From the NCBI GenBank assembly GCA_947259225.1, contig CAMYLK010000015.1, positions 1 to 64,000 on the forward strand: a stretch of 64,000 bases of DNA. Reading direction: 5' to 3'. This stretch comes from an uncultured Desulfobulbaceae bacterium. GTDB taxonomy: Bacteria; Desulfobacterota; Desulfobulbia; Desulfobulbales; Desulfobulbaceae. The translations under genes were made by a program, and so were the position numbers. Below, piece by piece: positions 1 through 64,000 of this stretch. Below the pieces are notes generated by a model, which saw only the letters and a list, made by a program, of their open reading frames with translations, was not told the DNA's origin and did not search any database. How positions within the stretch are numbered: position 1 is the stretch's first letter; the number at the start of each line of letters is the position of its first letter.

Positions 1-1348
1 TGCCAACGACCTTCATGGACATATACAACACGTTGAAACCAACAAAAATGATTGCCCAGGCAATAGTGGCAATTTTTTTATTGTACATGCGGCCGTAGAT
101 CTTCGGCAGCCAGAAATGCATGGCTGCAAAAAATGCCATTCCGGTGCCGCCGAACATGGTGTAGTGGAAGTGACCGACAACAAAGTGGGTATCATGAAGA
201 TGAACATCGGTCGCAACCGCCCCCAGGACCAGGCCTGTCAATCCTCCTATGGCGAAGAGCAGGATGAAAGCCAGGGCAAAGAGCATCGGCGGGTCGAGCA
301 GGATCGACCCTTTGTACATGGTCGCCAGCCAGTTAAAGATCTTGATCGCAGAAGGTATGGCAACAATAAAGGTCAACAGCGAGAAAACAAGTATGGCCAT
401 GTCCGACATGCCGCTGGTGTACATATGGTGGGCCCAGACCAGGGAACCGGCAAAGGCAATGGCAAGGCTCGATATGGCGATCGCCTTGTACCCGAAAGCC
501 GGCTTTCGGGCAAAGACAGGAATGATTTCGGAAATAACACCCATGCCGGGCAGGATCATGATATACACCGCCGGGTGGGAATATATCCAGAACAGGTGCT
601 GAAACATGATCGGGTCGCCACCGAGTTCCGGGTCGAACAGCCCTGTTCCAAGAATCCGCTCGATTAACAGGAGTGCAACGGTAATGCCGATAACAGGTGT
701 CGCCAGCAGCTGGATCCAGGCCGTTGCGTACAGTGACCAGATAAAAAGCGGCAACCTCCCCCAGCTCATCCCTTCTGCCCGCAAACGGTGAATGGTCGTC
801 AGGAAGTTAAGGCCGGTCAGAATCGACGAAAAACCGAGAATAAATACAGCAATGGCTGCCAGCGAGACGTTGGCGGTGGTTTGGGCGCTGAACGGCACAT
901 AAAATGTCCAACCTGTATCAGGTGGACCACCGCCGGTAAAGAGAGCTGTAACTGCCAGCAATGCTCCGGTAATGTACAGCCACCAGGAGAACAGGTTGAG
1001 GCGCGGAAAAGCAACATCACGGGCGCCGATCTGGATCGGCAGTACCAGGTTGCCGAATGCCGCCGAAATGCTGGGGATAATAAAGAGAAAAATCATAATT
1101 ACCCCGTGCAGGGTAAAAGCCGCATTGTAGGTCTGAGCACCCATAATGGTCTTTCCAGGTGCAAACAGCTCCAGACGGATCAACAAACCAAGGAAAACAC
1201 CGACAATGAAGAAAGTGACAATGCACCAGAAATAGAGCAGCCCGATCCGTTTATGATCGGTGGAGAATATCCAGGCGAAAATCCCCTTGTAGTGACCCTC
1301 ATCGAAAAACCCGCGATTGCCAGCGGTGTGCGTTGCGGCATCAGCCAT
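1..1348 (-). CDS. ctaD: Cytochrome c oxidase subunit I, A2-type haem-copper oxidase (C-terminus cut by window edge)
   Basis: Catalytic subunit of an aa3-type terminal oxidase in the inner membrane; it reduces O2 and pumps protons. The 449 residues visible from the ATG at 1348 hold the expected ligands: H81 (low-spin haem, TLHG), H258 and Y262 (cross-linked His-Tyr in SHPAVY), H307/H308 (WAHHMY, CuB), and H393/H395 (VGHFHY). D111 in GARDVAF is the usual D-channel entrance and IPSAIK (K336) matches the K-channel. The A1-type Glu of HPEVY is absent; instead Y256-S257 precede H258 (YSHP), the signature of A2-type enzymes. The gene overlaps the end of the upstream SCO gene by 8 bp, so the two are probably co-transcribed. 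Roughly the last 80-100 residues lie beyond position 1. Confidence 0.95.
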   Translation of the reverse strand, partial: MADAATHTAGNRGFFDEGHYKGIFAWIFSTDHKRIGLLYFWCIVTFFIVGVFLGLLIRLELFAPGKTIMGAQTYNAAFTLHGVIMIFLFIIPSISAAFGNLVLPIQIGARDVAFPRLNLFSWWLYITGALLAVTALFTGGGPPDTGWTFYVPFSAQTTANVSLAAIAVFILGFSSILTGLNFLTTIHRLRAEGMSWGRLPLFIWSLYATAWIQLLATPVIGITVALLLIERILGTGLFDPELGGDPIMFQHLFWIYSHPAVYIMILPGMGVISEIIPVFARKPAFGYKAIAISSLAIAFAGSLVWAHHMYTSGMSDMAILVFSLLTFIVAIPSAIKIFNWLATMYKGSILLDPPMLFALAFILLFAIGGLTGLVLGAVATDVHLHDTHFVVGHFHYTMFGGTGMAFFAAMHFWLPKIYGRMYNKKIATIAWAIIFVGFNVLYMSMKVVG

Positions 1349-2213
1349 GATCATTTTCCTTTTTCCTTTTATTGCCGCCAAGTATCAGAAATGCAAGAAA
1401 AATGACGGCTGTCAATAACACTACAGTACCGGTTACCCGAAGAACATTAAAAACATATGTCTTGTTTTCCGGATCATAACTGAAGCAGAAACGGACTACT
1501 TTCTGGATGGTCGTACCAAGCCGTCCCTCTGATGCTTCGACAAGAGCCAGTGAGATATCCTTGGGCAGAAAATGGGTTCCGTGCAGATAACGTACTATAG
1601 TGCCTTTGGAGTCGACAATGAATATAACAACAGGATGCAGAAACTGGCCATCGTGCATCTTGCGGAAACTGTACCCTGCCGAATCGGTCAGTTGCCTGAT
1701 CGCATCGATATCACCGGTAAGAAAACTCCAGGCCTTGGCCGGGAATTCACCTTCCATCATCTTAAAATACATTTCCTTTGTTGCGGCTGCAAGCTCCGGT
1801 GTCTCGGTTTCGTCAAAGCTTATGGAGATAACCTGATACTCTTCCCCCGGCTTTCGTTTTATATCGGGCAATACCCGGGCGAGATCGGCCTGGAGAAAAT
1901 TACAGACATTGGGACAGACATAATAAACCGGGGCAATTATTGTCGGACCGTCCACCAGATGATCAAGGGTGACTTGCTGTCCCTCCTCATCCCTGAAGGT
2001 AAGATCAAGTGGGATGGATGCACCGATTTTCTCCTCCAACCCGACTGCTGGATCTTCCTTCACCATCTCCAAATCCTGGTGTTCATTTCCCTTATGGATG
2101 TCGGAATGGTCCACAACTTTTTGCGCCCAAGAAAGAGATGGAATGAAAGAGAATAACAGGGAAGAAATGAAGACAGGAATAAGAACCGTTTTTTGGACCG
2201 AGCTCACAAACAT
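1341..2213 (-). CDS. SCO1/SenC/PrrC family copper chaperone
   Basis: Membrane-anchored thioredoxin-fold protein that delivers copper to the CuA site of cytochrome oxidase. The chosen 290-aa form starts at the ATG at 2213, giving an N-terminal hydrophobic signal/anchor (about residues 7-30). A longer TTG-started reading to 2342 adds a non-signal-like extension and is less likely. The copper site is visible: C100 and C104 in CPNVC, plus H193 in FLHPVV. A second hydrophobic helix (about 258-279) ends in a basic tail, so the protein may be anchored at both ends. It lies directly upstream of ctaD with an 8-bp overlap, which fits its assembly role. Family assignment is secure; whether it serves only this oxidase is inferred. 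Confidence 0.93.
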   Translation of the reverse strand: MFVSSVQKTVLIPVFISSLLFSFIPSLSWAQKVVDHSDIHKGNEHQDLEMVKEDPAVGLEEKIGASIPLDLTFRDEEGQQVTLDHLVDGPTIIAPVYYVCPNVCNFLQADLARVLPDIKRKPGEEYQVISISFDETETPELAAATKEMYFKMMEGEFPAKAWSFLTGDIDAIRQLTDSAGYSFRKMHDGQFLHPVVIFIVDSKGTIVRYLHGTHFLPKDISLALVEASEGRLGTTIQKVVRFCFSYDPENKTYVFNVLRVTGTVVLLTAVIFLAFLILGGNKRKKENDHG

Positions 2214-2540
2214 CTTATCTGGTCCAAGTGGATACTTTATCGAACGTGGATAAAAACATCTATTCCTCAGGATACGATTTCTTACAGCAACTCGCCACGG
2301 TTTTAAAAGAATGATATTCACACGCAAAGCAGGAAAGCTCAAAATGCCTTACAGATAAATCTGCTTAGAAATTAAAAGACACTTTCCCTAAGCACTGCTG
2401 GTTTAATAACATCCTTTGTTAAAGGCATCAATCCGAGATTTTTTCTGCTGCGTTGTTGCAACGATTATTTCTTGAACGAATTCACATTAAATGAAAAAAA
2501 CCCAACTATCCAAAATAGCCAGGCTTTATTCGTTATTAAT
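2214..2540. other. Non-coding stretch between oxidase cluster and island
   Basis: About 330 bp upstream of the SCO gene with no convincing ORF. It should hold the promoter for the oxidase genes, but I cannot place it with confidence. The AT-rich part from about 2340 on marks the outer edge of the island. Confidence 0.4.
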
Positions 2541-2722
2541 TGGTGGAGGAGGCGGGAGCCGAACCAGCCGTCCACTAGAAATACTAGGCGTTAACAACGG
2601 CCAGGAAAAAAATGGAGAAACAGGATAAAACTACAGATGCTACATATAGCTTAAAAAAGGTGATCGCAGAGAAGAACAATGATAGTTCATTTCATGTTTA
2701 TTCAAGGTTTGCAATGGCAATC
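2541..2722 (-). repeat. Island repeat copy A: degenerate ssrA 3' end plus arm
   Basis: On the plus strand it starts TGGTGGAGG at 2541 and continues with a decayed version of the complement of the tmRNA T-arm (GGGAGCCGAACCAGC), then GAAATACT. It is followed by about 140 bp shared with copies at 3670 and 8365, with recognisable blocks ACTACAGATGCT, TCGCAGAGAAG and a final TTTGCAATGGCAATC. Read on the minus strand it lies 3' of the Cys-rich gene and ends in CTCCACCA, like ssrA at 16741. Interpreted as an old attachment-site remnant marking the far edge of the island. Confidence 0.7.
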
Positions 2723-2845
2723 ATTTCTCCGCAAAACATATACCAGACTTTATGAGTAAAAACCGAGGGAGCCTTACGATGCCTCACGGTTTGAATTGTA
2801 TATAAAACGCTGGCTGTGCTTGCCTTTGCAACGGAAAAGTTCAAC

Positions 2846-3331
2846 TCATTTGCCCATAAAGGAAACCGGTTCACACCCCCCCTGGCAATCATAGTTAATA
2901 TATCCTTGTGGACAGGGCCTGTTGTAAACAAAATCCCAATTCTTACAGTTGTCGCCCCCGCCCCGACCATCTTGTTCACAGTATCCCTTACAGTCCACAT
3001 TGACATAGCCGGGAGGGCAAGTTTGATTGTTGACAAAATCCCAATGCCGGCAATCGCTGTTCCCTAACACCTTATTGTTACATCGCCGGGGCCCCTGACA
3101 TGTCCTATATTGGCCACCAGCAGCATCGTCGCATAATGTTTCAAATTCTTTTCCAGGCTGGCAGGTTCCTTTGTGTGTATCCAGCCCAAGATACTGACAG
3201 GGTGCACCCATACTCTTTTTATAATTGGGTATCCTTTGCCACGAACCCGCACAATCTGCTGCCTGGGTAGGGGAAAACATATTCAAAGAAAGAAATATTG
3301 CAAATACAAGGACATGGGCGATAGCCTTCAT
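2846..3331 (-). CDS. Secreted cysteine-rich protein with two tandem Cys repeats (unknown function)
   Basis: Not recognised as a named family. The 161-aa product starts with a clear signal peptide (about residues 1-24, ending SPTQAAD). The ATG at 3331 is preceded by GGAG with 6-bp spacing, so it is preferred over an in-frame ATG four codons upstream. The mature part has 14 cysteines. Two adjacent repeats of about 28 residues share the pattern C-x-x-WDFV-x-N-x-x-CP-x-GY-x-N-x-DC-x-G-x-CE. All cysteines being in the mature chain suggests disulfides in the periplasm or outside the cell (inference). It is the only gene between repeat copies A and B, so it looks like a one-gene cargo unit. Confidence 0.75.
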   Translation of the reverse strand: MKAIAHVLVFAIFLSLNMFSPTQAADCAGSWQRIPNYKKSMGAPCQYLGLDTHKGTCQPGKEFETLCDDAAGGQYRTCQGPRRCNNKVLGNSDCRHWDFVNNQTCPPGYVNVDCKGYCEQDGRGGGDNCKNWDFVYNRPCPQGYINYDCQGGCEPVSFMGK

Positions 3332-3669
3332 TTGATACTCCATTTAAGAAATGCTTACTTATAGCGATTACTCGTCTTGCTCTTCTAAGTTGACGTATAT
3401 GGCTCTATTATACACAGAGAACGAAAAAAGAAAATGTCAGACTTGTTTAAAAAAAAGTCGCATGACTTACGCCCGAGTAAAAAGGGGGTTGCATTGCAAA
3501 CGTAAGAGGTCAGGTCAACTAAGGATTATCGTACATATACGTAACAATCTTTATTCAGGTTGGGAAAAACAGAAAACTCTACTGGTGTCATATCTTCCAG
3601 AGAATCATGTGTATTTATTTTTGATGGGAATACCAGCGTGATACCTTATTAAATTTGGAAATTTATAAC
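3332..3669. other. Non-coding stretch in island
   Basis: No convincing gene on either strand; the ORFs present lack ribosome binding sites and read like random translation. It contains the upstream region of the Cys-rich gene. Confidence 0.4.
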
Positions 3670-3845
3670 TCGGGAGCAGAACCCGCCGTCCACTTGAAAT
3701 ACTGGTCGTTCACAACAGCCTGGAAAAAAACGGGAAAAGCAGGGAAAAACTACAGATGCTTCAGATGGCTTGAAAAAAATGAACTCAGAGAAGTTCAAGT
3801 TGAGAGAAATGACTATTTGATTAAGGTATGAACTGGCAACCTCAA
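3670..3845 (-). repeat. Island repeat copy B: degenerate ssrA 3' end plus arm
   Basis: Begins with a decayed T-arm complement (CGGGAGCAGAACCCGCCG), then GAAATACTGG and the same arm as copies A and C (ACTACAGATGCTTCAGATGG, CTCAGAGAAGTTCAAG), ending at AACTGGCAACCTCA. The outer ssrA-like segment (TGGTGGAG) is no longer recognisable, so this copy looks older than copy C. On the minus strand it lies 3' of the 4209-4859 gene. Confidence 0.65.
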
Positions 3846-3967
3846 ACAGTGGAGGCAATAGGGATTATACTTATAATATCGCTAGACCTTCCAATTCATA
3901 GGAACTATTAATAATTCTGATTACCACTAAAGTTCAGCAAGGCTTTAATTTGCTTACTTCAACCATG

Positions 3968-4074
3968 TTGTCATTTCGAGCTTAGCGAGAAATCTTATAC
4001 GACAACAGTCCAGATTTCTCATTTAACCTCACATTCGTTCAAGGTAAGCGAACAAAGTGAGACTCCGAATGACA
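3968..4074. repeat. REP-like imperfect inverted repeat
   Basis: Outer arms TTGTCATTTCGAG and CCGAATGACA are imperfect inverted copies and the inner arms GAAATCT and AGATTTC are exact. The sequence has the look of a dispersed palindromic intergenic element; whether it recurs in this genome cannot be seen here. It lies in the otherwise empty stretch 3846-4208. Confidence 0.5.
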
Positions 4075-4208
4075 TATAATTCTTATACAATCATAACATT
4101 ACATGTGATCTGTTTGATTACCAGCTGAACTTTAATGGTACTCATAAAATAGTTTGAGGTTGCAGTAATATTTTGTTGGAAAGTGATAGTTCAGGAGTTA
4201 TAGAAAAA

Positions 4209-4859
4209 TTATGAAGATGTACTTAATAAACTAGCAAAGTATTTATCTGTAATCTCAAGGTTTTTCTTAACTAACTTTGAGTCTTTATTTTTTGCAGCAG
4301 CAACTATATTATTTAGTTGCGCATGCAACTCTTTCAGTTCCTTTTTATCAATACCATTTTCATTAAAAACGTCCTTAAATTCATCAAGCATATGGGCCAC
4401 TTCACGTACTTCGCTAACCACTTCGTCAAATTCACTTTTTTCAGCAGCCTCCATCGCCTCTACGCCAATATATTTATTAATAATTGAAAAGAGAGGATGG
4501 ACTTTAAAGTCAAAATTATTACAAAAGTTAATACAGTCTTCAGTAAGCCTAATGTATCCTTTTTCCGTTAACTCCCTGTCTTTTTTGATTATTCCATAAT
4601 GCAAACCTTTTAGAGAGTTATTGAAATCAAGCTGATAATCCGCTGGAGTCTTGCTAGCAATCTCATTCAATCCTTCTTCAAGTTCTGTAAACATTTCTGC
4701 AGCCTCATTCCACTCACCATTTTCATAACTTTCCTCTAGTTCTGCTAACTGTTCAAAAACATCACCTAGCCCATCTGGTGGTAATGGCTTAGCCAAACAA
4801 GTATTAGACAAGCTAAACAACAACAAGGCGCACACAACACTGATTTTTTTAATCAACAT
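4209..4859 (-). CDS. Secreted helical protein of unknown function
   Basis: 216 aa with a typical signal peptide (MLIKKISVVCALLLFSLS, cleavage near residue 23 after CLA). The mature part is acidic, rich in Glu, Lys, Leu and Ala, and predicted by eye to be helical, with an early segment of TPR-like spacing (FEQLAELEESYENGEWNEA). There are two Cys (INFCNNF region and near the signal) but no CxxCH haem motif. A purine-rich GGGGGAG precedes the ATG. No family recognised. Its AT-rich composition and position between island repeats suggest horizontally acquired cargo. Confidence 0.7.
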   Translation of the reverse strand: MLIKKISVVCALLLFSLSNTCLAKPLPPDGLGDVFEQLAELEESYENGEWNEAAEMFTELEEGLNEIASKTPADYQLDFNNSLKGLHYGIIKKDRELTEKGYIRLTEDCINFCNNFDFKVHPLFSIINKYIGVEAMEAAEKSEFDEVVSEVREVAHMLDEFKDVFNENGIDKKELKELHAQLNNIVAAAKNKDSKLVKKNLEITDKYFASLLSTSS

Positions 4860-4980
4860 TTTTCTCCCCCGAGCATTTTGATTTGAAGGCCTTCTTATCC
4901 AAGTGACTAAAAAGGCTATGTTATTTGATAATATGTGGGAAAAAAATAATAGTCAATTGAACAGTGTGGTACTAATAAAA

Positions 4981-5096
4981 GCTTTAAGCTGCAAAAAAAA
5001 TTATCGCAGAGAAAGTTTAATTGAGAGATTCTGCAATTTATTGGAGGTCTGTTTTGGCAATCTAAAGCCGCCAAGGCCGGACGGTTCTATTTATTG
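4981..5096 (-). repeat. Island repeat D: partial arm 3' of rsgA
   Basis: Contains TTATCGCAGAGAAAGTTTAA and then TTATTGGAGGT...TGGCAATCTAAAGCC. The segment 5037-5096 matches the reverse complement of 13647-13706 at 52 of 60 positions. It includes a possible hairpin (CCG-x-CC...GG-CGG). It lacks the ssrA-like end. It starts 13 bp past the rsgA stop on the coding strand. Confidence 0.65.
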
Positions 5097-5108
5097 TATG
5101 GTTCGTCG

Positions 5109-6182
5109 CTATCTCTGACTTTTTTTATGTTTCATTACAGTCTTGCATAATTTCCCAAATTGCTTGTCTTTTTTCCTTTTGTCTAAATATGACATTTCAT
5201 TATAAGCAGACTCTTTGATCAATTTTATATAATTTTGATAGCGCTCAGCTGATAAATTGCTTTTTTCAACAGCATCTAAAACTGCACATCCTTTTTCTCC
5301 AAAATGAGTACAATCTTTGAAGTGGCATTTTTCTGACAGAGTTAATATTTCGGAAAATGTTTCATCAATTCCCTGTTCCACTGATAAATTTCCAAGCTCA
5401 CGCATTCCTGGTGTGTCAATAATCAAGGCCCCTGTTTTTAACTTGATCAGTTCCCTATGCGTTGTGGCATGCCTACCTTTACTCTCCTTTTTGCTGACCG
5501 TTTTGGTTTTGTAAACTGCTTCACCAAGCAGGTTATTTAACAATGTTGTTTTTCCCACCCCTGATGATCCAAGCAAACAATATGTTAGACCAGGCAGCAT
5601 GATTTCAGCAACGCTATTGTAACCAGCTTCAATGTTATTACTGAAGGGTATGACTGGTAAGTTTGGCATTACTTCATTGATTTCCTCGACCCTTGTTTTC
5701 ACCGTTGATTTCGGAAGCAGATCAATTTTACTCAACAGTACAAATGGTTTAATTGTACTTTCGTTTGCCATTACAAGATAACGTTCAAGGCGCCGAAGAT
5801 TAAAATTTTCATTTAAAGATTGTACAATGAAAGCAGCATCAATGTTTGCAGCAATCAATTGGAAATCAACTTTTTTTCCTGATGTTTTTCGGTTCAGCAA
5901 AGACTTGCGCGGCAAAATTTTGTGAATTATTGCGAATGTATTTTCATCATAAAAACTTACAAGAACCCAATCACCCACTGCTGGATAATCGGTTGGGGAT
6001 GAAGCACTAAATATAATTTTTCCTGTCAGTTCCGCTAAAACCTCATCCTCACCATTGCTTACGGTATAGCTGTCTTTATGAACAGCTACCACTCTTGCTA
6101 ATTCAAATTGTTCAAGGTCCTCAGAGGCAACTGATTCCAATATCCATTCGTTGCACCCTAATTTTGCTAAATTATTCATCAT
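5109..6182 (-). CDS. rsgA: Ribosome small-subunit-dependent GTPase A
   Basis: Circularly permuted GTPase that helps late maturation of the 30S subunit. The 357 residues show an OB-fold N-terminal part (about 25-95), then the permuted order G4 (SKID, 151-154), G1 (GSSGVGKT, 205-212) and G3 (DTPG, 256-259). The C-terminal zinc knuckle is C286, C291, H293, C299. Everything needed for activity appears intact. It sits inside the ssrA island, directly downstream of an IS110 element that probably separates it from its original promoter, with island repeat D just past its stop. It may be an extra copy beside a housekeeping rsgA elsewhere; that cannot be seen here. Confidence 0.92.
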   Translation of the reverse strand: MMNNLAKLGCNEWILESVASEDLEQFELARVVAVHKDSYTVSNGEDEVLAELTGKIIFSASSPTDYPAVGDWVLVSFYDENTFAIIHKILPRKSLLNRKTSGKKVDFQLIAANIDAAFIVQSLNENFNLRRLERYLVMANESTIKPFVLLSKIDLLPKSTVKTRVEEINEVMPNLPVIPFSNNIEAGYNSVAEIMLPGLTYCLLGSSGVGKTTLLNNLLGEAVYKTKTVSKKESKGRHATTHRELIKLKTGALIIDTPGMRELGNLSVEQGIDETFSEILTLSEKCHFKDCTHFGEKGCAVLDAVEKSNLSAERYQNYIKLIKESAYNEMSYLDKRKKDKQFGKLCKTVMKHKKSQR

Positions 6183-6299
6183 ATGTTCATTTGGAATGGA
6201 AAGTATTTAATGTAAAGCTGATATGGTTGCCTCTTTGTCAAGAGTAAACACTTCTGCTCTACCCTGTTTTTCTTCAGTGTTCTATAATTCATTTTCCAG

Positions 6300-6530
6300 C
6301 TCATTATCAGAGACGGGGTCATTAAGTTGCGACGGTTGAAACTCTGATATACGCGGGTTGGTTACCGCAGGATTTGGCTACGTCGTGGAGCTGCCTCTAT
6401 CTAACAGCGGGAGTTTCAGCTTTCTGCTTATTCCCATAGCTCGTACGAGGATTCTCCTGACCGTGACCGCGTCCCTGACAATGAACTGGAAGAGATATCT
6501 TATTTTTTGACAGTCTTTCTTTTTTACACC
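6300..6530 (-). ncRNA. Candidate bridge/seekRNA in the IS110 non-coding tail
   Basis: IS110-family transposases use an RNA from the non-coding end of the element to choose the target (IS1111 subgroup: downstream of the transposase). Here the 320 bp downstream of the transposase stop is far richer in pairing than its AT-rich surroundings. TGAAACTC (6337-6344) pairs with GAGTTTCA (6411-6418), enclosing a GCGG/CCGC hairpin (6353-6368) and a GGC/GCC stem. Extent and strand are inferred from family logic, not shown directly. Confidence 0.4.
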
Positions 6531-6549
6531 TCAGCGAAAACGGCAATAT

Positions 6550-7659
6550 TTATGCAGCTTGAGGCAATTCATGGGCAATTGCCCAGATAAATCCTGTAAG
6601 TTCCCTGGCTATAGCCGTTTTGACGACATTGCTTTTTTTCCCTCTTGCCGTTAATCGGGCAAAACGGCCGCATAATCTGCACTGAGCTTTCCAGGATATC
6701 TTGCGGATGGATTCCGGCACTTCTTTCTGGCGCTTGAGGATAGCTCGACTCTTTCTTGCCGGGAGTCGATAAGCCTGGGCAGCTTCAATCAAAGCCTTGC
6801 GGACATGACCATTACCGGTTTTGGTAATCGAGCCTCTCTTTACTGTTTCACCACTGGAATGCTCAGAAGGAACAAGGCCAACAAAGGCCATCAGTTGACC
6901 GGGACGTTTAAACCTGGTGAAATCTCCAAGTTCGACTGCCAGAGTCGCAGCAACGATCAGGGAAACTCCGCGCAATGCTTGCAAAACCTTGATCAGTTCC
7001 GCTAAACCACTCTGCTTTGCTTGGTGCCGTATTTGTTCGGTAAGTCTGTCAACACGTTCCCTGCAATTGTGAATAGCATCAATATATTCCTGGAGCGTAA
7101 TCTGCTGTGCCGGATGGGGCATGGTAATGTCAGCCAGCCAGTTGAAGTGAGCTTTGGACCATTTGCTTCTTCCCGAAAACACGATATTATGTCGAAGCAA
7201 GAAAGCGCCAAGTTGCTGTTTTGCGCTACGATGCGCATTCTGGGCGTCTTTCCGGGCCCGCACCAGATCACGGAGTGCTTCGTCCTCGGAGCTGGGGACA
7301 TAGACTGCAGTCAGTTCTCCGGCCCGATGATTTCGGGCAAGGGTAATACTATCGCGCCGATCGTTTTTCAGACGAATCCCACTTTTCCGGGGAATAAGAG
7401 AAGGCGCTACAACTGTACAGTCAATGCCGTTGCCGGTTAAATGGCGATAAATATAATACCCACAAGGCCCTGCTTCATATACGCATCGAAGCTCAAATCC
7501 TTGAGAAACAAGCTTGCGGATAAATTTATCAAGTTGATTCATTTTGTTTTCAATACAGCCATGAAATCTTACTTCACTGTCACGTTCCTGGTCGGCTATT
7601 GCTATGGAAATAGAATTTTTGTGGACGTCCAAACCAACATACTTTATTCTCTTTGTCAT
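6550..7659 (-). CDS. IS110 family transposase
   Basis: 369-aa RNA-guided recombinase-type transposase. The RuvC-like N-terminal domain carries the DEDD residues D11 (GLDVHK), E62 (VYEAGPCG), D100 and D103 (KNDRRDS). The C-terminal transposase_20 domain has the typical block LRGVSLIVAATLAVELG followed by FVGLVPSEHSSG. Length is normal (about 340-400) and the frame is intact, so it may be active. A strong AAGGAGG precedes the ATG at 7659. It is inserted between rsgA and the Lys-rich small gene. Confidence 0.92.
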   Translation of the reverse strand: MTKRIKYVGLDVHKNSISIAIADQERDSEVRFHGCIENKMNQLDKFIRKLVSQGFELRCVYEAGPCGYYIYRHLTGNGIDCTVVAPSLIPRKSGIRLKNDRRDSITLARNHRAGELTAVYVPSSEDEALRDLVRARKDAQNAHRSAKQQLGAFLLRHNIVFSGRSKWSKAHFNWLADITMPHPAQQITLQEYIDAIHNCRERVDRLTEQIRHQAKQSGLAELIKVLQALRGVSLIVAATLAVELGDFTRFKRPGQLMAFVGLVPSEHSSGETVKRGSITKTGNGHVRKALIEAAQAYRLPARKSRAILKRQKEVPESIRKISWKAQCRLCGRFARLTARGKKSNVVKTAIARELTGFIWAIAHELPQAA

Positions 7660-7756
7660 GACCTGCCTCCTTAATTATGGCTCTGGATTGAAATAATTAT
7701 TCCAATCTAACCCACGCTTTTAAGGTAGGCAGGTCTTTCTCTCAAGGGCAACCATA

Positions 7757-8096
7757 ATATCTAAATGGGCATCAGAAAAATGTTTCTTAGTGAAATCACT
7801 TCTGAAGAGAAAAAACAAACTTGAGATATTGCTCTTGGCAATTTTATCAACTACTGGAAATCGAAACCAGGAGATTCATCGTAAAACCTTCAGTTTTGCC
7901 GAAATGAAGAACCCCAACCGAAAAGGCTGAGAGTCGATTGAACTGTGTCGCAGATAGTATCTATTCTGGGAACTACCTTTTATGTGCGAGGTTTGATTGG
8001 CAATCTTAGCGATCTGAGCTAACCAGTTAGCCACCGAATTAATATGAGAACAACAGCGTATTTTTTTCTGGTCAGGTATTAGACTCCCGCTTCAAG
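7757..8096. repeat. Intergenic stretch holding island arm repeats (copy E)
   Basis: No gene seen. It contains two degenerate arm boxes: AACTTGAGATATTGCTCTT then GGCAATT near 7820-7845, and GTGTCGCAGATAG ... GCGAGGTTTGATTGGCAATC at about 7945-8005. The second lies 3' of the Lys-rich gene on the minus strand, as the other copies do for their genes. Confidence 0.5.
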
Positions 8097-8210
8097 CTAG
8101 AGGGTCCTTTTCGGTTGTTTGTCTGCCTTTTTTTTATCCTTTTTGTCCTGTTTGCTTTTCTTCTGCTTCTGACTCTTGTTCTTGTCCTTCTTGCCGCCTT
8201 TATCTCCCAT
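8097..8210 (-). CDS. 37-aa lysine-rich small protein
   Basis: Very basic and hydrophilic: 17 of 37 residues are Lys, plus Asp and Gln, with the start MGDKGGKKDK and the end KQPKRTL. No hydrophobic segment or cysteine. The ATG at 8210 has an excellent ribosome binding site (GGGAGGT, 6-bp spacing), the main reason to call it real; an in-frame upstream extension has no such site. Function unknown; RNA or DNA binding is possible from charge alone. Island arm repeats lie on both sides. Confidence 0.65.
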   Translation of the reverse strand: MGDKGGKKDKNKSQKQKKSKQDKKDKKKADKQPKRTL

Positions 8211-8279
8211 TGTGTACCTCCCTTCTAATATATTAACACCACTTTTTATTACTATTCTAAGTAAACCATCTCTGACTGT

Positions 8280-8330
8280 GAAAATCAAACTTGATAGATA
8301 TTGCTTGTGGCAATGCCGATACCAAACAAA
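8280..8330 (-). repeat. Short island arm fragment
   Basis: AATCAAACTTGATAGATATT followed by GCTTGTGGCAATGCC repeats the CAAACTTGA...TGGCAAT pair of boxes seen at the other island repeats, with a small ATTGC-N5-GCAAT hairpin. Confidence 0.4.
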
Positions 8331-8364
8331 ACGTCTAACTTTTTGAAATATCGATAAAAATCAA

Positions 8365-8549
8365 TGGTGGAGACAGCGGGAGTCGAACCCGCAGTCTACC
8401 AGAAATACTGGGCGTTCACAACGGCCTGGGAAAAAAATGGGAAAAACAGGAAAAAACTACAGATGCTTCAGATAGCATTAAAAAAGGGTCTCACAGAGAA
8501 GCTCAAGTTTGATTGAGCTGAAACAAATAAGACAATGCCACAGGCAATA
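8365..8549 (-). repeat. Island repeat copy C: best-preserved ssrA-3'-end-like att remnant plus arm
   Basis: Plus-strand start TGGTGGAGACAGCGGGAGTC at 8365, then GAACCCGC. This matches the complement of the ssrA 3' end (16741-16768) at 26 of 28 positions and keeps an intact T-arm stem-loop and CCA end. GAAATACTGGGCGTTCAC and the common arm follow. It ends at GGCAAT (8548), just before the terminator of the PstS-like gene. No matching 5' acceptor strand lies nearby, so it is not itself a tRNA or tmRNA. Confidence 0.75.
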
Positions 8550-8562
8550 TTAATATTTGAGC

Positions 8563-8616
8563 AAAAGGGCTGTTGAGACGAGATGAGATATTAAACTCAT
8601 GTCAAACAGCCCTTTT
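8563..8616. terminator. Bidirectional rho-independent terminator
   Basis: A 12-bp stem, AAAAGGGCTGTT (8563-8574) against AACAGCCCTTTT (8605-8616), with further pairing (TGAG/CTCA) in the loop and T-runs on both strands. It would end the PstS-like transcript from the right. Confidence 0.8.
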
Positions 8617-8631
8617 TGATTGGTGCGAGGA

Positions 8632-9429
8632 TTAATTCTCTATGGGATTGCCGCCAGCTTTTTTTATGGCGTCATGGGCATTAGGGGATACTGCAAATTC
8701 AACAAAGTCTTTTGTTATACCTGTTAGGTTTTTGTCCTTATAAACTAGACCGATGGTGCCAAAATAAGGGTATCCTTTCTCGGTGGCCACTTTGCCGTTA
8801 ACTTTCAGCACTTTCAGGTCATTAGCTTTAGCGACATCATACGGGCCGAAACCTATACTTTGTTCTCTGTTTTTAATCTGCGCAACCATGACAGGTGTTT
8901 TGGGCGCTGTCGTAGCAGTTTCTGTAATAGTTATATCCTTAAATCCTGGAAAAGTTTTTTGTAAATTACCCAAAGAACTGTCACCATCTTCTCTTCTGAT
9001 TACAACTATAGCATTATCGCTTCCGCCTACATCTTTCCAATTCGAGATCTTTCCTGAAAATATATCCAGAACTTGTTGATCACTTAAATTATCTATCGAA
9101 ACACTTTGATGTACGAAAAAAACTGTTGGAATTGTAAAAATAGCTTTATAACTAAGACCGAAATGTTTTTCCTTATCCTTGATTCCTCTAGCAACACGAC
9201 CAAGGTTTACCCTGTCATTCCCAACAGCCTTTACACCTCCACCCGAACCAATACTTTTAGGAACCAGAACAACCTCACCTGTCTTTTGGGTAAAAGCCTC
9301 ACCAATTGAATTTAAAACAGCAACACCGTCTCCAGTACCGGGAATGGGAACTTCTCCTGCAATAACAGGCAAAGAAATAAAAACAACAGCAACCAACAAA
9401 CTAAAAATAAAACCAATTTTCTTACTCAT
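8632..9429 (-). CDS. PstS-like phosphate/oxyanion-binding periplasmic protein (orphan)
   Basis: 265 aa with a signal peptide (MSKKIGFIFSLLVAVVFISL, cleavage near VIAG). The ATG at 9429 has GAGGTGGG upstream. The fold is that of PBP-type phosphate binders: an N-terminal PKSIGSGGGVKAV anion-binding loop, then GRVARGIKDKEK, the domain-linker pattern LSDQQVLDIFSGKISNWKDVGG, and the REDGDSSLG loop. No permease or ATPase gene is adjacent, so it is not part of a visible ABC operon; it may feed a distant transporter or act as a sensor. Terminator directly downstream. The ligand is inferred from the family only. Confidence 0.8.
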   Translation of the reverse strand: MSKKIGFIFSLLVAVVFISLPVIAGEVPIPGTGDGVAVLNSIGEAFTQKTGEVVLVPKSIGSGGGVKAVGNDRVNLGRVARGIKDKEKHFGLSYKAIFTIPTVFFVHQSVSIDNLSDQQVLDIFSGKISNWKDVGGSDNAIVVIRREDGDSSLGNLQKTFPGFKDITITETATTAPKTPVMVAQIKNREQSIGFGPYDVAKANDLKVLKVNGKVATEKGYPYFGTIGLVYKDKNLTGITKDFVEFAVSPNAHDAIKKAGGNPIEN

Positions 9430-9459
9430 GAATTCACCCACCTCAACTAAATTTAATGA

Positions 9460-9487
9460 AATACCCAGCCGCAAGCGGCGGGGTATT
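9460..9487. repeat. REP-like hairpin
   Basis: AATACCCAGCCGC - AAG - CGGCGGGGTATT style hairpin in the leader of the PstS-like gene. No T-run follows on either side, so a transcript terminator is unlikely. It could be a mobile palindromic repeat or a leader structure affecting translation. Confidence 0.5.
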
Positions 9488-9639
9488 AGACCCAGGCTAC
9501 ACATCAAAGGGTCATGTAAATAAAATGACAATAATGAATTAAATCACTAAAGCATTAGTTTTGCAAATACTTGTGTGTGATTCAATTTATTTTTCCGATG
9601 GCGCTCATTGCTTGTCCAATTAAGTATTGTAAAATGTTT

Positions 9640-9788
9640 CAAGTTTAAATTTTGATTGAAAGAAAATGATGATTCGTGCTGGCTGGCAATCTCAACCTGA
9701 TTTAAAATAAGTCAGGTTAAGATTTTCGTAGAGTACCTTTATTTAGTCTTGCTGAAGCAGGTAATTTACGAGGTTTGCTTTGGCAATA
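9640..9788 (-). repeat. Island repeat F: two arm fragments 3' of the Usp gene
   Basis: TTTCAAGTTTAAATTTTGAT with CTGGCTGGCAATCTCAACC near 9638-9700, and ACGAGGTTTGCTTTGGCAAT near 9769-9788. Both carry the TGGCAAT box, and the second abuts the stop of the Usp gene on the coding strand. An AACCTGA/TCAGGTT hairpin lies between them (9694-9719) and may act as a terminator. Confidence 0.5.
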
Positions 9789-10766
9789 TCAAGAGCCTCC
9801 ATCAGGCAACGTTACCGGTGTTATAAAACCCGGTGGCTTGACTGCCAGCACGGAACAGTTGATGCTGTTGAGTATGGATTCCGCGGTATTACCCATGAAA
9901 AATCCTGAAATGCCAGTGCGAGCTATGGTGCCCATGACAACAACATCAATCTTCTTTTTCTCGACAAAATCAGTAAGTACCTCACACGTCTCGCCTTCAA
10001 CCAGATGCAGCTGTGGAGCAAGATAGTCCATGGTCTCTTTTCCCAACGCATCCAGAAGTTGCCGCTCCTGTTCATCAAGCCATGACCTGTGCAACTGCCG
10101 TCTTTTTTCGCCCCAACCTTCCACCTGGGCTTCATCAAAATTAGATGCGATACCGTCGAGAATGGTGAGGCCGGTTCTCATCCAGGTATTAATAATGTGC
10201 AACTCGCCAAAATCTGAAAGGGCAAGAGATGAAGCCATTTCCAGAATTTGTTTATTCAATGTGCTTATTTGTTGACCACCGCTTTCCGGTTCCATATCTA
10301 CGGCGGCCAAAACATGCTGATATTGAATGGATTCACCCGGCTTCATGATCCACACCGGGCATGGACATTTACGAAGTAGATGCATATCGGCGCTGCCAAG
10401 CAAAAGATTTTTCAAGCATTTTCTGCTTCCGGACATTTTTATGACCAGATCGTAGCCGTTTCGCAGCACCTCACGGATAATTTCAAGAAATACGGCCCCC
10501 TGAATCACCTTCGTTAGAATTGAAACCCTATCCTGGACATGTTGAACCATGTTGTCAAGCTGAGCCAACCGCATGCCAACAATTTCCGATGTGAGCTTTT
10601 CCAGCTTATCTATGCCTAGTACCTGCAGATCTGTTGGAATCTCAAATACATCAACGACCGTTAAATCGGCTTGGTTTTCCTTTGCCAAGGAAACTGCTCG
10701 TTCAAGGGCTGTATCCTGCCAGTTGTCTCCAGTGGCAATTAACAGAATGTTAGTAAATCGCTTCAT
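9789..10766 (-). CDS. Universal stress protein with two Usp domains (UspE-like)
   Basis: 325-aa cytoplasmic protein of two tandem Usp folds (about 1-145 and 150-315). The second domain keeps the nucleotide-binding pattern in VMGTIARTGISGFFMG (G-x2-G-x9-G-S/T type); the first has a weaker version (KMSGSRKCLKNLLLGSADMH). Such proteins are thought to protect cells under starvation or energy stress; substrate unknown. It is divergent from the P-type ATPase gene at 10955, with about 190 bp of shared AT-rich promoter region between them, which suggests common control. Confidence 0.88.
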   Translation of the reverse strand: MKRFTNILLIATGDNWQDTALERAVSLAKENQADLTVVDVFEIPTDLQVLGIDKLEKLTSEIVGMRLAQLDNMVQHVQDRVSILTKVIQGAVFLEIIREVLRNGYDLVIKMSGSRKCLKNLLLGSADMHLLRKCPCPVWIMKPGESIQYQHVLAAVDMEPESGGQQISTLNKQILEMASSLALSDFGELHIINTWMRTGLTILDGIASNFDEAQVEGWGEKRRQLHRSWLDEQERQLLDALGKETMDYLAPQLHLVEGETCEVLTDFVEKKKIDVVVMGTIARTGISGFFMGNTAESILNSINCSVLAVKPPGFITPVTLPDGGS

Positions 10767-10954
10767 AGTTACCTCTATTCATTGCATTTTAAGAATTCTG
10801 CAAAAGCCGCACTACTCGTATATATTATAAAATACTTCAGGAGCATTTGATATTAAAAAAAAGTGAAGCAACTCTAGGATAGATATTTGCTATACTATAG
10901 ATATCTCTGTTGAAAAATAACTTACACATTGAGATAGTCAAGGAGAGCGCATGT
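10767..10954. promoter_or_regulatory. Divergent promoter region between usp and P-type ATPase
   Basis: 188 bp, strongly AT-rich, between divergent genes. TATACTATAGATAT (about 10891-10904) contains a good -10-like element for the ATPase gene; I do not see a clear -35. The ribosome binding site AGGAGAG at 10940-10946 fits the ATG at 10955. Confidence 0.4.
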
Positions 10955-13618
10955 ATGGAAAAGTTGCATTGGTACCAGCTTGGCGTCAAAGAGATATTCG
11001 ATGACTTGCATACTTCTGAGCATGGACTGAGCAAGGAAGAAGTTGAAACACGGTTCAGACACTATGGTCCTAATAAACTTATCGAAGAAGAGAAAATAAG
11101 TAAACTTCAGATACTACTCCATCAGTTCACCAGCCCACTTATCTATATCCTGCTTGTTGCAGGTATAGTCACAATCATTCTCCGGGAATATATAGACTCC
11201 GGTGTTATATTTTCGGTTGTCATTCTTAATGCAGTCATTGGCTTCATCCAAGAGCATAAGGCGGAAGAAAGTGTCAGAGCACTAATGAAAATGGTTGTGC
11301 CCAAGGCCAAAGTTGTGCGGGACGGCAAGGAAAGGGAGATACTCAGCGAGGAGGTCGTTCCCGGTGATATAGTTCTGTTGACCTCAGGAACAAAGGTGCC
11401 GGCAGATCTCCGCTTGGTGCACACGATAGAATTAAAGATTGATGAGTCTATGCTGACTGGAGAGTCTGTTCCTGTTGAAAAGACTCTTGCTCCGATAAAG
11501 GAAGACAACTTAACGCCCGGTGACCAGAGGAATATTGCCTTCATGGGGACGAATGCAGTTAGCGGCAGGGCAAAAGGCATAGCTGTTGAGACAGGCCATA
11601 GGACAGTCCTCGGACAGATTGCGGAAAAGGTCAAAGAGGTGGAAGTATTAAAGACTCCTCTACAGGATAAGCTTGACCGCTTTGCAAAAATCATCGGACT
11701 TGTGGTTCTTGTGTTTTCGGCCATCGTTTTTAGTGCAGGGATAATGTTCGGTGCCGGGGTCTCTGAGATGTTCTTGGTCGCAGTGGCTACCGCGGTTTCG
11801 GCAATTCCTGAAGGGCTTCCGGTTGCGGTAACTATTGCAATGGCAATCGGCGTGTCCAGGATGGCCAGGAGAAATGCTATTATCAGAAAACTCCCTGCGG
11901 TTGAAACTCTTGGTAGCACAACGGTTATCGGCTCTGACAAGACAGGGACACTGACCAAAAACGAAATGACAGTTAAGCTGACCTACGACGTGATGCACAC
12001 GCATGAGGTAACCGGCATCGGATACGAGCCCAAAGGTGAGATAGTCCTTGGCAGCCTTCCCATTGATGCGAAAGAAGATAAACAGCTTATGCAAGTTCTC
12101 CGCATAGGAGCTTTCTGCAATGAATCAAGTATCTATGAAAAAGACGGACAGTACAAGGTCGATGGCGATCCGACAGAGGGTGCTCTTGTTGTTTCTGCAA
12201 TGAAAGCCGGGATAAACGTCGAAGAAGAAAAAGAGGAGTATCAGCAGTTAGCAATTATCCCTTTCGAGTCCGAGCGTGGCTATATGTCAACTTTCCACGG
12301 GTACAGGGGGAAGAAACTCATTTTTGTTAAAGGCGCTCCTGAGATAATTCTGGATATGTGCACAAGGGTTGAGGGTGATGAGCTGGACAGAGATGAGGTA
12401 GAAGAAATTGCGGTAGAATTTGCCAGGGAAGGCTTGCGTGTCATTGCCTTTGCATATAAGGAAGCACCGGATGAAATGGAAGACCTGACCCATCGCGATG
12501 TTGAATCAGGGCTGACATTTGCAGGGTTGCAAGGCATGATAGACCCCCCAAGGACCGAGGTCATAAAGGCTATTGAAGGGTGCAGGAGAGCAGGAATCAG
12601 GGTTGTAATGATAACAGGCGACCATGCAGTTACCGCATCTACAATTGCTAAAAAAATAGGCATAAGTAATGATGAGTCAGAAGTCTTGACCGGTAAAGAG
12701 ATTGAAGCCATGAACGACAAGGAACTGTTCGACCTGGTTCAACAAGTTTCTGTTTTTTCCAGAGTCTCGCCGCAGCATAAGATGAGGATCGCACAACAGC
12801 TTATTGCACAGGGTGAGATTGTGGCAATTACCGGTGACGGAGTGAATGATGCGGCTGCACTCAAAGCTGCCCATATTGGTGTTGCAATGGGCAGATGCGG
12901 AACAGATGTGGCTAAAGAGGCATCCGACATGGTTATCGCCGATGATAACTTTGCAAGTATATTCGCGGCAGTTGAAGAAGGAAGGGTTGTTTATGACAAC
13001 ATCTTAAAAGTCACGCTTTTCCTGATTTCTTGCGGCTTTGGTGAGCTTGTCGCCATCACCGGTTCTATACTGATGGGAGTGCCGATACCCTACATACCTG
13101 CCCAGATACTCTGGTTGAACCTCGTTACCAATGGCCTGCAGGATGTTGCCCTTGCCTTTGAACCGGCAGAAAAAAATGTCTTAAGCAGGCTACCGCAGAG
13201 TCCGAAAGAGAGAATACTATCTCCGCTGCTGTTGCAGAGGACGGTGTTAATGGGAACGGTTATGGCAGCTGGTACGCTGTATATGTTTATTTCAAGCCTC
13301 AATTCCGGTATGTCTTTGGAGAAAGCCCGAACAGTGGCCCTGACAACCATGGTTTTTTTTCAATTTTATCAAGCCGCAAACTGCCGCTCTGGAACCCGAT
13401 CCATTTTCAAAATGAATCCGATGGGCAATCCACTGCTTTTCTACAGCGTTATTGCCGCCTTTTTCGCTCAGCTTGCTGTTATTTATGTTCCGACCTTTCA
13501 GTGGATCTTCAGGACCGAACCCATTGACATCATTGAATGGGTAAAGATAGGCATGGTGGCTTCGGTAATCATCATCGCAGTTGAGATTGATAAATGGGTG
13601 AGGAATAAGGGCAAATGA
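10955..13618 (+). CDS. P2-type cation-transporting ATPase
   Basis: 887-aa inner-membrane ion pump of the Ca2+/Na+/K+-ATPase (P2) group. Landmarks: N-terminal cation-ATPase domain (1-65), actuator loop with TGES (168-171), PEGL in helix M4 (285-288), phosphorylated D328 in SDKTGTLT, and the hinge TGDGVND. About ten membrane helices. In M6 the motif is NLVTNGLQD: the Asp of SERCA NLVTDGL is Asn, so SERCA-like Ca2+ coordination is incomplete and the ion is uncertain. The start at 10955 is chosen for its AGGAGAG site; a longer in-frame start at 10910 has none. Paired divergently with a Usp gene. Island repeat G follows its stop. Confidence 0.92.
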   Translation: MEKLHWYQLGVKEIFDDLHTSEHGLSKEEVETRFRHYGPNKLIEEEKISKLQILLHQFTSPLIYILLVAGIVTIILREYIDSGVIFSVVILNAVIGFIQEHKAEESVRALMKMVVPKAKVVRDGKEREILSEEVVPGDIVLLTSGTKVPADLRLVHTIELKIDESMLTGESVPVEKTLAPIKEDNLTPGDQRNIAFMGTNAVSGRAKGIAVETGHRTVLGQIAEKVKEVEVLKTPLQDKLDRFAKIIGLVVLVFSAIVFSAGIMFGAGVSEMFLVAVATAVSAIPEGLPVAVTIAMAIGVSRMARRNAIIRKLPAVETLGSTTVIGSDKTGTLTKNEMTVKLTYDVMHTHEVTGIGYEPKGEIVLGSLPIDAKEDKQLMQVLRIGAFCNESSIYEKDGQYKVDGDPTEGALVVSAMKAGINVEEEKEEYQQLAIIPFESERGYMSTFHGYRGKKLIFVKGAPEIILDMCTRVEGDELDRDEVEEIAVEFAREGLRVIAFAYKEAPDEMEDLTHRDVESGLTFAGLQGMIDPPRTEVIKAIEGCRRAGIRVVMITGDHAVTASTIAKKIGISNDESEVLTGKEIEAMNDKELFDLVQQVSVFSRVSPQHKMRIAQQLIAQGEIVAITGDGVNDAAALKAAHIGVAMGRCGTDVAKEASDMVIADDNFASIFAAVEEGRVVYDNILKVTLFLISCGFGELVAITGSILMGVPIPYIPAQILWLNLVTNGLQDVALAFEPAEKNVLSRLPQSPKERILSPLLLQRTVLMGTVMAAGTLYMFISSLNSGMSLEKARTVALTTMVFFQFYQAANCRSGTRSIFKMNPMGNPLLFYSVIAAFFAQLAVIYVPTFQWIFRTEPIDIIEWVKIGMVASVIIIAVEIDKWVRNKGK

Positions 13619-13646
13619 AAACTTAGTATTATTTTGAATAACCAAT

Positions 13647-13745
13647 CAATAAACCGAACCGTCCGACCTAGGCGGCTTTAGATTGCCAGTACTTACCTCC
13701 AATAAACAGCAAAAATTCAAAACTTAACCTTATCTGCGAATATAT
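13647..13745 (+). repeat. Island repeat G: plus-strand arm copy 3' of the ATPase gene
   Basis: Inverted counterpart of repeat D (52 of 60 positions over 13647-13706): GAACCGTCCG-acctagG-CGGCTTTAGATTGCC, ACCTCCAATAAA, then CTTATCTGCGAATAT. It lies 28 bp past the ATPase stop and follows that gene's strand, although all other copies are on the minus strand with their genes. The CCG-T-CC...GGCGG part can form a hairpin. Confidence 0.65.
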
Positions 13746-14171
13746 GTAACATGCCCATAATTTAACTATCAGGAAAAAAATCTCGACAAGTGCAGATAAA
13801 AATAAGTCAAAACATGTCATCCCCACAGAAAATATTATTTAAGAAGCGTACCGTGACGCTTAGTCTATTATGACACACGGATCGGCGAGCAGAGCCGGCC
13901 TAATGGCAAATCTGCTTTCTATCCTGTCCGGTGCGGAGGTGCCGGAGGAGAGCAGCGGTGAACAGTCCCACGCTGAAAAATGGGGGCGAATCGGGAAGGT
14001 GACTTCTCGCGGTGGTTTACACCTTATGACCATCGGCCTCAGCGGCAAAAACCGACTGTTTGGGCAATCTAACGCGATGTGAATACAGAAAGACTAATCT
14101 TCAAGAGATCGTTCTGCTGAGTTTTTTGCTTTCTCCGAAGGAAAAAATATATGCACTAACCCTCAGCTCAT
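13746..14171. other. Non-coding stretch with a GC-rich patch
   Basis: About 425 bp. An AAGCGT...ACGCTT hairpin sits at 13844-13861. From 13865 to 14080 the sequence is clearly more GC-rich than the rest of the island. ORFs of 62-70 codons are open on both strands but lack ribosome binding sites and resemble no family, so I call no gene. It may be a remnant of another element. Confidence 0.35.
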
Positions 14172-14188
14172 TACCTATTTAATAGGTA
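14172..14188. promoter_or_regulatory. 17-bp palindrome just past fic
   Basis: TACCTATTTAATAGGTA lies 2 bp downstream of the fic stop. It is one or two changes from the palindrome at 15296-15312 upstream of the gene. Confidence 0.55.
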
Positions 14189-14190
14189 CA

Positions 14191-15240
14191 TTACTCATTC
14201 TTATGCCACCTGGCATATGGTCCCCGGCCAATACAGGTCAGATTTCCGGCATCCCTTTCTTGCCTCAGTATCCGCCGCATCATGTCAATACCGACGGTCG
14301 GACAACGCTCCTGAATATCACCAATAGAGAAATCTACCGGCATTCTGCTGATAACATCAAGAACCATGGCAGTTTTTGTCCCCCTTCCCCCTTCCACCAT
14401 ACCAGTTCGTCTCTCAAATTCCTGATATGCGCCGAGAATGACAACGCCAAGAAAATATTCCAGCCAAGGCATAAGGGAATGCTTGCCTTCATGCCAACCC
14501 ACAGATGCCTGGTAAAGGGTGTCGTAATAACTCTCTTTGGTTTGTTCCACGATCTGTTCGAGGCTGATGAACCGGCCAACCTCGTAATCAGCCTGGTAAA
14601 GAAGCAACAGAGTGATAAGACGGGCCATGCGACCATTCCCGTCTCTAAATGGATGTATACATAAAAAGTCCAGAACATAGGTCCCGATCAGGAACAACGG
14701 CTCTATTTCACCGGTTTGACTGAGTTGGTCAAAACCGGCATGTAGCTGCTCCATCGAATCGGCGGTCTTAAAGGCAGGAACAGGTACAAAGCGCACTATT
14801 TTTTCTCCATCCGGCCCGGTTTCAGTAATCTCATTATCCACCGGTTTCCAGTGACCACCCTCTCCTGGCAAAAACTGGTAAAGATCCCGGTGCAGTTGAA
14901 GAACCTGATTTTTGGTGAATTTCATTTCATGAGCATTAGCATGAATAGTACCCAAAACATCCCTATAGCCGGCAATCTCCTGTTCTGAGCGATTTTGTGG
15001 AGCTGTTTTATGGGCAACAAGTTCCTTTATTCGTGAAATGGGTGCTGTTACCCCTTCTATGCGGTTCGAGCATTCAGTGCTCTGAATTACCGCGACCTGC
15101 CTGAGAGTTTCCAGAACTTGAGGTGACTGAGTTTTGAATAGCTCCTGCTTTCCCTTGTATTCGCTTATCTGGCGAATAATCCGCAGCATACGGTGTGTGA
15201 TGGGAGTTTGCTGGATAACTTTGAATGCAAAAGAGTTCAT
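14191..15240 (-). CDS. Fic family protein (AMPylase-type, with N-terminal inhibitory motif)
   Basis: 349 aa. Fic enzymes move AMP or a related group from a nucleotide onto target proteins. The core motif HPFRDGNGR spans residues 196-204 with catalytic H196. Upstream, S58-x3-E62-G63 matches the inhibitory (S/T)xxxE(G/N) motif, the arrangement of self-inhibited class II Fic proteins. An N-terminal Fic_N-like domain (about 1-80) and a C-terminal winged-helix-like tail (about 285-349, EERCPTVGIDMMRRIL-type pattern) complete the COG3177 architecture. It sits beside the integrase and is framed by two nearly identical palindromes. No separate antitoxin gene is seen, which fits cis-inhibition. Confidence 0.9.
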   Translation of the reverse strand: MNSFAFKVIQQTPITHRMLRIIRQISEYKGKQELFKTQSPQVLETLRQVAVIQSTECSNRIEGVTAPISRIKELVAHKTAPQNRSEQEIAGYRDVLGTIHANAHEMKFTKNQVLQLHRDLYQFLPGEGGHWKPVDNEITETGPDGEKIVRFVPVPAFKTADSMEQLHAGFDQLSQTGEIEPLFLIGTYVLDFLCIHPFRDGNGRMARLITLLLLYQADYEVGRFISLEQIVEQTKESYYDTLYQASVGWHEGKHSLMPWLEYFLGVVILGAYQEFERRTGMVEGGRGTKTAMVLDVISRMPVDFSIGDIQERCPTVGIDMMRRILRQERDAGNLTCIGRGPYARWHKNE

Positions 15241-15295
15241 GTATTTCCTATGGCAAGGTAAAATTCACCAGTTATAGGTAATGAAAGAGATTCAG

Positions 15296-15312
15296 TACCT
15301 ATTAATTAGGTA
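15296..15312. promoter_or_regulatory. 17-bp palindromic operator candidate upstream of fic
   Basis: TACCTATTAATTAGGTA, 56 bp upstream of the fic ATG, with a further half-site TATAGGTA at about 15274. On the coding strand it overlaps GGTATTATACC, a plausible -10 region, so a repressor bound here would block fic. The C-terminal winged helix of Fic itself is a candidate binder (inference). Confidence 0.55.
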
Positions 15313-15379
15313 TAATACCCATATTGATAATTTACCAGAAAATTTTAGTCAGTAATAAGAAAGCTGAAGTAATTGCCAT

Positions 15380-16567
15380 CTAATCCTTCTCAGTTGTCAA
15401 AAGATCCAGGTAATCTGCCCAGGCCTGCATCATCTTCCGGCGCTCAGGCAAAAACTCGGCATAGTTGTAGGCTGCTCTCACACTGTTTCCTTCCGCATGG
15501 GCAAGCTGGCGTTCAATGGCGTCCCGATTCCAGCCCTGTTCATTGAGCAGGGTACTGGCCATACTGCGAAAACCGTGGCCTGACATCTCTTCCTTAGCAT
15601 AACCCATGCGACGCAAGCCAGCCAGGACAGTGTTGTCGCTCATAGGCCTCTGCCCGGTACGCAGTGAAGGGAAGACATAGCGGCCCTGGCCGGTTAAGGG
15701 TTGCAGATCTTGAAGGACAGCAATGGCCTGGCGGGAAAGCGGCACAATATGGGGATTCCGATTTTTCATTTTCTCGGCCGGAATTTTCCATTCCTCATTG
15801 TCAAGATTGATTTCCGACCATTCGGCGTGCCGCAGCTCACCCGGCCGCACAAAAACCAGGGGAGCGAATTTGAGGGCACACTTGGTTATGTGATGACCTT
15901 CATAGCCGTCAATGGCCCGCATGAGTTCACCAATTTTCCTTGGATCGGTGATGCTGGCCATACGCTTTGATTTGACTGGCGACAAGGCGCCGCGCAGATC
16001 CACGCTGGGGTCCCGTTCGGCCCGGCCGGTGGCAATGGCGTAGCGGAATATTTGACCGCATATCTGCTTAATCCGGTGAGCAGTCTCAATGGCCCCCCTG
16101 GATTCTATACGCCGCAGAATGGCTAAAAGATCCGCCGCAGTAATCGTTGCTATGGGCTGATCTCCCAGCCAGGGGAAGACATTCAACTTCAAGCGGCTGT
16201 CAATGGTGCGGGAATGTCCTTCCGTCCAGGTATGCTTGTTTTTGGCAAACCATTCCCGGGCCACAGACTCGAAACTGTTGGCAGCCTGCTCGGAAAGCTC
16301 ATTCTTAATTTCCTTCTTGTACTGGAGGGGGTCGATTCCGTTTTCCAGTAATTTGCGGGCATCATCGTACTTTTCTCGTGCCCGCTTCAACCTAACATCA
16401 GGATAGACGCCCAGGGACAGGGTCTTCCGTTTACCGCCGAAACGGTAGTCGAAGCGGAAATATTTGCCCGTCTTGTTGACCAGCAGGTAGAGACCACGCT
16501 GATCTGCCAGTTTATAGGGCCTGTCTTTTGGCTTAGCGTTTCGTACTGCGACATCTGAGAGCGGCAT
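15380..16567 (-). CDS. P4-type tyrosine integrase of the ssrA island
   Basis: 395 aa from the ATG at 16567; the longer open frame to 16711 runs through operator-like repeats and is rejected. It has an N-terminal DUF4102 arm-binding domain (start MPLSDVAVRNAKPKDRPYKL), an SAM-like core-binding region (about 100-190) and the catalytic domain. Catalytic residues visible: Arg in VRPGELR, His/Arg in HGFRS, His in QLAHAE and Tyr in AYNYAEF. Such integrases insert islands at tRNA or tmRNA 3' ends; here the target is the tmRNA gene 174 bp upstream. It appears intact, so excision may still be possible. Confidence 0.93.
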   Translation of the reverse strand: MPLSDVAVRNAKPKDRPYKLADQRGLYLLVNKTGKYFRFDYRFGGKRKTLSLGVYPDVRLKRAREKYDDARKLLENGIDPLQYKKEIKNELSEQAANSFESVAREWFAKNKHTWTEGHSRTIDSRLKLNVFPWLGDQPIATITAADLLAILRRIESRGAIETAHRIKQICGQIFRYAIATGRAERDPSVDLRGALSPVKSKRMASITDPRKIGELMRAIDGYEGHHITKCALKFAPLVFVRPGELRHAEWSEINLDNEEWKIPAEKMKNRNPHIVPLSRQAIAVLQDLQPLTGQGRYVFPSLRTGQRPMSDNTVLAGLRRMGYAKEEMSGHGFRSMASTLLNEQGWNRDAIERQLAHAEGNSVRAAYNYAEFLPERRKMMQAWADYLDLLTTEKD

Positions 16568-16630
16568 GACGGTATCTCGTTTAAATTTGTGAGCAGATAC
16601 CGTCAAAAATACCGTCACTTTTGACGGTAT
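16567..16630. promoter_or_regulatory. Four-fold ATACCGTCA repeat cluster at the integrase promoter
   Basis: Half-sites: TGACGGTAT (16567-16575, touching the start codon), ATACCGTCA (16597-16605), ATACCGTCA (16609-16617) and TGACGGTAT (16622-16630). The outer two are inverted relative to the inner two. Possible roles are autorepression of the integrase or arm-type binding sites for integrase or an excision factor. Confidence 0.6.
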
Positions 16631-16662
16631 GTCAAGAAATTTTATTGAACCGCCTCGGACAC

Positions 16663-16697
16663 AAAAAAGCCCGGAACCGTTGAAGGAACTGGGCTTT
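16663..16697 (-). terminator. Rho-independent terminator of ssrA
   Basis: On the minus strand AAAGCCCAG pairs with CCGGGCTTTTTT, and the T-run lies at 16663-16668. It is 44 bp beyond the tmRNA 3' end, between ssrA and the integrase gene. Confidence 0.75.
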
Positions 16698-16740
16698 CTA
16701 GACTTTATCAAACCTGGTTGGACTTAGCTGGATTAAAAAA

Positions 16741-17100
16741 TGGTGGAGGCGGCGGGAGTCGAACCCGCGTCCGGAAATACTCCCCTCACGTATCTACATG
16801 CTTAGTTCCCGGATTAAATTTCGCGCCAGAGTCTCTCCCGGAACCCGGATATCCTGGTGCTAGCCTGATTAGTCTCGTCAGCAGGGCGACAGGCGCGCCT
16901 AGCTAACCAACCCGCGAAGTCGACGCTCCGATCCAGTCCAGCGGGTGAGGACCGGGGGAACGGCAAAGCAGTACTAAGCTGCCATTGCGTAGTTATAATC
17001 GTCTGCGATTATAATTATGTTCCGTCAGTTTTACGAGCAGACAGAAAGCTCGGCATGCAACGTTGAGCTTATATATCCCCGTCGAATCCGTTTCGCCCCC
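16741..17100 (-). ncRNA. ssrA: Transfer-messenger RNA (tmRNA)
   Basis: 360-nt one-piece tmRNA. The 5' acceptor strand GGGGGCG (ending at 17100) is followed by the family signature GGATTCGACGGGG. The 3' end has a tRNA-like T arm (GCGGGTTCGACTCCCGC), the acceptor strand CGCCTCC and an encoded ACCA at 16741. The tag reading frame from the likely resume codon GCA (17004-17006) encodes ADDYNYAMAA and ends at TAG (16974-16976). It works with SmpB, whose gene lies just upstream, to rescue stalled ribosomes. Its 3' end is the attachment site of the island to the left. Confidence 0.97.
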
Positions 17101-17163
17101 ATATTTAATTGTTGTCAAAGTACTGCTGCAAAAGGGAGGAAATGACCATGTTATAATAACATG

Positions 17164-17619
17164 TTAATCATTTCTTCGCAGATCACGTTCTATATCACGT
17201 TTAGTCTGCTTTTCCTTGAGAGATGCCCGCTTATCATACAGTTTTTTACCGCGGGCAAGCCCCAGTTCCACTTTTGCCTTCCCATTATCTATAAAATAAA
17301 TCTTCAACGGTATAAGCGCAATGCCTTTTTCGTGAAGCTTTCCAATAAGTTTCCGTATTTCACGCCTGTGAAGAAGGAGTTTTCTGACCCGCACAGGGTT
17401 GACCTTGTCGTACGTTGAGTGAGAATAGGGTGATATGTGTACATTATGGAGAAAAACCTCCCCTCCCTCCAACTGGGCATAGCCATCCTTCAGGTTTGCT
17501 TTGCCGGCCCGGAGAGATTTAACCTCCGACCCCTTGAGCATAATACCTGCCTCCATGGTCCCCTCGATATGGTAATCATGGTAGGCTCTTTTATTTCTGC
17601 AGACAATTTTTTGTCCCAT
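17164..17619 (-). CDS. smpB: SsrA-binding protein SmpB
   Basis: 151-aa small RNA-binding protein that brings tmRNA to stalled ribosomes. Full family length, with the usual blocks: [10 protein letters not shown] near the N-terminus, [24 protein letters not shown], and the basic C-terminal tail [20 protein letters not shown] that becomes helical in the mRNA channel. It ends 63 bp upstream of ssrA on the same strand, so the two partners may share a transcript, a common arrangement. Confidence 0.97.
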
Positions 17620-17662
17620 AAAACTGAATATATGTATGGATGGAAAAGGATTGTTGAGAGGT

Positions 17663-19537
17663 TTAGATTTCGCCGGTCACCCGCAAAGCTTCTTCCAGCG
17701 ATGTTACCCCTTTTTTCACCTTGGACCAGGCATCTTCACGTAATGTCGTCATGCCTTCACGGATTGCAATCTGGCGGAGATCATCAACATTTGCTTTTGT
17801 CATGACCAGTTTTTTTAGCTGTTCAGACATGGGGAAGATCTCAAAAATCGCGCTCCGTCCGTAATACCCTGTATTTCTGCATGTATGGCACCCTTTGCCC
17901 CGCTTGAGTTCGACCTCGCCCTTTTCTGTTACGGGAAATCCCATTCTTTCAAGCTCAGCCGCGTCCACACCGTACGATTCGGCACATTGCGGACAGATAC
18001 GCCGTACTAGACGCTGCGCCAATGCCCCCAGCATGGTTGATCCGATCAGGAATGGCTCCAGACCAAGGTCTTCCAACCTGATGATGCTTGAAACAGCATC
18101 ATTCGTATGCAGGGTAGAGAAGACCAGATGCCCGGTTAAGGCAGCCTGGGTTGCGTAGGTTGCTGTCTCCAGGTCACGAATCTCACCGATCATTATTATA
18201 TCCGGGTCCTGGCGAAGAATATTACGCAGAATTGATGAAAAGGTAACATCAATCTGAGTCTGTACAGCGATCTGGTTGAACTCGTCATAGACCATCTCCA
18301 CGGGATCTTCAATGGTCAGAATATTCTTGTCCGGCGTGGCAAGTTTTTTCAGGGTTGAATAGAGGGTGGTCGATTTACCACTGCCCGTGGGACCTGTAAC
18401 AAAAACCAGGCCGTGAGGCGCACTGTTGAAACTGTTGAAGACAACAGCGTCGCGTCTTGAAAATCCCAATTCATTCAAATCCTGGAAAATTACTTCCGGA
18501 TCCAGGATTCTCAAAACAGTTTTTTCGCCAAATGCTACCGGTACTGTTGAAACACGAACTTCAACATCGCTGCTTTCTCCACCCTGGCCGATCTTGATCC
18601 TGCCGTCCTGCGGACGCCTCTTCTCAGCTATGTCCAGCCTTGCCAGCGTCTTCACCCGGGATGTTATGGCTGAGTGAACAACTTTGGGCAGAGTATATAT
18701 GGTATGCAGGGTGCCATCTATCCTGAAACGTACGACACAGGCGTCTCGTTTCGGTTCAACATGTATGTCGCTGGCCCGCTGGTCCAGAGCATAGTTGAAG
18801 AGGTGGTTGACTGCAGCCTTGATATGCTGATCACTTGATGACAGTTCCTGTGAAGATGACAGCTTCACATACTGTTCCAGGTTTCCGATATCAACCGATC
18901 CCCCTACCCCGGGAGCCCCAAATTGCGTTTCTGCGGCAGATATTGAACGCTGAAACCCGAAAAACTCTGCCAGCATTTTGCTGATATCACTCCGGGTACT
19001 GAGAAAGCGACGAACCTTGACCTGGTTGACCCGCTCAATGTCCTCAAGGACGGTCTGATTGTCCGGCTCACATGAAACAACTTCCAAAACGCCATTACGG
19101 ATGTTGAAGGGTAGAATCATATGGTTAACAGCAAAGGATCGTGGAATATTTTGCGTCACGATATCCATATCCAGTTTCAGGGGGTCGAGCTTTTTAAAAG
19201 GGATTTTTTTCTTGAGGCTGATAGCGCGCATAATCAGCTCTTCGGTGAGTATCCGAGAAGTACTGCCCTGAATTTCAAGACGAAGAGAAACGAGAATATC
19301 CAGCAGATCAGGCATCCCTTTTTTAAGCTTCCGCTTGTCATTGCGACGCCTTCCTCCGTGCTTCCTGAGAAACAACTGGCGCTTCTTTTGACTCTCCTGG
19401 AGAACCAGTTCACACTGTTTCTCAGTTAACAGGTTTTCCTCACAAAGGAGATCCAATAATTCTTCACTGTTTAAAAAACTCATAAACTGTTCCGTAAGAA
19501 TATTTTTCCATCTCTTCCAATTTCTTCTATCTTTCAT
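17663..19537 (-). CDS. GspE/PilB-type secretion/pilus assembly ATPase
   Basis: Hexameric traffic ATPase of the type II secretion/type IV pilus superfamily. The 624 residues (longest reading) have an MshEN-like N-terminal region (about 75-195), the DIHVEP block (257-262), Walker [10 protein letters not shown] (382-390), Asp/His boxes ([18 protein letters not shown]) and a zinc knuckle of two CxxC pairs (ICPQC, CHTC). An internal start at 19483 ([14 protein letters not shown] upstream) is about equally likely. No other T2SS or pilin gene is adjacent, so the machine it powers is unknown. Confidence 0.9.
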
Positions 19538-19619
19538 CTCCCTGGGAGAGAATCAAGTCGTTTTCAACACAATTCATTATACAGGCAATTTCATGTCAGT
19601 GCTTGAATCTTTTCCATCT

Positions 19620-20795
19620 TCACCTTTCAGTGCTATCTTCACTCCAAAACATATCCAAACGGCGCTCTACAACCTCATCAATAACAATATCAGGCTGAAA
19701 AAAATCTATCATCTTAATGAAGGCTTGCCAATTGACAGAATCGATTGTTTCTTTGTTAAAATATTTCCAGGCATACAACACCTCCGCGAAATTCTCTGAT
19801 AAAAACTGTTTCATCGGATTCATAAAGGAATCATGCAGAACGATTACCCGCAACTCAGCTCCAGGCTTCCGGGTACTGTAAAGTTGTAACCTGTCCAATG
19901 AAAGGATACCCCTGATCGCAGGGTCTATTTTTTGTTCTACTGCAGTTATGCCGGAAATAGCAACAGGCCTCATCTCACTTAACGAATCCTTACTCCCGGA
20001 AAGCTGTGCCAGATCTCCGGCTGGATTTTTTTGCCATGTATTCCCCACCTTGAAATGATGAGCAAAATTCTGCTCAGGAAAATCCTTCTGGATATATCGT
20101 ATTATATCATTGTAGGCATGAATGGTTCCAAGATAGTTCCAGTGGGTATCTGTTTTATCATATAATCTTTTTCCCCCTTTCTTTGCTATCAGGGCCGGCC
20201 TTAAATCCAGGAAATTGTTAATCTCCTTTTTATCCAGATAGGCTGTCACCTGATCCAGGCGAGTCTCTTTTTTCTCCTGTTGATAATAATCAGGCAGATA
20301 TTCAGGATAGATACTCTGTTTATTTGGAACAACTACCTGTAAATAATATATACCCCTCTTTCCAAGCCATTCCTGACGGGTTTCAATTCTCCGGGACAAG
20401 GTATCCAGTTGAGATGGGGTCAATTTTGTTCTTCCCATAAAATCTTCAATTGTCCCTTCACCCGCGTAAAAAAACCACCCTTCCTTCCCGACCACAACAT
20501 CAGTAACACCAGGAACCCCAAATCTCTTCATCATTTCGCGGTGGTAGCGATAAATAAAAAACTCCCGGAGACCGAAATGATCCTGGTAATACCTGTCCAC
20601 CCTGCCTGTAAAGTCGGTGAAATTATTCGCACTGAATTGCAACGAAGGAAAACTTGCCAACGGTCGTTTCTCTGTTTCTGAATATGGTTTGTCCGTTTGT
20701 ATTATGGAGAGCAAAAATGGAGCAAAAATAAAAGTGGAGAAGAGGGCTATGATCAGCCAATCCGTCAGGGCAGTGAAGGTTTTTGTCAAATTCAT
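19620..20795 (-). CDS. AlgJ/AlgX-like SGNH-fold acetyltransferase accessory protein
   Basis: 391 aa with one N-terminal membrane helix (about 12-32) and a large periplasmic domain. The motif D216-T-H218-W219 and Ser323 in LHDSFMNP match the catalytic residues of the AlgJ/AlgX SGNH-like family, which passes acetyl groups to exopolysaccharide in the periplasm. It follows the MBOAT gene with 5 bp spacing, the classic AlgI-AlgJ pair. No alginate or other polymerase genes are visible, so the polymer is unknown. Confidence 0.85.
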   Translation of the reverse strand: MNLTKTFTALTDWLIIALFSTFIFAPFLLSIIQTDKPYSETEKRPLASFPSLQFSANNFTDFTGRVDRYYQDHFGLREFFIYRYHREMMKRFGVPGVTDVVVGKEGWFFYAGEGTIEDFMGRTKLTPSQLDTLSRRIETRQEWLGKRGIYYLQVVVPNKQSIYPEYLPDYYQQEKKETRLDQVTAYLDKKEINNFLDLRPALIAKKGGKRLYDKTDTHWNYLGTIHAYNDIIRYIQKDFPEQNFAHHFKVGNTWQKNPAGDLAQLSGSKDSLSEMRPVAISGITAVEQKIDPAIRGILSLDRLQLYSTRKPGAELRVIVLHDSFMNPMKQFLSENFAEVLYAWKYFNKETIDSVNWQAFIKMIDFFQPDIVIDEVVERRLDMFWSEDSTER

Positions 20796-20800
20796 TGCTG

Positions 20801-22249
20801 TTAAAACTGAAAATAGAGAAAAGGATTGTATGCCCGCACAGCTATTGCCAGGACCGAAAAATAGGCCACACTACAAAACAGGGCCAGACGGACTGATCCG
20901 CGAACAATGGATGCTCCGGTCTCAAGAGGAAGTGGCTGCTGCACAAGATCCGGCCTGACCGGTATGACTTTGAATAACCTGTAGATGGGTGTTGCCAGGA
21001 TCAAACCCATGATAAACTCGACATGAAATTTTGAATCGGTCATCAGCTGGACAAGTTCCGGGCTGGTTGTCCCTAAACCGCCACCAGACATAACTTTGAG
21101 ATAGTCCAGGGCTGATGCAAGACTTGAGCTGCGGAAAATAACCCAGCCGACAAGTACAGCAAGTGAAGTATACAGCCAGCCCAGGGTCTGGGAAAGGACC
21201 ATCTTTTCCTTTGCCGGAAAAAGCCTTTCCAGTATGAGGAACAACCCATGCCAAGCCCCCCATACAATAAAAGTCCAATTTGACCCATGCCAGAGCCCGC
21301 ACAAAAGGAAAACAATCAGCAAATTGACATATGTTCTTGACTTCCCCTTTCGATTTCCTCCGAGTGGAATGTACAGGTAGTCTCTGAGCCAGGTTGACAG
21401 GGAGATATGCCAGCGTCGCCAGAATTCCTGCATTGAACGCGATATGTAGGGATAATTGAAGTTTTCAGGAAACCTGAAGCCGAACATTCTCCCCAGACCG
21501 ATCGCCATATCAGAATAACCTGAAAAATCGTAATATATCTGCAGTGAAAAACACGTTGCACCCAGCCAGGCCAGCGGTGTACTCAATTCTGCAACTGGAA
21601 GAAGAAATATCGCGTCCGCCTGGATTCCGAGGGGATCTGCAAGAAGAACCTTTTTACCCAGCCCGAACACAAACCTCTCCGCCCCCTCTGCAAAATTAGC
21701 CCTGGTTACCGCTCTGTGAACAAGCTGTCTTGCAATGTCATGATACCTGACAATAGGGCCGGCAATAAGCTGCGGAAACATGGAAATATAGAGTCCGCAG
21801 TTAATAATCCGCTTTTCGGCCGGCACAATTTTTCTGTACACATCAACGAGATAAGAAATGGCCTGAAAGGTGAAAAAGGAGATGCCGGCAGGCAGATGGA
21901 TTGATCGGATTACCTGGCTGTCGAAAATCTCATAACCAGTGATGGAATAGAGCGTTGCCGTAAAAAATCCGGCATACTTCAGGAAGAAGAGTGGGCACAG
22001 GTTGGCAATTACTCCTACGATGAGAAAAAATTTCTGTGTTGATTCATATCGTTCGATGAACCTTGCGATAAAATAGTTCGTCACCATGGAACCGATCAAC
22101 AGGAGGCAGAAAACACCCTCACCCCATGTATAAAAAATGAGACTGCCGGCGAGCAGGACATGGTTCCTGAACCTCTTGCCTGACACCAGTGCCAGAAAGA
22201 GCATCACTGGTAGAAATAAAAAGAGAAAGGTGACAGAACTAAAAATCAT
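20801..22249 (-). CDS. MBOAT family O-acyltransferase (AlgI-like)
   Basis: 482-aa polytopic inner-membrane protein (about 10-12 helices) that moves acetyl groups across the membrane for polysaccharide O-acetylation. The family active site is present as CGLWHGSNWTF with the catalytic His, followed by VWGAWHGLFL. Other conserved blocks are YYDFSGYSDMAIGLGRMFGF and EFWRRWHISLSTWLRDY. It is co-transcribed with the AlgJ-like gene. Length normal (450-520). Confidence 0.92.
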   Translation of the reverse strand: MIFSSVTFLFLFLPVMLFLALVSGKRFRNHVLLAGSLIFYTWGEGVFCLLLIGSMVTNYFIARFIERYESTQKFFLIVGVIANLCPLFFLKYAGFFTATLYSITGYEIFDSQVIRSIHLPAGISFFTFQAISYLVDVYRKIVPAEKRIINCGLYISMFPQLIAGPIVRYHDIARQLVHRAVTRANFAEGAERFVFGLGKKVLLADPLGIQADAIFLLPVAELSTPLAWLGATCFSLQIYYDFSGYSDMAIGLGRMFGFRFPENFNYPYISRSMQEFWRRWHISLSTWLRDYLYIPLGGNRKGKSRTYVNLLIVFLLCGLWHGSNWTFIVWGAWHGLFLILERLFPAKEKMVLSQTLGWLYTSLAVLVGWVIFRSSSLASALDYLKVMSGGGLGTTSPELVQLMTDSKFHVEFIMGLILATPIYRLFKVIPVRPDLVQQPLPLETGASIVRGSVRLALFCSVAYFSVLAIAVRAYNPFLYFQF

Positions 22250-22922
22250 CCTGAACCCGTGGCAGCCATAAGTCGCTTCATGGTAAAACTATTTGCAATA
22301 ATTAAACAAAAAACAAAGGTGTTCTTTTTCACTTAGCCTGCCTGTGGCTCACCACACAGCGGCCCATATGTCTTTTTGGGAACTCATTAAATCACACAAT
22401 AGGATAATCAACTTTGTTACCTTCGCGCAACTGAACTACCGGCAGTTGCTCAGAGGTTCATAAATAATATATTTAAACCTGAAAGTTCTGGTTATCCTGT
22501 ATTTTCAGAACGATCGTCGCGAGAAGCCCGAAAAAGCTGTGGTTGCATGGCGCGTGGGGAAAATTACCCCCAGGCATACTTTCTGTATGTCGAGAATATT
22601 TTTCAAGAGTAGCGCAGTAAACGAAATGCTAACCAGCTCCGCAGCAGTCGCTTTTTAAAAATGTTGGATATATCGGTAACAATAAACAGCCCTCGTTGAG
22701 CCGAATCAAGTTATTTTACGTAAACAGGGCCATTTTGCTTATTTTATCAACTCAGTTCCTTCCGCATATTCTCGTGATAAGCTTCCCACAGATAATTGTT
22801 CAGGTCAGGAAGCCGAGAATAATGCATATGATTGAAAGAATTGTTTGAAGTTGGGGGTCGACTAATGATAAGTATAAGGATAATTATCTGCTACAACCTC
22901 TTCAGCTAAACAGGAGTACTCG
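22250..22922. other. 670-bp non-coding stretch with hairpins
   Basis: No gene found on either strand. From 22540 to 22660 the sequence contains two clear short hairpins (TGGGG-AAAATTA-CCCC and CATAC-TTTCT-GTATG) followed by CGCAGTAAACGAAATGCTAAC and a T-run at 22651. It could be a dispersed repeat or a small structured RNA. The AsmA promoter should lie near 22830-22900. Confidence 0.35.
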
Positions 22923-25169
22923 ATGAGCAAAATAGTGAAATGGATCATTGGCATACTTGGTATTCTCATCGCCTTGGTCGTCATTATCTCTCTCTCCCTT
23001 CCGCTTATTATCAATCCGAACAACTACAAAGAAACCATCTCCCAAAAGGTTAAAGAACAGACTGGCCGTGAACTTTCCATTCCCGGCGATATAGATCTGG
23101 ATGTCTCCCTGATAGGCCTGACGACCGTTTTCAGCCTCGGTGACATCAACCTTTCTTCAAGTAAAGACTTTCCGGACACGGAATTTTTCTCAAGCAAGCT
23201 TGCCGAGATAAATATCGCTTTGTGGCCCCTGATAAAGAAGAAAGAACTCAAGGTCAACAAAATCATCCTTGAAGGTGTGAACATCAACCTGGTCAAAAAC
23301 AAGGACGGAGTCACCAGTTGGGAAGACCTTGCCGGCGGCGGACAGTCACCGCCTGAGAAAAAGCCGGAAGATAGCGTACAGGGCAAACCAAAGGACGGGT
23401 CAGGCAAAGGACTTGCCTCCATTGATATAGGCGGAATTTTGGCTAAAGATATTAACCTTGCCTATGTCGACAAGCAGGCCGGACGCACTGTCAAACTCAA
23501 CAATTTCAATCTCGATGTCGGCCACATAAGTCAAGGCAAAGCTTTCCCCCTGAAGGCTGATTTTGATATATTCCATGAAGACAATCAGAAAAAAGCAGTA
23601 TCAGCGACAGTTGTTACCAAAACCAATCTCACATTATTTCCGGACCAACTGCGCTTTCTTGCCGAAGGATTCAATTTCAAGGGTGATATAAAGGGAATTC
23701 CGAAACCCGGCCGGAATATCGATCTTGAAGTTTCAGCCGATATTGACCTGGAACTGCAGAAACAAAAAGTTGAAATATCAAATCTTGCCATAAGGCAGGG
23801 CGAAATGGGGGTCAAATCCAACCTTTCCCTTGCCGGTTTTTCCGATCCCCAGATTGCCGGTTTATTAGAATTTCCTGAGTTTTCACCCAGGGCCCAGGCA
23901 GAGAACCTGGGCATGTCACTGCCTCTCAAGGACCCGAAAAGTCTTACCAGGTTATCGGGTAAAATTGAATTTTCCGGGAACCTGGATGAACTGCAAGTCA
24001 ATCCAATACACCTGGAGCTGGATGATTCCACGATAAACGGTACCGCATCAGTAAAGAACATCCACAAACCTGTTTTTGACCTCGTCCTTCACGTTAATCA
24101 GCTGGACCTGGACAAGTATACAATGGTGAAAAAGGCTGGCGAGGAGAAGGAATCCTCACCTGAAAAGTCTTCAGGTTCCCTAAAAGGACAGGTAGAAGAC
24201 AAGGTTGTTATTCCTGCTGATCAGCTCAGGGGACTGACATTCACCGCTGATATGAAAATCGATAAATTTAAAGCAGCCAAACTGAATATCACAGACATCA
24301 ATCTTAAGGCCTCCGGAAAAGAGGGCCTTATCAGGCTGGACCCTTTTTCGGCTGATTTTTACAAAGGCTCTGTGACTTTGACAGCTGATCTTGATGCTCG
24401 AAAGGATGTGCCCTCCCTGCGATTTGTCGAAGAGTTGGAGGGTGTGCAGCTTGGCCCTATGTTTATTGATCTGGTCGGCAGGGCGGAAATCAAAGGCCGC
24501 GCTGATATTCATACAGACCTCACCACCATGGGATCAACCAAGAACGAACTGACTCGCAATGCTAACGGGAAAATGAAACTGTCACTTGCTGATGGTGAGA
24601 TTGCCAAATTGAAAATCATTGATACCATCCGGACAGCCAAAGCACTGCTTAACGCTGGCCGGGAAGAAGAAAAGCAACCTGACCCCGGCCAGCAGTCTGA
24701 ACAGAAAACGGAACCGGCAATAATCAACAGGGGCTCCGACCGGCCAACCACTTTTGCCAGCCTTACCGCTACAGGAGTGATCACGGACGGCGTGTTTAAA
24801 AGCAACGACCTGCTGGCGGAATCGGAACTGATGAAGGTCAAGGGCAAGGGAACGGTGAATATGGTAACGGAGCAGATCGATTATCTGCTGACCATTTATC
24901 TTGCCAAGTACCTTGAACGCGACAAAGAATCAGGCCTGGTTGAACTTGCTGACACCCCCATCCCGTATAGGGTTAAAGGTACCTTTGACAAAATAGAACA
25001 ATCCGCAGCTATTGAGGAAATTCTGAAAGCTGAGGTAAAAAAAGTCTTTTTCAAGGAACTGGATAAACAGTTTGGCGGGGATAAAGCGACAGAGGGTGAG
25101 AAGAAGGAGTCATCCGACAGTCCCGAAGACCTTATTAACAAAGGATTGAAAAGCCTGTTCGGGAATTAA
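22923..25169 (+). CDS. AsmA family outer-membrane-homeostasis protein
   Basis: 748 aa: one N-terminal membrane helix (about 5-28) and a long periplasmic part. The AsmA start domain is obvious (LPLIINPNNYKETISQKVKEQTGREL). Repeats of short beta strands (INKIILEGVNINL, LTATGVITDGVFKSNDL) end in an AsmA_2 domain (about 500-700) and a Lys/Glu-rich tail. AsmA-like proteins are thought to form lipid-transfer grooves between the membranes. Monocistronic as far as seen; convergent with nfo. CAGGAGT precedes the ATG. Confidence 0.88.
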   Translation: MSKIVKWIIGILGILIALVVIISLSLPLIINPNNYKETISQKVKEQTGRELSIPGDIDLDVSLIGLTTVFSLGDINLSSSKDFPDTEFFSSKLAEINIALWPLIKKKELKVNKIILEGVNINLVKNKDGVTSWEDLAGGGQSPPEKKPEDSVQGKPKDGSGKGLASIDIGGILAKDINLAYVDKQAGRTVKLNNFNLDVGHISQGKAFPLKADFDIFHEDNQKKAVSATVVTKTNLTLFPDQLRFLAEGFNFKGDIKGIPKPGRNIDLEVSADIDLELQKQKVEISNLAIRQGEMGVKSNLSLAGFSDPQIAGLLEFPEFSPRAQAENLGMSLPLKDPKSLTRLSGKIEFSGNLDELQVNPIHLELDDSTINGTASVKNIHKPVFDLVLHVNQLDLDKYTMVKKAGEEKESSPEKSSGSLKGQVEDKVVIPADQLRGLTFTADMKIDKFKAAKLNITDINLKASGKEGLIRLDPFSADFYKGSVTLTADLDARKDVPSLRFVEELEGVQLGPMFIDLVGRAEIKGRADIHTDLTTMGSTKNELTRNANGKMKLSLADGEIAKLKIIDTIRTAKALLNAGREEEKQPDPGQQSEQKTEPAIINRGSDRPTTFASLTATGVITDGVFKSNDLLAESELMKVKGKGTVNMVTEQIDYLLTIYLAKYLERDKESGLVELADTPIPYRVKGTFDKIEQSAAIEEILKAEVKKVFFKELDKQFGGDKATEGEKKESSDSPEDLINKGLKSLFGN

Positions 25170-25203
25170 CTGAACAGAAAATACATTGTTATCGGCCCAC
25201 TCT

Positions 25204-26073
25204 TTAGTTGCTAAAAATCTCGCCCTGAATCAGCGAACGAAGAATCCTGAGGTTTTCCATGTCCTCGGCCAGTTCTTTTCCCTTGGGAGTTTCAAGGGTC
25301 ATGGGGTGGTTGTCGAACCTGGGATCATTCAGCAGGTGCCTGAACCCGTTCAGGCCGAGCTTGCCTTTGCCGATGTGCTCATGGCGGTCCACCCTGGAAC
25401 CAAGCTCTTTTTTTGAATCGTTAAGGTGAAAAAAACCGATGCGTTCCAGACCGATGGTTCTGTCAAATTCAGACATGGTCTCTTCATATTTTTCCGGGGT
25501 CCGGATATCATACCCTGCAGCAAAGATATGGCAGGTATCAACACAGACACCAAGCCGGTCAGAAAATTCAGAGTTGCTGATAACCCAGGCAATTTCCTCG
25601 AAACGGCTGCCAAGCCCTTTCCCCTGCCCCGCTGTTGTCTCAAGGAGCACCCTCACCCTTGAGTCCCTCCCGGCATTAATAAAAACCATATCAAGATGGC
25701 GCACCACATTTTCAAGTCCGGCTTCAACACCATCACCACCGTGACTGCCGGGATGAATAACTACCTGTTCTATGCCCAGCCTGTCGCACCGTTTGAGCTC
25801 CCCGGTAAACGAAGTCACAGATTTTGCGGACTGATCCTCTTTGCTGCTTCCAAGGTTGATCAGGTAGGACGCGTGGGAAGCCACCGGCATATTTCCTGAT
25901 TGTTCCCAGTTATCCTGAAATAACCGTATTTCATCATCAGAGAGAGGTGGAGCATTCCATTGACGCTGGTTCCTGGTAAATATCTGGAGGGATTCCCCGC
26001 CAACCTTCCCGATATGCTCAAAGGCTCTATGCAGTCCTCCGCTTACTGATTCATGGGCACCCAGAAGTGGCAT
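25204..26073 (-). CDS. nfo: Endonuclease IV (AP endonuclease)
   Basis: 289-aa zinc enzyme cutting DNA at abasic sites in base excision repair. The metal ligands of the family fall in the expected blocks: LGAHESVSGG, HPGSHGG, LLETTAGQG, CVDTCHIFAAGYD, FHLNDSK, DRHEHIGKG and LETPKG. Full length (typical 280-290). It lies 3 bp downstream of surE on the same strand, so it may be read with the corrinoid-surE cluster. Confidence 0.96.
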   Translation of the reverse strand: MPLLGAHESVSGGLHRAFEHIGKVGGESLQIFTRNQRQWNAPPLSDDEIRLFQDNWEQSGNMPVASHASYLINLGSSKEDQSAKSVTSFTGELKRCDRLGIEQVVIHPGSHGGDGVEAGLENVVRHLDMVFINAGRDSRVRVLLETTAGQGKGLGSRFEEIAWVISNSEFSDRLGVCVDTCHIFAAGYDIRTPEKYEETMSEFDRTIGLERIGFFHLNDSKKELGSRVDRHEHIGKGKLGLNGFRHLLNDPRFDNHPMTLETPKGKELAEDMENLRILRSLIQGEIFSN

Positions 26074-26076
26074 AAT

Positions 26077-26829
26077 TCACATTTTCCAGTTTTCCTGCAG
26101 AAAACCCCGGCCGGCATGATTGGTCAGATCCAGTTGAATAGGGGTAACTGAAATAAAGCCCTCCTGCAGGGCCTGATCATCCGTTTCTTCACCGCCGGAC
26201 CAATGAACGGTACCACCCCCGATCCAGTAATGTTTCCTGCCCCAGGGATCATACGTCTCCTGGATGGCATTTTTGTAGATCCGCCTTCCCTGCCGGGTAA
26301 AACGAATACCTCGTATTTCCTCCGGCTTGAGCTGAGGTATATTGATATTGAGAAGGGTATTTTCCGGCAGGCCGAACTGCATGGCCATGGACGCCAGTTT
26401 CCACGCAACTCCTGCGGCTGTTTCAAAATCATACGGAGGTTCACCGGCAAGGGAAAAAGCCAGGGAGGGGATACCGTACATAGTCCCTTCAATAGCGGCT
26501 GACACCGTACCGGAATAACTGATGTCATCGCCAAGATTGGGGCCGGGATTGATACCTGAGACCAGCAGATCAGGTTTTACAGGGAGGACCTTGTTCATAC
26601 CGATCGTGACGCAGTCTGTAGGAGTCCCGTCCAGTGTATATACATCTGGTTCAAGTTTACGGACATGCAGGGGACGGTTCATGGTCAGGGAATGACTGAC
26701 AGCGCTTTTATCACGCTCCGGGGCTATGATGACAGCCTTTCCAAGATGGCGGACCGCATCGTGGAGTGCCCTTATTCCAGGCGCGTATACGCCGTCGTCA
26801 TTGGTTACCAGGAGATATGTCATATTCAC
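26077..26829 (-). CDS. surE: 5'/3'-nucleotidase SurE
   Basis: 250-aa metal-dependent nucleoside monophosphatase linked to stationary-phase survival. Metal ligands sit in TNDDG (near the N-terminus) and SGINPGPN; ISYSGTVSAAIEG is the usual block after it. Full length. Its ATG overlaps the end of cbiK by 4 bp, so it is translationally coupled to the corrinoid operon although its role is unrelated as far as known. Confidence 0.95.
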   Translation of the reverse strand: MNMTYLLVTNDDGVYAPGIRALHDAVRHLGKAVIIAPERDKSAVSHSLTMNRPLHVRKLEPDVYTLDGTPTDCVTIGMNKVLPVKPDLLVSGINPGPNLGDDISYSGTVSAAIEGTMYGIPSLAFSLAGEPPYDFETAAGVAWKLASMAMQFGLPENTLLNINIPQLKPEEIRGIRFTRQGRRIYKNAIQETYDPWGRKHYWIGGGTVHWSGGEETDDQALQEGFISVTPIQLDLTNHAGRGFLQENWKM

Positions 26830-27713
26830 CTTAACTCTATTCCGGTATCTCTTGCTGCATCAGCTGCATTATCAGCAAATATCTGCGCAAACGTATCCTG
26901 TTCACCCAGACCGCTCTGGACTGCTTCAACCTCGAAACCTGCCTGTTCCAGCTTGTTCTTCCATCCCCGGGGCGGGTCACCGGTCATGTCGTTACGGGCA
27001 TGATTACCGGCCACAACCATCAGCGGCTTGAGAATGATGCTGCATGTACCATGCTTTTGTAATTTCAGGATGGCCTCCTCCAAAGTCGGCGATCCCTCAA
27101 CCGTTGCTACCAGGGTAAGCACATCCGGATAGAGCTTTTGCATGGCTGCTGCAAATTCTTTATAGAGGGTACCGGTTGGACTCTGTTTGCTGCCGTGCCC
27201 CATGTATAAAAGTGCCGCCTTCCTTTCCCTGGCATATCGCGCATCACTGGCAAGAACTTCCGCAGTTCCGAAGATATCATCAATAGCCGGATCGTCAACA
27301 GAACTGCCCAGAGCAGGCCTGCCCACCACCAACTGCACCGTGTTGTCGGTCATCAAACTATCGATAACGGAAAGAAGGTCTCTGTATTCCTTTACAGGGG
27401 TCATGAAAACCGGTTGGACAATGATGGCATTATACCCGGAACTGCTGAGTTCATCGATGACAGAAAATGGGTCCCTGATTTTGAGAACCTCACCTGGCAC
27501 TTCCGGATTGGCTTCGCAGAACTGGAGATCCTGTGCTCTTTTATGCCAGATACGGCGGATTATATTTGATGTAAATGCGATTCTTACCTGAGTTTCTGGA
27601 AACCGTTCAACTACCTTGTCCCGGATATTGAGAAGCCCGGCAAGAGCATGTTCGACTGATGTACCGAACATGGCCAGCACTATGGCATTCTTATATTCCG
27701 AACTCTTTTCCAT
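26826..27713 (-). CDS. cbiK: Sirohydrochlorin cobaltochelatase CbiK
   Basis: 295-aa class II chelatase inserting cobalt (or iron) into sirohydrochlorin, an early step of anaerobic B12 or sirohaem synthesis. Metal-binding His residues lie in YMGHGSKQ and VVAGNHARND; MTPVKEY is also family-typical. There is no signal peptide, so it should be cytoplasmic, unlike the exported CbiK variants of some sulfate reducers. It is the last corrinoid gene downstream of the riboswitch. Its presence suggests the cell makes or remodels corrins as well as importing them. Confidence 0.92.
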   Translation of the reverse strand: MEKSSEYKNAIVLAMFGTSVEHALAGLLNIRDKVVERFPETQVRIAFTSNIIRRIWHKRAQDLQFCEANPEVPGEVLKIRDPFSVIDELSSSGYNAIIVQPVFMTPVKEYRDLLSVIDSLMTDNTVQLVVGRPALGSSVDDPAIDDIFGTAEVLASDARYARERKAALLYMGHGSKQSPTGTLYKEFAAAMQKLYPDVLTLVATVEGSPTLEEAILKLQKHGTCSIILKPLMVVAGNHARNDMTGDPPRGWKNKLEQAGFEVEAVQSGLGEQDTFAQIFADNAADAARDTGIELR

Positions 27714-27793
27714 ATCTTATGATCTCCCCGGCTCCACAGAAAAAAAATCAGCTGAAATCAACACGTCGACTCTACTGAAAGAGTATTGCAAAG

Positions 27794-28582
27794 TCAAGAA
27801 ACCGGGTCTGGAACAAGACTGATCCTCGGTGTCCCTGAAAGAGGATGTGAATCAACATGCATAGTGCATCCGTAAGCCTGCTGAAGGTTATCCGGGGTCA
27901 TGATTTCCTCCGGAGTACCTGAAAGTATTCCCCTGCCTTCCTTGATAAGGAGGATACGGGTGCCGAACATGGCCGCCAGGTTCAGGTCGTGGGAAACCAT
28001 GAGCACTGTGATCCCCTCCTCATTTCTGAGCCGCAGCATGAGCTGCATGATAACCAGCTGGTGAGCCGGATCAAGTGCTGCCGTCGGTTCATCAAGGAGC
28101 ATTATACGGGGTTGCTGACAGATTGCCCGGGCGATCATAACCCGCTGGCGTTCCCCACCGGAAAGCTGATCGAGTCGGCGGTCGGCCAGGTGATCAACCT
28201 GGGTAATACTCATTGCCCTCCCGGCAATTTCATAATCATGCTTCGACTCCTGCTGCAGAAGGGTAAGATGGGGTGCGCGCCCCATGAGCACAGTTTCCTC
28301 AACACTAAAGGCAAACTCAAGGTTCATCTGCTGTGCTACGATCGCAACAGTAGCTGCCAGTTTATTCCTGGAATAGTCCTCCAGGGGTTTTTCCAGGATA
28401 TTCACCTCTCCGGAAACCTTATCAACCAGACCGCAAATTGTTTTGAGCAGGGTTGTTTTACCGGCTCCGTTCGGACCTATAATGACTAAAAAATCTTTTT
28501 GCCGGACATCCAGATCAAGGTCGTCAAGAATATTCCTGCTGCCAGCCCTGACTGTCAGACCTTTTACACTGACCGATTTCAT
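27794..28582 (-). CDS. btuD: Cobalamin-type ABC importer ATPase
   Basis: 262-aa ATP-binding subunit of a FecCDE/BtuCD-type importer. Walker A GPNGAGKTT (36-44), signature LSGGERQR, Walker B IMLLDEPTAALD and the His switch VSHD are intact. It overlaps the permease gene by 4 bp. The corrinoid assignment comes from the cobalamin riboswitch upstream and cbiK downstream; by sequence alone it could be a siderophore importer. Confidence 0.9.
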   Translation of the reverse strand: MKSVSVKGLTVRAGSRNILDDLDLDVRQKDFLVIIGPNGAGKTTLLKTICGLVDKVSGEVNILEKPLEDYSRNKLAATVAIVAQQMNLEFAFSVEETVLMGRAPHLTLLQQESKHDYEIAGRAMSITQVDHLADRRLDQLSGGERQRVMIARAICQQPRIMLLDEPTAALDPAHQLVIMQLMLRLRNEEGITVLMVSHDLNLAAMFGTRILLIKEGRGILSGTPEEIMTPDNLQQAYGCTMHVDSHPLSGTPRISLVPDPVS

Positions 28583-29580
28583 ACCCGGTTCCTCCAGAGC
28601 ATTATGATAAATAGCGGAGCACCGATCAGCGCCGTAATAACTCCCACCGGCATTTCTCCTGTTGCCGGCAGAACCCGGGCCAGAAGATCGCAGAGTACCA
28701 GGTACGCTCCTCCGCCAAGGATACAGGCCGGTACAAGAGTTCTGTGATCAGGGCCGAAAAGGAGCCGGAAAAAATGGGGCACCACAAGCCCCACAAAACC
28801 AACAAGGCCAGCCTGACTGACGATCAGACTGACCATAAATGATGTGGTGCCCAGTAAAATCCAGGTCACCCCGCGAATATGCAGCCCCAGGGCCGCAGCC
28901 GACTCATCGCCGGTAAGGAGAAGATTCATGGGCCGTGCCTGAGTAAAAATCAATAAATAACAGAACAGCAGTGGGATCAGCAGCCAGAACTGGTCAGGAT
29001 CTGCCATGGACAAATCGCCCATCAGCCAGAACAGAATGTGATGGACCTGCGAGCTCTGGGAAAGTGAAATAAGAAACATAATGCAGGCTGAGCAGAACGC
29101 GTTCAGCATAACCCCGGCCAGGAGGAGAGTATCACTGCGGCCGGTGCTTTGATGGCGGGCAAGCAGCAGGACACCTCCCATTATCATCATGGCGCCGGTA
29201 AAGGAGAAAAGAGTTACGCCGGGGAACATCGCCATTCCAAGAAACATCCCGAGGATTGCTCCTACTGCCGCTCCTCCGGATATACCAAGAATATATGGTT
29301 CCGCCAGGGGATTTCTAAGGCGGGCCTGAAATACCAGGCCGCCCAGAGAAAGGGTACCGCCCACCGCGGCTGCCAGAATTGCCCGAGGTAGCCTGATACG
29401 CCATATTATTGCTTCTGCAGCGGCATCGGTTGTCTTGCCGCCTGTCAAGACCGCAAAAACATCTCCAGGAGTCAATTTTGAAGATCCTGTGAGCAATGAA
29501 GCCAGAATTGAACAGCACAGAGCACCGCCGAGGAGTACGACAACCATGGAAAGTCTTTTCATGAGCGGCTTCTGATACAT
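28579..29580 (-). CDS. btuC: Cobalamin-type ABC importer permease (FecCD family)
   Basis: 333-aa inner-membrane subunit with about ten helices. FecCD blocks seen: [15 protein letters not shown] near residue 50, [20 protein letters not shown] and [16 protein letters not shown] near the end. It sits between the binding-protein and ATPase genes in the riboswitch operon. Confidence 0.92.
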
Positions 29581-29588
29581 CTTGATGC

Positions 29589-30491
29589 TTACGGTTTTAA
29601 ATGGAAGAGGTTTACCAGTTCAACCAACCCGTCAATGAGTCGAGGTACAGGTCTGTCAAAAAGGCTCGCATCAACCACATACAACCGGTCCTCTCTGACT
29701 GCGGGGATAAGAGGCCATTTTCTCCAGGCGGCCTTTAACTGCTCCTCTGAATATCCTCCGGCCATGGATGCAATTATAACCACTTCAGGCTGCATGACCA
29801 ATAAATCCTCCCATGAAAAACGAGGGTAGCTTACCGGGCCGGCAGCCAGATTTTTCCCTCCGGCGCGACTGATAAGATGGTCAATAAAAGTGTTGGTACC
29901 GGCTGAAACTATCGGTGCTGCATCAATCTGAAAAAACACTCCTGGTTTCTTTTTTATCCCGCTAACCTTCTGATCAACCTTTGCTATTTTCCTTTCCATG
30001 GCCCCGGTAATTTCGTCGGCCCGTTGAGAGGCGTTCAGGATACCTCCCAGCAACTGGACAGACTCCATTATCTCCGGAATTGTCTGTGGGTCGAAAGCAA
30101 AGACGGGGATACCCATCTTTTCAATTCGCTCAATTAAATGTTCCGGATTGCCGTCACGAACTCCCAGGCAGAGGTCCGGCTGCAGAGCAACAATTCTCTC
30201 GATATCAAGATGGAGATAGGAGCCCACCCGGGGCAGTTTCTCCGCTTCAGGAGGCTCCTTTGCGTACTGGGTAGCACCGACGAGGACATCCCCCCTGCCA
30301 AGATCAAAAACTATTTCAGTGAGACTTGGAATCAGGGAGATAACTCTTTTCGGCTGCAAGGGAACCAGAACTTCACGCCCTACCTGGTCCTTCAGCAGAC
30401 GGTTTCCAACTGTTTCCTCACCCGCGATACACCAGCAGCATGCAAAAAGGTGGGACACAATTAAACCTGCCACCAGTAAATACGATTTCAT
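29589..30491 (-). CDS. btuF: Cobalamin-type periplasmic binding protein
   Basis: 300 aa with a signal peptide (about 1-23). Two lobes are joined by a long helix, as in BtuF-class binders: RVISLIPSLTEIVFDLG at the start, LPRVGSYLHLDIERIVALQPDL, and PRFSWEDLLVMQPEVVII in the second lobe. Captures corrinoid released by the outer-membrane receptor and hands it to BtuCD. Its ATG overlaps the tonB stop by 4 bp. Confidence 0.9.
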   Translation of the reverse strand: MKSYLLVAGLIVSHLFACCWCIAGEETVGNRLLKDQVGREVLVPLQPKRVISLIPSLTEIVFDLGRGDVLVGATQYAKEPPEAEKLPRVGSYLHLDIERIVALQPDLCLGVRDGNPEHLIERIEKMGIPVFAFDPQTIPEIMESVQLLGGILNASQRADEITGAMERKIAKVDQKVSGIKKKPGVFFQIDAAPIVSAGTNTFIDHLISRAGGKNLAAGPVSYPRFSWEDLLVMQPEVVIIASMAGGYSEEQLKAAWRKWPLIPAVREDRLYVVDASLFDRPVPRLIDGLVELVNLFHLKP

Positions 30492-31228
30492 TGCATATCC
30501 TTTAAAACAAAATGGACAGGAACCAGTACCTGCATTGCAACGGGTTGATCTCCTTTCATTCCAGGTTTAAATTGCCATTTTCTGACAGCATCAAGAGCAG
30601 CATTGTCAAGCAGGTCAAAGGAACTGGTGGTATGGACCCGAACCGATCCCACCCACCCGTCAGAACTCACCTCAACCTCAAGCAGGACTGTCCCTTCCCA
30701 GCCGCGACGCCGAGCCAGATTGGGATATTCAGGCGGATCGTTGAACCGGTAGAGAGGTACAGCCTGATGAACATTAACGGACTCAGCAGCCTGCTGAACC
30801 GTCGTACCGGAACCTTTTGCTTCCTGGATGGCTTTTTGCGTTGTTCTTTCCTCTTGAACGGGCAATTCATCTTGTTTGAGCATGTTTTGCACCTGCTTGA
30901 TTTCCTCTACCACCTCCGGCGACGGGACTGCTTTTCTTTTTATAGGCTGCGTCGGCGATGGGGGGATGATTACCGACTTTTCCTCCTGGACAGGTTCAGG
31001 GATCTTTTCAACAAACTCTTCGAGTGGCGCCGAATTATCAGGTTCAACTGCAAGAGGGACAGCATCAATCACCTCAACAGGTTCCGGAGCAGGATGGAAG
31101 AGGCGCACCGTCACCTGGCGTATTCCTTTCAATTGAGGTTCAAATTCCCCCTGGCCGGGAAGTACCATGAAAAACAGGATAACATGACTACCCAAAGCCA
31201 GCAGGAATGCCAGGCTGAGCCTTGCCAT
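30488..31228 (-). CDS. tonB: TonB family energy-transducing protein
   Basis: 246 aa: one N-terminal membrane helix (about 4-25), a Pro/Glu/Lys-rich periplasmic linker (about 50-150) and a TonB_C domain (about 165-246) with YPNLARRRGWEGTVLLEVEV and ALDAVRKWQFKPG. It carries proton-motive force from ExbBD to the receptor. It directly follows exbD. Being inside the operon, it is probably dedicated to the corrinoid receptor. Confidence 0.93.
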   Translation of the reverse strand: MARLSLAFLLALGSHVILFFMVLPGQGEFEPQLKGIRQVTVRLFHPAPEPVEVIDAVPLAVEPDNSAPLEEFVEKIPEPVQEEKSVIIPPSPTQPIKRKAVPSPEVVEEIKQVQNMLKQDELPVQEERTTQKAIQEAKGSGTTVQQAAESVNVHQAVPLYRFNDPPEYPNLARRRGWEGTVLLEVEVSSDGWVGSVRVHTTSSFDLLDNAALDAVRKWQFKPGMKGDQPVAMQVLVPVHFVLKDMQ

Positions 31229-31651
31229 TTACTCCCTCTTCTGCTCAGCCTGAAGTGAAATTGAGGAAATACCAGCAGCACTGATCCTGTCAAGGACCTC
31301 GTAGAGCTGCTGATATGAAACCTCCTGATCGGCAAACAAGAGTACCTCCGGATTTTCATCTGCAATAAGGACCTGACGATTCAGTTTCTTTTCAAGCTCT
31401 TCCAGGGAGATTGGATCCATATCAAAATATGTTTGGGCAACACCATCCTTTACGTCCACAGAGACAGACAGTGATGCTTCCGTTGATCTGCTGGGATTAA
31501 CAGAATCGGGCAGATCAAGATTCATTCCACGATGAACAGCCATAGACAGCATCGCGTAGATAAAAAAGACCAGCAGCAGAAAAACGATGTCAATCAGGGG
31601 TACCATTTCAATCCGGGCAGGTCTTGTCGCATTCCGTCGACGGATCTTCAT
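31229..31651 (-). CDS. exbD: ExbD/TolR family proton-channel protein
   Basis: 140 aa with a single membrane helix (about 16-40). The essential protonatable Asp is D21 in VPLIDIVFLL. The periplasmic part ends in a typical ExbD fold (VLLFADQEVSYQQLYEVLDRI). Overlaps the end of exbB by 4 bp. Confidence 0.94.
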   Translation of the reverse strand: MKIRRRNATRPARIEMVPLIDIVFLLLVFFIYAMLSMAVHRGMNLDLPDSVNPSRSTEASLSVSVDVKDGVAQTYFDMDPISLEELEKKLNRQVLIADENPEVLLFADQEVSYQQLYEVLDRISAAGISSISLQAEQKRE

Positions 31652-32280
31652 GAGCCCCCTCCCGTATTACTGCTCCGAAGATAATGTTCGTAGGCGAGCT
31701 CCAGGCTGGTTGCGTACTTCTCCATTTCATGAGTTGCCCGCTCTATCCGACTGTTGAAATAGTTGTATGGAAAAACCGACATGATAGCTATGCCGAGACC
31801 GGCCGCGGTAGTAATAAGCGCCTGAGCAATACCGCCGGTCACCGCCCGGGGATCATCAAGCCCGGCCATGCCCAGAACCTTGAAGGAAGAAATAATGCCG
31901 AGAACCGTTCCAAAAATACCCAGCAGAGGACTCACGGTTATCATGGTGTCAATCACCCCCATGAATTTCTGCATTTTTTGTATCTGGGACTCTGCTTCCG
32001 CTGCCATGGCGCTGGTCATGTCGTAGTCCCTATGCAATATCCCGGAGACGAGTACCCTGATGACATAATCATTGCTGTGGGCGGTGCACTCTCTGATGGC
32101 TTCCCATTCTCCTTTTGAGGCCAGGTCAAGAATTTCACCGGCCAGGTTACGGTTGCGGTTCTTCAAAGAACCGAACCAGAACATCAACCTTTCAAGGATA
32201 ACGACCAATGCCAGAAATGAACACCCCAGAAGCGGCCACATTACCGGTCCGCCGCTTTGATATACTTCCCAAACCCGCAT
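31648..32280 (-). CDS. exbB: ExbB/TolQ/MotA family proton-channel protein
   Basis: 210 aa with three membrane helices: an N-terminal one (about 14-34) and a pair in the C-terminal half containing TVSPLLGIFGTVLGIISSF and GIAQALITTAAGLGIAIMSVFPYNYF. With ExbD it powers TonB. It lies 81 bp downstream of the receptor gene. Confidence 0.94.
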   Translation of the reverse strand: MRVWEVYQSGGPVMWPLLGCSFLALVVILERLMFWFGSLKNRNRNLAGEILDLASKGEWEAIRECTAHSNDYVIRVLVSGILHRDYDMTSAMAAEAESQIQKMQKFMGVIDTMITVSPLLGIFGTVLGIISSFKVLGMAGLDDPRAVTGGIAQALITTAAGLGIAIMSVFPYNYFNSRIERATHEMEKYATSLELAYEHYLRSSNTGGGS

Positions 32281-32361
32281 ATACGCCTCCTGTACTTTCT
32301 CTGCCTTGCGCCTTCAAACTTCCCGGAGCGGTGTTCCGCCCGCTCCGACTACCTTACATGA

Positions 32362-34341
32362 TCAATATTCCCAGCGCAATCCGGCAAAAAAGCTTCTGCC
32401 CGGCATGGGATTACCCAGTACGTAGGCATACTCCTCGTCAAACATGTTGCGAATCTCACCGCGAATCGTCCAGTTACCGAATTGCTCGCTTTTAAGAAAA
32501 CGATAGCTTGCAACCAGGTCTGCAACGGCAAAACTATCCAGTTCCACGACAGGGACGGGATAAACTTCCGCCGCCCAGTCCTGCACATCCTGTGAGCCTG
32601 TGTAGGCCACGTTAAACCTGCAGAACCAGTCGCTGCCATCCGCCACAACCAACCCGGTGGAAAATGTGGTGCCGCTTATATACAGGAGATCCTCACCCGT
32701 GGTTTCATCTTCAAATTTTGTCAGCAGGGTCATGTTCAGATAAGGTCGGATCTCCCATTCAAGATTCATAGACACACCGATGTCATAGGACAGTTCCGCC
32801 TCAAAACCATCTATGGCCGCGCTGCCAAGATTAACCCATGAACTGGATCCGTCCGCCTGGATATAATTGGTTATTTTGTCATCAAAATCAGTGGTAAAAT
32901 ACGTGAGCGAACCGGCAAATCCTGCCTGCGCATAGTCCAGTCCGCCATCCAGAGTTCTGGATGATTCCGCTTTCAATTCCGGATTGCCAACTGTCCTGAT
33001 ACCCCAGTTCCAGTAATCCGCTGCCAACTGATCGGCTGAAGGCATGACAAATCCTTCAGCATACCTGGCCCGCAACTTGAGAGTTTCTGTTGCCAGCCAG
33101 GCCAGGCCAAGTGACGGGGTAAGATGGTTGTCCTTCTCATTCCGACCGGCTGGTTTAACAACCTCAACATCATACCAGTCGTAACGAAGACCAGCTGTCA
33201 AAATGAGGCGATCAGCCAGCATGGTCCCTTTGCCCAGGAGAAACAACGCCGGGTTGGTGTATTCTGTTTCTTCCGGAGTCCAGGTATTCTCGACTGTATA
33301 TTTGACCCAGTCAAAACCACCGACAAGAGTCACCATTCCAAAGTTACCACTCATCTGGGCCTGCGCACCCTGCTGATCGGTTTTGTTGGTGGCAGTCTCT
33401 CCCAAATCCCAGCCATCCGGGTTGGAAGCAACCGGATAGGTCCACTTGTTTTCGTCTTTACCAAAAAAATAGCGCGCCATCCATTGATACTGCCCGGAAC
33501 CATCACGGCCGTCATAGCGTATATCCAGGGAATAGTTATCCTTGTCCGTATAATCATCTGTATCGACTGCGTTGAAATATCCCGGGTTGCCGTCCTGATC
33601 CACATTGAATCCGGTAAATATCATTCCAAGGCGGTTACCTGTACTCAACGAATAGCCCCCATTGAGGCTGACACCTGTTTTGGAATCAAACCCAGTGTTT
33701 TCATAGGTCTCGCCGCCGCCGGTTTCATAATCTCCAATGGTCTGACCGGTGATGGTGCCGGCAAAATCGAAACCGTTCCAGAGAAAAGTTGCGCCGATGG
33801 TGCCTTCGTACTCGTCAAAACTGCCGGCTCCGCCTTCAACCATTACTGAATTACGGTTACCTCTGCGGGTAATGATATTCACTACGCCGCCTACTCCACC
33901 TGAACCATATTGGACTGCTCCGGGACCACGGATGATTTCAATACGCTCAACATTTTTAGTCAGGATTTTTGCCATATTCCCGGTGCCGGCCCGGCGACCG
34001 TCCAGTAAAACCAGAACGTGTCCCTGCAGGTCATTGCCATGGGTTTCGGTACGGAAGCCTCTAATGGCGATGGATGTCAACGTCCCCGGATATTTCTGGA
34101 TATGACTCAAGCCCAGTTCGGCGAACAGGTCGCCCACATTCCGGGCTGCTGCCTGATCCAGCTCCTCACGAGTTATGACCGAAACGTTGGCGGTCACATC
34201 CTTTTTTGATTGTTCGATCCGGCCGGCAGTCACAATAACCTCGTTAAGCGTCCTGACCTCGGCGGCCCACGAAGGACAACTTGAGGCTGCCCAGACAGCC
34301 GACAGGGCCAATGCACCAAGACCAAACTTTTTTCGCAGCAT
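32362..34341 (-). CDS. btuB: TonB-dependent corrinoid receptor (BtuB-like)
   Basis: 659-aa outer-membrane receptor. The ATG at 34341 has a strong GGAGG site and gives a clean signal peptide ending SWAAE; the longer reading to 34395 lacks both. TonB box LNEVIVTA (about 30-37), plug domain to about residue 160 (IRGPGAVQYGSGGVGGVVNI), then a 22-strand-type barrel with many alternating aromatic strands, ending FFAGLRWEY. The cobalamin riboswitch directly upstream makes a corrinoid or cobalt substrate very likely. Confidence 0.92.
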   Translation of the reverse strand: MLRKKFGLGALALSAVWAASSCPSWAAEVRTLNEVIVTAGRIEQSKKDVTANVSVITREELDQAAARNVGDLFAELGLSHIQKYPGTLTSIAIRGFRTETHGNDLQGHVLVLLDGRRAGTGNMAKILTKNVERIEIIRGPGAVQYGSGGVGGVVNIITRRGNRNSVMVEGGAGSFDEYEGTIGATFLWNGFDFAGTITGQTIGDYETGGGETYENTGFDSKTGVSLNGGYSLSTGNRLGMIFTGFNVDQDGNPGYFNAVDTDDYTDKDNYSLDIRYDGRDGSGQYQWMARYFFGKDENKWTYPVASNPDGWDLGETATNKTDQQGAQAQMSGNFGMVTLVGGFDWVKYTVENTWTPEETEYTNPALFLLGKGTMLADRLILTAGLRYDWYDVEVVKPAGRNEKDNHLTPSLGLAWLATETLKLRARYAEGFVMPSADQLAADYWNWGIRTVGNPELKAESSRTLDGGLDYAQAGFAGSLTYFTTDFDDKITNYIQADGSSSWVNLGSAAIDGFEAELSYDIGVSMNLEWEIRPYLNMTLLTKFEDETTGEDLLYISGTTFSTGLVVADGSDWFCRFNVAYTGSQDVQDWAAEVYPVPVVELDSFAVADLVASYRFLKSEQFGNWTIRGEIRNMFDEEYAYVLGNPMPGRSFFAGLRWEY

Positions 34342-34375
34342 ATTTTCCTCCCCAATCAGTTTCCGGCCCGGAAAT

Positions 34376-34410
34376 AAAAAACCCCGGACCGACAATTATC
34401 GATCCGGGGT
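34376..34410 (-). terminator. Riboswitch-linked intrinsic terminator
   Basis: On the minus strand ACCCCGGATCGAT pairs with GGTCCGGGGT and is followed by six T. It lies between the cobalamin aptamer and the receptor start codon, so ligand-bound RNA would be expected to end here. Confidence 0.85.
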
Positions 34411-34470
34411 CCCTGATTTTCCCACAGATACGTTTACAGCTTCTCAGTTCCACGGAGAGCTATCCACATT

Positions 34471-34630
34471 TTCCCAGGCAGGTCTTCTGACTTTTGGATC
34501 ATTCTACTGGCTGAGCCTTCCCGTTTCCAGAAGAAACAGTGACATCAAACAGCTTTCGTCCCCAATCACAGCGGCGGGCCCGTCTCCGAATTCCACGGAG
34601 TTCCCTTTTCATCCGTCTACACGGAACCTG
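34471..34630 (-). promoter_or_regulatory. Cobalamin riboswitch
   Basis: The minus strand shows the B12 aptamer blocks in order: GGTTCCGTGTAGACGG start, AAAAGGGAA, GACGGGCCCGCCGCTGTGA, the GTCACTG element, GGGAAGG, AGCCAGTAG and the closing AAGTCAGAAGACCTGCC. The terminator at 34376-34410 provides the expression platform. It should repress the whole btuB-to-cbiK operon when adenosyl- or methylcobalamin is plentiful. Confidence 0.96.
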
Positions 34631-34648
34631 AAAAATTCAATGAAAAAT

Positions 34649-34677
34649 TATTTACAGAATATAACTCCTCCCGTCAA
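34649..34677 (-). promoter_or_regulatory. Sigma70-type promoter of the corrinoid operon
   Basis: TTGACG (complement of 34672-34677) and TAAATA (complement of 34649-34654) are separated by 17 bp, placing the transcript start a few bases before the riboswitch aptamer. Confidence 0.55.
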
Positions 34678-34737
34678 TGGATTAATCCTGTCAAACCTGA
34701 CCCGGCATGACCTTAATCTCTTTACAAAACTATTCGA

Positions 34738-35748
34738 TCAATTGCCTGAAAACGGGCCGAACCTGTAGCCGGCAGTCAGGTATATGGCCGTCTGACTGCT
34801 CTCCATTTCTGCCTGTATCGTATGATCATAGTACCCGAAAAATGATGAGCCCTGTTCTCCATCAACATCGATTGAGGTATGAGATACACCGGCTGTCATG
34901 AACCAGTGCTGGGTAAAATCATACATGGCATCAGCCGCAACCATAAAGGCATATCCATCATAACTCCCTCTATTCTCTTTGTAGCGCAGCAGATGCTGGT
35001 CCCTGTCCTCGGCATCAACCCAGGGGGCATAGGCAAAACGGCCGTTGATTCTGAAATTAGGATTCAAATCCAGCTGCCCGATCAAAAGCAGATAAGGCAT
35101 TTTGTAATTCACTTCGTAGAGAATTGATAACGCTCCGTCGCCTACATAATCAAAGTCTGGATATCCGGAAGGAGACCACTGCCGAATAACAGCAGTATCC
35201 CATTCAAAATCCTGGTACATATATCCTGCACCGGCAGCAAGCCACCCTTTTTCACCGCAGAATACTTTATATGCAAGATCGACATCAAGGACAAGCCCGT
35301 CAAACCGGGTTACTTCACTGTCAGAATAGATGTCAAGCTGGCCGGGGTTTGACTCCGTTATCCAGTCCCGATCCTCCATGTAATCATCAGGTTCCGTGAG
35401 GTTCTTTTTGAACACCACGTCAAAAAGGAGCCTGTCTTTAATAACCGTGTTCAGCTTGATGACACCAAAAACCGCATCGAGAGGGAACTTCAATTCACTT
35501 ATAGGAAAGTGTCCCGCATATACATTGCCAAATGAATCTGTAGCCGGAAAGCCTATCTGGTAGGTATTGTCACCTGACCATGATTCCACCCCGGCATGAA
35601 GCCAGGCCTTGGGCTCACCCTGGACCTGCTGCACAGGCTGAATGGATATGGTTGTCTCGTCCGATTTCACTGCAGTCCCTGCCATCACCGGTGTCACCAT
35701 GAATACTGCACTCACCAGGGAAAGCACACTCTTGTTCATTACTTTCAT
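34738..35748 (-). CDS. Omptin-like outer-membrane beta-barrel protease
   Basis: 336 aa with a signal peptide (about 1-24, VMAG). The mature chain has a beta-barrel pattern ending ...LTAGYRFGPFSGN. Two motifs match the omptin catalytic sites: D126-R-D128 in MEDRDWI (omptin DYDW Asp pair) and D250-Q-H252 in AEDRDQHLLR (omptin Asp-x-His). W-x-GDNTYQIGFP, the flanking WVDAEDRD and the final strands also align by eye with OmpT. Omptins cut peptides at basic residues outside the cell and need LPS. The call rests on motif spacing and is not certain; a plain porin is the alternative. Not clearly part of the neighbouring operons. Confidence 0.65.
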   Translation of the reverse strand: MKVMNKSVLSLVSAVFMVTPVMAGTAVKSDETTISIQPVQQVQGEPKAWLHAGVESWSGDNTYQIGFPATDSFGNVYAGHFPISELKFPLDAVFGVIKLNTVIKDRLLFDVVFKKNLTEPDDYMEDRDWITESNPGQLDIYSDSEVTRFDGLVLDVDLAYKVFCGEKGWLAAGAGYMYQDFEWDTAVIRQWSPSGYPDFDYVGDGALSILYEVNYKMPYLLLIGQLDLNPNFRINGRFAYAPWVDAEDRDQHLLRYKENRGSYDGYAFMVAADAMYDFTQHWFMTAGVSHTSIDVDGEQGSSFFGYYDHTIQAEMESSQTAIYLTAGYRFGPFSGN

Positions 35749-35944
35749 TTCTTATCTCCCTCAAATGTAGATACGTGCCGAACAGATCCTGAAATCCTGT
35801 TATGAACACTGCGCCTGAACTTCAGGTTGTTTTGTTTTCATCAGCAATAACATGTACCTATTGTATCGCCTTACAGAAAAAATACAAGGGCGCATTTCAT
35901 TTATGAAATCCAGCGCTGTAAACTGTTCAATGGCCCTAATATAA

Positions 35945-36949
35945 TTACAGGGGTTTATTCGCTTCCATGTGCAGAACCAGGTCCAGCATCCGGTTTGAAT
36001 AACCCCATTCATTATCATACCAGGACATTACCTTGACTGTTTTACCAACCACCCTGGTACAAATACCGTCAACTATTGAAGAATGCGGATCTCCCTGGAA
36101 ATCTATTGAAACCAGCGGTTCTTCAGTATAGCCAAGGTAGCGGTTTGCTGCTTCGCTGAGGGCTTTGTTAACCTGCGGTACAGTTGTCTCCTGCTCCACC
36201 TCCATAACCGCATCAACCATTGATACATTCGGGGTCGGAACCCGGACGGCCAACCCGTCAAATTTATTCTTGAGTTCCGGAATAACCAGAGAAACAGCCG
36301 CGGCTGCACCTGTTTTAGTCGGGATCATTGACATGGCAGCCGCCCGTGCCCTTCTTAAATCATTATGTGGAAAATCAAGGAGCCGCTGATCACCTGTATA
36401 GGCGTGTATCGTCGTCATCAGACCGCGCTTGATACCGAAATTATTCAGGATAATCTGGGCAAAGGGAGCCAGGCAGTTGGTTGTGCAGGAGGCGTTGGAG
36501 ACGACATGGTGCCGGGTTGGATCATATTCATCCTCATTTACTCCCATGACAATGGTTTTAACATCACCCTTGGCCGGAGCGGATATAATGACTTTCGCTG
36601 CTCCAGCGTCGATATGGGCCTGGGCAGAATCTCCGTCACGAAAAATACCGGTACATTCCAGAACATACTCCGCTCCCGTTTCCGACCAGGGTATATCATG
36701 GGGCTGTCGATGCCCGCTTACAGGAATAATTTTTCCGTTAACGGCAATTCCGTCATCTTCGACCTGTACATCTGCATCATAGGTCCCCATAATGGAATCA
36801 TACTTCAGCAGGTGGGACATCGTATTGACATCAGTCAGGTCGTTAATCCCTACAACTTCAATATCTCTGAATACCGGATCCTTACTGATCGCTCTGAAGA
36901 TATTTCTGCCGATCCTGCCAAACCCGTTAATTCCAATTTTTATTGACAT
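35945..36949 (-). CDS. gap: Type I glyceraldehyde-3-phosphate dehydrogenase
   Basis: 334-aa glycolytic/gluconeogenic enzyme. The NAD-binding GINGFGRIGRN is at the N-terminus and GINDLTD fits NAD preference; the catalytic Cys is in SNASCTTNCLAP. Full length. It follows the unknown 36979 gene on the same strand with a 29-bp gap and ends the aroK-aroC-glgA-orf-gap series. Confidence 0.97.
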   Translation of the reverse strand: MSIKIGINGFGRIGRNIFRAISKDPVFRDIEVVGINDLTDVNTMSHLLKYDSIMGTYDADVQVEDDGIAVNGKIIPVSGHRQPHDIPWSETGAEYVLECTGIFRDGDSAQAHIDAGAAKVIISAPAKGDVKTIVMGVNEDEYDPTRHHVVSNASCTTNCLAPFAQIILNNFGIKRGLMTTIHAYTGDQRLLDFPHNDLRRARAAAMSMIPTKTGAAAAVSLVIPELKNKFDGLAVRVPTPNVSMVDAVMEVEQETTVPQVNKALSEAANRYLGYTEEPLVSIDFQGDPHSSIVDGICTRVVGKTVKVMSWYDNEWGYSNRMLDLVLHMEANKPL

Positions 36950-36978
36950 TTTTTCCCCCTTGTTAATTACGCCACTGA

Positions 36979-37884
36979 TTACACCACACCAAGTAACTCT
37001 TTATTTTCGCTGACAATCTGCTGCAGCTGAACCATTCTGGTTATCGCTTCATCGCATGTCGGATTCGCCGCCAACGCTCTTTTGTATACTTTCAATGCCT
37101 GTGGAAACCACTGACCGTTCAGATAACTTCTTCCGGCAAGGCAAAAACCTTCGGCTTCATCACCGTAATACATGTCCCTGAAAATATCCTCCAGTTGTTC
37201 CCCCCAAAGCCTGCTTACAAGTTTCTCGCGTTCGATCAGTAAACGGACAACCAGCATATTTCCTGCCATCTGGGGCATCATGACCCGCAGCATATAACAG
37301 GCATGATTGAATAAAAAGGCTACCTGTTCCATTTGCCTGACCACATCTGCGGCGGCTCTTTTTATCATTCCCTGGACATCAATCATACTCTCGAGCTTGG
37401 GGACAGATGAATGAATACTCATGGGGCTTACCGGTATATCAATTGACTGTTCCTTCATTTTACATACAGCGGGTCCATACCTGTTAAGGAGATACATATT
37501 TTCCTTAAGCTTCATTGCCTCATGAAAAATAGAACCAATCAACCAGTCGACCAGGCTGCCGCCACCATCTTGTTCCTGCTTGTCCTCCGGCCATACCAGG
37601 TGACAGAGGTCCTTGAGTCGCCACAATGGACCTTTGTTGTTTTCCGAACCGACCATCAGGGTCATGAGGTCCCATGTCTCTGCCCACTTGTCACCTGGTT
37701 CATTGTCGAAAAAATCAGAACAGCCTCCCTGATAAGGATTCCGGCATTCTGCATAAATTTCGTAAATATCCTGAAAGGAACTGTGCAGTAAAAAAAACTC
37801 TTCAATGGCCTTGCGGACAAAAAAGTCCCTCCTTTTCTCAAACCATTTGTTAGGCAGGACAGCTGTGTTGTCTTTTTTTATCAA
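36979..37884 (-). CDS. Protein of unknown function with TPR-like C-terminus
   Basis: 301 aa, no signal peptide or membrane helix. Helical throughout; the last 60 residues (AEGFCLAGRSYLNGQWFPQALKVYKRALAANPTCDEA) have TPR spacing. The middle has Met-rich helices (MLRVMMPQMAGNMLVV). It overlaps the end of glgA by 4 bp, so it is translationally coupled to glycogen synthase and may serve polysaccharide metabolism, but no family is recognised. Confidence 0.75.
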   Translation of the reverse strand: MIKKDNTAVLPNKWFEKRRDFFVRKAIEEFFLLHSSFQDIYEIYAECRNPYQGGCSDFFDNEPGDKWAETWDLMTLMVGSENNKGPLWRLKDLCHLVWPEDKQEQDGGGSLVDWLIGSIFHEAMKLKENMYLLNRYGPAVCKMKEQSIDIPVSPMSIHSSVPKLESMIDVQGMIKRAAADVVRQMEQVAFLFNHACYMLRVMMPQMAGNMLVVRLLIEREKLVSRLWGEQLEDIFRDMYYGDEAEGFCLAGRSYLNGQWFPQALKVYKRALAANPTCDEAITRMVQLQQIVSENKELLGVV

Positions 37885-39545
37885 TGGTCCTGCTCCGTCG
37901 AATCAAAAGAACACGCCATCTGGATTGCCCTGCTATAGAGATCAAGGTATTGCCGCATAACTTTCTTCCAGGTATGCTTTTTATGAATAAGCTGTACAGC
38001 CTGTTTTTGGATTTGCTTGATTTTTTCCGGTTCGGCCCTGAATATGTCCAAGGCCTTCTGCACGGTCTCCGTGAGTGTATCTGCACTGTGTTTCGTGTAC
38101 GAAAAGCCTGTGTGTCCGTCAATAACCTTGACCAGGCCGCCGACCCGATGCACTATCGGTACATTCCCGAAAAGCTGTGCAATATAATCTGTCAAACCGC
38201 ATGGTTCAAATAGAGAAGGAATAAGGAAAAAGTCACCGGCAGCATAAATTTTCAAGGCAAGGTCCTGGTCATACCCCCGCAGAAAACAGACTTGACCGTT
38301 AAAATTTTCATTTTCAGCAATTGCAGTCATGCTGGTCTCAATCTCGGGATCTCCACTGCCGAGAACAAGCATCTGAAACTCCCTGTCCTTATCAAGCAAT
38401 GCGGCACAGGAGTCCGCCATCAGGTCCACACCCTTCTGATATGTCAACCGCCCGATAAAAGTAACAAGCGGCTGGTCTGGCCGGATAGCCAATCGGCCGA
38501 ACTGTTCGACCCGGGCACGCTTTCTCCTGCTGTTCAAAGAGCTGAGAAGTTTTTCCTTACACGTTCGCTTACCTTTCAGTTGGCCTCTCCTCACATCGAA
38601 TGCGGCAGGTAAACCGATCTGTTTTGGCTTTGCGGGGTCAAAATCCTCCGGATTAATACCATTGGTTATTCCGGTCAGCTTCACGCCATTTTTGATGAGG
38701 GCATGTCCGAGCCATCCGGTACGGCTGTCTTCAGGTGTCCCCTGGAGTTCAAGGGCATACTTCTCACTTACGGTATTCATAAGTGCATAATTTGAAGCAG
38801 CAATGAACGGGTCAAAGGCCCTGTCCAGTAGAGACGCACTAATTACCCGGTCAGGCAGGCCGGTGACGGCCTGGGCAAAATGCAGGTCCTCAACTTCCTG
38901 ATGATAGCCGGTTCCGGCATTATGAATTGTTACCACGGTACCGGTATAGCGGAAATAGTGACGATATCCTTCTATCTCCCTGAGCATAGCGGGTATGACT
39001 GCTGAATGACCATCCTGACAATGAATGACATCAGGCTTTTCTCCGATAACAGTCATTAGGGCAAGGGCTGCCTTCTGCAGCAGTATGTTCATGGCAAAAT
39101 AATCATAGTGACCTGATCCCTGTCTCTGCCACGAACGCTGACTCTCTTCTTCTGCAGTATAGGTATATACACCGAGTTTTTCAGCAAACCTGTCCGCTTC
39201 TACCAGAAAAATACTCACTCCACTTTTTTCACGATGCCAGATCGACACTGTTTCCCGGCGGTTTTCACCGGGATAGTTCATGTCAATATCGAGATAATCA
39301 TAGCAGTAGCCGGCCGCAGAAGGAACGTTTCGGGGTGACGGCAGATTGAATGGACTGAAACCATCTGATTTCGGGTTCATGAACCCGTACCTGGGAAGTA
39401 CAACCCTGACCTGGCTTTTGCCATGCTCAACAAGAGCCTCTGACAGCTGCCGACAGACATCCTTAACCCCTCCTGCCCCGGCAAGCCCATCATATTCACG
39501 GGTAATCATCCATATGGAATTTACCTCGGATTTACTCACAGTCAT
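37881..39545 (-). CDS. glgA: Glycogen synthase (GT5 family)
   Basis: 554-aa glycosyltransferase building alpha-1,4-glucan from a nucleotide-glucose donor. Both Rossmann lobes are present: [17 protein letters not shown] in the N-terminal half and [30 protein letters not shown] in the C-terminal half (E-x7-type catalytic block). The usual KTGGLADV loop near the start reads GAGGVKDV (23-30), so the donor-binding Lys is not at the usual spot. Overlaps the end of aroC by 14 bp. Confidence 0.9.
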
Positions 39546-40644
39546 CTTGCGCTTTTTTCCTCAAAGTTTTTGCAGCTTCTTCTAAAACCAGCTGACGCAG
39601 GAGATGATCCGCCAGGGTCAGCCGTACCATTGCCTCGCATACCGGGACGATTCGAGGTATCGCCGAAATATCGTGACGGCCCCCGACCTTGATGGAGACA
39701 GGTTCGTTGTTAAGATTAATGGTCTGCTGCTCCTTGAAAATGGACGGTATGGGCTTGACTGCTGCCCGCACGATAATATGGTCCCCGTTGGATATTCCGG
39801 CAAGAATGCCCCCGGCGTTGTTGCCAAGAAAACCTGAAGGGGAAATTGTGTCATTGTTTTCTGAACCAAACATTTCTGCTGCCTGAAAACCGGAACCTAT
39901 CTCCACTCCCTTTACCGCCCCGATGGACATAAGGGCCCGGGCCAACTCGCCGTCGAGCTTGTCAAAGACAGGCTCACCCAGACCGGCTGGACAGACCGCC
40001 CGTATTTCTACCACCCCTCCCAGAGTATCCCCCTGCTGCCGCACTTCATCTATCCGTTGCTCCATTTTTTCAGCAGCCACACTGTCCGGACAAAAAAAAC
40101 GATTCTCATGTATCAGGGCCAAGTCCCTCTTTGAAGCCTTGACTCCGCCAAGAGCTACCGTGTACCCCGTTACTTCCATGTTGTAAGCTTTGAGGAGTTG
40201 GCTGGCTACAGCACCGGCTGCCACCCTGCCGGCTGTTTCGCGAGCCGACGCTCTTCCTCCCCCCCGGTGATCACGAATACCGTATTTGGTCTGATATGTA
40301 ATATCCCCATGTCCTGGCCGGAAAACATCTTTGAGGTGATCATAGGACTTTGACTGTGCATCCTTGTTGAAAATCACCAGTGAAATGGGTGTCCCGGTTG
40401 TCAGTTCGCATTCGCCGCCCTCAGGACGGAATGTTCCTGACAGGATTTCAACCTTATCCGGTTCCTTCCTGGGACTTTCCCCTTTTCCCTTTCCAGGCCG
40501 CCGCTTATCAAGTTCCTGTTGAATTATTTCCGGTGTCAGCTGAATGCCCGGCGGACAGCCGTCAATGACAGCTCCTATAGCCGTTCCATGGGATTCACCC
40601 CAGGTTGTCACCTTAAACAACCTGCCAAATGTATTTCCTGCCAT
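39532..40644 (-). CDS. aroC: Chorismate synthase
   Basis: 370-aa FMN-dependent enzyme making chorismate from EPSP, last step of the shikimate pathway. Family blocks: [15 protein letters not shown] at the start, [24 protein letters not shown], and SIKVGGRHD near the end. Full length (350-390). Follows aroK by 9 bp. Confidence 0.97.
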
Positions 40645-40653
40645 ATCTTTTCC

Positions 40654-41238
40654 TTAACCGGGAAATCCCGCAGAGATTTCCCTCTCAATCATCGTTACTA
40701 TTTCTTCCGGCGTCAGTGCTGTTGTGTCTAGACTCATATCAGACCCCTCCAGATAGAGGGGACTGCGTGACGCCAGTATTTCCTCAACTTCATTCTTGTT
40801 TCCATCACCCGTCAACGGGGGGCGCTGAGCAGCATTTGCCTCATCCTGTTTCATTCGATAACGAATGGTTGCTATATCCGCCTGCAGCCAGACAACCAGG
40901 CTGTTTCTTCTCAAACGGTTCCATTCATCGGGATGCAGGACAGCCCCTCCCCCGGTGGAAATGACCGCATGAGTGACACCGGCCAGTTTCGCGAGAAGCT
41001 CCTGTTCCCTCTGCCGGAAGGCAGCCCAGCCTTCCCTGTCGACATACTCAGCCACACTGCACTCCAATCCAACACACAACCGGGTATCTGTATCAATGAA
41101 ATCGAGCCCGAGACGCTCTGCCAGCTTGCTTCCGACAGCGGACTTGCCCGTTGCTCTGAAACCTGTCAGAATTATCCGTTCGAGAGGGTTAGGCCGTTGA
41201 AAAAGATGCGCTGTTTTTTTTTCTTGTGGTGTTAACAT
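40654..41238 (-). CDS. aroK: Shikimate kinase
   Basis: 194-aa kinase for shikimate 3-phosphate. Walker A GFRATGKSAVG (about 26-36), DTDTRL shikimate-binding block, and ISTGGGAVL. About 20 residues longer at the N-terminus than E. coli AroK; an internal start is possible, though the upstream ATG is in a reasonable position. First gene of the aroK-aroC-glgA series, divergent from cbpA. Confidence 0.94.
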   Translation of the reverse strand: MLTPQEKKTAHLFQRPNPLERIILTGFRATGKSAVGSKLAERLGLDFIDTDTRLCVGLECSVAEYVDREGWAAFRQREQELLAKLAGVTHAVISTGGGAVLHPDEWNRLRRNSLVVWLQADIATIRYRMKQDEANAAQRPPLTGDGNKNEVEEILASRSPLYLEGSDMSLDTTALTPEEIVTMIEREISAGFPG

Positions 41239-41371
41239 AAAGGAAACCTGCTCTTTTGTTCAAGAGCAAAGCGTTCAGGTTACTTTTTTCTTTTTTTTCA
41301 CTGTGATATACTTATTGTAATCTGTATATATATGCAAAGCAAAGAAGAAAGAATATACGTCTGCACGGGAT

Positions 41372-42319
41372 ATGGAATATAGGGATTATTATAAAATACT
41401 AGGCGTCAAGAGAGATGCCTCACAGGATGAAATCAAACGGGCATACCGCAGTCTTGCCCGCAAGTACCATCCCGATGTCAACAAGGATACTGATGCTGAA
41501 GCGAAATTCAAGGATGTCGGTGAGGCATATGAGGTACTGAAAGACCCTGAAAAACGAACCGCTTATGACAAGTTCGGGTCCGACTGGAAGGCGGGCCAGG
41601 ATTTTAAACCGCCACCCAACTGGGATGCCGGATTTGAATTTTCCGGTCAAGGCTTCGCCGGATCAGAACAAGGCGGGTTCAGTGACTTTTTTGAGGAACT
41701 TTTCGGGCACGGCCAATTTAGAGGATTTTCAGGAGCAGGACAACGGACTTCCAGCTTCCGAATGCAGGGTGAAAACCAGTATGCCAAAATTGTCATCCGC
41801 CTCGAGGATGCCTATCACGGTTCCAAACAGACTATAACCCTGTCACGGGCCAAAGTGGATGAAAGCGGGCATGTAAGGACGGAACCTCATACCCTTCATG
41901 TTACCATTCCCAAGGGTATAACCGAGGGACAGCGGATCAGGCTTGAGGGCCAGGGCAGCCCAGGATTCGGCGGTGGCCCCAACGGGGATCTTTTCCTTGA
42001 GATTGCCTTTGAAAGGCATCATCTTTTCCACGCAGAAGGGCGAAATATACATCATACCCTTGCTATTACGCCGTGGGAGGCGGCGCTCGGTGCGGCAGTG
42101 ACCGTCCCGACCCTGGGAGGCAATGTTGAGATAAAAATACCGCCTGGCTCACAGGGAGGTCGTAAACTGAGACTGAACGGTCGCGGTTTGTGCAGTAAAA
42201 GCAAGAGCGGGGACCAGTATAATACACTTCGCATTGTTGTTCCCGAACCGCAAAGCGAAGAGCAGAAGAAACTCTACCGGGAAATGGCTCAACTGATGCC
42301 GACAAACCCCAGAATATAA
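41372..42319 (+). CDS. cbpA: DnaJ-like co-chaperone CbpA
   Basis: 315-aa class II J-protein stimulating DnaK. J domain at 1-70 with H33-P34-D35, then a Gly/Phe-rich linker (about 85-130) and two C-terminal substrate-binding domains (about 140-305). The four-Cys zinc region of DnaJ is missing. The next gene is its usual partner CbpM. Confidence 0.95.
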
Positions 42320-42334
42320 GTGGGGGCAGGAACT

Positions 42335-42640
42335 ATGACCGAAAAAATCACCTACCTGACCGGATTTGTGATCGATGAGGAAATGGAGTGCAGCCTGAGG
42401 GACCTTTGCAGAATATGTAATATCCAGACAGAAATTGTACAAGATATGATCGATGAAGGTTTAATAAGCCCGACGGGTTCAGAACCTGTGGAATGGCGAT
42501 TCAGTGCAGTGGAAATCCGCCGCATTCAGGTCTCAATCAGGCTGCAGCGAGACCTCCGTGTCAACCTGCCCGGCTGCGCCCTGGTATTGGATCTCATGGA
42601 AGAGCTTGAAGAGCTCAGGCGGCTGACCCATATCCGTTAA
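42335..42640 (+). CDS. cbpM: Chaperone modulator CbpM-like protein
   Basis: 101 aa starting at MTEKITYL (42335), with GGGGGCAGG upstream. MerR-like helix-turn-helix fold: LRDLCRICNIQTEIVQDMIDEGLI then FSAVEIRRIQVSIRLQRDL. CbpM binds the J domain of CbpA and blocks its co-chaperone action. It follows cbpA by 15 bp. Confidence 0.88.
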   Translation: MTEKITYLTGFVIDEEMECSLRDLCRICNIQTEIVQDMIDEGLISPTGSEPVEWRFSAVEIRRIQVSIRLQRDLRVNLPGCALVLDLMEELEELRRLTHIR

Positions 42641-42759
42641 CTCAGATCCCTTAAGCAGAATTTATTTCCCGCGGCTGAGAACACCCAACACTCAATTAAT
42701 TTCACGGGACAAACATCCAGTTTCTTCACGTATTTTTTTACAGGAGGCATGGTCAGCGG

Positions 42760-44127
42760 ATGAATTTTGACATTGTGAACATAAACAATCCCCTTACCAT
42801 CGCAGTTATTATTCTCTGCGTAAGCCTGACCCTGTTTCTCTGCTGGACCACAATTGCCCTGCTGAGGGAACGAAGGTATAATCTTCTTCTTTCATTTCGT
42901 GAGGAACACCATACCTCTGATGTTGTTGCTCTCAAGGAGACAATAGAGCGTCTCCGCAATGAACGTAGCAGTCTTTTTGCCGAGAATCGTGATCTGTCCT
43001 CCAGGGTATCCGCCCAGCAAACTGCCTTGGCCGAATCTGAAAAACAGGCCGATGCCCAGCTCTCACTGCTGACCTCCACCCGTGACCAGATGGAAAAGGA
43101 CTTCCGGATCATGGCAGAAAAAATCCTTGCCGAGAAAAGCAGCACCATCAGCGCCACCCATCAGCTCGAACTGAACAACCTGTTACAGCCTGTCCGGGAA
43201 CAGCTTGGTGAATTCAGGAAAAAGGTAGAGGATGTTCATGCCGAAGAATCGAAGGACCGTATCATTCTGGTCAAGGAGATCGAACACCTGAAAAAATTAA
43301 ACCTGCAGATCAGTGAAGACGCAGTCCATCTTACTTCGGCCCTCAAAGGCCAGAGCAAAGTTCAGGGCCTCTGGGGCGAAATGATTCTGGAGCGGCTCCT
43401 TGAAGATTCAGGACTGAAAAAAGGACATGAATATCAAACGCAGGTCGCCCTCAAAGACAGTAACGGCCATTCCAAATTTCCGGATGTGCTTATCCGTCTG
43501 CCGCAGGACAGGGTCATCATCGTAGACGCCAAGGTATCTCTCAACGCATTTGAAATGGCAAGCAGGGCTGAACATCCTCAGCAGGAGCTGAAATATATAA
43601 AAAAGCATCTCGACTCGCTCAAAAAGCATATTGCCGGTCTTGCGGAAAAAGAATACCACCTCCTGGAAAATATCCAAACCCCTGATTTCGTGCTGCTTTT
43701 TGTTCCCACGGAAGGAGCTTTTCAAACTGCTGTCACGCATGATCCTGACTTGATAACCATGGCCATGCAGAAAAAAATAATCCTCGCCAGCCCATCCACC
43801 CTGATTGCCATCCTCAAAATAATTCATCATATGTGGCGCCAGGAAGAGCAAACCCGCAACAGTTTAGCTATTGCCAAACAGGCCGGGAATCTTTATGGTA
43901 AATTTATAGGTTTTGTCGAGGCCTTTGAAGAAATAGGGGCCCGGCTCGACCAGAGCCGGGATGCCTGGGAGACAGCAAGAAACCGTTTGTCCCAAGGGCG
44001 CGGCAACCTGATCAGCAGGGCGGAAAAAATGAGATCTCTGGGTGTGCAAAGCAGCAAAACACTACCCCGGTCATTATCTGCAGACCAGGAAAAACTCTAC
44101 GATCCGGAAACGTATACTCCGCACTGA
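42760..44127 (+). CDS. rmuC: RmuC family DNA recombination protein
   Basis: 455 aa: membrane helix (about 12-34), coiled coil (about 55-150) and an RmuC nuclease-like domain (about 180-400) with KVQGLWGEMILERLLEDSGL, RLPQDRVIIVDAKVSLNAF and LLFVPTEGAF. The PD-(D/E)xK-like IIVDAK is intact. RmuC limits inversion at short repeats, of some interest given the inverted repeats in this window. Confidence 0.94.
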   Translation: MNFDIVNINNPLTIAVIILCVSLTLFLCWTTIALLRERRYNLLLSFREEHHTSDVVALKETIERLRNERSSLFAENRDLSSRVSAQQTALAESEKQADAQLSLLTSTRDQMEKDFRIMAEKILAEKSSTISATHQLELNNLLQPVREQLGEFRKKVEDVHAEESKDRIILVKEIEHLKKLNLQISEDAVHLTSALKGQSKVQGLWGEMILERLLEDSGLKKGHEYQTQVALKDSNGHSKFPDVLIRLPQDRVIIVDAKVSLNAFEMASRAEHPQQELKYIKKHLDSLKKHIAGLAEKEYHLLENIQTPDFVLLFVPTEGAFQTAVTHDPDLITMAMQKKIILASPSTLIAILKIIHHMWRQEEQTRNSLAIAKQAGNLYGKFIGFVEAFEEIGARLDQSRDAWETARNRLSQGRGNLISRAEKMRSLGVQSSKTLPRSLSADQEKLYDPETYTPH

Positions 44128-44162
44128 CATCAAGGAACCAACCCTTACAACTGGAGGAGAAA

Positions 44163-44606
44163 ATGAAAAATTTGACCTTAATTCTTGTAGTAGTCATCAG
44201 CCTTTTTCTGGCGTCCTGCGCCGATATGAACAAAGCCCAGAAAGGGGCCGTAGGTGGTGCTGCCGGAGGGGCCCTGATTGGCCAGATTATAGGCCACAAC
44301 ACAGAGGCAACATTAATCGGGATGGCTGTTGGAACCATGCTCGGCTACATTGTCGGCAACGAAATGGACAAGTACGACCGGGAACAGCTCAACCATGTGT
44401 ACGAAAGAGGAGTTTCAAACAGCCCGTCGTCCTGGGTCAACCCTGATAGCGGCAACAGGTATCAGGTGACACCTCAACCTGCCACGAAAACCGGCAATAA
44501 AGTCTGCCGTAAAGCTGAGATCCAGACTGTTATAGACGGCAAACAGGAAACTACCTATGCGACTGCCTGCCGTGATGAATATGGTCAGTGGCAGATTCAA
44601 CAATAA
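44163..44606 (+). CDS. Glycine-zipper lipoprotein
   Basis: 147 aa. Lipobox LASC gives a lipid-anchored Cys at residue 20. A glycine-zipper pair follows (KGAVGGAAGGALIGQIIG and GMAVGTMLGYIVGN), the SlyB/17-kDa-antigen type. The C-terminal part resembles surface-antigen domains (CRKAEIQTVIDGKQETTYATACR). Likely an outer-membrane lipoprotein. GGAGG precedes the ATG. It ends 1 bp before yjbQ. Confidence 0.88.
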   Translation: MKNLTLILVVVISLFLASCADMNKAQKGAVGGAAGGALIGQIIGHNTEATLIGMAVGTMLGYIVGNEMDKYDREQLNHVYERGVSNSPSSWVNPDSGNRYQVTPQPATKTGNKVCRKAEIQTVIDGKQETTYATACRDEYGQWQIQQ

Positions 44607-44607
44607 A

Positions 44608-45015
44608 ATGGGAATGACATCGGGAAAATTTTCGGTTTCCACCTCCAGTCACATGGAGTTTGCGGATATCACCGCGCAGGTACAGAAAGCCGTTGCCGAC
44701 AGTGGTGTCGGTGACGGCGTCTGTTATGTGTACAATCCGCATACGACTGCCGGCCTGACTATCAACGAAGGGGCTGACCCGGCCGTGCAGAGTGATCTGA
44801 TCGGTGTTTTCCGCCAGATCGTGCCGAAGGATTATCCTTATCGTCATATGGAAGGCAATTCACCATCTCATATGATGGCAACCCTTACGGGCAGTAGCGT
44901 CTCTGTATTCATTGAATCAGGTCGTTTGGTACTAGGTACCTGGCAGCGAATTTTCTTCTGTGAATTTGACGGCCCCAGGAACCGCAAGGTGCGGTGGAAA
45001 ATCATCGAAGGCTAG
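44608..45015 (+). CDS. YjbQ family protein (UPF0047)
   Basis: 135 aa from MGMTSGKF (44608); the longer frame to 44557 runs inside the preceding lipoprotein gene. UPF0047 blocks: YNPHTTAGLTINEGADP, RHMEGNSPSHMMATLTG and LGTWQRIFFCEFDGPR. Homologues show weak thiamine-phosphate synthase activity, but the true role is not settled. Confidence 0.92.
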   Translation: MGMTSGKFSVSTSSHMEFADITAQVQKAVADSGVGDGVCYVYNPHTTAGLTINEGADPAVQSDLIGVFRQIVPKDYPYRHMEGNSPSHMMATLTGSSVSVFIESGRLVLGTWQRIFFCEFDGPRNRKVRWKIIEG

Positions 45016-45017
45016 TC

Positions 45018-45266
45018 ATGGGAACCGATCATAATACAGAGACCCACAATATAATTTTTGGTTTGAACAGAAAAGAAGACGAGCGTTCCCTTGTTTCATT
45101 TCTCGAACATTTCTGTGAGAAACGGCTTACTACCATTCTCATTCCCCGCATGACCGATGATGAAATTACAGAAACTGTACACTTCCTTACCGGTATCATG
45201 CGAAATCACCTGAGTAAAAAGGAATATCACGCCCTTTTTCTCGGTGAACATGATCACCCGCATTGA
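45018..45266 (+). CDS. Small cytoplasmic protein of unknown function
   Basis: 82 aa from MGTDHNTE (45018), 2 bp after yjbQ. Hydrophilic, with a long helix (LVSFLEHFCEKRLTTILIPRM) and a His-rich end (LGEHDHPH). No family recognised. Tight spacing to yjbQ and ubiD suggests a shared operon. Confidence 0.7.
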   Translation: MGTDHNTETHNIIFGLNRKEDERSLVSFLEHFCEKRLTTILIPRMTDDEITETVHFLTGIMRNHLSKKEYHALFLGEHDHPH

Positions 45267-45290
45267 AACCTCTTTTCCAGCCTGCAAAAA

Positions 45291-47063
45291 ATGCACTCTA
45301 TTATAAACCTGCGTGATTTCATCAACATTCTCCAGCGAGAGAACGAACTGCTCACCATAGAAACCCAGGTCGATCCTTACCTTGAGATTGCAGAGATCCA
45401 TCGCCGGGTCATCCAGAAAGAGGGACCGGCACTGCTTTTTACCAATGTAAAAAACTCCTCCTTCCCGGTAGTGACGAACCTTTTCGGCACCAAACGCCGC
45501 CTTGAACTGGCCTTTGGCAACCGCCCTCTCGACTTTGTTCGCAACCTGGTTGATCTTATTGAAAAATTAATGCCGCCTTCCCTTGATACCTTGTGGCAGG
45601 CACGGCCTCTCATTTCCCAATCATTAAAAATCGGCCTGAAAAATACTCGACAGGCGCCGATTCTTGATTGTATGCAGAAACCGGCCAGGCTTTCAGAGCT
45701 GCCTATGCTGACATCCTGGCATTCTGACGGCGGCGCTTTTGTTACCCTGCCCCTTGTGTACACCGAACACCCTGAGGGTAAGGGACACAATCTCGGTATG
45801 TACCGGATCCAGCGCTACGATGACCAGACAACTGGTATCCACTGGCAGATCCATAAAGGAGGCGGCTACCACTTTTTTCAGGCGGAAAAACTGGGGCAGG
45901 ATCTGCCATTGACTTTGTTCATCGGGGGTCCGCCGGCACTCATGCTGGCAGCCATTGCCCCGCTGCCCGAAGATATACCGGAACTGATGCTGGCTTCTCT
46001 CCTGCAGGGTAAAAAACTGGCAATGGCAAAAGATCCGTTGGAAGGGCATCGACTTGTTGCAGAGGCAGAGTTTGCGGTTAAGGGAATTGTCCCTCCTGTT
46101 GTGCGACGCCCCGAAGGACCTTTTGGTGACCACTACGGTTACAATTCCCTGCAGCATGATTATCCGGTATTTCAGACCACCCATCTTTATCACAGGAAAG
46201 ACGCCATTTATCCCGCCACCGTTGTCGGCCGCCCGCGGCAGGAAGATTTTTTCATTGGTGATTTCCTCCAGGACCTCCTCTCCCCTCTTTTCCCCATGGT
46301 CATGAAGGGGGTGCGGCAGCTGAAAACATTTGGCGAGACCGGATTTCACTGCCTGGCAGCAGCAAGGGTTGCCGACCGTTATCCACGTGAAGCATTTGCC
46401 TCCGGCCTGCGTATTCTTGGTGAGGGCCAACTTTCACTGACAAAATTTCTTATCGTCACCGATGGGGATATTGATGTAGAAGACTTTCCCCGGTTGTGGG
46501 TCCATGTCCTGGAGCGTATCCAATGGGAATCAGACCTTTTTATTTTTGCCAATGTCTCACAGGATACCCTTGATTACACAGGACCGTCAGTCAATAAAGG
46601 TTCCAAGGCTATGATGATGGGGCTGGGCAAAAATAAAAGGCGTGACCTTCCTGGCGAGTTTACAGGGACACTGCCGAAAAGTTGCGGCAAGCCGGTTGTA
46701 TTTCTTCCGGGAACACTCGTTATCCAGGGCAGCACATACACCGATGTACCGGAGCTTGCCAAAGAAATTGCCTGCTGGCCTGATCTTGCCGAGTGGCCGA
46801 CGATTCTGCTGGTTGATTCTTCTGCTGATGCTACATCTTCTCTCCAGGAATTTCTCTGGACCTTCTTCACCCGTTTTGAACCGGCAGCTGACATTCACGG
46901 GGCTGGCCAGACTGTCCGCCGCTTTCACGTCGGGCTTACGCCACCCATCGTTTTCGATTGCAGAATGAAACCGTGGTATACTGATGTTCTTGAAGTTGAC
47001 CCTGAAACAAAAAAACTTGTCGATGGTAAAATTGCTGACATGGTTCCTGACAAGTGGCGTTAA
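45291..47063 (+). CDS. ubiD: UbiD family decarboxylase
   Basis: 590-aa prenylated-FMN-dependent decarboxylase of the UbiD/MenG-pathway type, longer than E. coli UbiD (about 497). Blocks seen: GPALLFTNVKNSSFPVV near the start, ARPLISQSLK, YHFFQAEK, the active-site stretch VRRPEGPFGDHYGYNS and GMYRIQRYDDQTTGIHWQ. It could act in quinone synthesis (a menaquinone route in an anaerobe) or on other aryl acids. The partner UbiX is not in the window. Confidence 0.92.
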   Translation: MHSIINLRDFINILQRENELLTIETQVDPYLEIAEIHRRVIQKEGPALLFTNVKNSSFPVVTNLFGTKRRLELAFGNRPLDFVRNLVDLIEKLMPPSLDTLWQARPLISQSLKIGLKNTRQAPILDCMQKPARLSELPMLTSWHSDGGAFVTLPLVYTEHPEGKGHNLGMYRIQRYDDQTTGIHWQIHKGGGYHFFQAEKLGQDLPLTLFIGGPPALMLAAIAPLPEDIPELMLASLLQGKKLAMAKDPLEGHRLVAEAEFAVKGIVPPVVRRPEGPFGDHYGYNSLQHDYPVFQTTHLYHRKDAIYPATVVGRPRQEDFFIGDFLQDLLSPLFPMVMKGVRQLKTFGETGFHCLAAARVADRYPREAFASGLRILGEGQLSLTKFLIVTDGDIDVEDFPRLWVHVLERIQWESDLFIFANVSQDTLDYTGPSVNKGSKAMMMGLGKNKRRDLPGEFTGTLPKSCGKPVVFLPGTLVIQGSTYTDVPELAKEIACWPDLAEWPTILLVDSSADATSSLQEFLWTFFTRFEPAADIHGAGQTVRRFHVGLTPPIVFDCRMKPWYTDVLEVDPETKKLVDGKIADMVPDKWR

Positions 47064-47107
47064 AAGAAGAGTGATCACCTATTACACACCCGAACCGACC
47101 AGGTAAC

Positions 47108-47851
47108 ATGGCGGAACGACTCCAAAAACTCCTGGCGCAGGCAGGGATCGCATCACGCCGTAAGGCCGAAGAATTCATTCGGGAAGGAAGAGTTGCGGTT
47201 GACGGTAAGGTTGTCACCGAGTTGGGATTGAAAATAGATCCTGAGCAATCAGTCATAACCTTTGACGGTGTCCCGGTCACTTTCGAGGAAAAAATCTATC
47301 TGCTCCTCTACAAACCTGCCGGTTATGTCACCACCCTGTCCGATACCCATGGCAGACCAATCGTCATTGACCTGCTGCAGAATATCAGCCAACGGGTTTT
47401 CCCGGTTGGCAGGCTTGACTTTGATACTGAAGGGGCTCTTATCCTGACCAACGACGGAAGACTCAGCCAGTACATCCAGCACCCCCGCTATGAAGTAAAC
47501 AAAACGTATGAGGCCACAGTGACCGGGATTCCTTCAGGGAAAAAAATCCGGCAGCTTGAAAGAGGTATTATCCTTGATGGGCACAAGACCTGGCCTGCTA
47601 AAATACGGATTCTTAAACATAAAAAGGATACTACAGTTCTTGAGCTGATCATCCACGAGGGGAAAAAACGACAGGTCAGAAAAATGCTGGCAGCCGTTGG
47701 CCATCCTGTTAAAAAATTGAAAAGAACAGCTTACGGCAACCTGCAATTGGAGAATCTGCAACAAGGGAAATACCGTTTTCTTTCCCAAAAAGACCTGAAA
47801 AAAATATTTTCCGGAAAAATCCCCTTTACTTTCAGTAAAATACCTGATTAA
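47108..47851 (+). CDS. RsuA/RluB family pseudouridine synthase
   Basis: 247 aa. N-terminal S4 RNA-binding domain (about 2-48, RLQKLLAQAGIASRRKAEEF), then a synthase domain with catalytic D104 in VGRLDFDTEGALILTNDG and IIHEGKKRQVRKM near the end. Modifies rRNA; RluB (23S) is the likeliest subtype but RluE/RsuA cannot be excluded. Confidence 0.93.
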   Translation: MAERLQKLLAQAGIASRRKAEEFIREGRVAVDGKVVTELGLKIDPEQSVITFDGVPVTFEEKIYLLLYKPAGYVTTLSDTHGRPIVIDLLQNISQRVFPVGRLDFDTEGALILTNDGRLSQYIQHPRYEVNKTYEATVTGIPSGKKIRQLERGIILDGHKTWPAKIRILKHKKDTTVLELIIHEGKKRQVRKMLAAVGHPVKKLKRTAYGNLQLENLQQGKYRFLSQKDLKKIFSGKIPFTFSKIPD

Positions 47852-47965
47852 ATTTCAATAGTTATCCAAGGGTGACCGATGAGGATAACAGTTGCCTGAG
47901 ATATGAATTTACGATCCAGACAGCTCATAACATGAAGTTTTATTAGCTCCACGAAGGAGAGTACC

Positions 47966-48274
47966 ATGAACAAATCCGAACTGATTGAAGCATTGGCAGA
48001 AAAAACGAATATGCCAATACGCGAGGCAGGTTCTATCACCAATGCTCTTATTGACACCATGAGTGAAGCCCTGGCTAAAGGCGAATCCATAGAAATACGG
48101 GGATTTGGAAGCTTCGTGGTTAAAGAATACGGATCGTACACCGGCCGCAATCCGAAAACCGGTGAAAAGATAAAGGTAACCCCTAAAAAACTTCCCTTTT
48201 TCAAAGTAGGTAAAGACTTGCGGGAGCAGGTCAACACCCCTAAGCGCAAAAAGAAGAAAGCCGCAAAAAAATAA
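47966..48274 (+). CDS. HU/IHF family DNA-binding protein
   Basis: 102 aa. Family blocks: MNKSELIEALAEKTNMP, IEIRGFGSFVVKEYGSYTGRNPKTGE and a very basic tail (KRKKKKAAKK). The Asn-Pro of the DNA-intercalating arm is present. Good AGGAG upstream of the ATG. Convergent with rimO, 2 bp between stops. Confidence 0.95.
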   Translation: MNKSELIEALAEKTNMPIREAGSITNALIDTMSEALAKGESIEIRGFGSFVVKEYGSYTGRNPKTGEKIKVTPKKLPFFKVGKDLREQVNTPKRKKKKAAKK

Positions 48275-48276
48275 AA

Positions 48277-49626
48277 TTATACATCCGCCTCGCCGGCGTT
48301 TAAAAGCTCTCCAACCAGGTCATAGGTATGGGCCTCTGTCACCCGTACCTCGGCTATTGCACCGGCGTCAGCTGTTCCAGCAGTAATATATACACAGCCG
48401 TCTATTTCAGGGGCCTGAAAGCGGGTTCTCCCCTCGAGAAGCAGATCACTCTCCCTGCTGATACCTTCAACTAACACAGGTTCGACACGACCTATATAAC
48501 GCTGCTGCTTGTTTTTGCTTATTTCTGACTGTACTTCCATAACCCTGTTATAGCGCTGTTGCATTACCTCTTCGTCAATCTTCCCGGAAAAACTGAATGC
48601 CGCGCAGCCGTCTTCATCCTCATAGCGAAAGATGCCGATATGATCAAGCTGCCATTTTGAGAGATACTGTATCATTGTATCGATATCAGACTCCGTCTCT
48701 CCTGGAAAGCCGACCATAAGTGTTGTGCGGATAGCACATTCCGGAAGATGACCCCTGATCCGGTCCAGCAGTTTTTCCAGGTCCGCAGAACTGTACCTTC
48801 TGTTCATCTTACGGAGAATCCTGTCACTGATATGCTGAAAAGGAATGTCGAGATATGGCAGAATGCGGGGTTCAGCCGCCATCAGTTCCAGCAGACCATC
48901 ACTGATACCTGTCGGGTAGAGATACAGGAGGCGAAGCCAGGGGATGCCGGTTTCAGCTGCCAGACGCTTTAGCAGCCCGACCAGATCAGTATCATCCGCC
49001 AGGTCTACTCCATAGGCCGTCAGATCCTGGGCAATAAGGGTAAGTTCCTGTACACCTTGCTTTTGCAGGTTCCGGGCTTCCACTGCCAAATCATCAATCG
49101 TCCTGCTGCGGAGGTTGCCGCGAATGGAAGGGATCATGCAATAGGAACAGCGATTGTTGCAGCCCTCGGTAACTTTCAGGTATGACCTGAAGGAAGGAGT
49201 TGACAGGCGACGGGCTGAAGTGCTGTCCATGACAAAACCAGCCGGCCGCAAATCTATCAGGGATTCCTTGCTATGTCCGGCTTGCCTGACAAGGAGGTCA
49301 ATTTCCTGAAATCCATCCGTCCCGGTAAACAGGTCGACTTCCGGCAACTCTTTTTTCAGATCAGCCCCGTAGCGTTGAACAAGGCAGCCGGTTACAACGA
49401 GCAGCTTGTCGGGATCATCCTGTTTAAATTCGGCCAGGCGGAGGATCTCGTCAACAGCCTCCTCCACAGCCGGCCCGATAAAGCCACAGGTATTCACCAG
49501 CAGGAGATCAGCTTCCGCCGGATTTTCTACGACTGTGTAGCCATCATGCTCCAGCCTGCCAAGCATGACTTCCGAGTCAACAAGATTTTTGGGACACCCC
49601 AGACTGACGAGATGAAGTGTTTTCAC
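48277..49626 (-). CDS. rimO: Ribosomal protein S12 methylthiotransferase RimO
   Basis: 449-aa radical-SAM enzyme adding a methylthio group to an Asp of S12. The N-terminal cluster Cys are C11, C47 and C81; the SAM cluster is C156, C160, C163 (EGCNNRCSYC). A C-terminal TRAM domain spans about 380-445. Family-typical start LVSLGCPKNLVDSE. Full length. Confidence 0.97.
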   Translation of the reverse strand: MKTLHLVSLGCPKNLVDSEVMLGRLEHDGYTVVENPAEADLLLVNTCGFIGPAVEEAVDEILRLAEFKQDDPDKLLVVTGCLVQRYGADLKKELPEVDLFTGTDGFQEIDLLVRQAGHSKESLIDLRPAGFVMDSTSARRLSTPSFRSYLKVTEGCNNRCSYCMIPSIRGNLRSRTIDDLAVEARNLQKQGVQELTLIAQDLTAYGVDLADDTDLVGLLKRLAAETGIPWLRLLYLYPTGISDGLLELMAAEPRILPYLDIPFQHISDRILRKMNRRYSSADLEKLLDRIRGHLPECAIRTTLMVGFPGETESDIDTMIQYLSKWQLDHIGIFRYEDEDGCAAFSFSGKIDEEVMQQRYNRVMEVQSEISKNKQQRYIGRVEPVLVEGISRESDLLLEGRTRFQAPEIDGCVYITAGTADAGAIAEVRVTEAHTYDLVGELLNAGEADV

Positions 49627-49725
49627 AATAAATTATGTTACCCTTATATGATTTTGCAGATTCGTCACCGTGACTCGATAACCTCAATAACTAACCGACA
49701 CAATATACATCATATTACCTTAAAC

Positions 49726-49759
49726 AAAAAAAAAGGGCTGCAGCACTGCTACAGCCCTC
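49726..49759 (-). terminator. Rho-independent terminator of the atp operon
   Basis: Minus strand: AGGGCTGTAGCAGTGCTGC hairpin closing with CAGCCCT and a run of nine T (plus-strand A-run at about 49726-49734). 25 bp past the atpE stop. Confidence 0.85.
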
Positions 49760-49783
49760 CATGAAATAAAATCCAGCTCTGTA

Positions 49784-50053
<270 letters not shown>

Positions 50054-50110
50054 TTAGACAATCAAATAAATATTGGGCCTTCTTCCGTATAACGGATTCA
50101 AAACTATAGT

Positions 50111-50833
50111 TTAATGCGCCTCTTCCATGGCCTGCGCACAATAAAGCACTGCCAGCAGGGTAAAAACAAGGGCCTGGATCACTGAAACCAGGACACCAAA
50201 AACTAGAATCGGTAAAGGTGCGAAATATGCGCCTGCCAACATGAACAGAACAGTGAGAAGCGTTTCCTTGGCCATAATGTTGCCAAAAAGACGAAAAGAA
50301 AGTGACAACAAACGGGCGCAGTTTGAGATAATTTCAATGATCAGCATAAACGGCATCAACCACTTAACAGGTCCCAAAAAATGCTTTATATAGTTGAAGC
50401 CATGGTAGCGCAAGCCGAGTATATGGTGGGTTACCCAGACCATGATGGTCATTCCAAGAGTTATATTAAGGCTTGATGTTGGCGACATGAAACCGGGTAT
50501 CAACCCAATCAGGTTAGCAACCAGGATATAAAGAAAAAATGTCGCCAGAAAAGGGAAAAGCATGCGGGCACGTTCACGTCCCATATTTTCGGCAAAAAAG
50601 TCTTCCAGTCCACCGACGACTATTTCCCAGAAATTCTGGCCCTTGCCCGGGATAATCTCGAGGCGTCCCATGGTCAGTTTTGGAACGATAAACCAGAAGG
50701 CCATGACCAGCCAGGTATAGGTCATATACGGTGTGCATAATTGCTCCCATATACCATGTCCCGTTGGAGTGTGCGGGACCGGAAGCCTGAAAAATTCAAG
50801 AATGACGTTAATAAACAGAATTGGATGTTCCAT
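50111..50833 (-). CDS. atpB: ATP synthase subunit a
   Basis: 240-aa Fo stator subunit with five to six helices. The essential Arg is in RLLSLSFRLFGNIMAKE; YILVANLIGLIPGFMSPT is the other family block. Upstream of atpE, as usual. Confidence 0.96.
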   Translation of the reverse strand: MEHPILFINVILEFFRLPVPHTPTGHGIWEQLCTPYMTYTWLVMAFWFIVPKLTMGRLEIIPGKGQNFWEIVVGGLEDFFAENMGRERARMLFPFLATFFLYILVANLIGLIPGFMSPTSSLNITLGMTIMVWVTHHILGLRYHGFNYIKHFLGPVKWLMPFMLIIEIISNCARLLSLSFRLFGNIMAKETLLTVLFMLAGAYFAPLPILVFGVLVSVIQALVFTLLAVLYCAQAMEEAH

Positions 50834-50836
50834 ATA

Positions 50837-51307
50837 CTATGCCTCTTTAAAACGATGCGCAGAGTACAAATTACTGCCCCTGCTCAATACAACAACTATA
50901 ACACTTAACATAATGGTCGACAAACCGATGACCAGCCCGACAACATCAATTGCAACACGGGAGACCATCAGGTACAAAATGACAGCCAGCACGGCCAGTC
51001 GACCATAAAATTTCAGAAAAAATTTTACTTTTTCGATCTGTTTGACCGCCCGCCAATTCATGCCTGCCTGGCTTAAACTTGTCATAAACAGGTTCATATC
51101 GCGTCGGAGCATATAAAAACTGACGCTGGACAACAGACCGCCAATCAACACACTCCTGGCAACAGGCCAGGAAAACATATACCAGCATCCGACGAACAGA
51201 ACTGCAAGCAGTAACCAGTTGAACTTCTGTATGTATGTGAGCAGTTCAGCACCAGCTTCTGCAGATTTTGCTGCCGGATCTTTCATTTCAATGTTTTTTG
51301 TCTTCAT
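50837..51307 (-). CDS. atpI: ATP synthase subunit I-like protein
   Basis: 156 aa with four membrane helices in pairs (about 30-70 and 98-140), matching the AtpI/ATP-synthase-I family that helps assemble the c-ring. Located 3 bp upstream of atpB and overlapping the 3' end of atpZ by 20 bp. Confidence 0.85.
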   Translation of the reverse strand: MKTKNIEMKDPAAKSAEAGAELLTYIQKFNWLLLAVLFVGCWYMFSWPVARSVLIGGLLSSVSFYMLRRDMNLFMTSLSQAGMNWRAVKQIEKVKFFLKFYGRLAVLAVILYLMVSRVAIDVVGLVIGLSTIMLSVIVVVLSRGSNLYSAHRFKEA

Positions 51308-51527
51308 CTGAAAATCGTTTTGACAATTGCCAGAGATTCATAAATGCTGCTGCAATGCCAAATCCTAAAAAAATAAACGTCAGATACGGGGCTGTTTTAC
51401 CGTCAAAAACCTTGTTGTCAAGGTACCATCCTATTCCCAGCCCGATAAAAATGGAGAAGACAAAGGTCATGCCCACATGACTGTAGACACCCAACTGTCT
51501 GAATATCTCTTTTTGTGTTTCAGACAT
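51288..51527 (-). CDS. atpZ: AtpZ/AtpI family Fo-associated protein
   Basis: 79 aa, two helices (about 17-35 and 45-66), with SHVGMTFVFSIFIGLGIGWYLD typical of the F0F1-ATPase_gene1 family, proposed to form a Ca2+/Mg2+ channel or assembly factor. First gene of the four-gene Fo operon; F1 genes are not in this window. Confidence 0.88.
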   Translation of the reverse strand: MSETQKEIFRQLGVYSHVGMTFVFSIFIGLGIGWYLDNKVFDGKTAPYLTFIFLGFGIAAAFMNLWQLSKRFSDEDKKH

Positions 51528-51608
51528 TCACTGCACCTGACTTTCCCCAAGGACGTATAAGCGCTTCAGTGGTAGCATGTCAATTCAGCAAACGCAATGA
51601 TTTTTTTA

Positions 51609-52898
51609 CTAATTCGCCAATTTTTTGAATGACGATTCAGTCATAATCAGTGCCTTTTCCAGCTGTGAACGGTCATGCGCGGCCGAAACAAAAGCCGCTT
51701 CAAACTGGGAAGGTGCAAGCCAGAATCCGCCCTCAAGCATCTGACGAAAATGGCGGCCGTACAGATCGGTATCCGACTTCATGGCTGACTCGAAATCCGT
51801 TACCGGTGAACCTGTGAAAAAGCATGTCATCATTGAGCCGATCCGGTTGAGCACCGTCGGCACCGATGCATTTCCTCCAACCTTTCTGAGCCCTTCCGCA
51901 AACCAGTTGCTTTTCTCTTCCAGTTCATCATAAAAACCCGGTTTGCGAAGTTCCTTGACCAGGGCCAGCCCGGCAGCCATGGCCAGAGGATTGCCGGAGA
52001 GGGTACCGGCCTGGTAGACGGGCCCGTCCGGAGCTACGGTATTCATTATTTCTGCCTTACCACCATACGCGCCAACGGGAAGTCCGCCGCCAATAATCTT
52101 GCCTAGGCAGGTCAGGTCAGGCGTGATGCCGAACCGTTCCTGCGCGCCACCCAGAGCAAGGCGGAATCCGGTAATCACCTCGTCAAAAATCAGAATTATT
52201 CCAAGCTCGCTGGTCAACTCGCGGAGTTTTTTCAAAAATGACAGTTCCGGAACAATTACCCCCATATTGCCTGCAACCGGCTCGATTATGACGCAGGCTA
52301 TGTCAAGCGTTTCGTCCCGCAATGTCTTTTCCAGGGTATCACTGTCATTGTACGGAATGGATACGGTGTTTTTGACGATATCATCCGGAACGCCGGGACT
52401 GCCGGGTATTCCAAGTGTAATGACCCCGGAACCGGCCTTGACGAGAAACGAATCGGCATGGCCATGGTAGCACCCGTCAAATTTCACCACGACGTTTCGG
52501 CCTGTGTACCCCCGGGCCAGACGGATGGCACTCATGGTAGCTTCTGTACCGGAATTGACAAAACGCACCTTCTCAAGAGACGGAACAGAATCGCATACAA
52601 GCTCAGCAAGTTCAACTTCCAGCGGCGTGGGAGCACCGAAACTGGTTCCATCCAGGGCTGTTTCCCGAACGGCCTCAACCAACGCGGGATGAGTGTGTCC
52701 AAGAATCATCGGGCCCCATGAACCAACAAAATCTATATACTCATTGCCGTCCACATCGGTGATAATCGCGCCCTGGGCTTTCTTGACAAACAGCGGATCA
52801 CAGCCCACAGATTTACAGGCGCGAACAGGGCTGTTTACACCACCGGGAATTACCGTCTTTGCCTTGGAGAAAAATTCGGCGGACAGATCTGTTTTCAT
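51609..52898 (-). CDS. hemL: Glutamate-1-semialdehyde 2,1-aminomutase
   Basis: 429-aa PLP enzyme making 5-aminolevulinate for haem, sirohaem and corrin synthesis (C5 pathway). Blocks: GGVNSPVRACKSVGCDPLF, FVNSGTEATMSAIRLARG, the PLP Lys in CLGKIIGGGLPVGAYGG and YQAGTLSGNPLAMAAG. Full length. It supplies precursors for the same tetrapyrroles as cbiK. Confidence 0.97.
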   Translation of the reverse strand: MKTDLSAEFFSKAKTVIPGGVNSPVRACKSVGCDPLFVKKAQGAIITDVDGNEYIDFVGSWGPMILGHTHPALVEAVRETALDGTSFGAPTPLEVELAELVCDSVPSLEKVRFVNSGTEATMSAIRLARGYTGRNVVVKFDGCYHGHADSFLVKAGSGVITLGIPGSPGVPDDIVKNTVSIPYNDSDTLEKTLRDETLDIACVIIEPVAGNMGVIVPELSFLKKLRELTSELGIILIFDEVITGFRLALGGAQERFGITPDLTCLGKIIGGGLPVGAYGGKAEIMNTVAPDGPVYQAGTLSGNPLAMAAGLALVKELRKPGFYDELEEKSNWFAEGLRKVGGNASVPTVLNRIGSMMTCFFTGSPVTDFESAMKSDTDLYGRHFRQMLEGGFWLAPSQFEAAFVSAAHDRSQLEKALIMTESSFKKLAN

Positions 52899-53643
52899 AC
52901 AAACACCTCAATTAAATGTTGTTAATGCCTGCTCCGGAAACGTTCTTTTATCACTCTTTCCGGACAGCTCTTTGTTTATTTGAAATTCGAGAGAATATAG
53001 CACGCCCTATTTTCATCGTCAAAATGAAATACATTATTTATCTAAACAACAGCGGCTGAGAGAGATTTTTACCTCTTCCCCACCTTTCCCGCTAGTTAAT
53101 AAATATCCGGGTCCAAAGGGCCCGGCATTAGTGGGCCCTTCAAGGGCCATGATAACTTTCCCATTGGCATTTGGTGAGCACCGCAAAAGCTGCCGGTTAA
53201 GGATTTTAAACTGTTTGAGCGTAACAGTGTGGCTTGATCACGCGGTGTCTGAGTTTTTAAAATCCCGGTAGCTTTGAGGAGCACAACGGAGTCCGAAGGA
53301 CCAATGGCACGGGGGCCTTTTTTGTAGTGGTGTGGCGTAGACCACACGACGCTCGTTTTCTTTGCACCCTGACGGGCATAAAGTTCAGCAAAGAAAATGA
53401 ACAAAGCACCTTGCCGTCCCATGTGTATTTTTTTCAATACTCCTGACAATAAGCCAGTATCCAATAAAAACCAGAACATGACCATGATCATCTCAGGATT
53501 TGGGAATTTTTCCTTGTCACTACACGATCAGCAAGGTAGACTGTTATCTGATTTTAACAGTCATAAAGCGTGACCCAAAAAAACATGATCTCTAATATCA
53601 TTAATGAGTGATCCAAGGTTGATTTTTTAAGGAGAAACAAACC
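52899..53643. repeat. 745-bp non-coding stretch with a cluster of hairpins
   Basis: Three inverted repeats in a row: arms AAGCTGCCGG...ATTTTAAACT and AGTTTTTAAAATCCCGGTAG at 53187-53274; GTGTGG/CCACAC at 53330-53347; TTTTCTTTGC/GCAAAGAAAA at 53356-53397. A GC-rich GGGCCC-containing segment precedes them (53110-53150). A minus-strand frame of 131 codons (53096-53491) crosses all of it but looks like translation of the repeat. Probably a dispersed intergenic element or structured RNA. The trxA promoter should lie at about 53560-53630. Confidence 0.5.
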
Positions 53644-53973
53644 ATGGCAAGTGAAAAAGTAATTCATATCTCAGACGGTGAATTTGACAGCAAGGTTCTG
53701 CAGGGCACCCTTCCCTGTCTTGTTGATTTCTGGGCTCCCTGGTGCGGCCCCTGTAAAGCAATCGGCCCGGTCATAGATGAACTCGCTGAAGAATATGACG
53801 GAAAAGTCCAGATCGCCAAAATGAATGTCGATGACAACCCCGCAACTCCAGGGAAATACGGTATTCGTGCGATCCCCACCCTGATCCTCTTTAAAGACGG
53901 GGAAGTTGTCGACCAGATCACGGGTGCTGTCGGCAAGACTCAACTTTCGGACCTGATCACCAAGGCAGTCTGA
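53644..53973 (+). CDS. trxA: Thioredoxin
   Basis: 109-aa redox protein with active site C34-G-P-C37 in FWAPWCGPCK and the cis-Pro in IRAIPTLILF. AAGGAG upstream of the ATG. It lies 52 bp ahead of its reductase gene. Confidence 0.97.
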   Translation: MASEKVIHISDGEFDSKVLQGTLPCLVDFWAPWCGPCKAIGPVIDELAEEYDGKVQIAKMNVDDNPATPGKYGIRAIPTLILFKDGEVVDQITGAVGKTQLSDLITKAV

Positions 53974-54025
53974 AAGCTGACAGGGTATATTCTCTTACTG
54001 CCCGACTGAAAAAAAACTCCAGCCC

Positions 54026-54958
54026 ATGCAGCAGGCTGACTACCAGCTTATCATTCTAGGTGGAGGTCCTGCCGGTTTAACCGCCGGCATGTACGCCTCC
54101 AGGGCCATGCTAGATGTGCTTCTCATTGAAAAGGGAGCCATCGGCGGACAGGTCCTTATTACTGACTGGATTGATAACTGGCCCGGCGATGTGGATGGTA
54201 TATCGGGTTTTGATCTTGTGGAGAGAATGTCCGCCCACGCTCTTCGCTTTGGTTTGAAAACAATAACCGCAAACATCACTTCGCTTGACCTTAAAGGCGA
54301 TATTAAAACCGTTTATCTTGATAACGGTGAAACCCTCTCTGCCCAGGCAGTCATTATCTGCACAGGGGGAAGTCCGGGACGGCTGGGAATTAAAGACGAA
54401 CTGGAATTAACAGGCAAAGGGGTTTCCTATTGTGCCACCTGTGACGGGCCGTTCTACAAAAACCAGCCCATTGCAGTTGTGGGAGGTGGCAATACAGCAA
54501 TACAGGAAGCCGTCCATCTCACAAAATTTGCCAGCAAAGTCACGGTAATTCACCGGAGGGAAGAATTGCGGGCCACCCGGGTTGTTCAGGAAAATGCCTT
54601 TGCAAATGATAAAATCGATTTTATATTCAATGCAGAGGTAGTTGAGATAAGAGGGGGCGACAACGGAGTGGAGCAATTACTGCTCAAGCATAAGGAGGGC
54701 TCCGATTCAATTCTTGACGTAACAGGAATTTTTATACTCATAGGAGTTGTGCCCAATAATGAAATTCTGCCGCTTGATTATCTCGAAACAGATGAGTACG
54801 GATTTATTATAACTGATACCGAAATGAAGACAAAACTGCCGGGTGTTTTTGCCGCCGGTGATATCCGCAGTAAAAGTTTCAGACAGATTGTTACTGCTGC
54901 AGGTGAAGGCGCAACCGCAGAATTATCAGCAGAACATTACTTAACAAACAGGGAATAA
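54026..54958 (+). CDS. trxB: Thioredoxin reductase
   Basis: 310-aa FAD flavoprotein reducing TrxA. FAD motif GGGPAGL (12-18), redox C136-A-T-C139, second nucleotide motif VVGGGNTAIQEA, and the FAD block FAAGDIRSKSFRQIVTAAGEG. The HRR of HRREELRAT favours NADPH. Full length. Confidence 0.96.
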   Translation: MQQADYQLIILGGGPAGLTAGMYASRAMLDVLLIEKGAIGGQVLITDWIDNWPGDVDGISGFDLVERMSAHALRFGLKTITANITSLDLKGDIKTVYLDNGETLSAQAVIICTGGSPGRLGIKDELELTGKGVSYCATCDGPFYKNQPIAVVGGGNTAIQEAVHLTKFASKVTVIHRREELRATRVVQENAFANDKIDFIFNAEVVEIRGGDNGVEQLLLKHKEGSDSILDVTGIFILIGVVPNNEILPLDYLETDEYGFIITDTEMKTKLPGVFAAGDIRSKSFRQIVTAAGEGATAELSAEHYLTNRE

Positions 54959-55016
54959 CTTTCCTGCTATCTTTTATGCCTTTAAACCACTGTTATTCAG
55001 AATTGCGGGACATTCT

Positions 55017-55823
55017 ATGAAACTGTTTCATTTTCGTGATTTTTCACTCGTGCGTCTTATTGTCTTAGCCACTCTCCTCTCTTTTGCGTCCGGTCTCACG
55101 GGCTGTGCCACCATGAAAAGATGGTTTGGTTTTGAAGAGGGGACAACCATTCAGCAGTCTTCCTCCAGCCTTGCCATAGAGGCCATGGATGAATTTAACG
55201 TAGGTAAATACTACAAGGCGCTTGAAAAATTTGAAGAAATAATGGAGCGTTTTCCCTTCAGCCCTGAAGCGATGCTTGCTGAACTGAAGGCCGCTGATTG
55301 TCATTATTTTCAGGAAGAATTTCTGGAAGCCAAAATTCTGTACCAGGAGTTTGAAGAACGGCATCCTACCAACGAGGCAATCCCCTATGTTATGTTCCAG
55401 GCCGGCATGTGTGATTTTTCCCGCACCGACCGCATCGACAGGGATATCAGCGGTGCCCGGGATGCCATCCAGTCTTTCGGACGGTTACTAAGGGCTTTCC
55501 CCGACTCGCCCTATACAAATGAGGCAAAAGCACGTATCAAAGCTGCCCGGGAATTTCTTGTCAATCATGAGTATTATGTTGCGGTTTTCTATGTCCGGAC
55601 AGATAGATATGATGAAGCTGCGCACAGGCTCAAGTACCTGTTGGCAATGTATCCCGACTCCACCATCAGCCCGATGGCCCGCAAGATGCTGGAACGAATT
55701 GAAGCAGGAGACCCCCCAAAGATAGGGTTTTCGAGATGGCTTCCTGACCTTTCCATGCCGGATTGGACCCTGTTTGGATCTGACCAGCAGGATGACGAAC
55801 AGGCAAAAAGCCCGGAGAAATAA
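55017..55823 (+). CDS. bamD: Outer-membrane assembly lipoprotein BamD
   Basis: 268 aa. Lipobox LTGC puts the lipidated Cys at residue 30. About five TPR-like repeats follow (AMDEFNVGKYYKALEKFEEI, LAELKAADCHYFQEEFLEAK, PYTNEAKARIKAAREFL, DRYDEAAHRLKYLLAMYP). BamD is the essential lipoprotein of the BAM complex inserting barrels such as the receptor and the omptin-like protein. Stop abuts the convergent ferredoxin gene. Confidence 0.93.
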   Translation: MKLFHFRDFSLVRLIVLATLLSFASGLTGCATMKRWFGFEEGTTIQQSSSSLAIEAMDEFNVGKYYKALEKFEEIMERFPFSPEAMLAELKAADCHYFQEEFLEAKILYQEFEERHPTNEAIPYVMFQAGMCDFSRTDRIDRDISGARDAIQSFGRLLRAFPDSPYTNEAKARIKAAREFLVNHEYYVAVFYVRTDRYDEAAHRLKYLLAMYPDSTISPMARKMLERIEAGDPPKIGFSRWLPDLSMPDWTLFGSDQQDDEQAKSPEK

Positions 55824-56258
55824 CTACACTGTTGCTTCTTCAGCAATCTCGTCAAAAGAGACTGTCATGGCCCTTACCGGGCAGCCGGTAACACAAAGAC
55901 CACAACCGGTGCATTTCTCGGGTTCGAAGAGAACAGCCATTTCCGGTCTTTGGATATAGAGAGCACCCACCGGACAAATCCCCGTGCAGGAACCGCATTG
56001 GAAACATTTTTCATCATCCCGGCGAATCTTGCCTGACAGACGCTCGACCTTGACCCCCTTATCCTTTAGATATGCCAAAGACTCCTTAACATTTTCACGC
56101 AATCCCTTGAGCTCAATGATCATAATACCCTCACGCAAAGGGAGGATGTCTGCCTTCAGGATATTGAATCCAATATCATAGCGTCTAGACAGCTGTGATA
56201 TGATTGGCTGGTCACATGTTTCCTTGGGGAAGCGTAAAAAATAATTTCGTATATACAT
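55824..56258 (-). CDS. NIL-domain two-cluster ferredoxin
   Basis: 144 aa from the ATG at 56258 (AAGGAAAG upstream). N-terminal NIL ligand-binding domain (about 3-75), as in methionine ABC ATPases, then two 4Fe-4S clusters: C85/C88/C91 with C95, and C116/C119/C122 with C126. Such proteins are common in sulfate reducers and methanogens and are linked to sulfur-amino-acid metabolism, but the role here is not certain. Confidence 0.9.
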   Translation of the reverse strand: MYIRNYFLRFPKETCDQPIISQLSRRYDIGFNILKADILPLREGIMIIELKGLRENVKESLAYLKDKGVKVERLSGKIRRDDEKCFQCGSCTGICPVGALYIQRPEMAVLFEPEKCTGCGLCVTGCPVRAMTVSFDEIAEEATV

Positions 56259-56305
56259 GATTCTTTCCTTATTATAAATCAGGTTAAGAACAGTCAAACT
56301 GGTAT

Positions 56306-56878
56306 TTACCGTTCAGATTGATTCTCTGTCAAGGTTGTCTCCAGGCTCTGCAGAAGTATATCCACTTTCTGCTCGGTGTTCATCACGATGAGTTCGGCCG
56401 GGAGCAGTTCATCCGGCCGTTCAAATGTTTTTTTCTGGTTCAGGTATATCTCCCATCGACCGTCAGAGATCGATTCCGGGTCCTGCGACCGTATTTCCAA
56501 CCGTCTTTTTACTTCGTCCTCATGACAAATACAATTGATGAATAGAGGGACCACTCCAAGGTCACCTGCCATCTGCCGAACCATGTCACGTTCCTGCCGA
56601 CGATGGTATGAACCGTCCAGGACAACTCCTGGCCGACCTTCCTGAACATCCCTTCGGGCCAAATCAAGCATAGCCTGATAGGTGCGCCTGGTAAACTCAC
56701 CGGTGTAAATTCCCTGATCAATTCCATCCGGCCTCCTGCTGGTGGGAGTCAGCCCGGCCAGCTCTTTTCGCACCCGATCCGTATTGTGATACGGCATGTC
56801 GTAGCGATCTGCAAAACTGCGAGCAAGGGTTGATTTCCCCGAGGCGACCATCCCGAAGAACACATAGATCCTTTGCAT
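56306..56878 (-). CDS. P-loop kinase-like ATP-binding protein
   Basis: 190 aa. Walker A GMVASGKSTLARS (about 9-21), then NTDRVRKEL and VVLDGSYHRRQERD, the COG0645 small-kinase pattern. In many bacteria this domain is fused to an APH domain of the kind encoded just upstream; here the two are separate genes 3 bp apart. Substrate unknown. Confidence 0.85.
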   Translation of the reverse strand: MQRIYVFFGMVASGKSTLARSFADRYDMPYHNTDRVRKELAGLTPTSRRPDGIDQGIYTGEFTRRTYQAMLDLARRDVQEGRPGVVLDGSYHRRQERDMVRQMAGDLGVVPLFINCICHEDEVKRRLEIRSQDPESISDGRWEIYLNQKKTFERPDELLPAELIVMNTEQKVDILLQSLETTLTENQSER

Positions 56879-56881
56879 GAG

Positions 56882-57898
56882 TCATTCACCCGAAGCGTAT
56901 TTCATTGCCAGCTTGAAATACTTCTCTGCACCGATCGTGCAGGATTTTCGTACCTCTTTATCCACCGCAGGATCATTTGCAGTAAACAATCCTATTTTCC
57001 CCCGGACGTAGGCCCGGTAGCACTTGTAAAAATCCAGAACCGTCATCAGGCTGTTATCCTGCGAAGCATCGACGAACCGTTCAATCAGATAGGCCGACAA
57101 ATCAGTCAGGCCGTGATAATCAAGGTCCATTGCCAGAAAAGCTATATCACTTGCCACATCGCAATAGCGGAACCGCTCATTAAACTCTATACAGTCATAA
57201 ATATACACCTTGTCAGCCAGGCATATATTGGCAGAGTACAGATCACCATGACAGTCACGGATTTTTCCGTTGCGGATTCGCTGGTCAAACACCTCTTCCC
57301 TGGCAAGAAACTGACGCGCATATCCAGATATCGCATCGAACTGATTCCGGGACAGGGCATCACTGCCGATAAACTCCTGTGTCTGGTCAAAATTTTCAAG
57401 AACGTTGACTGCCACAGCTTCCGCCTTGCCGAAATGATCTATTTCCTCGCTATTTTCAGCCCGTTCGTAAAAAGGCCCCAGGATGCCTACCAGGGAGTCA
57501 ATGTGGCTTTTTTCCAGGAGCCCGGAACTGATGATATTCACCATCATTTTCTCTTCCGGCATTCTTGCCATCTTTACTCCATACTCCATTATTTCGCCTT
57601 TGCCATCCAGCTGAAACGAACCGTCAGTTGACGTGACGGTGACCAGGTCGAGATAAATTTCCGGGCTGAGCCTGCGGTTCAGCAACAGTTCCTGTTCACA
57701 GCAATAGCGCCGTTTGTCTAATGTGGTGAAATCAAGAAATCCGAAATCAACCGGTTTCTTAAATTTATAGACATATTCGCCGGCCAGGATGACATATGAT
57801 ATATGGGTCTGCACAAGTTTGATGTCAGGGGCCCCGTGTTCATAGGCAGAGGGAACAAGAAGAGCCTGAATAAACGGAGGAAGATTGTCACCTGTCAT
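56882..57898 (-). CDS. Aminoglycoside-phosphotransferase-fold protein (COG2187)
   Basis: 338 aa from the ATG at 57898 with a good GGAGAA site; the longer frame to 58126 has none and would overlap the divergent larB gene. Kinase-like blocks: YVYKFKKPVDFGFLDFTT at the start, catalytic DCHGDLYSANICL, then IYDCIEFNERFRYCDVASDIAFLAMDLD. Not an antibiotic-resistance enzyme by context: it is the APH half of the split APH/P-loop pair. Confidence 0.87.
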   Translation of the reverse strand: MTGDNLPPFIQALLVPSAYEHGAPDIKLVQTHISYVILAGEYVYKFKKPVDFGFLDFTTLDKRRYCCEQELLLNRRLSPEIYLDLVTVTSTDGSFQLDGKGEIMEYGVKMARMPEEKMMVNIISSGLLEKSHIDSLVGILGPFYERAENSEEIDHFGKAEAVAVNVLENFDQTQEFIGSDALSRNQFDAISGYARQFLAREEVFDQRIRNGKIRDCHGDLYSANICLADKVYIYDCIEFNERFRYCDVASDIAFLAMDLDYHGLTDLSAYLIERFVDASQDNSLMTVLDFYKCYRAYVRGKIGLFTANDPAVDKEVRKSCTIGAEKYFKLAMKYASGE

Positions 57899-58048
57899 AA
57901 TTTTCTCCAGGAATAATTCGCAATTTATTATCGTAGGAATAATTTTCGTGCACTGTACCAGAACTGGAGAGTGGCGTAAATGTTTACCAACCGGACAACC
58001 CGTGGTACAATCTTGAACCTGAAAAAAAAATGGTTTGAGTAAAAAAAC

Positions 58049-58828
58049 ATGCATGAAAAAGAACTGATAAAACTTCTTGAACAGGTCAGGGGCAATTCTC
58101 TGTCCATAACTGATGCCGTTCACCAACTTCGCAACTTTCCGTCGGAGTTACTTGAATTCGCCCATCTGGACCATCATCGGCTGCTCCGAACCGGTCTACC
58201 AGAAGCGGTATTTGGTGAAAACAAAACTCCGGTGCATCTGATTGAGATTCTTACTGCCATGCTCAAAAGGAAAAATGTTGTACTGGCCACCCGGGTCAAT
58301 CCTGAAAAAGCTGCAGAAGTGCTGAACAAAGTGGACGGCCTTACATACCATGATACTCCGCAGATGCTGACCGGGAATGATCAATATATTTCTTCAGATT
58401 CCGGCCGCGGGACTGTCGTTATTGTTACAGCCGGAACCTCCGACCTTCCAGTTGCCGAAGAAGCCAGAATTTCTCTTGAGTGGTTCGGACACAGGGTCGA
58501 GACTGTCTACGATGCCGGGGTGGCAGGATTACACCGAATTCTCTCTCAATCCGAACTGCTGCAGAAAGCGTCAGTCCTGATCGTTGTCGCTGGCATGGAA
58601 GGTGCCCTGCCAAGCGTAGTGGCGGGTATGGTCAGCGCCCCTGTTGTTGCGGTACCAACCAGCATCGGCTACGGTTCCGGTGCCGGAGGATTCAGCGCCC
58701 TGCTCGGCATGCTCAACAGCTGTGCACCCGGCCTGGCGGTTGTCAATATAGACAACGGCTTCGGCGCAGCATGCATGGCCGCTGCCATTAACAGGAAAGA
58801 CGACAGAAGCAGCATGCAAGGTACTTAA
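58049..58828 (+). CDS. larB: Nickel pincer cofactor biosynthesis protein LarB
   Basis: 259-aa PurE-like enzyme that carboxylates and hydrolyses nicotinate adenine dinucleotide, the first step of the nickel-pincer cofactor of lactate racemase and related enzymes. Blocks: VIVTAGTSDLPVAEEA, GMEGALPSVVAGMVSAPVVAVPTSIGYG and NIDNGFGAACMAA. LarC and LarE are not in the window. Confidence 0.93.
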   Translation: MHEKELIKLLEQVRGNSLSITDAVHQLRNFPSELLEFAHLDHHRLLRTGLPEAVFGENKTPVHLIEILTAMLKRKNVVLATRVNPEKAAEVLNKVDGLTYHDTPQMLTGNDQYISSDSGRGTVVIVTAGTSDLPVAEEARISLEWFGHRVETVYDAGVAGLHRILSQSELLQKASVLIVVAGMEGALPSVVAGMVSAPVVAVPTSIGYGSGAGGFSALLGMLNSCAPGLAVVNIDNGFGAACMAAAINRKDDRSSMQGT

Positions 58829-58946
58829 ATTTACAAAAAATTTAGCCTGCCATTGCGGAAATACGACGTTCGTCGTATAGTGTTACGTTTTTACCATACA
58901 GACAAAGAAAACTGATAATATGATCCTTATTACAAGAGCATAACGA

Positions 58947-61514
58947 ATGAATACTTCCTTGAAACTGAAAATAGTCCTGCTGGCAGTGCTTGTCGTGTTC
59001 TCCGGCATGGCCATCGTTCCCTCTTTTTATGATGACGCACCATCCTGGTGGAAGAAATATTTTGCCCCGGAAGGCTTGAAGCTGGGCCTTGACCTGCAGG
59101 GCGGTGTCCACATGGTCCTTCGGGTGGACCTGGATAAAGCTCTGGAGCAATCCCTTGGCATCTCTGCATCACAGCTTAAATTTGCCCTGAGCGAAGAGAA
59201 TATCACCGTAGTCCAGATTGATTCCGGAGATCCCAACTCTGTTATCTTCACCCTTCCCAACACAGGGGCTTTAGACACTGTCCAAAAGGTAATAGATGAT
59301 GATTTCACAGAGCTTGACAAAACAGTCAATGCTGAAAAAGGAAGTTTTCCCCGCGTTACCCTCCGCCTGCAGCAGGATGAAATTGATTTTATCCGGAATA
59401 ATGCCGTTAACCAGTCCCTGGAGATCATCCGTAATCGTATTGACCAGTTCGGTGTTGCTGAACCGGTCATTATCCGCCAGGGAGAAAATGAAATTGTCGT
59501 CCAGCTCCCTGGAGTTGAAGATCAGCAACAGGCCCTGGACCTCATCATAATTACTGCCCAGCTTGAATTCAAGATTGTCAATGATGACAGTGGCGTCAAC
59601 CTGCAGCAGCTGATCAACACCGCTATCAGCAATGGTCAATGGACTTTCAATGACGACCGGCAAAAGCTTAACATGGCCATCCAGGGCCAGATTCCCCAGG
59701 ACAGTGAAGTCTACTTTGAAAAGGTTGTGGACCCCCAGACCAGGGTGGAGAGCAAGGTGCCAATCCTCCTGCGCAGTCAGGTCCTGATGACCGGAGAAAT
59801 GGTCAAGGATGCCCAGGTCCGTTTTGACATCGGCAACTTTAATGAGCCGGGAGTAAGCCTTGATCTCACAGGCCCTGGCGGGAAAATTTTTGGCAATATT
59901 ACCGAGAAAAATGTCGGCAAACGACTGGCCATTGTTCTTGACGAGGTCGTCCGTTCCGCACCGGTCATCCGGGAAAGGATCCTGGGCGGAAAGGCCCAGA
60001 TCTCAGGAAGTTTCACCCCGGATGAAGCAAGCAACCTGGCCATTGTCCTGCGGGCCGGTGCCCTCCCCGCTCCGATCGAAGTCATCCAGAACCTGACGGT
60101 CGGTGCCAGCCTGGGCCAGGATTCAATCGACAAGGGTCTAAAATCAGGACTTTTCGGCGCCCTTATGGTCCTCGTGTTCATGGTCATCTATTACCGGCTC
60201 TCAGGTGTCATCGCCGACTTTGCCCTGGCCCTGAACATACTCTTTCTCTTTGTCGGGCTCGCCATGCTCAGCGCGACCCTCACCCTGCCGGGTATTGCCG
60301 GTATCATCCTTTCAATAGGTATGGCGGTGGATGCCAATGTCCTTATATTTGAACGGATGCGGGAGGAATTCAACCTGGGCAAATCGGTCAAGTCCGGCGT
60401 TGACGGCGGCTATGACAAGGCTTTTTCCAGTATTGTCGATGCCCAGGTCACCACCCTGATAACCGCCCTTGCCCTGTTCATGTTCGGTACCGGGCCCATC
60501 AAGGGTTTTGCCGTGACCCTGTCACTTGGTATCATCTTCAACCTGTTCGCAGTACTCTTCTGCTCCCGCCTTGTCTATGAAACCCTGTACACGAAAAAAG
60601 CCCTGAAAGAACTCCGCTTCCTCCAGATAGTCAAAAAATCAAATTTCGATTTCATGAAAGTCCGAAACATTACATTCGGTTTGTCAGGCGTGATGGTCCT
60701 AATCGGCCTGATCGCCTTTGCCCAGATCCTCAGGGGCGAGGCCAACCTCGGGGTTGACTTCTCCGGCGGCTCCATGCTGCAGTATAAGGCCGAGCAGCCT
60801 TTTACCCTTGAAGAAGTCCGTTCAACCCTGAAAAATAACGGTATGGACAACGTCGACCTGCAGAAGGTGACCAACGAAAACAGGCTGATCATCAAGATGA
60901 AAAAATCCGAGGAAACAGTCGGCCACCTTGGCAAGGAGATCACAGCAATCCTTGCAAAAGAAAAAGCGGACAAGGGATTTTTCCTGGAAAGCCAGTCAGA
61001 AATCGGCTCTTCAATCAGCGCCGTTCTCAGGAACAAGGCAATACAGGCCATTGCCATCTCCCTGCTCGGGGTACTTATATATCTTGCACTGCGGTTTGAT
61101 TTCAGGTTCGGGGTCGCGGCAGCAACCGCCACCTTCCATGACGTTATAGTTGTGCTTGGCATCTGCTGGTTGTTCAATGTGGAGATAACCCTGCTCATCG
61201 TAACGGCCCTGCTGACCCTGGCCGGATACTCCCTGAACGACTCGGTTGTTGTCTTTGACCGGATCCGTGAAAATGCGCAGAAGAAAAAAGAGGATGACCT
61301 GTACCCTGTTATCAATCTCAGCATTAACCAGGTGATGGGCAGGACCGTGGTCACTTCAATGACAACGGTCATGGTCCTGGTATCACTTTTCTTTTTCGGC
61401 GGATCGGCAATCCATGACTTCTCATTTGCCCTGCTGGCAGGGGTGATTGTCGGAACCTATTCCTCAATTTTTGTTGCCAGCCCGATTCTCAGCCTCTTGC
61501 CCAGGAAAGAGTAA
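58947..61514 (+). CDS. secDF: Fused protein-export subunit SecDF
   Basis: 855-aa membrane protein using proton-motive force to finish Sec export. SecD half: membrane helix (about 7-25), GLDLQGG (47-53), a large periplasmic domain (to about 360) and a five-helix block containing GMAVDANVLIFER. SecF half from about 560: GVDFSGG, then SLNDSVVVFDRIRE. A single reading frame covers both, so it is a true fusion. No yajC directly upstream. Confidence 0.95.
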   Translation: MNTSLKLKIVLLAVLVVFSGMAIVPSFYDDAPSWWKKYFAPEGLKLGLDLQGGVHMVLRVDLDKALEQSLGISASQLKFALSEENITVVQIDSGDPNSVIFTLPNTGALDTVQKVIDDDFTELDKTVNAEKGSFPRVTLRLQQDEIDFIRNNAVNQSLEIIRNRIDQFGVAEPVIIRQGENEIVVQLPGVEDQQQALDLIIITAQLEFKIVNDDSGVNLQQLINTAISNGQWTFNDDRQKLNMAIQGQIPQDSEVYFEKVVDPQTRVESKVPILLRSQVLMTGEMVKDAQVRFDIGNFNEPGVSLDLTGPGGKIFGNITEKNVGKRLAIVLDEVVRSAPVIRERILGGKAQISGSFTPDEASNLAIVLRAGALPAPIEVIQNLTVGASLGQDSIDKGLKSGLFGALMVLVFMVIYYRLSGVIADFALALNILFLFVGLAMLSATLTLPGIAGIILSIGMAVDANVLIFERMREEFNLGKSVKSGVDGGYDKAFSSIVDAQVTTLITALALFMFGTGPIKGFAVTLSLGIIFNLFAVLFCSRLVYETLYTKKALKELRFLQIVKKSNFDFMKVRNITFGLSGVMVLIGLIAFAQILRGEANLGVDFSGGSMLQYKAEQPFTLEEVRSTLKNNGMDNVDLQKVTNENRLIIKMKKSEETVGHLGKEITAILAKEKADKGFFLESQSEIGSSISAVLRNKAIQAIAISLLGVLIYLALRFDFRFGVAAATATFHDVIVVLGICWLFNVEITLLIVTALLTLAGYSLNDSVVVFDRIRENAQKKKEDDLYPVINLSINQVMGRTVVTSMTTVMVLVSLFFFGGSAIHDFSFALLAGVIVGTYSSIFVASPILSLLPRKE

Positions 61515-61517
61515 GAA

Positions 61518-62258
61518 ATGCCATCAGATCTCCCGGATAATTTTCACCCGCTGGACCAGCAGCAACAGTTCTGTTTTGACTGCCACCCGGAAGTTCCATG
61601 TTTTACCGAGTGCTGCCGGCAACTCGATTTAGCCCTGACTCCCTATGATGTCCTGCGACTGAAAAACAGGCTGCATATACACTCCGGCAGGTTTCTGGAA
61701 CAGTACGTGATTGTTGAATGGGATGAAAGAGTTATATTCCCGCAATGCTACCTGACAATGGTTGATGACGGCCGGGCCAGCTGTGTCTTTGTCGCACCTG
61801 AGGGCTGCACCGTCTATGAAGACAGGCCTGCTGCCTGCAGGGCATATCCTGTTGGTCGTGGCGCCGAGCAGAAAACTCAGGGGACAGTGGAAGAACGTTA
61901 CGTTCTGGTCAAAGAGCCGCACTGCCTTGGTTTTACCGAAAATTCATCCCAGACGCCTGGAGAATATTTTACTGGTCAGGGTCTCGAAGAATATAATTGT
62001 TCAAACGACAAGCTTATGGCCATCCTGCATCATGAAAAAATCATGAAGGGGTATCGGCTTTCCCGTCCTCAGCTCGACAAGTTTCTTCTTGCTCTCTACA
62101 ACCTGGATATGTTCCGGCAGGAAATGAGCGACGGCAGAATTGTGATGAAACGTCCCCTTTCCACTGCCCAACTTCAGGGACTGGCGGGTGATGACAATAA
62201 ACTTTTACTCCTCGGTATTGCCTGGCTTAAGCAGGAGTTGTTTGGTGATGACAGTTGA
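61518..62258 (+). CDS. YkgJ family cysteine-cluster protein
   Basis: 246 aa. N-terminal metal-binding cluster CFDCHPEVPCFTECC (about 16-30) and further Cys in CVFVAPEGCTVYEDRPAACRAYP, the YkgJ/CxxCxxCC zinc/iron-chelating pattern. Function poorly known. 3 bp after secDF; ends overlapping the HD gene by 11 bp. Confidence 0.88.
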   Translation: MPSDLPDNFHPLDQQQQFCFDCHPEVPCFTECCRQLDLALTPYDVLRLKNRLHIHSGRFLEQYVIVEWDERVIFPQCYLTMVDDGRASCVFVAPEGCTVYEDRPAACRAYPVGRGAEQKTQGTVEERYVLVKEPHCLGFTENSSQTPGEYFTGQGLEEYNCSNDKLMAILHHEKIMKGYRLSRPQLDKFLLALYNLDMFRQEMSDGRIVMKRPLSTAQLQGLAGDDNKLLLLGIAWLKQELFGDDS

Positions 62259-62937
62259 CAGCAAAAGCCCCCTGGACACCAGGACGCTGAACACCCTTAA
62301 AAAGATAAGCGCGGAATACTGCGAGAATGAGGGTGGTTCGCACGGCCCTGATCACAGTGAAAGAGTGTATATGATGTCGCTTACCATGGGCAGCAGACTT
62401 GATGCCAGGCTTGATGTCCTGACGGCAGCGTCCCTCCTGCATGACATCGGACGACGTTTTGAATCTGAGAGCAGGGGAGAAATCTGCCACGCCCGGAAAG
62501 GGGCTGAGATGGCAGTGGATATTCTCAAAGACCTCCGTTTTTCAGAGCAGGATATCAGCAAAATAACACACTGTATCCGCTCCCATCGATATCGCGGCCG
62601 GGACAAACCGGAGAGTCTGGAAGCGAAGATTCTTTTTGATGCGGACAAGCTGGACTCCATCGGTGCCATAGGTATCGGCAGGGCCTTTCTTTTTGCCGGT
62701 CAGATCGGTTCTAAACTGCACGACGCGGAAATAGATCATACACAGACATTGTCATATACAGTGGAAGACACTGCCTACCGTGAATTCCAGGTCAAAATGT
62801 CCCGCGTTCGAGACCAGATGCTCACTGACCTGGGCCGCGTACTTGCTGAAAGACGCCACAGGTTCATGGAAGTATTTTTTGACGAGTTGAACCGGGAAAT
62901 GTATGGTTCGGATATAAACGGAACTAACCATTCATAA
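62248..62937 (+). CDS. HD-domain phosphohydrolase
   Basis: 229 aa from MTVDSKSP (62248), translationally coupled to the YkgJ-like gene. HD metal ligands: GPDHSERVY, LLHDIGRRF, CHARKGAEM and DADKLDSIGAIG, the YedJ/COG1418-like set. Likely cytoplasmic phosphohydrolase of nucleotides or similar; substrate unknown. Confidence 0.9.
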   Translation: MTVDSKSPLDTRTLNTLKKISAEYCENEGGSHGPDHSERVYMMSLTMGSRLDARLDVLTAASLLHDIGRRFESESRGEICHARKGAEMAVDILKDLRFSEQDISKITHCIRSHRYRGRDKPESLEAKILFDADKLDSIGAIGIGRAFLFAGQIGSKLHDAEIDHTQTLSYTVEDTAYREFQVKMSRVRDQMLTDLGRVLAERRHRFMEVFFDELNREMYGSDINGTNHS

Positions 62938-62948
62938 CTTATTGAATA

Positions 62949-63599
62949 ATGTCACAACAGGTGCTGAAACTTGTCATTTTTGACTGCGACGGGGTCCTTT
63001 TTGATTCCCGGGAAGCAAACCGGGCTTACTATAACCGGCTGCTGGAGCAGTTTGGCTGTCCGCCCATGGATGAGGAGGAGGTTGACTTTGTTCATATTCA
63101 CAACGTGACGGACTCTGTTGCCCATATTTTTCGCGATTGCCCCGAAATAGCCCGGGAGGAAGTTGACCTTTACCGTACGGAGCTTGATTATACCCCGTAC
63201 CTCAAACACATGATCATGGAACCTGACCTGATGGATTTTCTCCGAATAATCAAGCCCCTGTACCATACGGCAATCAGCACCAACCGGACAACAACCATGC
63301 CAATGATCCTGGATATTTTTCAATTGAGGCCCTGGTTTGAACAGGTGGTAACAGCTCTTGACGCCCCTCGTCCTAAGCCGGCGCCGGACGGTCTGCAAAT
63401 GATTTTGAGCAATTTTGGAGTAAAAGTTGAAGAGGCCGTATATATAGGGGACAGCGAGGTTGACCGGGAGCACACCCGCAGTCTCGGCATGGAGTTGATT
63501 GCTTTCAAAAACCCTTCTCTGGAGGCAGAGTATCACGTGGACAGCTTCATGGCCATTACACAGCTTGCTCCTTTTCTTACCGTTGAGAGGTCAGCATGA
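62949..63599 (+). CDS. HAD superfamily phosphatase
   Basis: 216 aa. Motif I DCDGVLFDS (nucleophile Asp 11, general acid Asp 13), motif II STNRTTT, motif III Lys in RPKPAPDG and motif IV GDSEVDRE. Phosphoglycolate-phosphatase-like subclass with a helical cap. Substrate unknown. Overlaps the next start by 4 bp (ATGA). Confidence 0.92.
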   Translation: MSQQVLKLVIFDCDGVLFDSREANRAYYNRLLEQFGCPPMDEEEVDFVHIHNVTDSVAHIFRDCPEIAREEVDLYRTELDYTPYLKHMIMEPDLMDFLRIIKPLYHTAISTNRTTTMPMILDIFQLRPWFEQVVTALDAPRPKPAPDGLQMILSNFGVKVEEAVYIGDSEVDREHTRSLGMELIAFKNPSLEAEYHVDSFMAITQLAPFLTVERSA

Positions 63600-64000
63600 T
63601 CCTGTTTATCGAACATGACCTGATGGTCAGCGGGCCTGATCTGCAGACATGCAGCCGGCATGTACAGCGTTTTTTTAAAAAATCCCAGTTGGTACGGTAT
63701 GACTCCGTTGAGGTTGACCTGCAAAATTCAGTTAACGGTTCAGATCCACGGTTTGTAGAACTGATTAACAATGCAATTACCCAAAACAATCAAATCCTAG
63801 CCGACTTACTCTCCAAGCTGAGAAATGAAGACTGCAATAACCTGGAGGATCTCCTGCAGCTCCCTCAGGGATTTCAAAGTAAATTGCTCCATACAATGAG
63901 CCATCTGCTTGATGGATTTTTCGGGGTCGATTCTCGTTTTTTCGATATTGATGAAATTTCAAACTGGGTAACGGAAAACCGTAAAAAACAAATCAAAGAA
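63596..64000 (+). CDS. Protein of unknown function, 3' end beyond window
   Basis: 135 residues visible, ATG at 63596 overlapping the HAD stop. Starts MILFIEHDLMVSGPDLQTCS; helical, hydrophilic middle (LINNAITQNNQILADLLSKL); no signal peptide, membrane helix or known motif seen. The 4-bp overlap suggests the same operon as the HAD gene. Not recognised. Confidence 0.7.
   Translation, partial: MILFIEHDLMVSGPDLQTCSRHVQRFFKKSQLVRYDSVEVDLQNSVNGSDPRFVELINNAITQNNQILADLLSKLRNEDCNNLEDLLQLPQGFQSKLLHTMSHLLDGFFGVDSRFFDIDEISNWVTENRKKQIKE

Follow-up and report, generated by a model that had tools for sequence, protein, structure and literature searches.

An omptin-family gene of a Desulfobulbaceae bacterium belongs to a branch with tyrosine in place of the S1-pocket glutamate

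Introduction

What is known of omptin specificity and biology comes from a small number of enteric enzymes, studied mostly as virulence factors. Escherichia coli OmpT (PDB 1i78), Pla and pOmpT are 10-strand outer-membrane barrels, the architecture that is also predicted for the protein described here. In Pla, Asp84 and His208 lie about 4.7 angstrom apart (PMC7696990). According to one published account (PMC11410778), Glu27 and Asp208 of OmpT form the bottom of the S1 pocket and set its preference for basic residues, the catalytic residues Asp83, Asp85, Asp210 and His212 are fully conserved across the omptin family, and mutation of any of these four abolished OmpT activity. The PomS/T porins (Pfam PF17251) are outer-membrane barrels as well, with 12 predicted strands, as opposed to 10 in our model, and limited similarity to omptins, as described in a survey (PMC4827864).

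The window analyzed here is a stretch of 64,000 nucleotides of DNA from an uncultured Desulfobulbaceae bacterium, a sulfur-cycling organism of sediment type, and is part of a 74,875-base contig in a genome of 4.28 Mb (93.3% complete, 5.0% contaminated). A first-pass annotation made from the letters alone had proposed that it encodes an omptin protease outside the usual enteric hosts. An omptin as such is already known and is found by Pfam; what is new is the branch to which this one belongs, with its different S1 pocket. A search of one open literature library found no published account of this branch, of its extent, or of the loss of catalytic residues in its cable-bacterial members.

Results

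The window gene encodes a predicted omptin barrel with four intact catalytic residues

Homology, fold, conservation of the four catalytic residues, branch and pocket residue were each established by computation. The open reading frame begins with ATG, just 5′ of which lies a ribosome-binding-like GGGAGATAAG, and the plus strand in the same frame over the same interval is interrupted by stops. The gene and its functional positions are as follows.

34738..35748, minus strand: omptin-family outer-membrane protease gene (P0001), 336 aa (ORF, Pfam, phmmer, predicted fold)
35680..35748, minus strand: probable signal peptide, about residues 1-23 (judged by eye from the sequence)
35560..35562, minus strand: Tyr63 codon, the residue taking the S1-pocket position that Glu27 occupies in OmpT (MAFFT, hhalign, superposition register)
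35365..35373, minus strand: codons 126-128, Asp126, Arg127 and Asp128, the Asp pair corresponding to OmpT D83/D85 (phmmer, MAFFT, hhalign)
35323..35334, minus strand: codons 139-142, with Asp139 and Ser142 as candidates for OmpT D97 (S1′) and S99 (two alignments, one residue apart)
35005..35007, minus strand: Asp248 codon, corresponding to OmpT D208 in the S1 pocket (MAFFT, hhalign)
34993..35001, minus strand: codons 250-252, Asp250, Gln251 and His252, the Asp/His dyad corresponding to OmpT D210/H212 (phmmer, MAFFT, hhalign)

The encoded protein almost certainly belongs to the omptin family. Its best Pfam family is PF01278 (Omptin), with a score of 60.4 bits against a cut-off of 22.6, and because the E value is 1.9e-16 this similarity is well beyond chance. 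NCBIfam omptin models also match (E up to 1.1e-11), with scores far under their cut-offs. A phmmer comparison with the PDB sequences returned six distinct sequences, all omptins (E up to 1), and a profile of 66 branch members likewise returned six sequences, all omptins (E up to 0.1). The first-pass annotation had called the protein a probable omptin and proposed a profile search; that search bears the assignment out, and the fold comparison agrees with it.

The AlphaFold model of the window protein, built from seven branch members, displays ten long strands, in keeping with the barrel that had been claimed (mean pLDDT 78.7; residues 1–43 below 50). The top 11 rows of a Foldseek search with this model are omptin chains, and VIA-align places it on solved omptins with Z scores of 27.5–30.8 and an rmsd of 2.0–2.2 over 260–276 residues. 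The next family in the VIA-align list, from which the absence of a family does not exclude that family, is OpcA (Z 18.9), and a Legionella porin is also among the next folds. A better match to a porin family, which had been named as the outcome that would overturn the omptin assignment, was looked for and rejected, since none outscores omptin in the Pfam, Foldseek or VIA-align rankings.

The superposition on OmpT, with ∼19% identity over 275 residues, begins with window residue 47 on OmpT residue 11, which is the same register as the pairing of Tyr63 with Glu27. D126, D128, D250 and H252 align with OmpT D83, D85, D210 and H212 in three alignments (phmmer against the PDB chains, a 99-row MAFFT alignment, and a profile-profile alignment by hhalign), so that the positions first proposed for the Asp pair and the Asp/His dyad are confirmed both there and in the ORF. 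The pair sits within E-D-R-D-W and the dyad reads D250-Q-H252. As in OmpT, all four residues of the model lie at strand ends, around loops predicted as L2 and L4, and the two barrels superpose closely. Asp208 of OmpT corresponds to Asp248, and the equivalent of Asp97 is D139 by MAFFT and I140 by hhalign. Compared with OmpT, the protein has a longer L1 segment (28 versus 20 residues) and a shorter L5 segment (27 versus 31). The N-terminus looks like a signal peptide by eye; the C-terminal residue, Phe in 54 of 66 relatives, is Asn in the window protein, which has Phe at 330.

A separate branch of omptins lacks the S1-pocket glutamate

PF01278 matches were found in 15 of 37 related genomes, some scoring ∼200 bits over the whole model and others, including the window protein, 30–70 bits. 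When 257 genomes of the class were searched with a profile built from the window's kind, 84 gave matches, with scores in two groups: 47 of these genomes carry a match of at least 137 bits, and the next best scores 102. Among 395 genomes drawn from the phylum, 49 match the window-kind profile and 36 match PF01278. Such numbers make the host unsurprising; omptins occur commonly across the phylum, and the taxon by itself is weak news. The loci with named records (30 in all) include Desulforhopalus singaporensis DSM 12130 and Desulfoprunum benzoelyticum DSM 28570, both cultured, and Desulfobulbus sp. Tol-SR. A scan of viral contigs gave 64 pattern matches and found no relative. Labels of metagenome-assembled genomes (MAGs) outside Desulfobacterota are doubtful, two sequences that are 84% identical (L063 and L064) being labelled Chlorobiaceae and Geobacteraceae. 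In a MAG labelled Chlorobiota, the omptin gene is split over two reading frames (L067:4860-5939).

The 99-row MAFFT alignment comprises 66 window-kind sequences, 29 of the other kind, 3 outlying ones and OmpT of E. coli K-12; duplicates and five pieces shorter than 280 aa (L067 twice, L105, L070 and L007) had been dropped from it. In the maximum-likelihood tree, a 100/100 branch parts OmpT and 29 relatives (the E side) from 69 others that include the window protein (the Y side). The same branch, again 100/100, is present in a second tree of 105 rows, for which 15 sequences were added and nine near-copies removed.

The two sides differ at OmpT position 27, which is occupied in the window protein by Tyr63 according to both MAFFT and hhalign. 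This position is Glu in 30/30 rows on OmpT's side and in 0/69 on the window's, where the residues are Tyr (60), Ser (7) and Phe (2). The E-side sample behind Glu27 as the mark of one side is narrow, because 27 of the 29 environmental rows there belong to the window's order and a profile of the window's branch served to recover many rows. Of the 15 added sequences, which represent other families of the phylum, 14 carry Tyr and 1 carries Phe at this place; the catalytic residues are retained in 15/15, and Asn stands instead of Asp208 in 13/15. E-side omptins of the window's own order (e.g., L002–L006), which score ∼200 bits against PF01278, share with the window protein the phylum, the catalytic residues and, by Pfam, the fold family; they are set apart by Glu27 (29/29), by a separate tree branch and by an identity of 20–23%. 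The initial omptin reading thus stands as to the family and falls short as to the type, the protein belonging to a branch distinct from OmpT/Pla that lacks the S1-pocket Glu27.

All four catalytic residues are intact in 55 of the 69 Y-side rows, every one of which has Tyr at position 27, and in 70 of 84 branch rows when the added sequences are counted. The association between Tyr63 and catalytic integrity gives a Fisher p of 3.5e-8, a value computed as though related sequences were independent, which should not be read as a probability. One member, L177, has Phe at position 27 with its catalytic residues intact, so the Tyr hydroxyl is not strictly required. Asp208 is kept in the window protein (D248) and in 61 of 66 main-set branch members, and on the E side 13/29 have Asp and 16/29 do not; Asp208 is accordingly a poor criterion for the OmpT/Pla type, and pocket chemistry varies on the E side too. 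OmpT R138 and R175, which we take to be the LPS-binding arginines, have no counterpart in the window protein, where D180 and N214 stand at their places; Arg is also rare there on the E side (1/29 and 0/29) and is nearly absent on both sides.

Because Tyr63 replaces Glu27 while Asp248 stays, we infer that the P1 preference departs from the classic dibasic pattern; such a change of specificity is probable from the pocket residues, and the effect of the Glu-to-Tyr swap on specificity is a guess. We accordingly regard an outer-membrane omptin of an uncharacterised branch, with changed P1 preference, as the probable identity of the gene product, and we predict with good confidence that the window protein is an active protease. 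A classical OmpT/Pla-type protease that has merely diverged, retaining dibasic specificity with Asp248 alone as its basic pocket, would also keep its catalytic residues and would explain the persistence of Asp248 in the window and across most of the main set. We consider this unlikely, since Glu27 is invariant on the E side and absent from all 69 rows on the window's side, Asp208 is replaced as well in most of the added rows, and the two sides are parted by a 100/100 branch.

Cable-bacterial members have lost catalytic Asp210

The remaining 14 of the 69 Y-side rows lack one or more catalytic residues, and for this reason loss of activity appears to happen within the window's branch. By clade, the losses fall in Ca. 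Electrothrix (Tyr to Ser at position 27), its sister genus (Tyr kept), L063 and L085 (each with Phe), and L068 (D83 to N, Tyr kept). A Tyr-branch omptin is present in 7/8 genomes of Ca. Electrothrix and in 4/5 of the sister genus in the tree, which is probably Ca. Electronema. D210 is lost in all 11 copies found, 7 and 4 respectively (Leu in 7, Thr in 4), among them L099 (genome G099), L093 (G095), L091 (G098) and L014 (G022), whereas D83, D85 and D208 are retained in 11/11. The sister-genus copies have also lost H212 (Leu in 4), and those of Ca. Electrothrix have Ser at position 27. The cable-bacterial omptins are predicted not to cut, because mutating any catalytic residue abolished OmpT activity in the experiments related in the published account (PMC11410778).

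Despite the loss of Asp210, dN/dS in these copies is low. The NG86 values are 0.068–0.171 for 21 Ca. Electrothrix pairs, 0.111–0.255 for 6 sister-genus pairs and 0.08–0.296 for 10 intact pairs, and they are rough, with dS >1 in 12/21 and 5/6 of the cable-bacterial pairs, respectively, and with G099 and G094 being near-copies. The Ca. Electrothrix scaldis protein is modelled as an omptin barrel (pLDDT 88.5; Z 30.2 to OmpT). In 4/4 Ca. Electrothrix neighbourhoods examined (L139–L142), the omptin follows the same gene cluster, which in L141 consists of a Mur ligase gene, murB, ftsQ, ftsA, ftsZ and a radical SAM gene on the same strand.

These catalytic losses would suit a porin or adhesin that is built on the omptin fold, for example a relative of PomS/T, and has stopped cutting. 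Such an origin would also accommodate OpcA and the Legionella porin as the next folds, the weak matches of Pfam Pom to 6/66 branch members, and the limited PomS/T–omptin similarity noted in the survey (PMC4827864). For the window protein, however, we judge it improbable: all four catalytic residues are present, the protein matches Omptin, as do 62/66 members, and the PomS/T model PF17251 gives no match up to E 1 in a search whose HMMER filters drop most weak matches. An active omptin with an altered S1 pocket remains our preferred reading of the window gene.

The omptin gene adjoins gapA and a B12-uptake operon

Upstream of the omptin gene on the same strand lies gapA (Gp_dh domains), which also adjoins the omptin in G002, a genome of the same genus. 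On the other side are a riboswitch and a set of uptake genes.

34460-34646, minus strand: cobalamin riboswitch (117.3 bits), between the omptin gene and the TonB receptor gene, pointing away from omptin
26826-34395, minus strand: TonB receptor, ExbB, TonB, binding protein, FecCD, ABC and CbiK genes, an ordinary B12-uptake operon, downstream of the riboswitch

Most likely, the omptin gene, a neighbour of gapA, forms a monocistronic unit outside the B12-uptake operon. Its place as the next gene upstream of the riboswitch and uptake genes, on the same strand, might suggest a B12-related surface protein of the adjacent cobalamin-uptake system, a link that we reject as highly improbable because the riboswitch stands downstream of the omptin gene and so cannot control it, and because in G002 gapA precedes the omptin, and the gene that comes after belongs to a cluster also present at the far end of the window's block, with no TonB receptor between. 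Promoter and terminator scans gave results at or below chance.

Across 33 distinct neighbourhoods (L055 and L153 being the same genome), no neighbours conserved over the branch as a whole were found. In 6 of them, a secreted-looking protein of ∼250 aa (cluster c1; e.g., L148:8857-9609, L062:6130-6876 and L067:5986-6732) is encoded directly 3′ of omptin on the same strand; this gene is absent at the window, and its product matches no Pfam family above cut-off, the best being DUF4412 with 16.4 bits against 21.6. Elsewhere in the window, a tmRNA gene (16741-17100, minus strand) adjoins an ORF (15380-16711, minus strand) that resembles a phage-type integrase by eye, and another ORF (6550-7659, minus strand) resembles an IS110-type transposase, judging by eye.

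Discussion

We envisage that the window protein would be exported by means of its signal peptide and inserted into the outer membrane as a 10-strand barrel with its mouth facing outside, where the Asp126/Asp128 pair and the Asp250/His252 dyad would activate water and cut exposed peptides or proteins, as described for OmpT. Its role may be surface housekeeping or defence, cutting foreign or misplaced peptides in sediment, which is the weakest step of this scheme. The patchy presence of the gene argues against an essential role, because an omptin occurs in only 2/7 genomes of the window's genus.

A broader proposal, to which we assign slightly less than an even chance, is that there are two great omptin branches. 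All characterised enzymes would belong to the Glu27 branch, whose specificity is for basic residues. The second branch, broadly distributed in Desulfobacterota and with members in MAGs that carry the labels of several other phyla, would conserve an aromatic residue (Tyr) here no less strictly than its catalytic residues, and would cut at different sites. The enteric enzymes would then be a derived offshoot, because midpoint rooting places the Glu branch within the Tyr branch. The Tyr-branch protein of cable bacteria would be a non-cutting surface barrel kept by selection, located in Ca. Electrothrix beside the ftsQ-ftsA-ftsZ cluster.

Both readings, new specificity in the one case and a halt to cutting in the other, are directly testable. 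If they are true, the existence of a large environmental branch that is catalytically intact and has another kind of S1 pocket would make the omptin family mainly something other than what its few enteric representatives stand for, and the Tyr branch would supply surface proteases of new specificity. Its members in cable bacteria would provide a natural case of a conserved omptin that no longer cuts, on an outer surface that is of special interest in these organisms.
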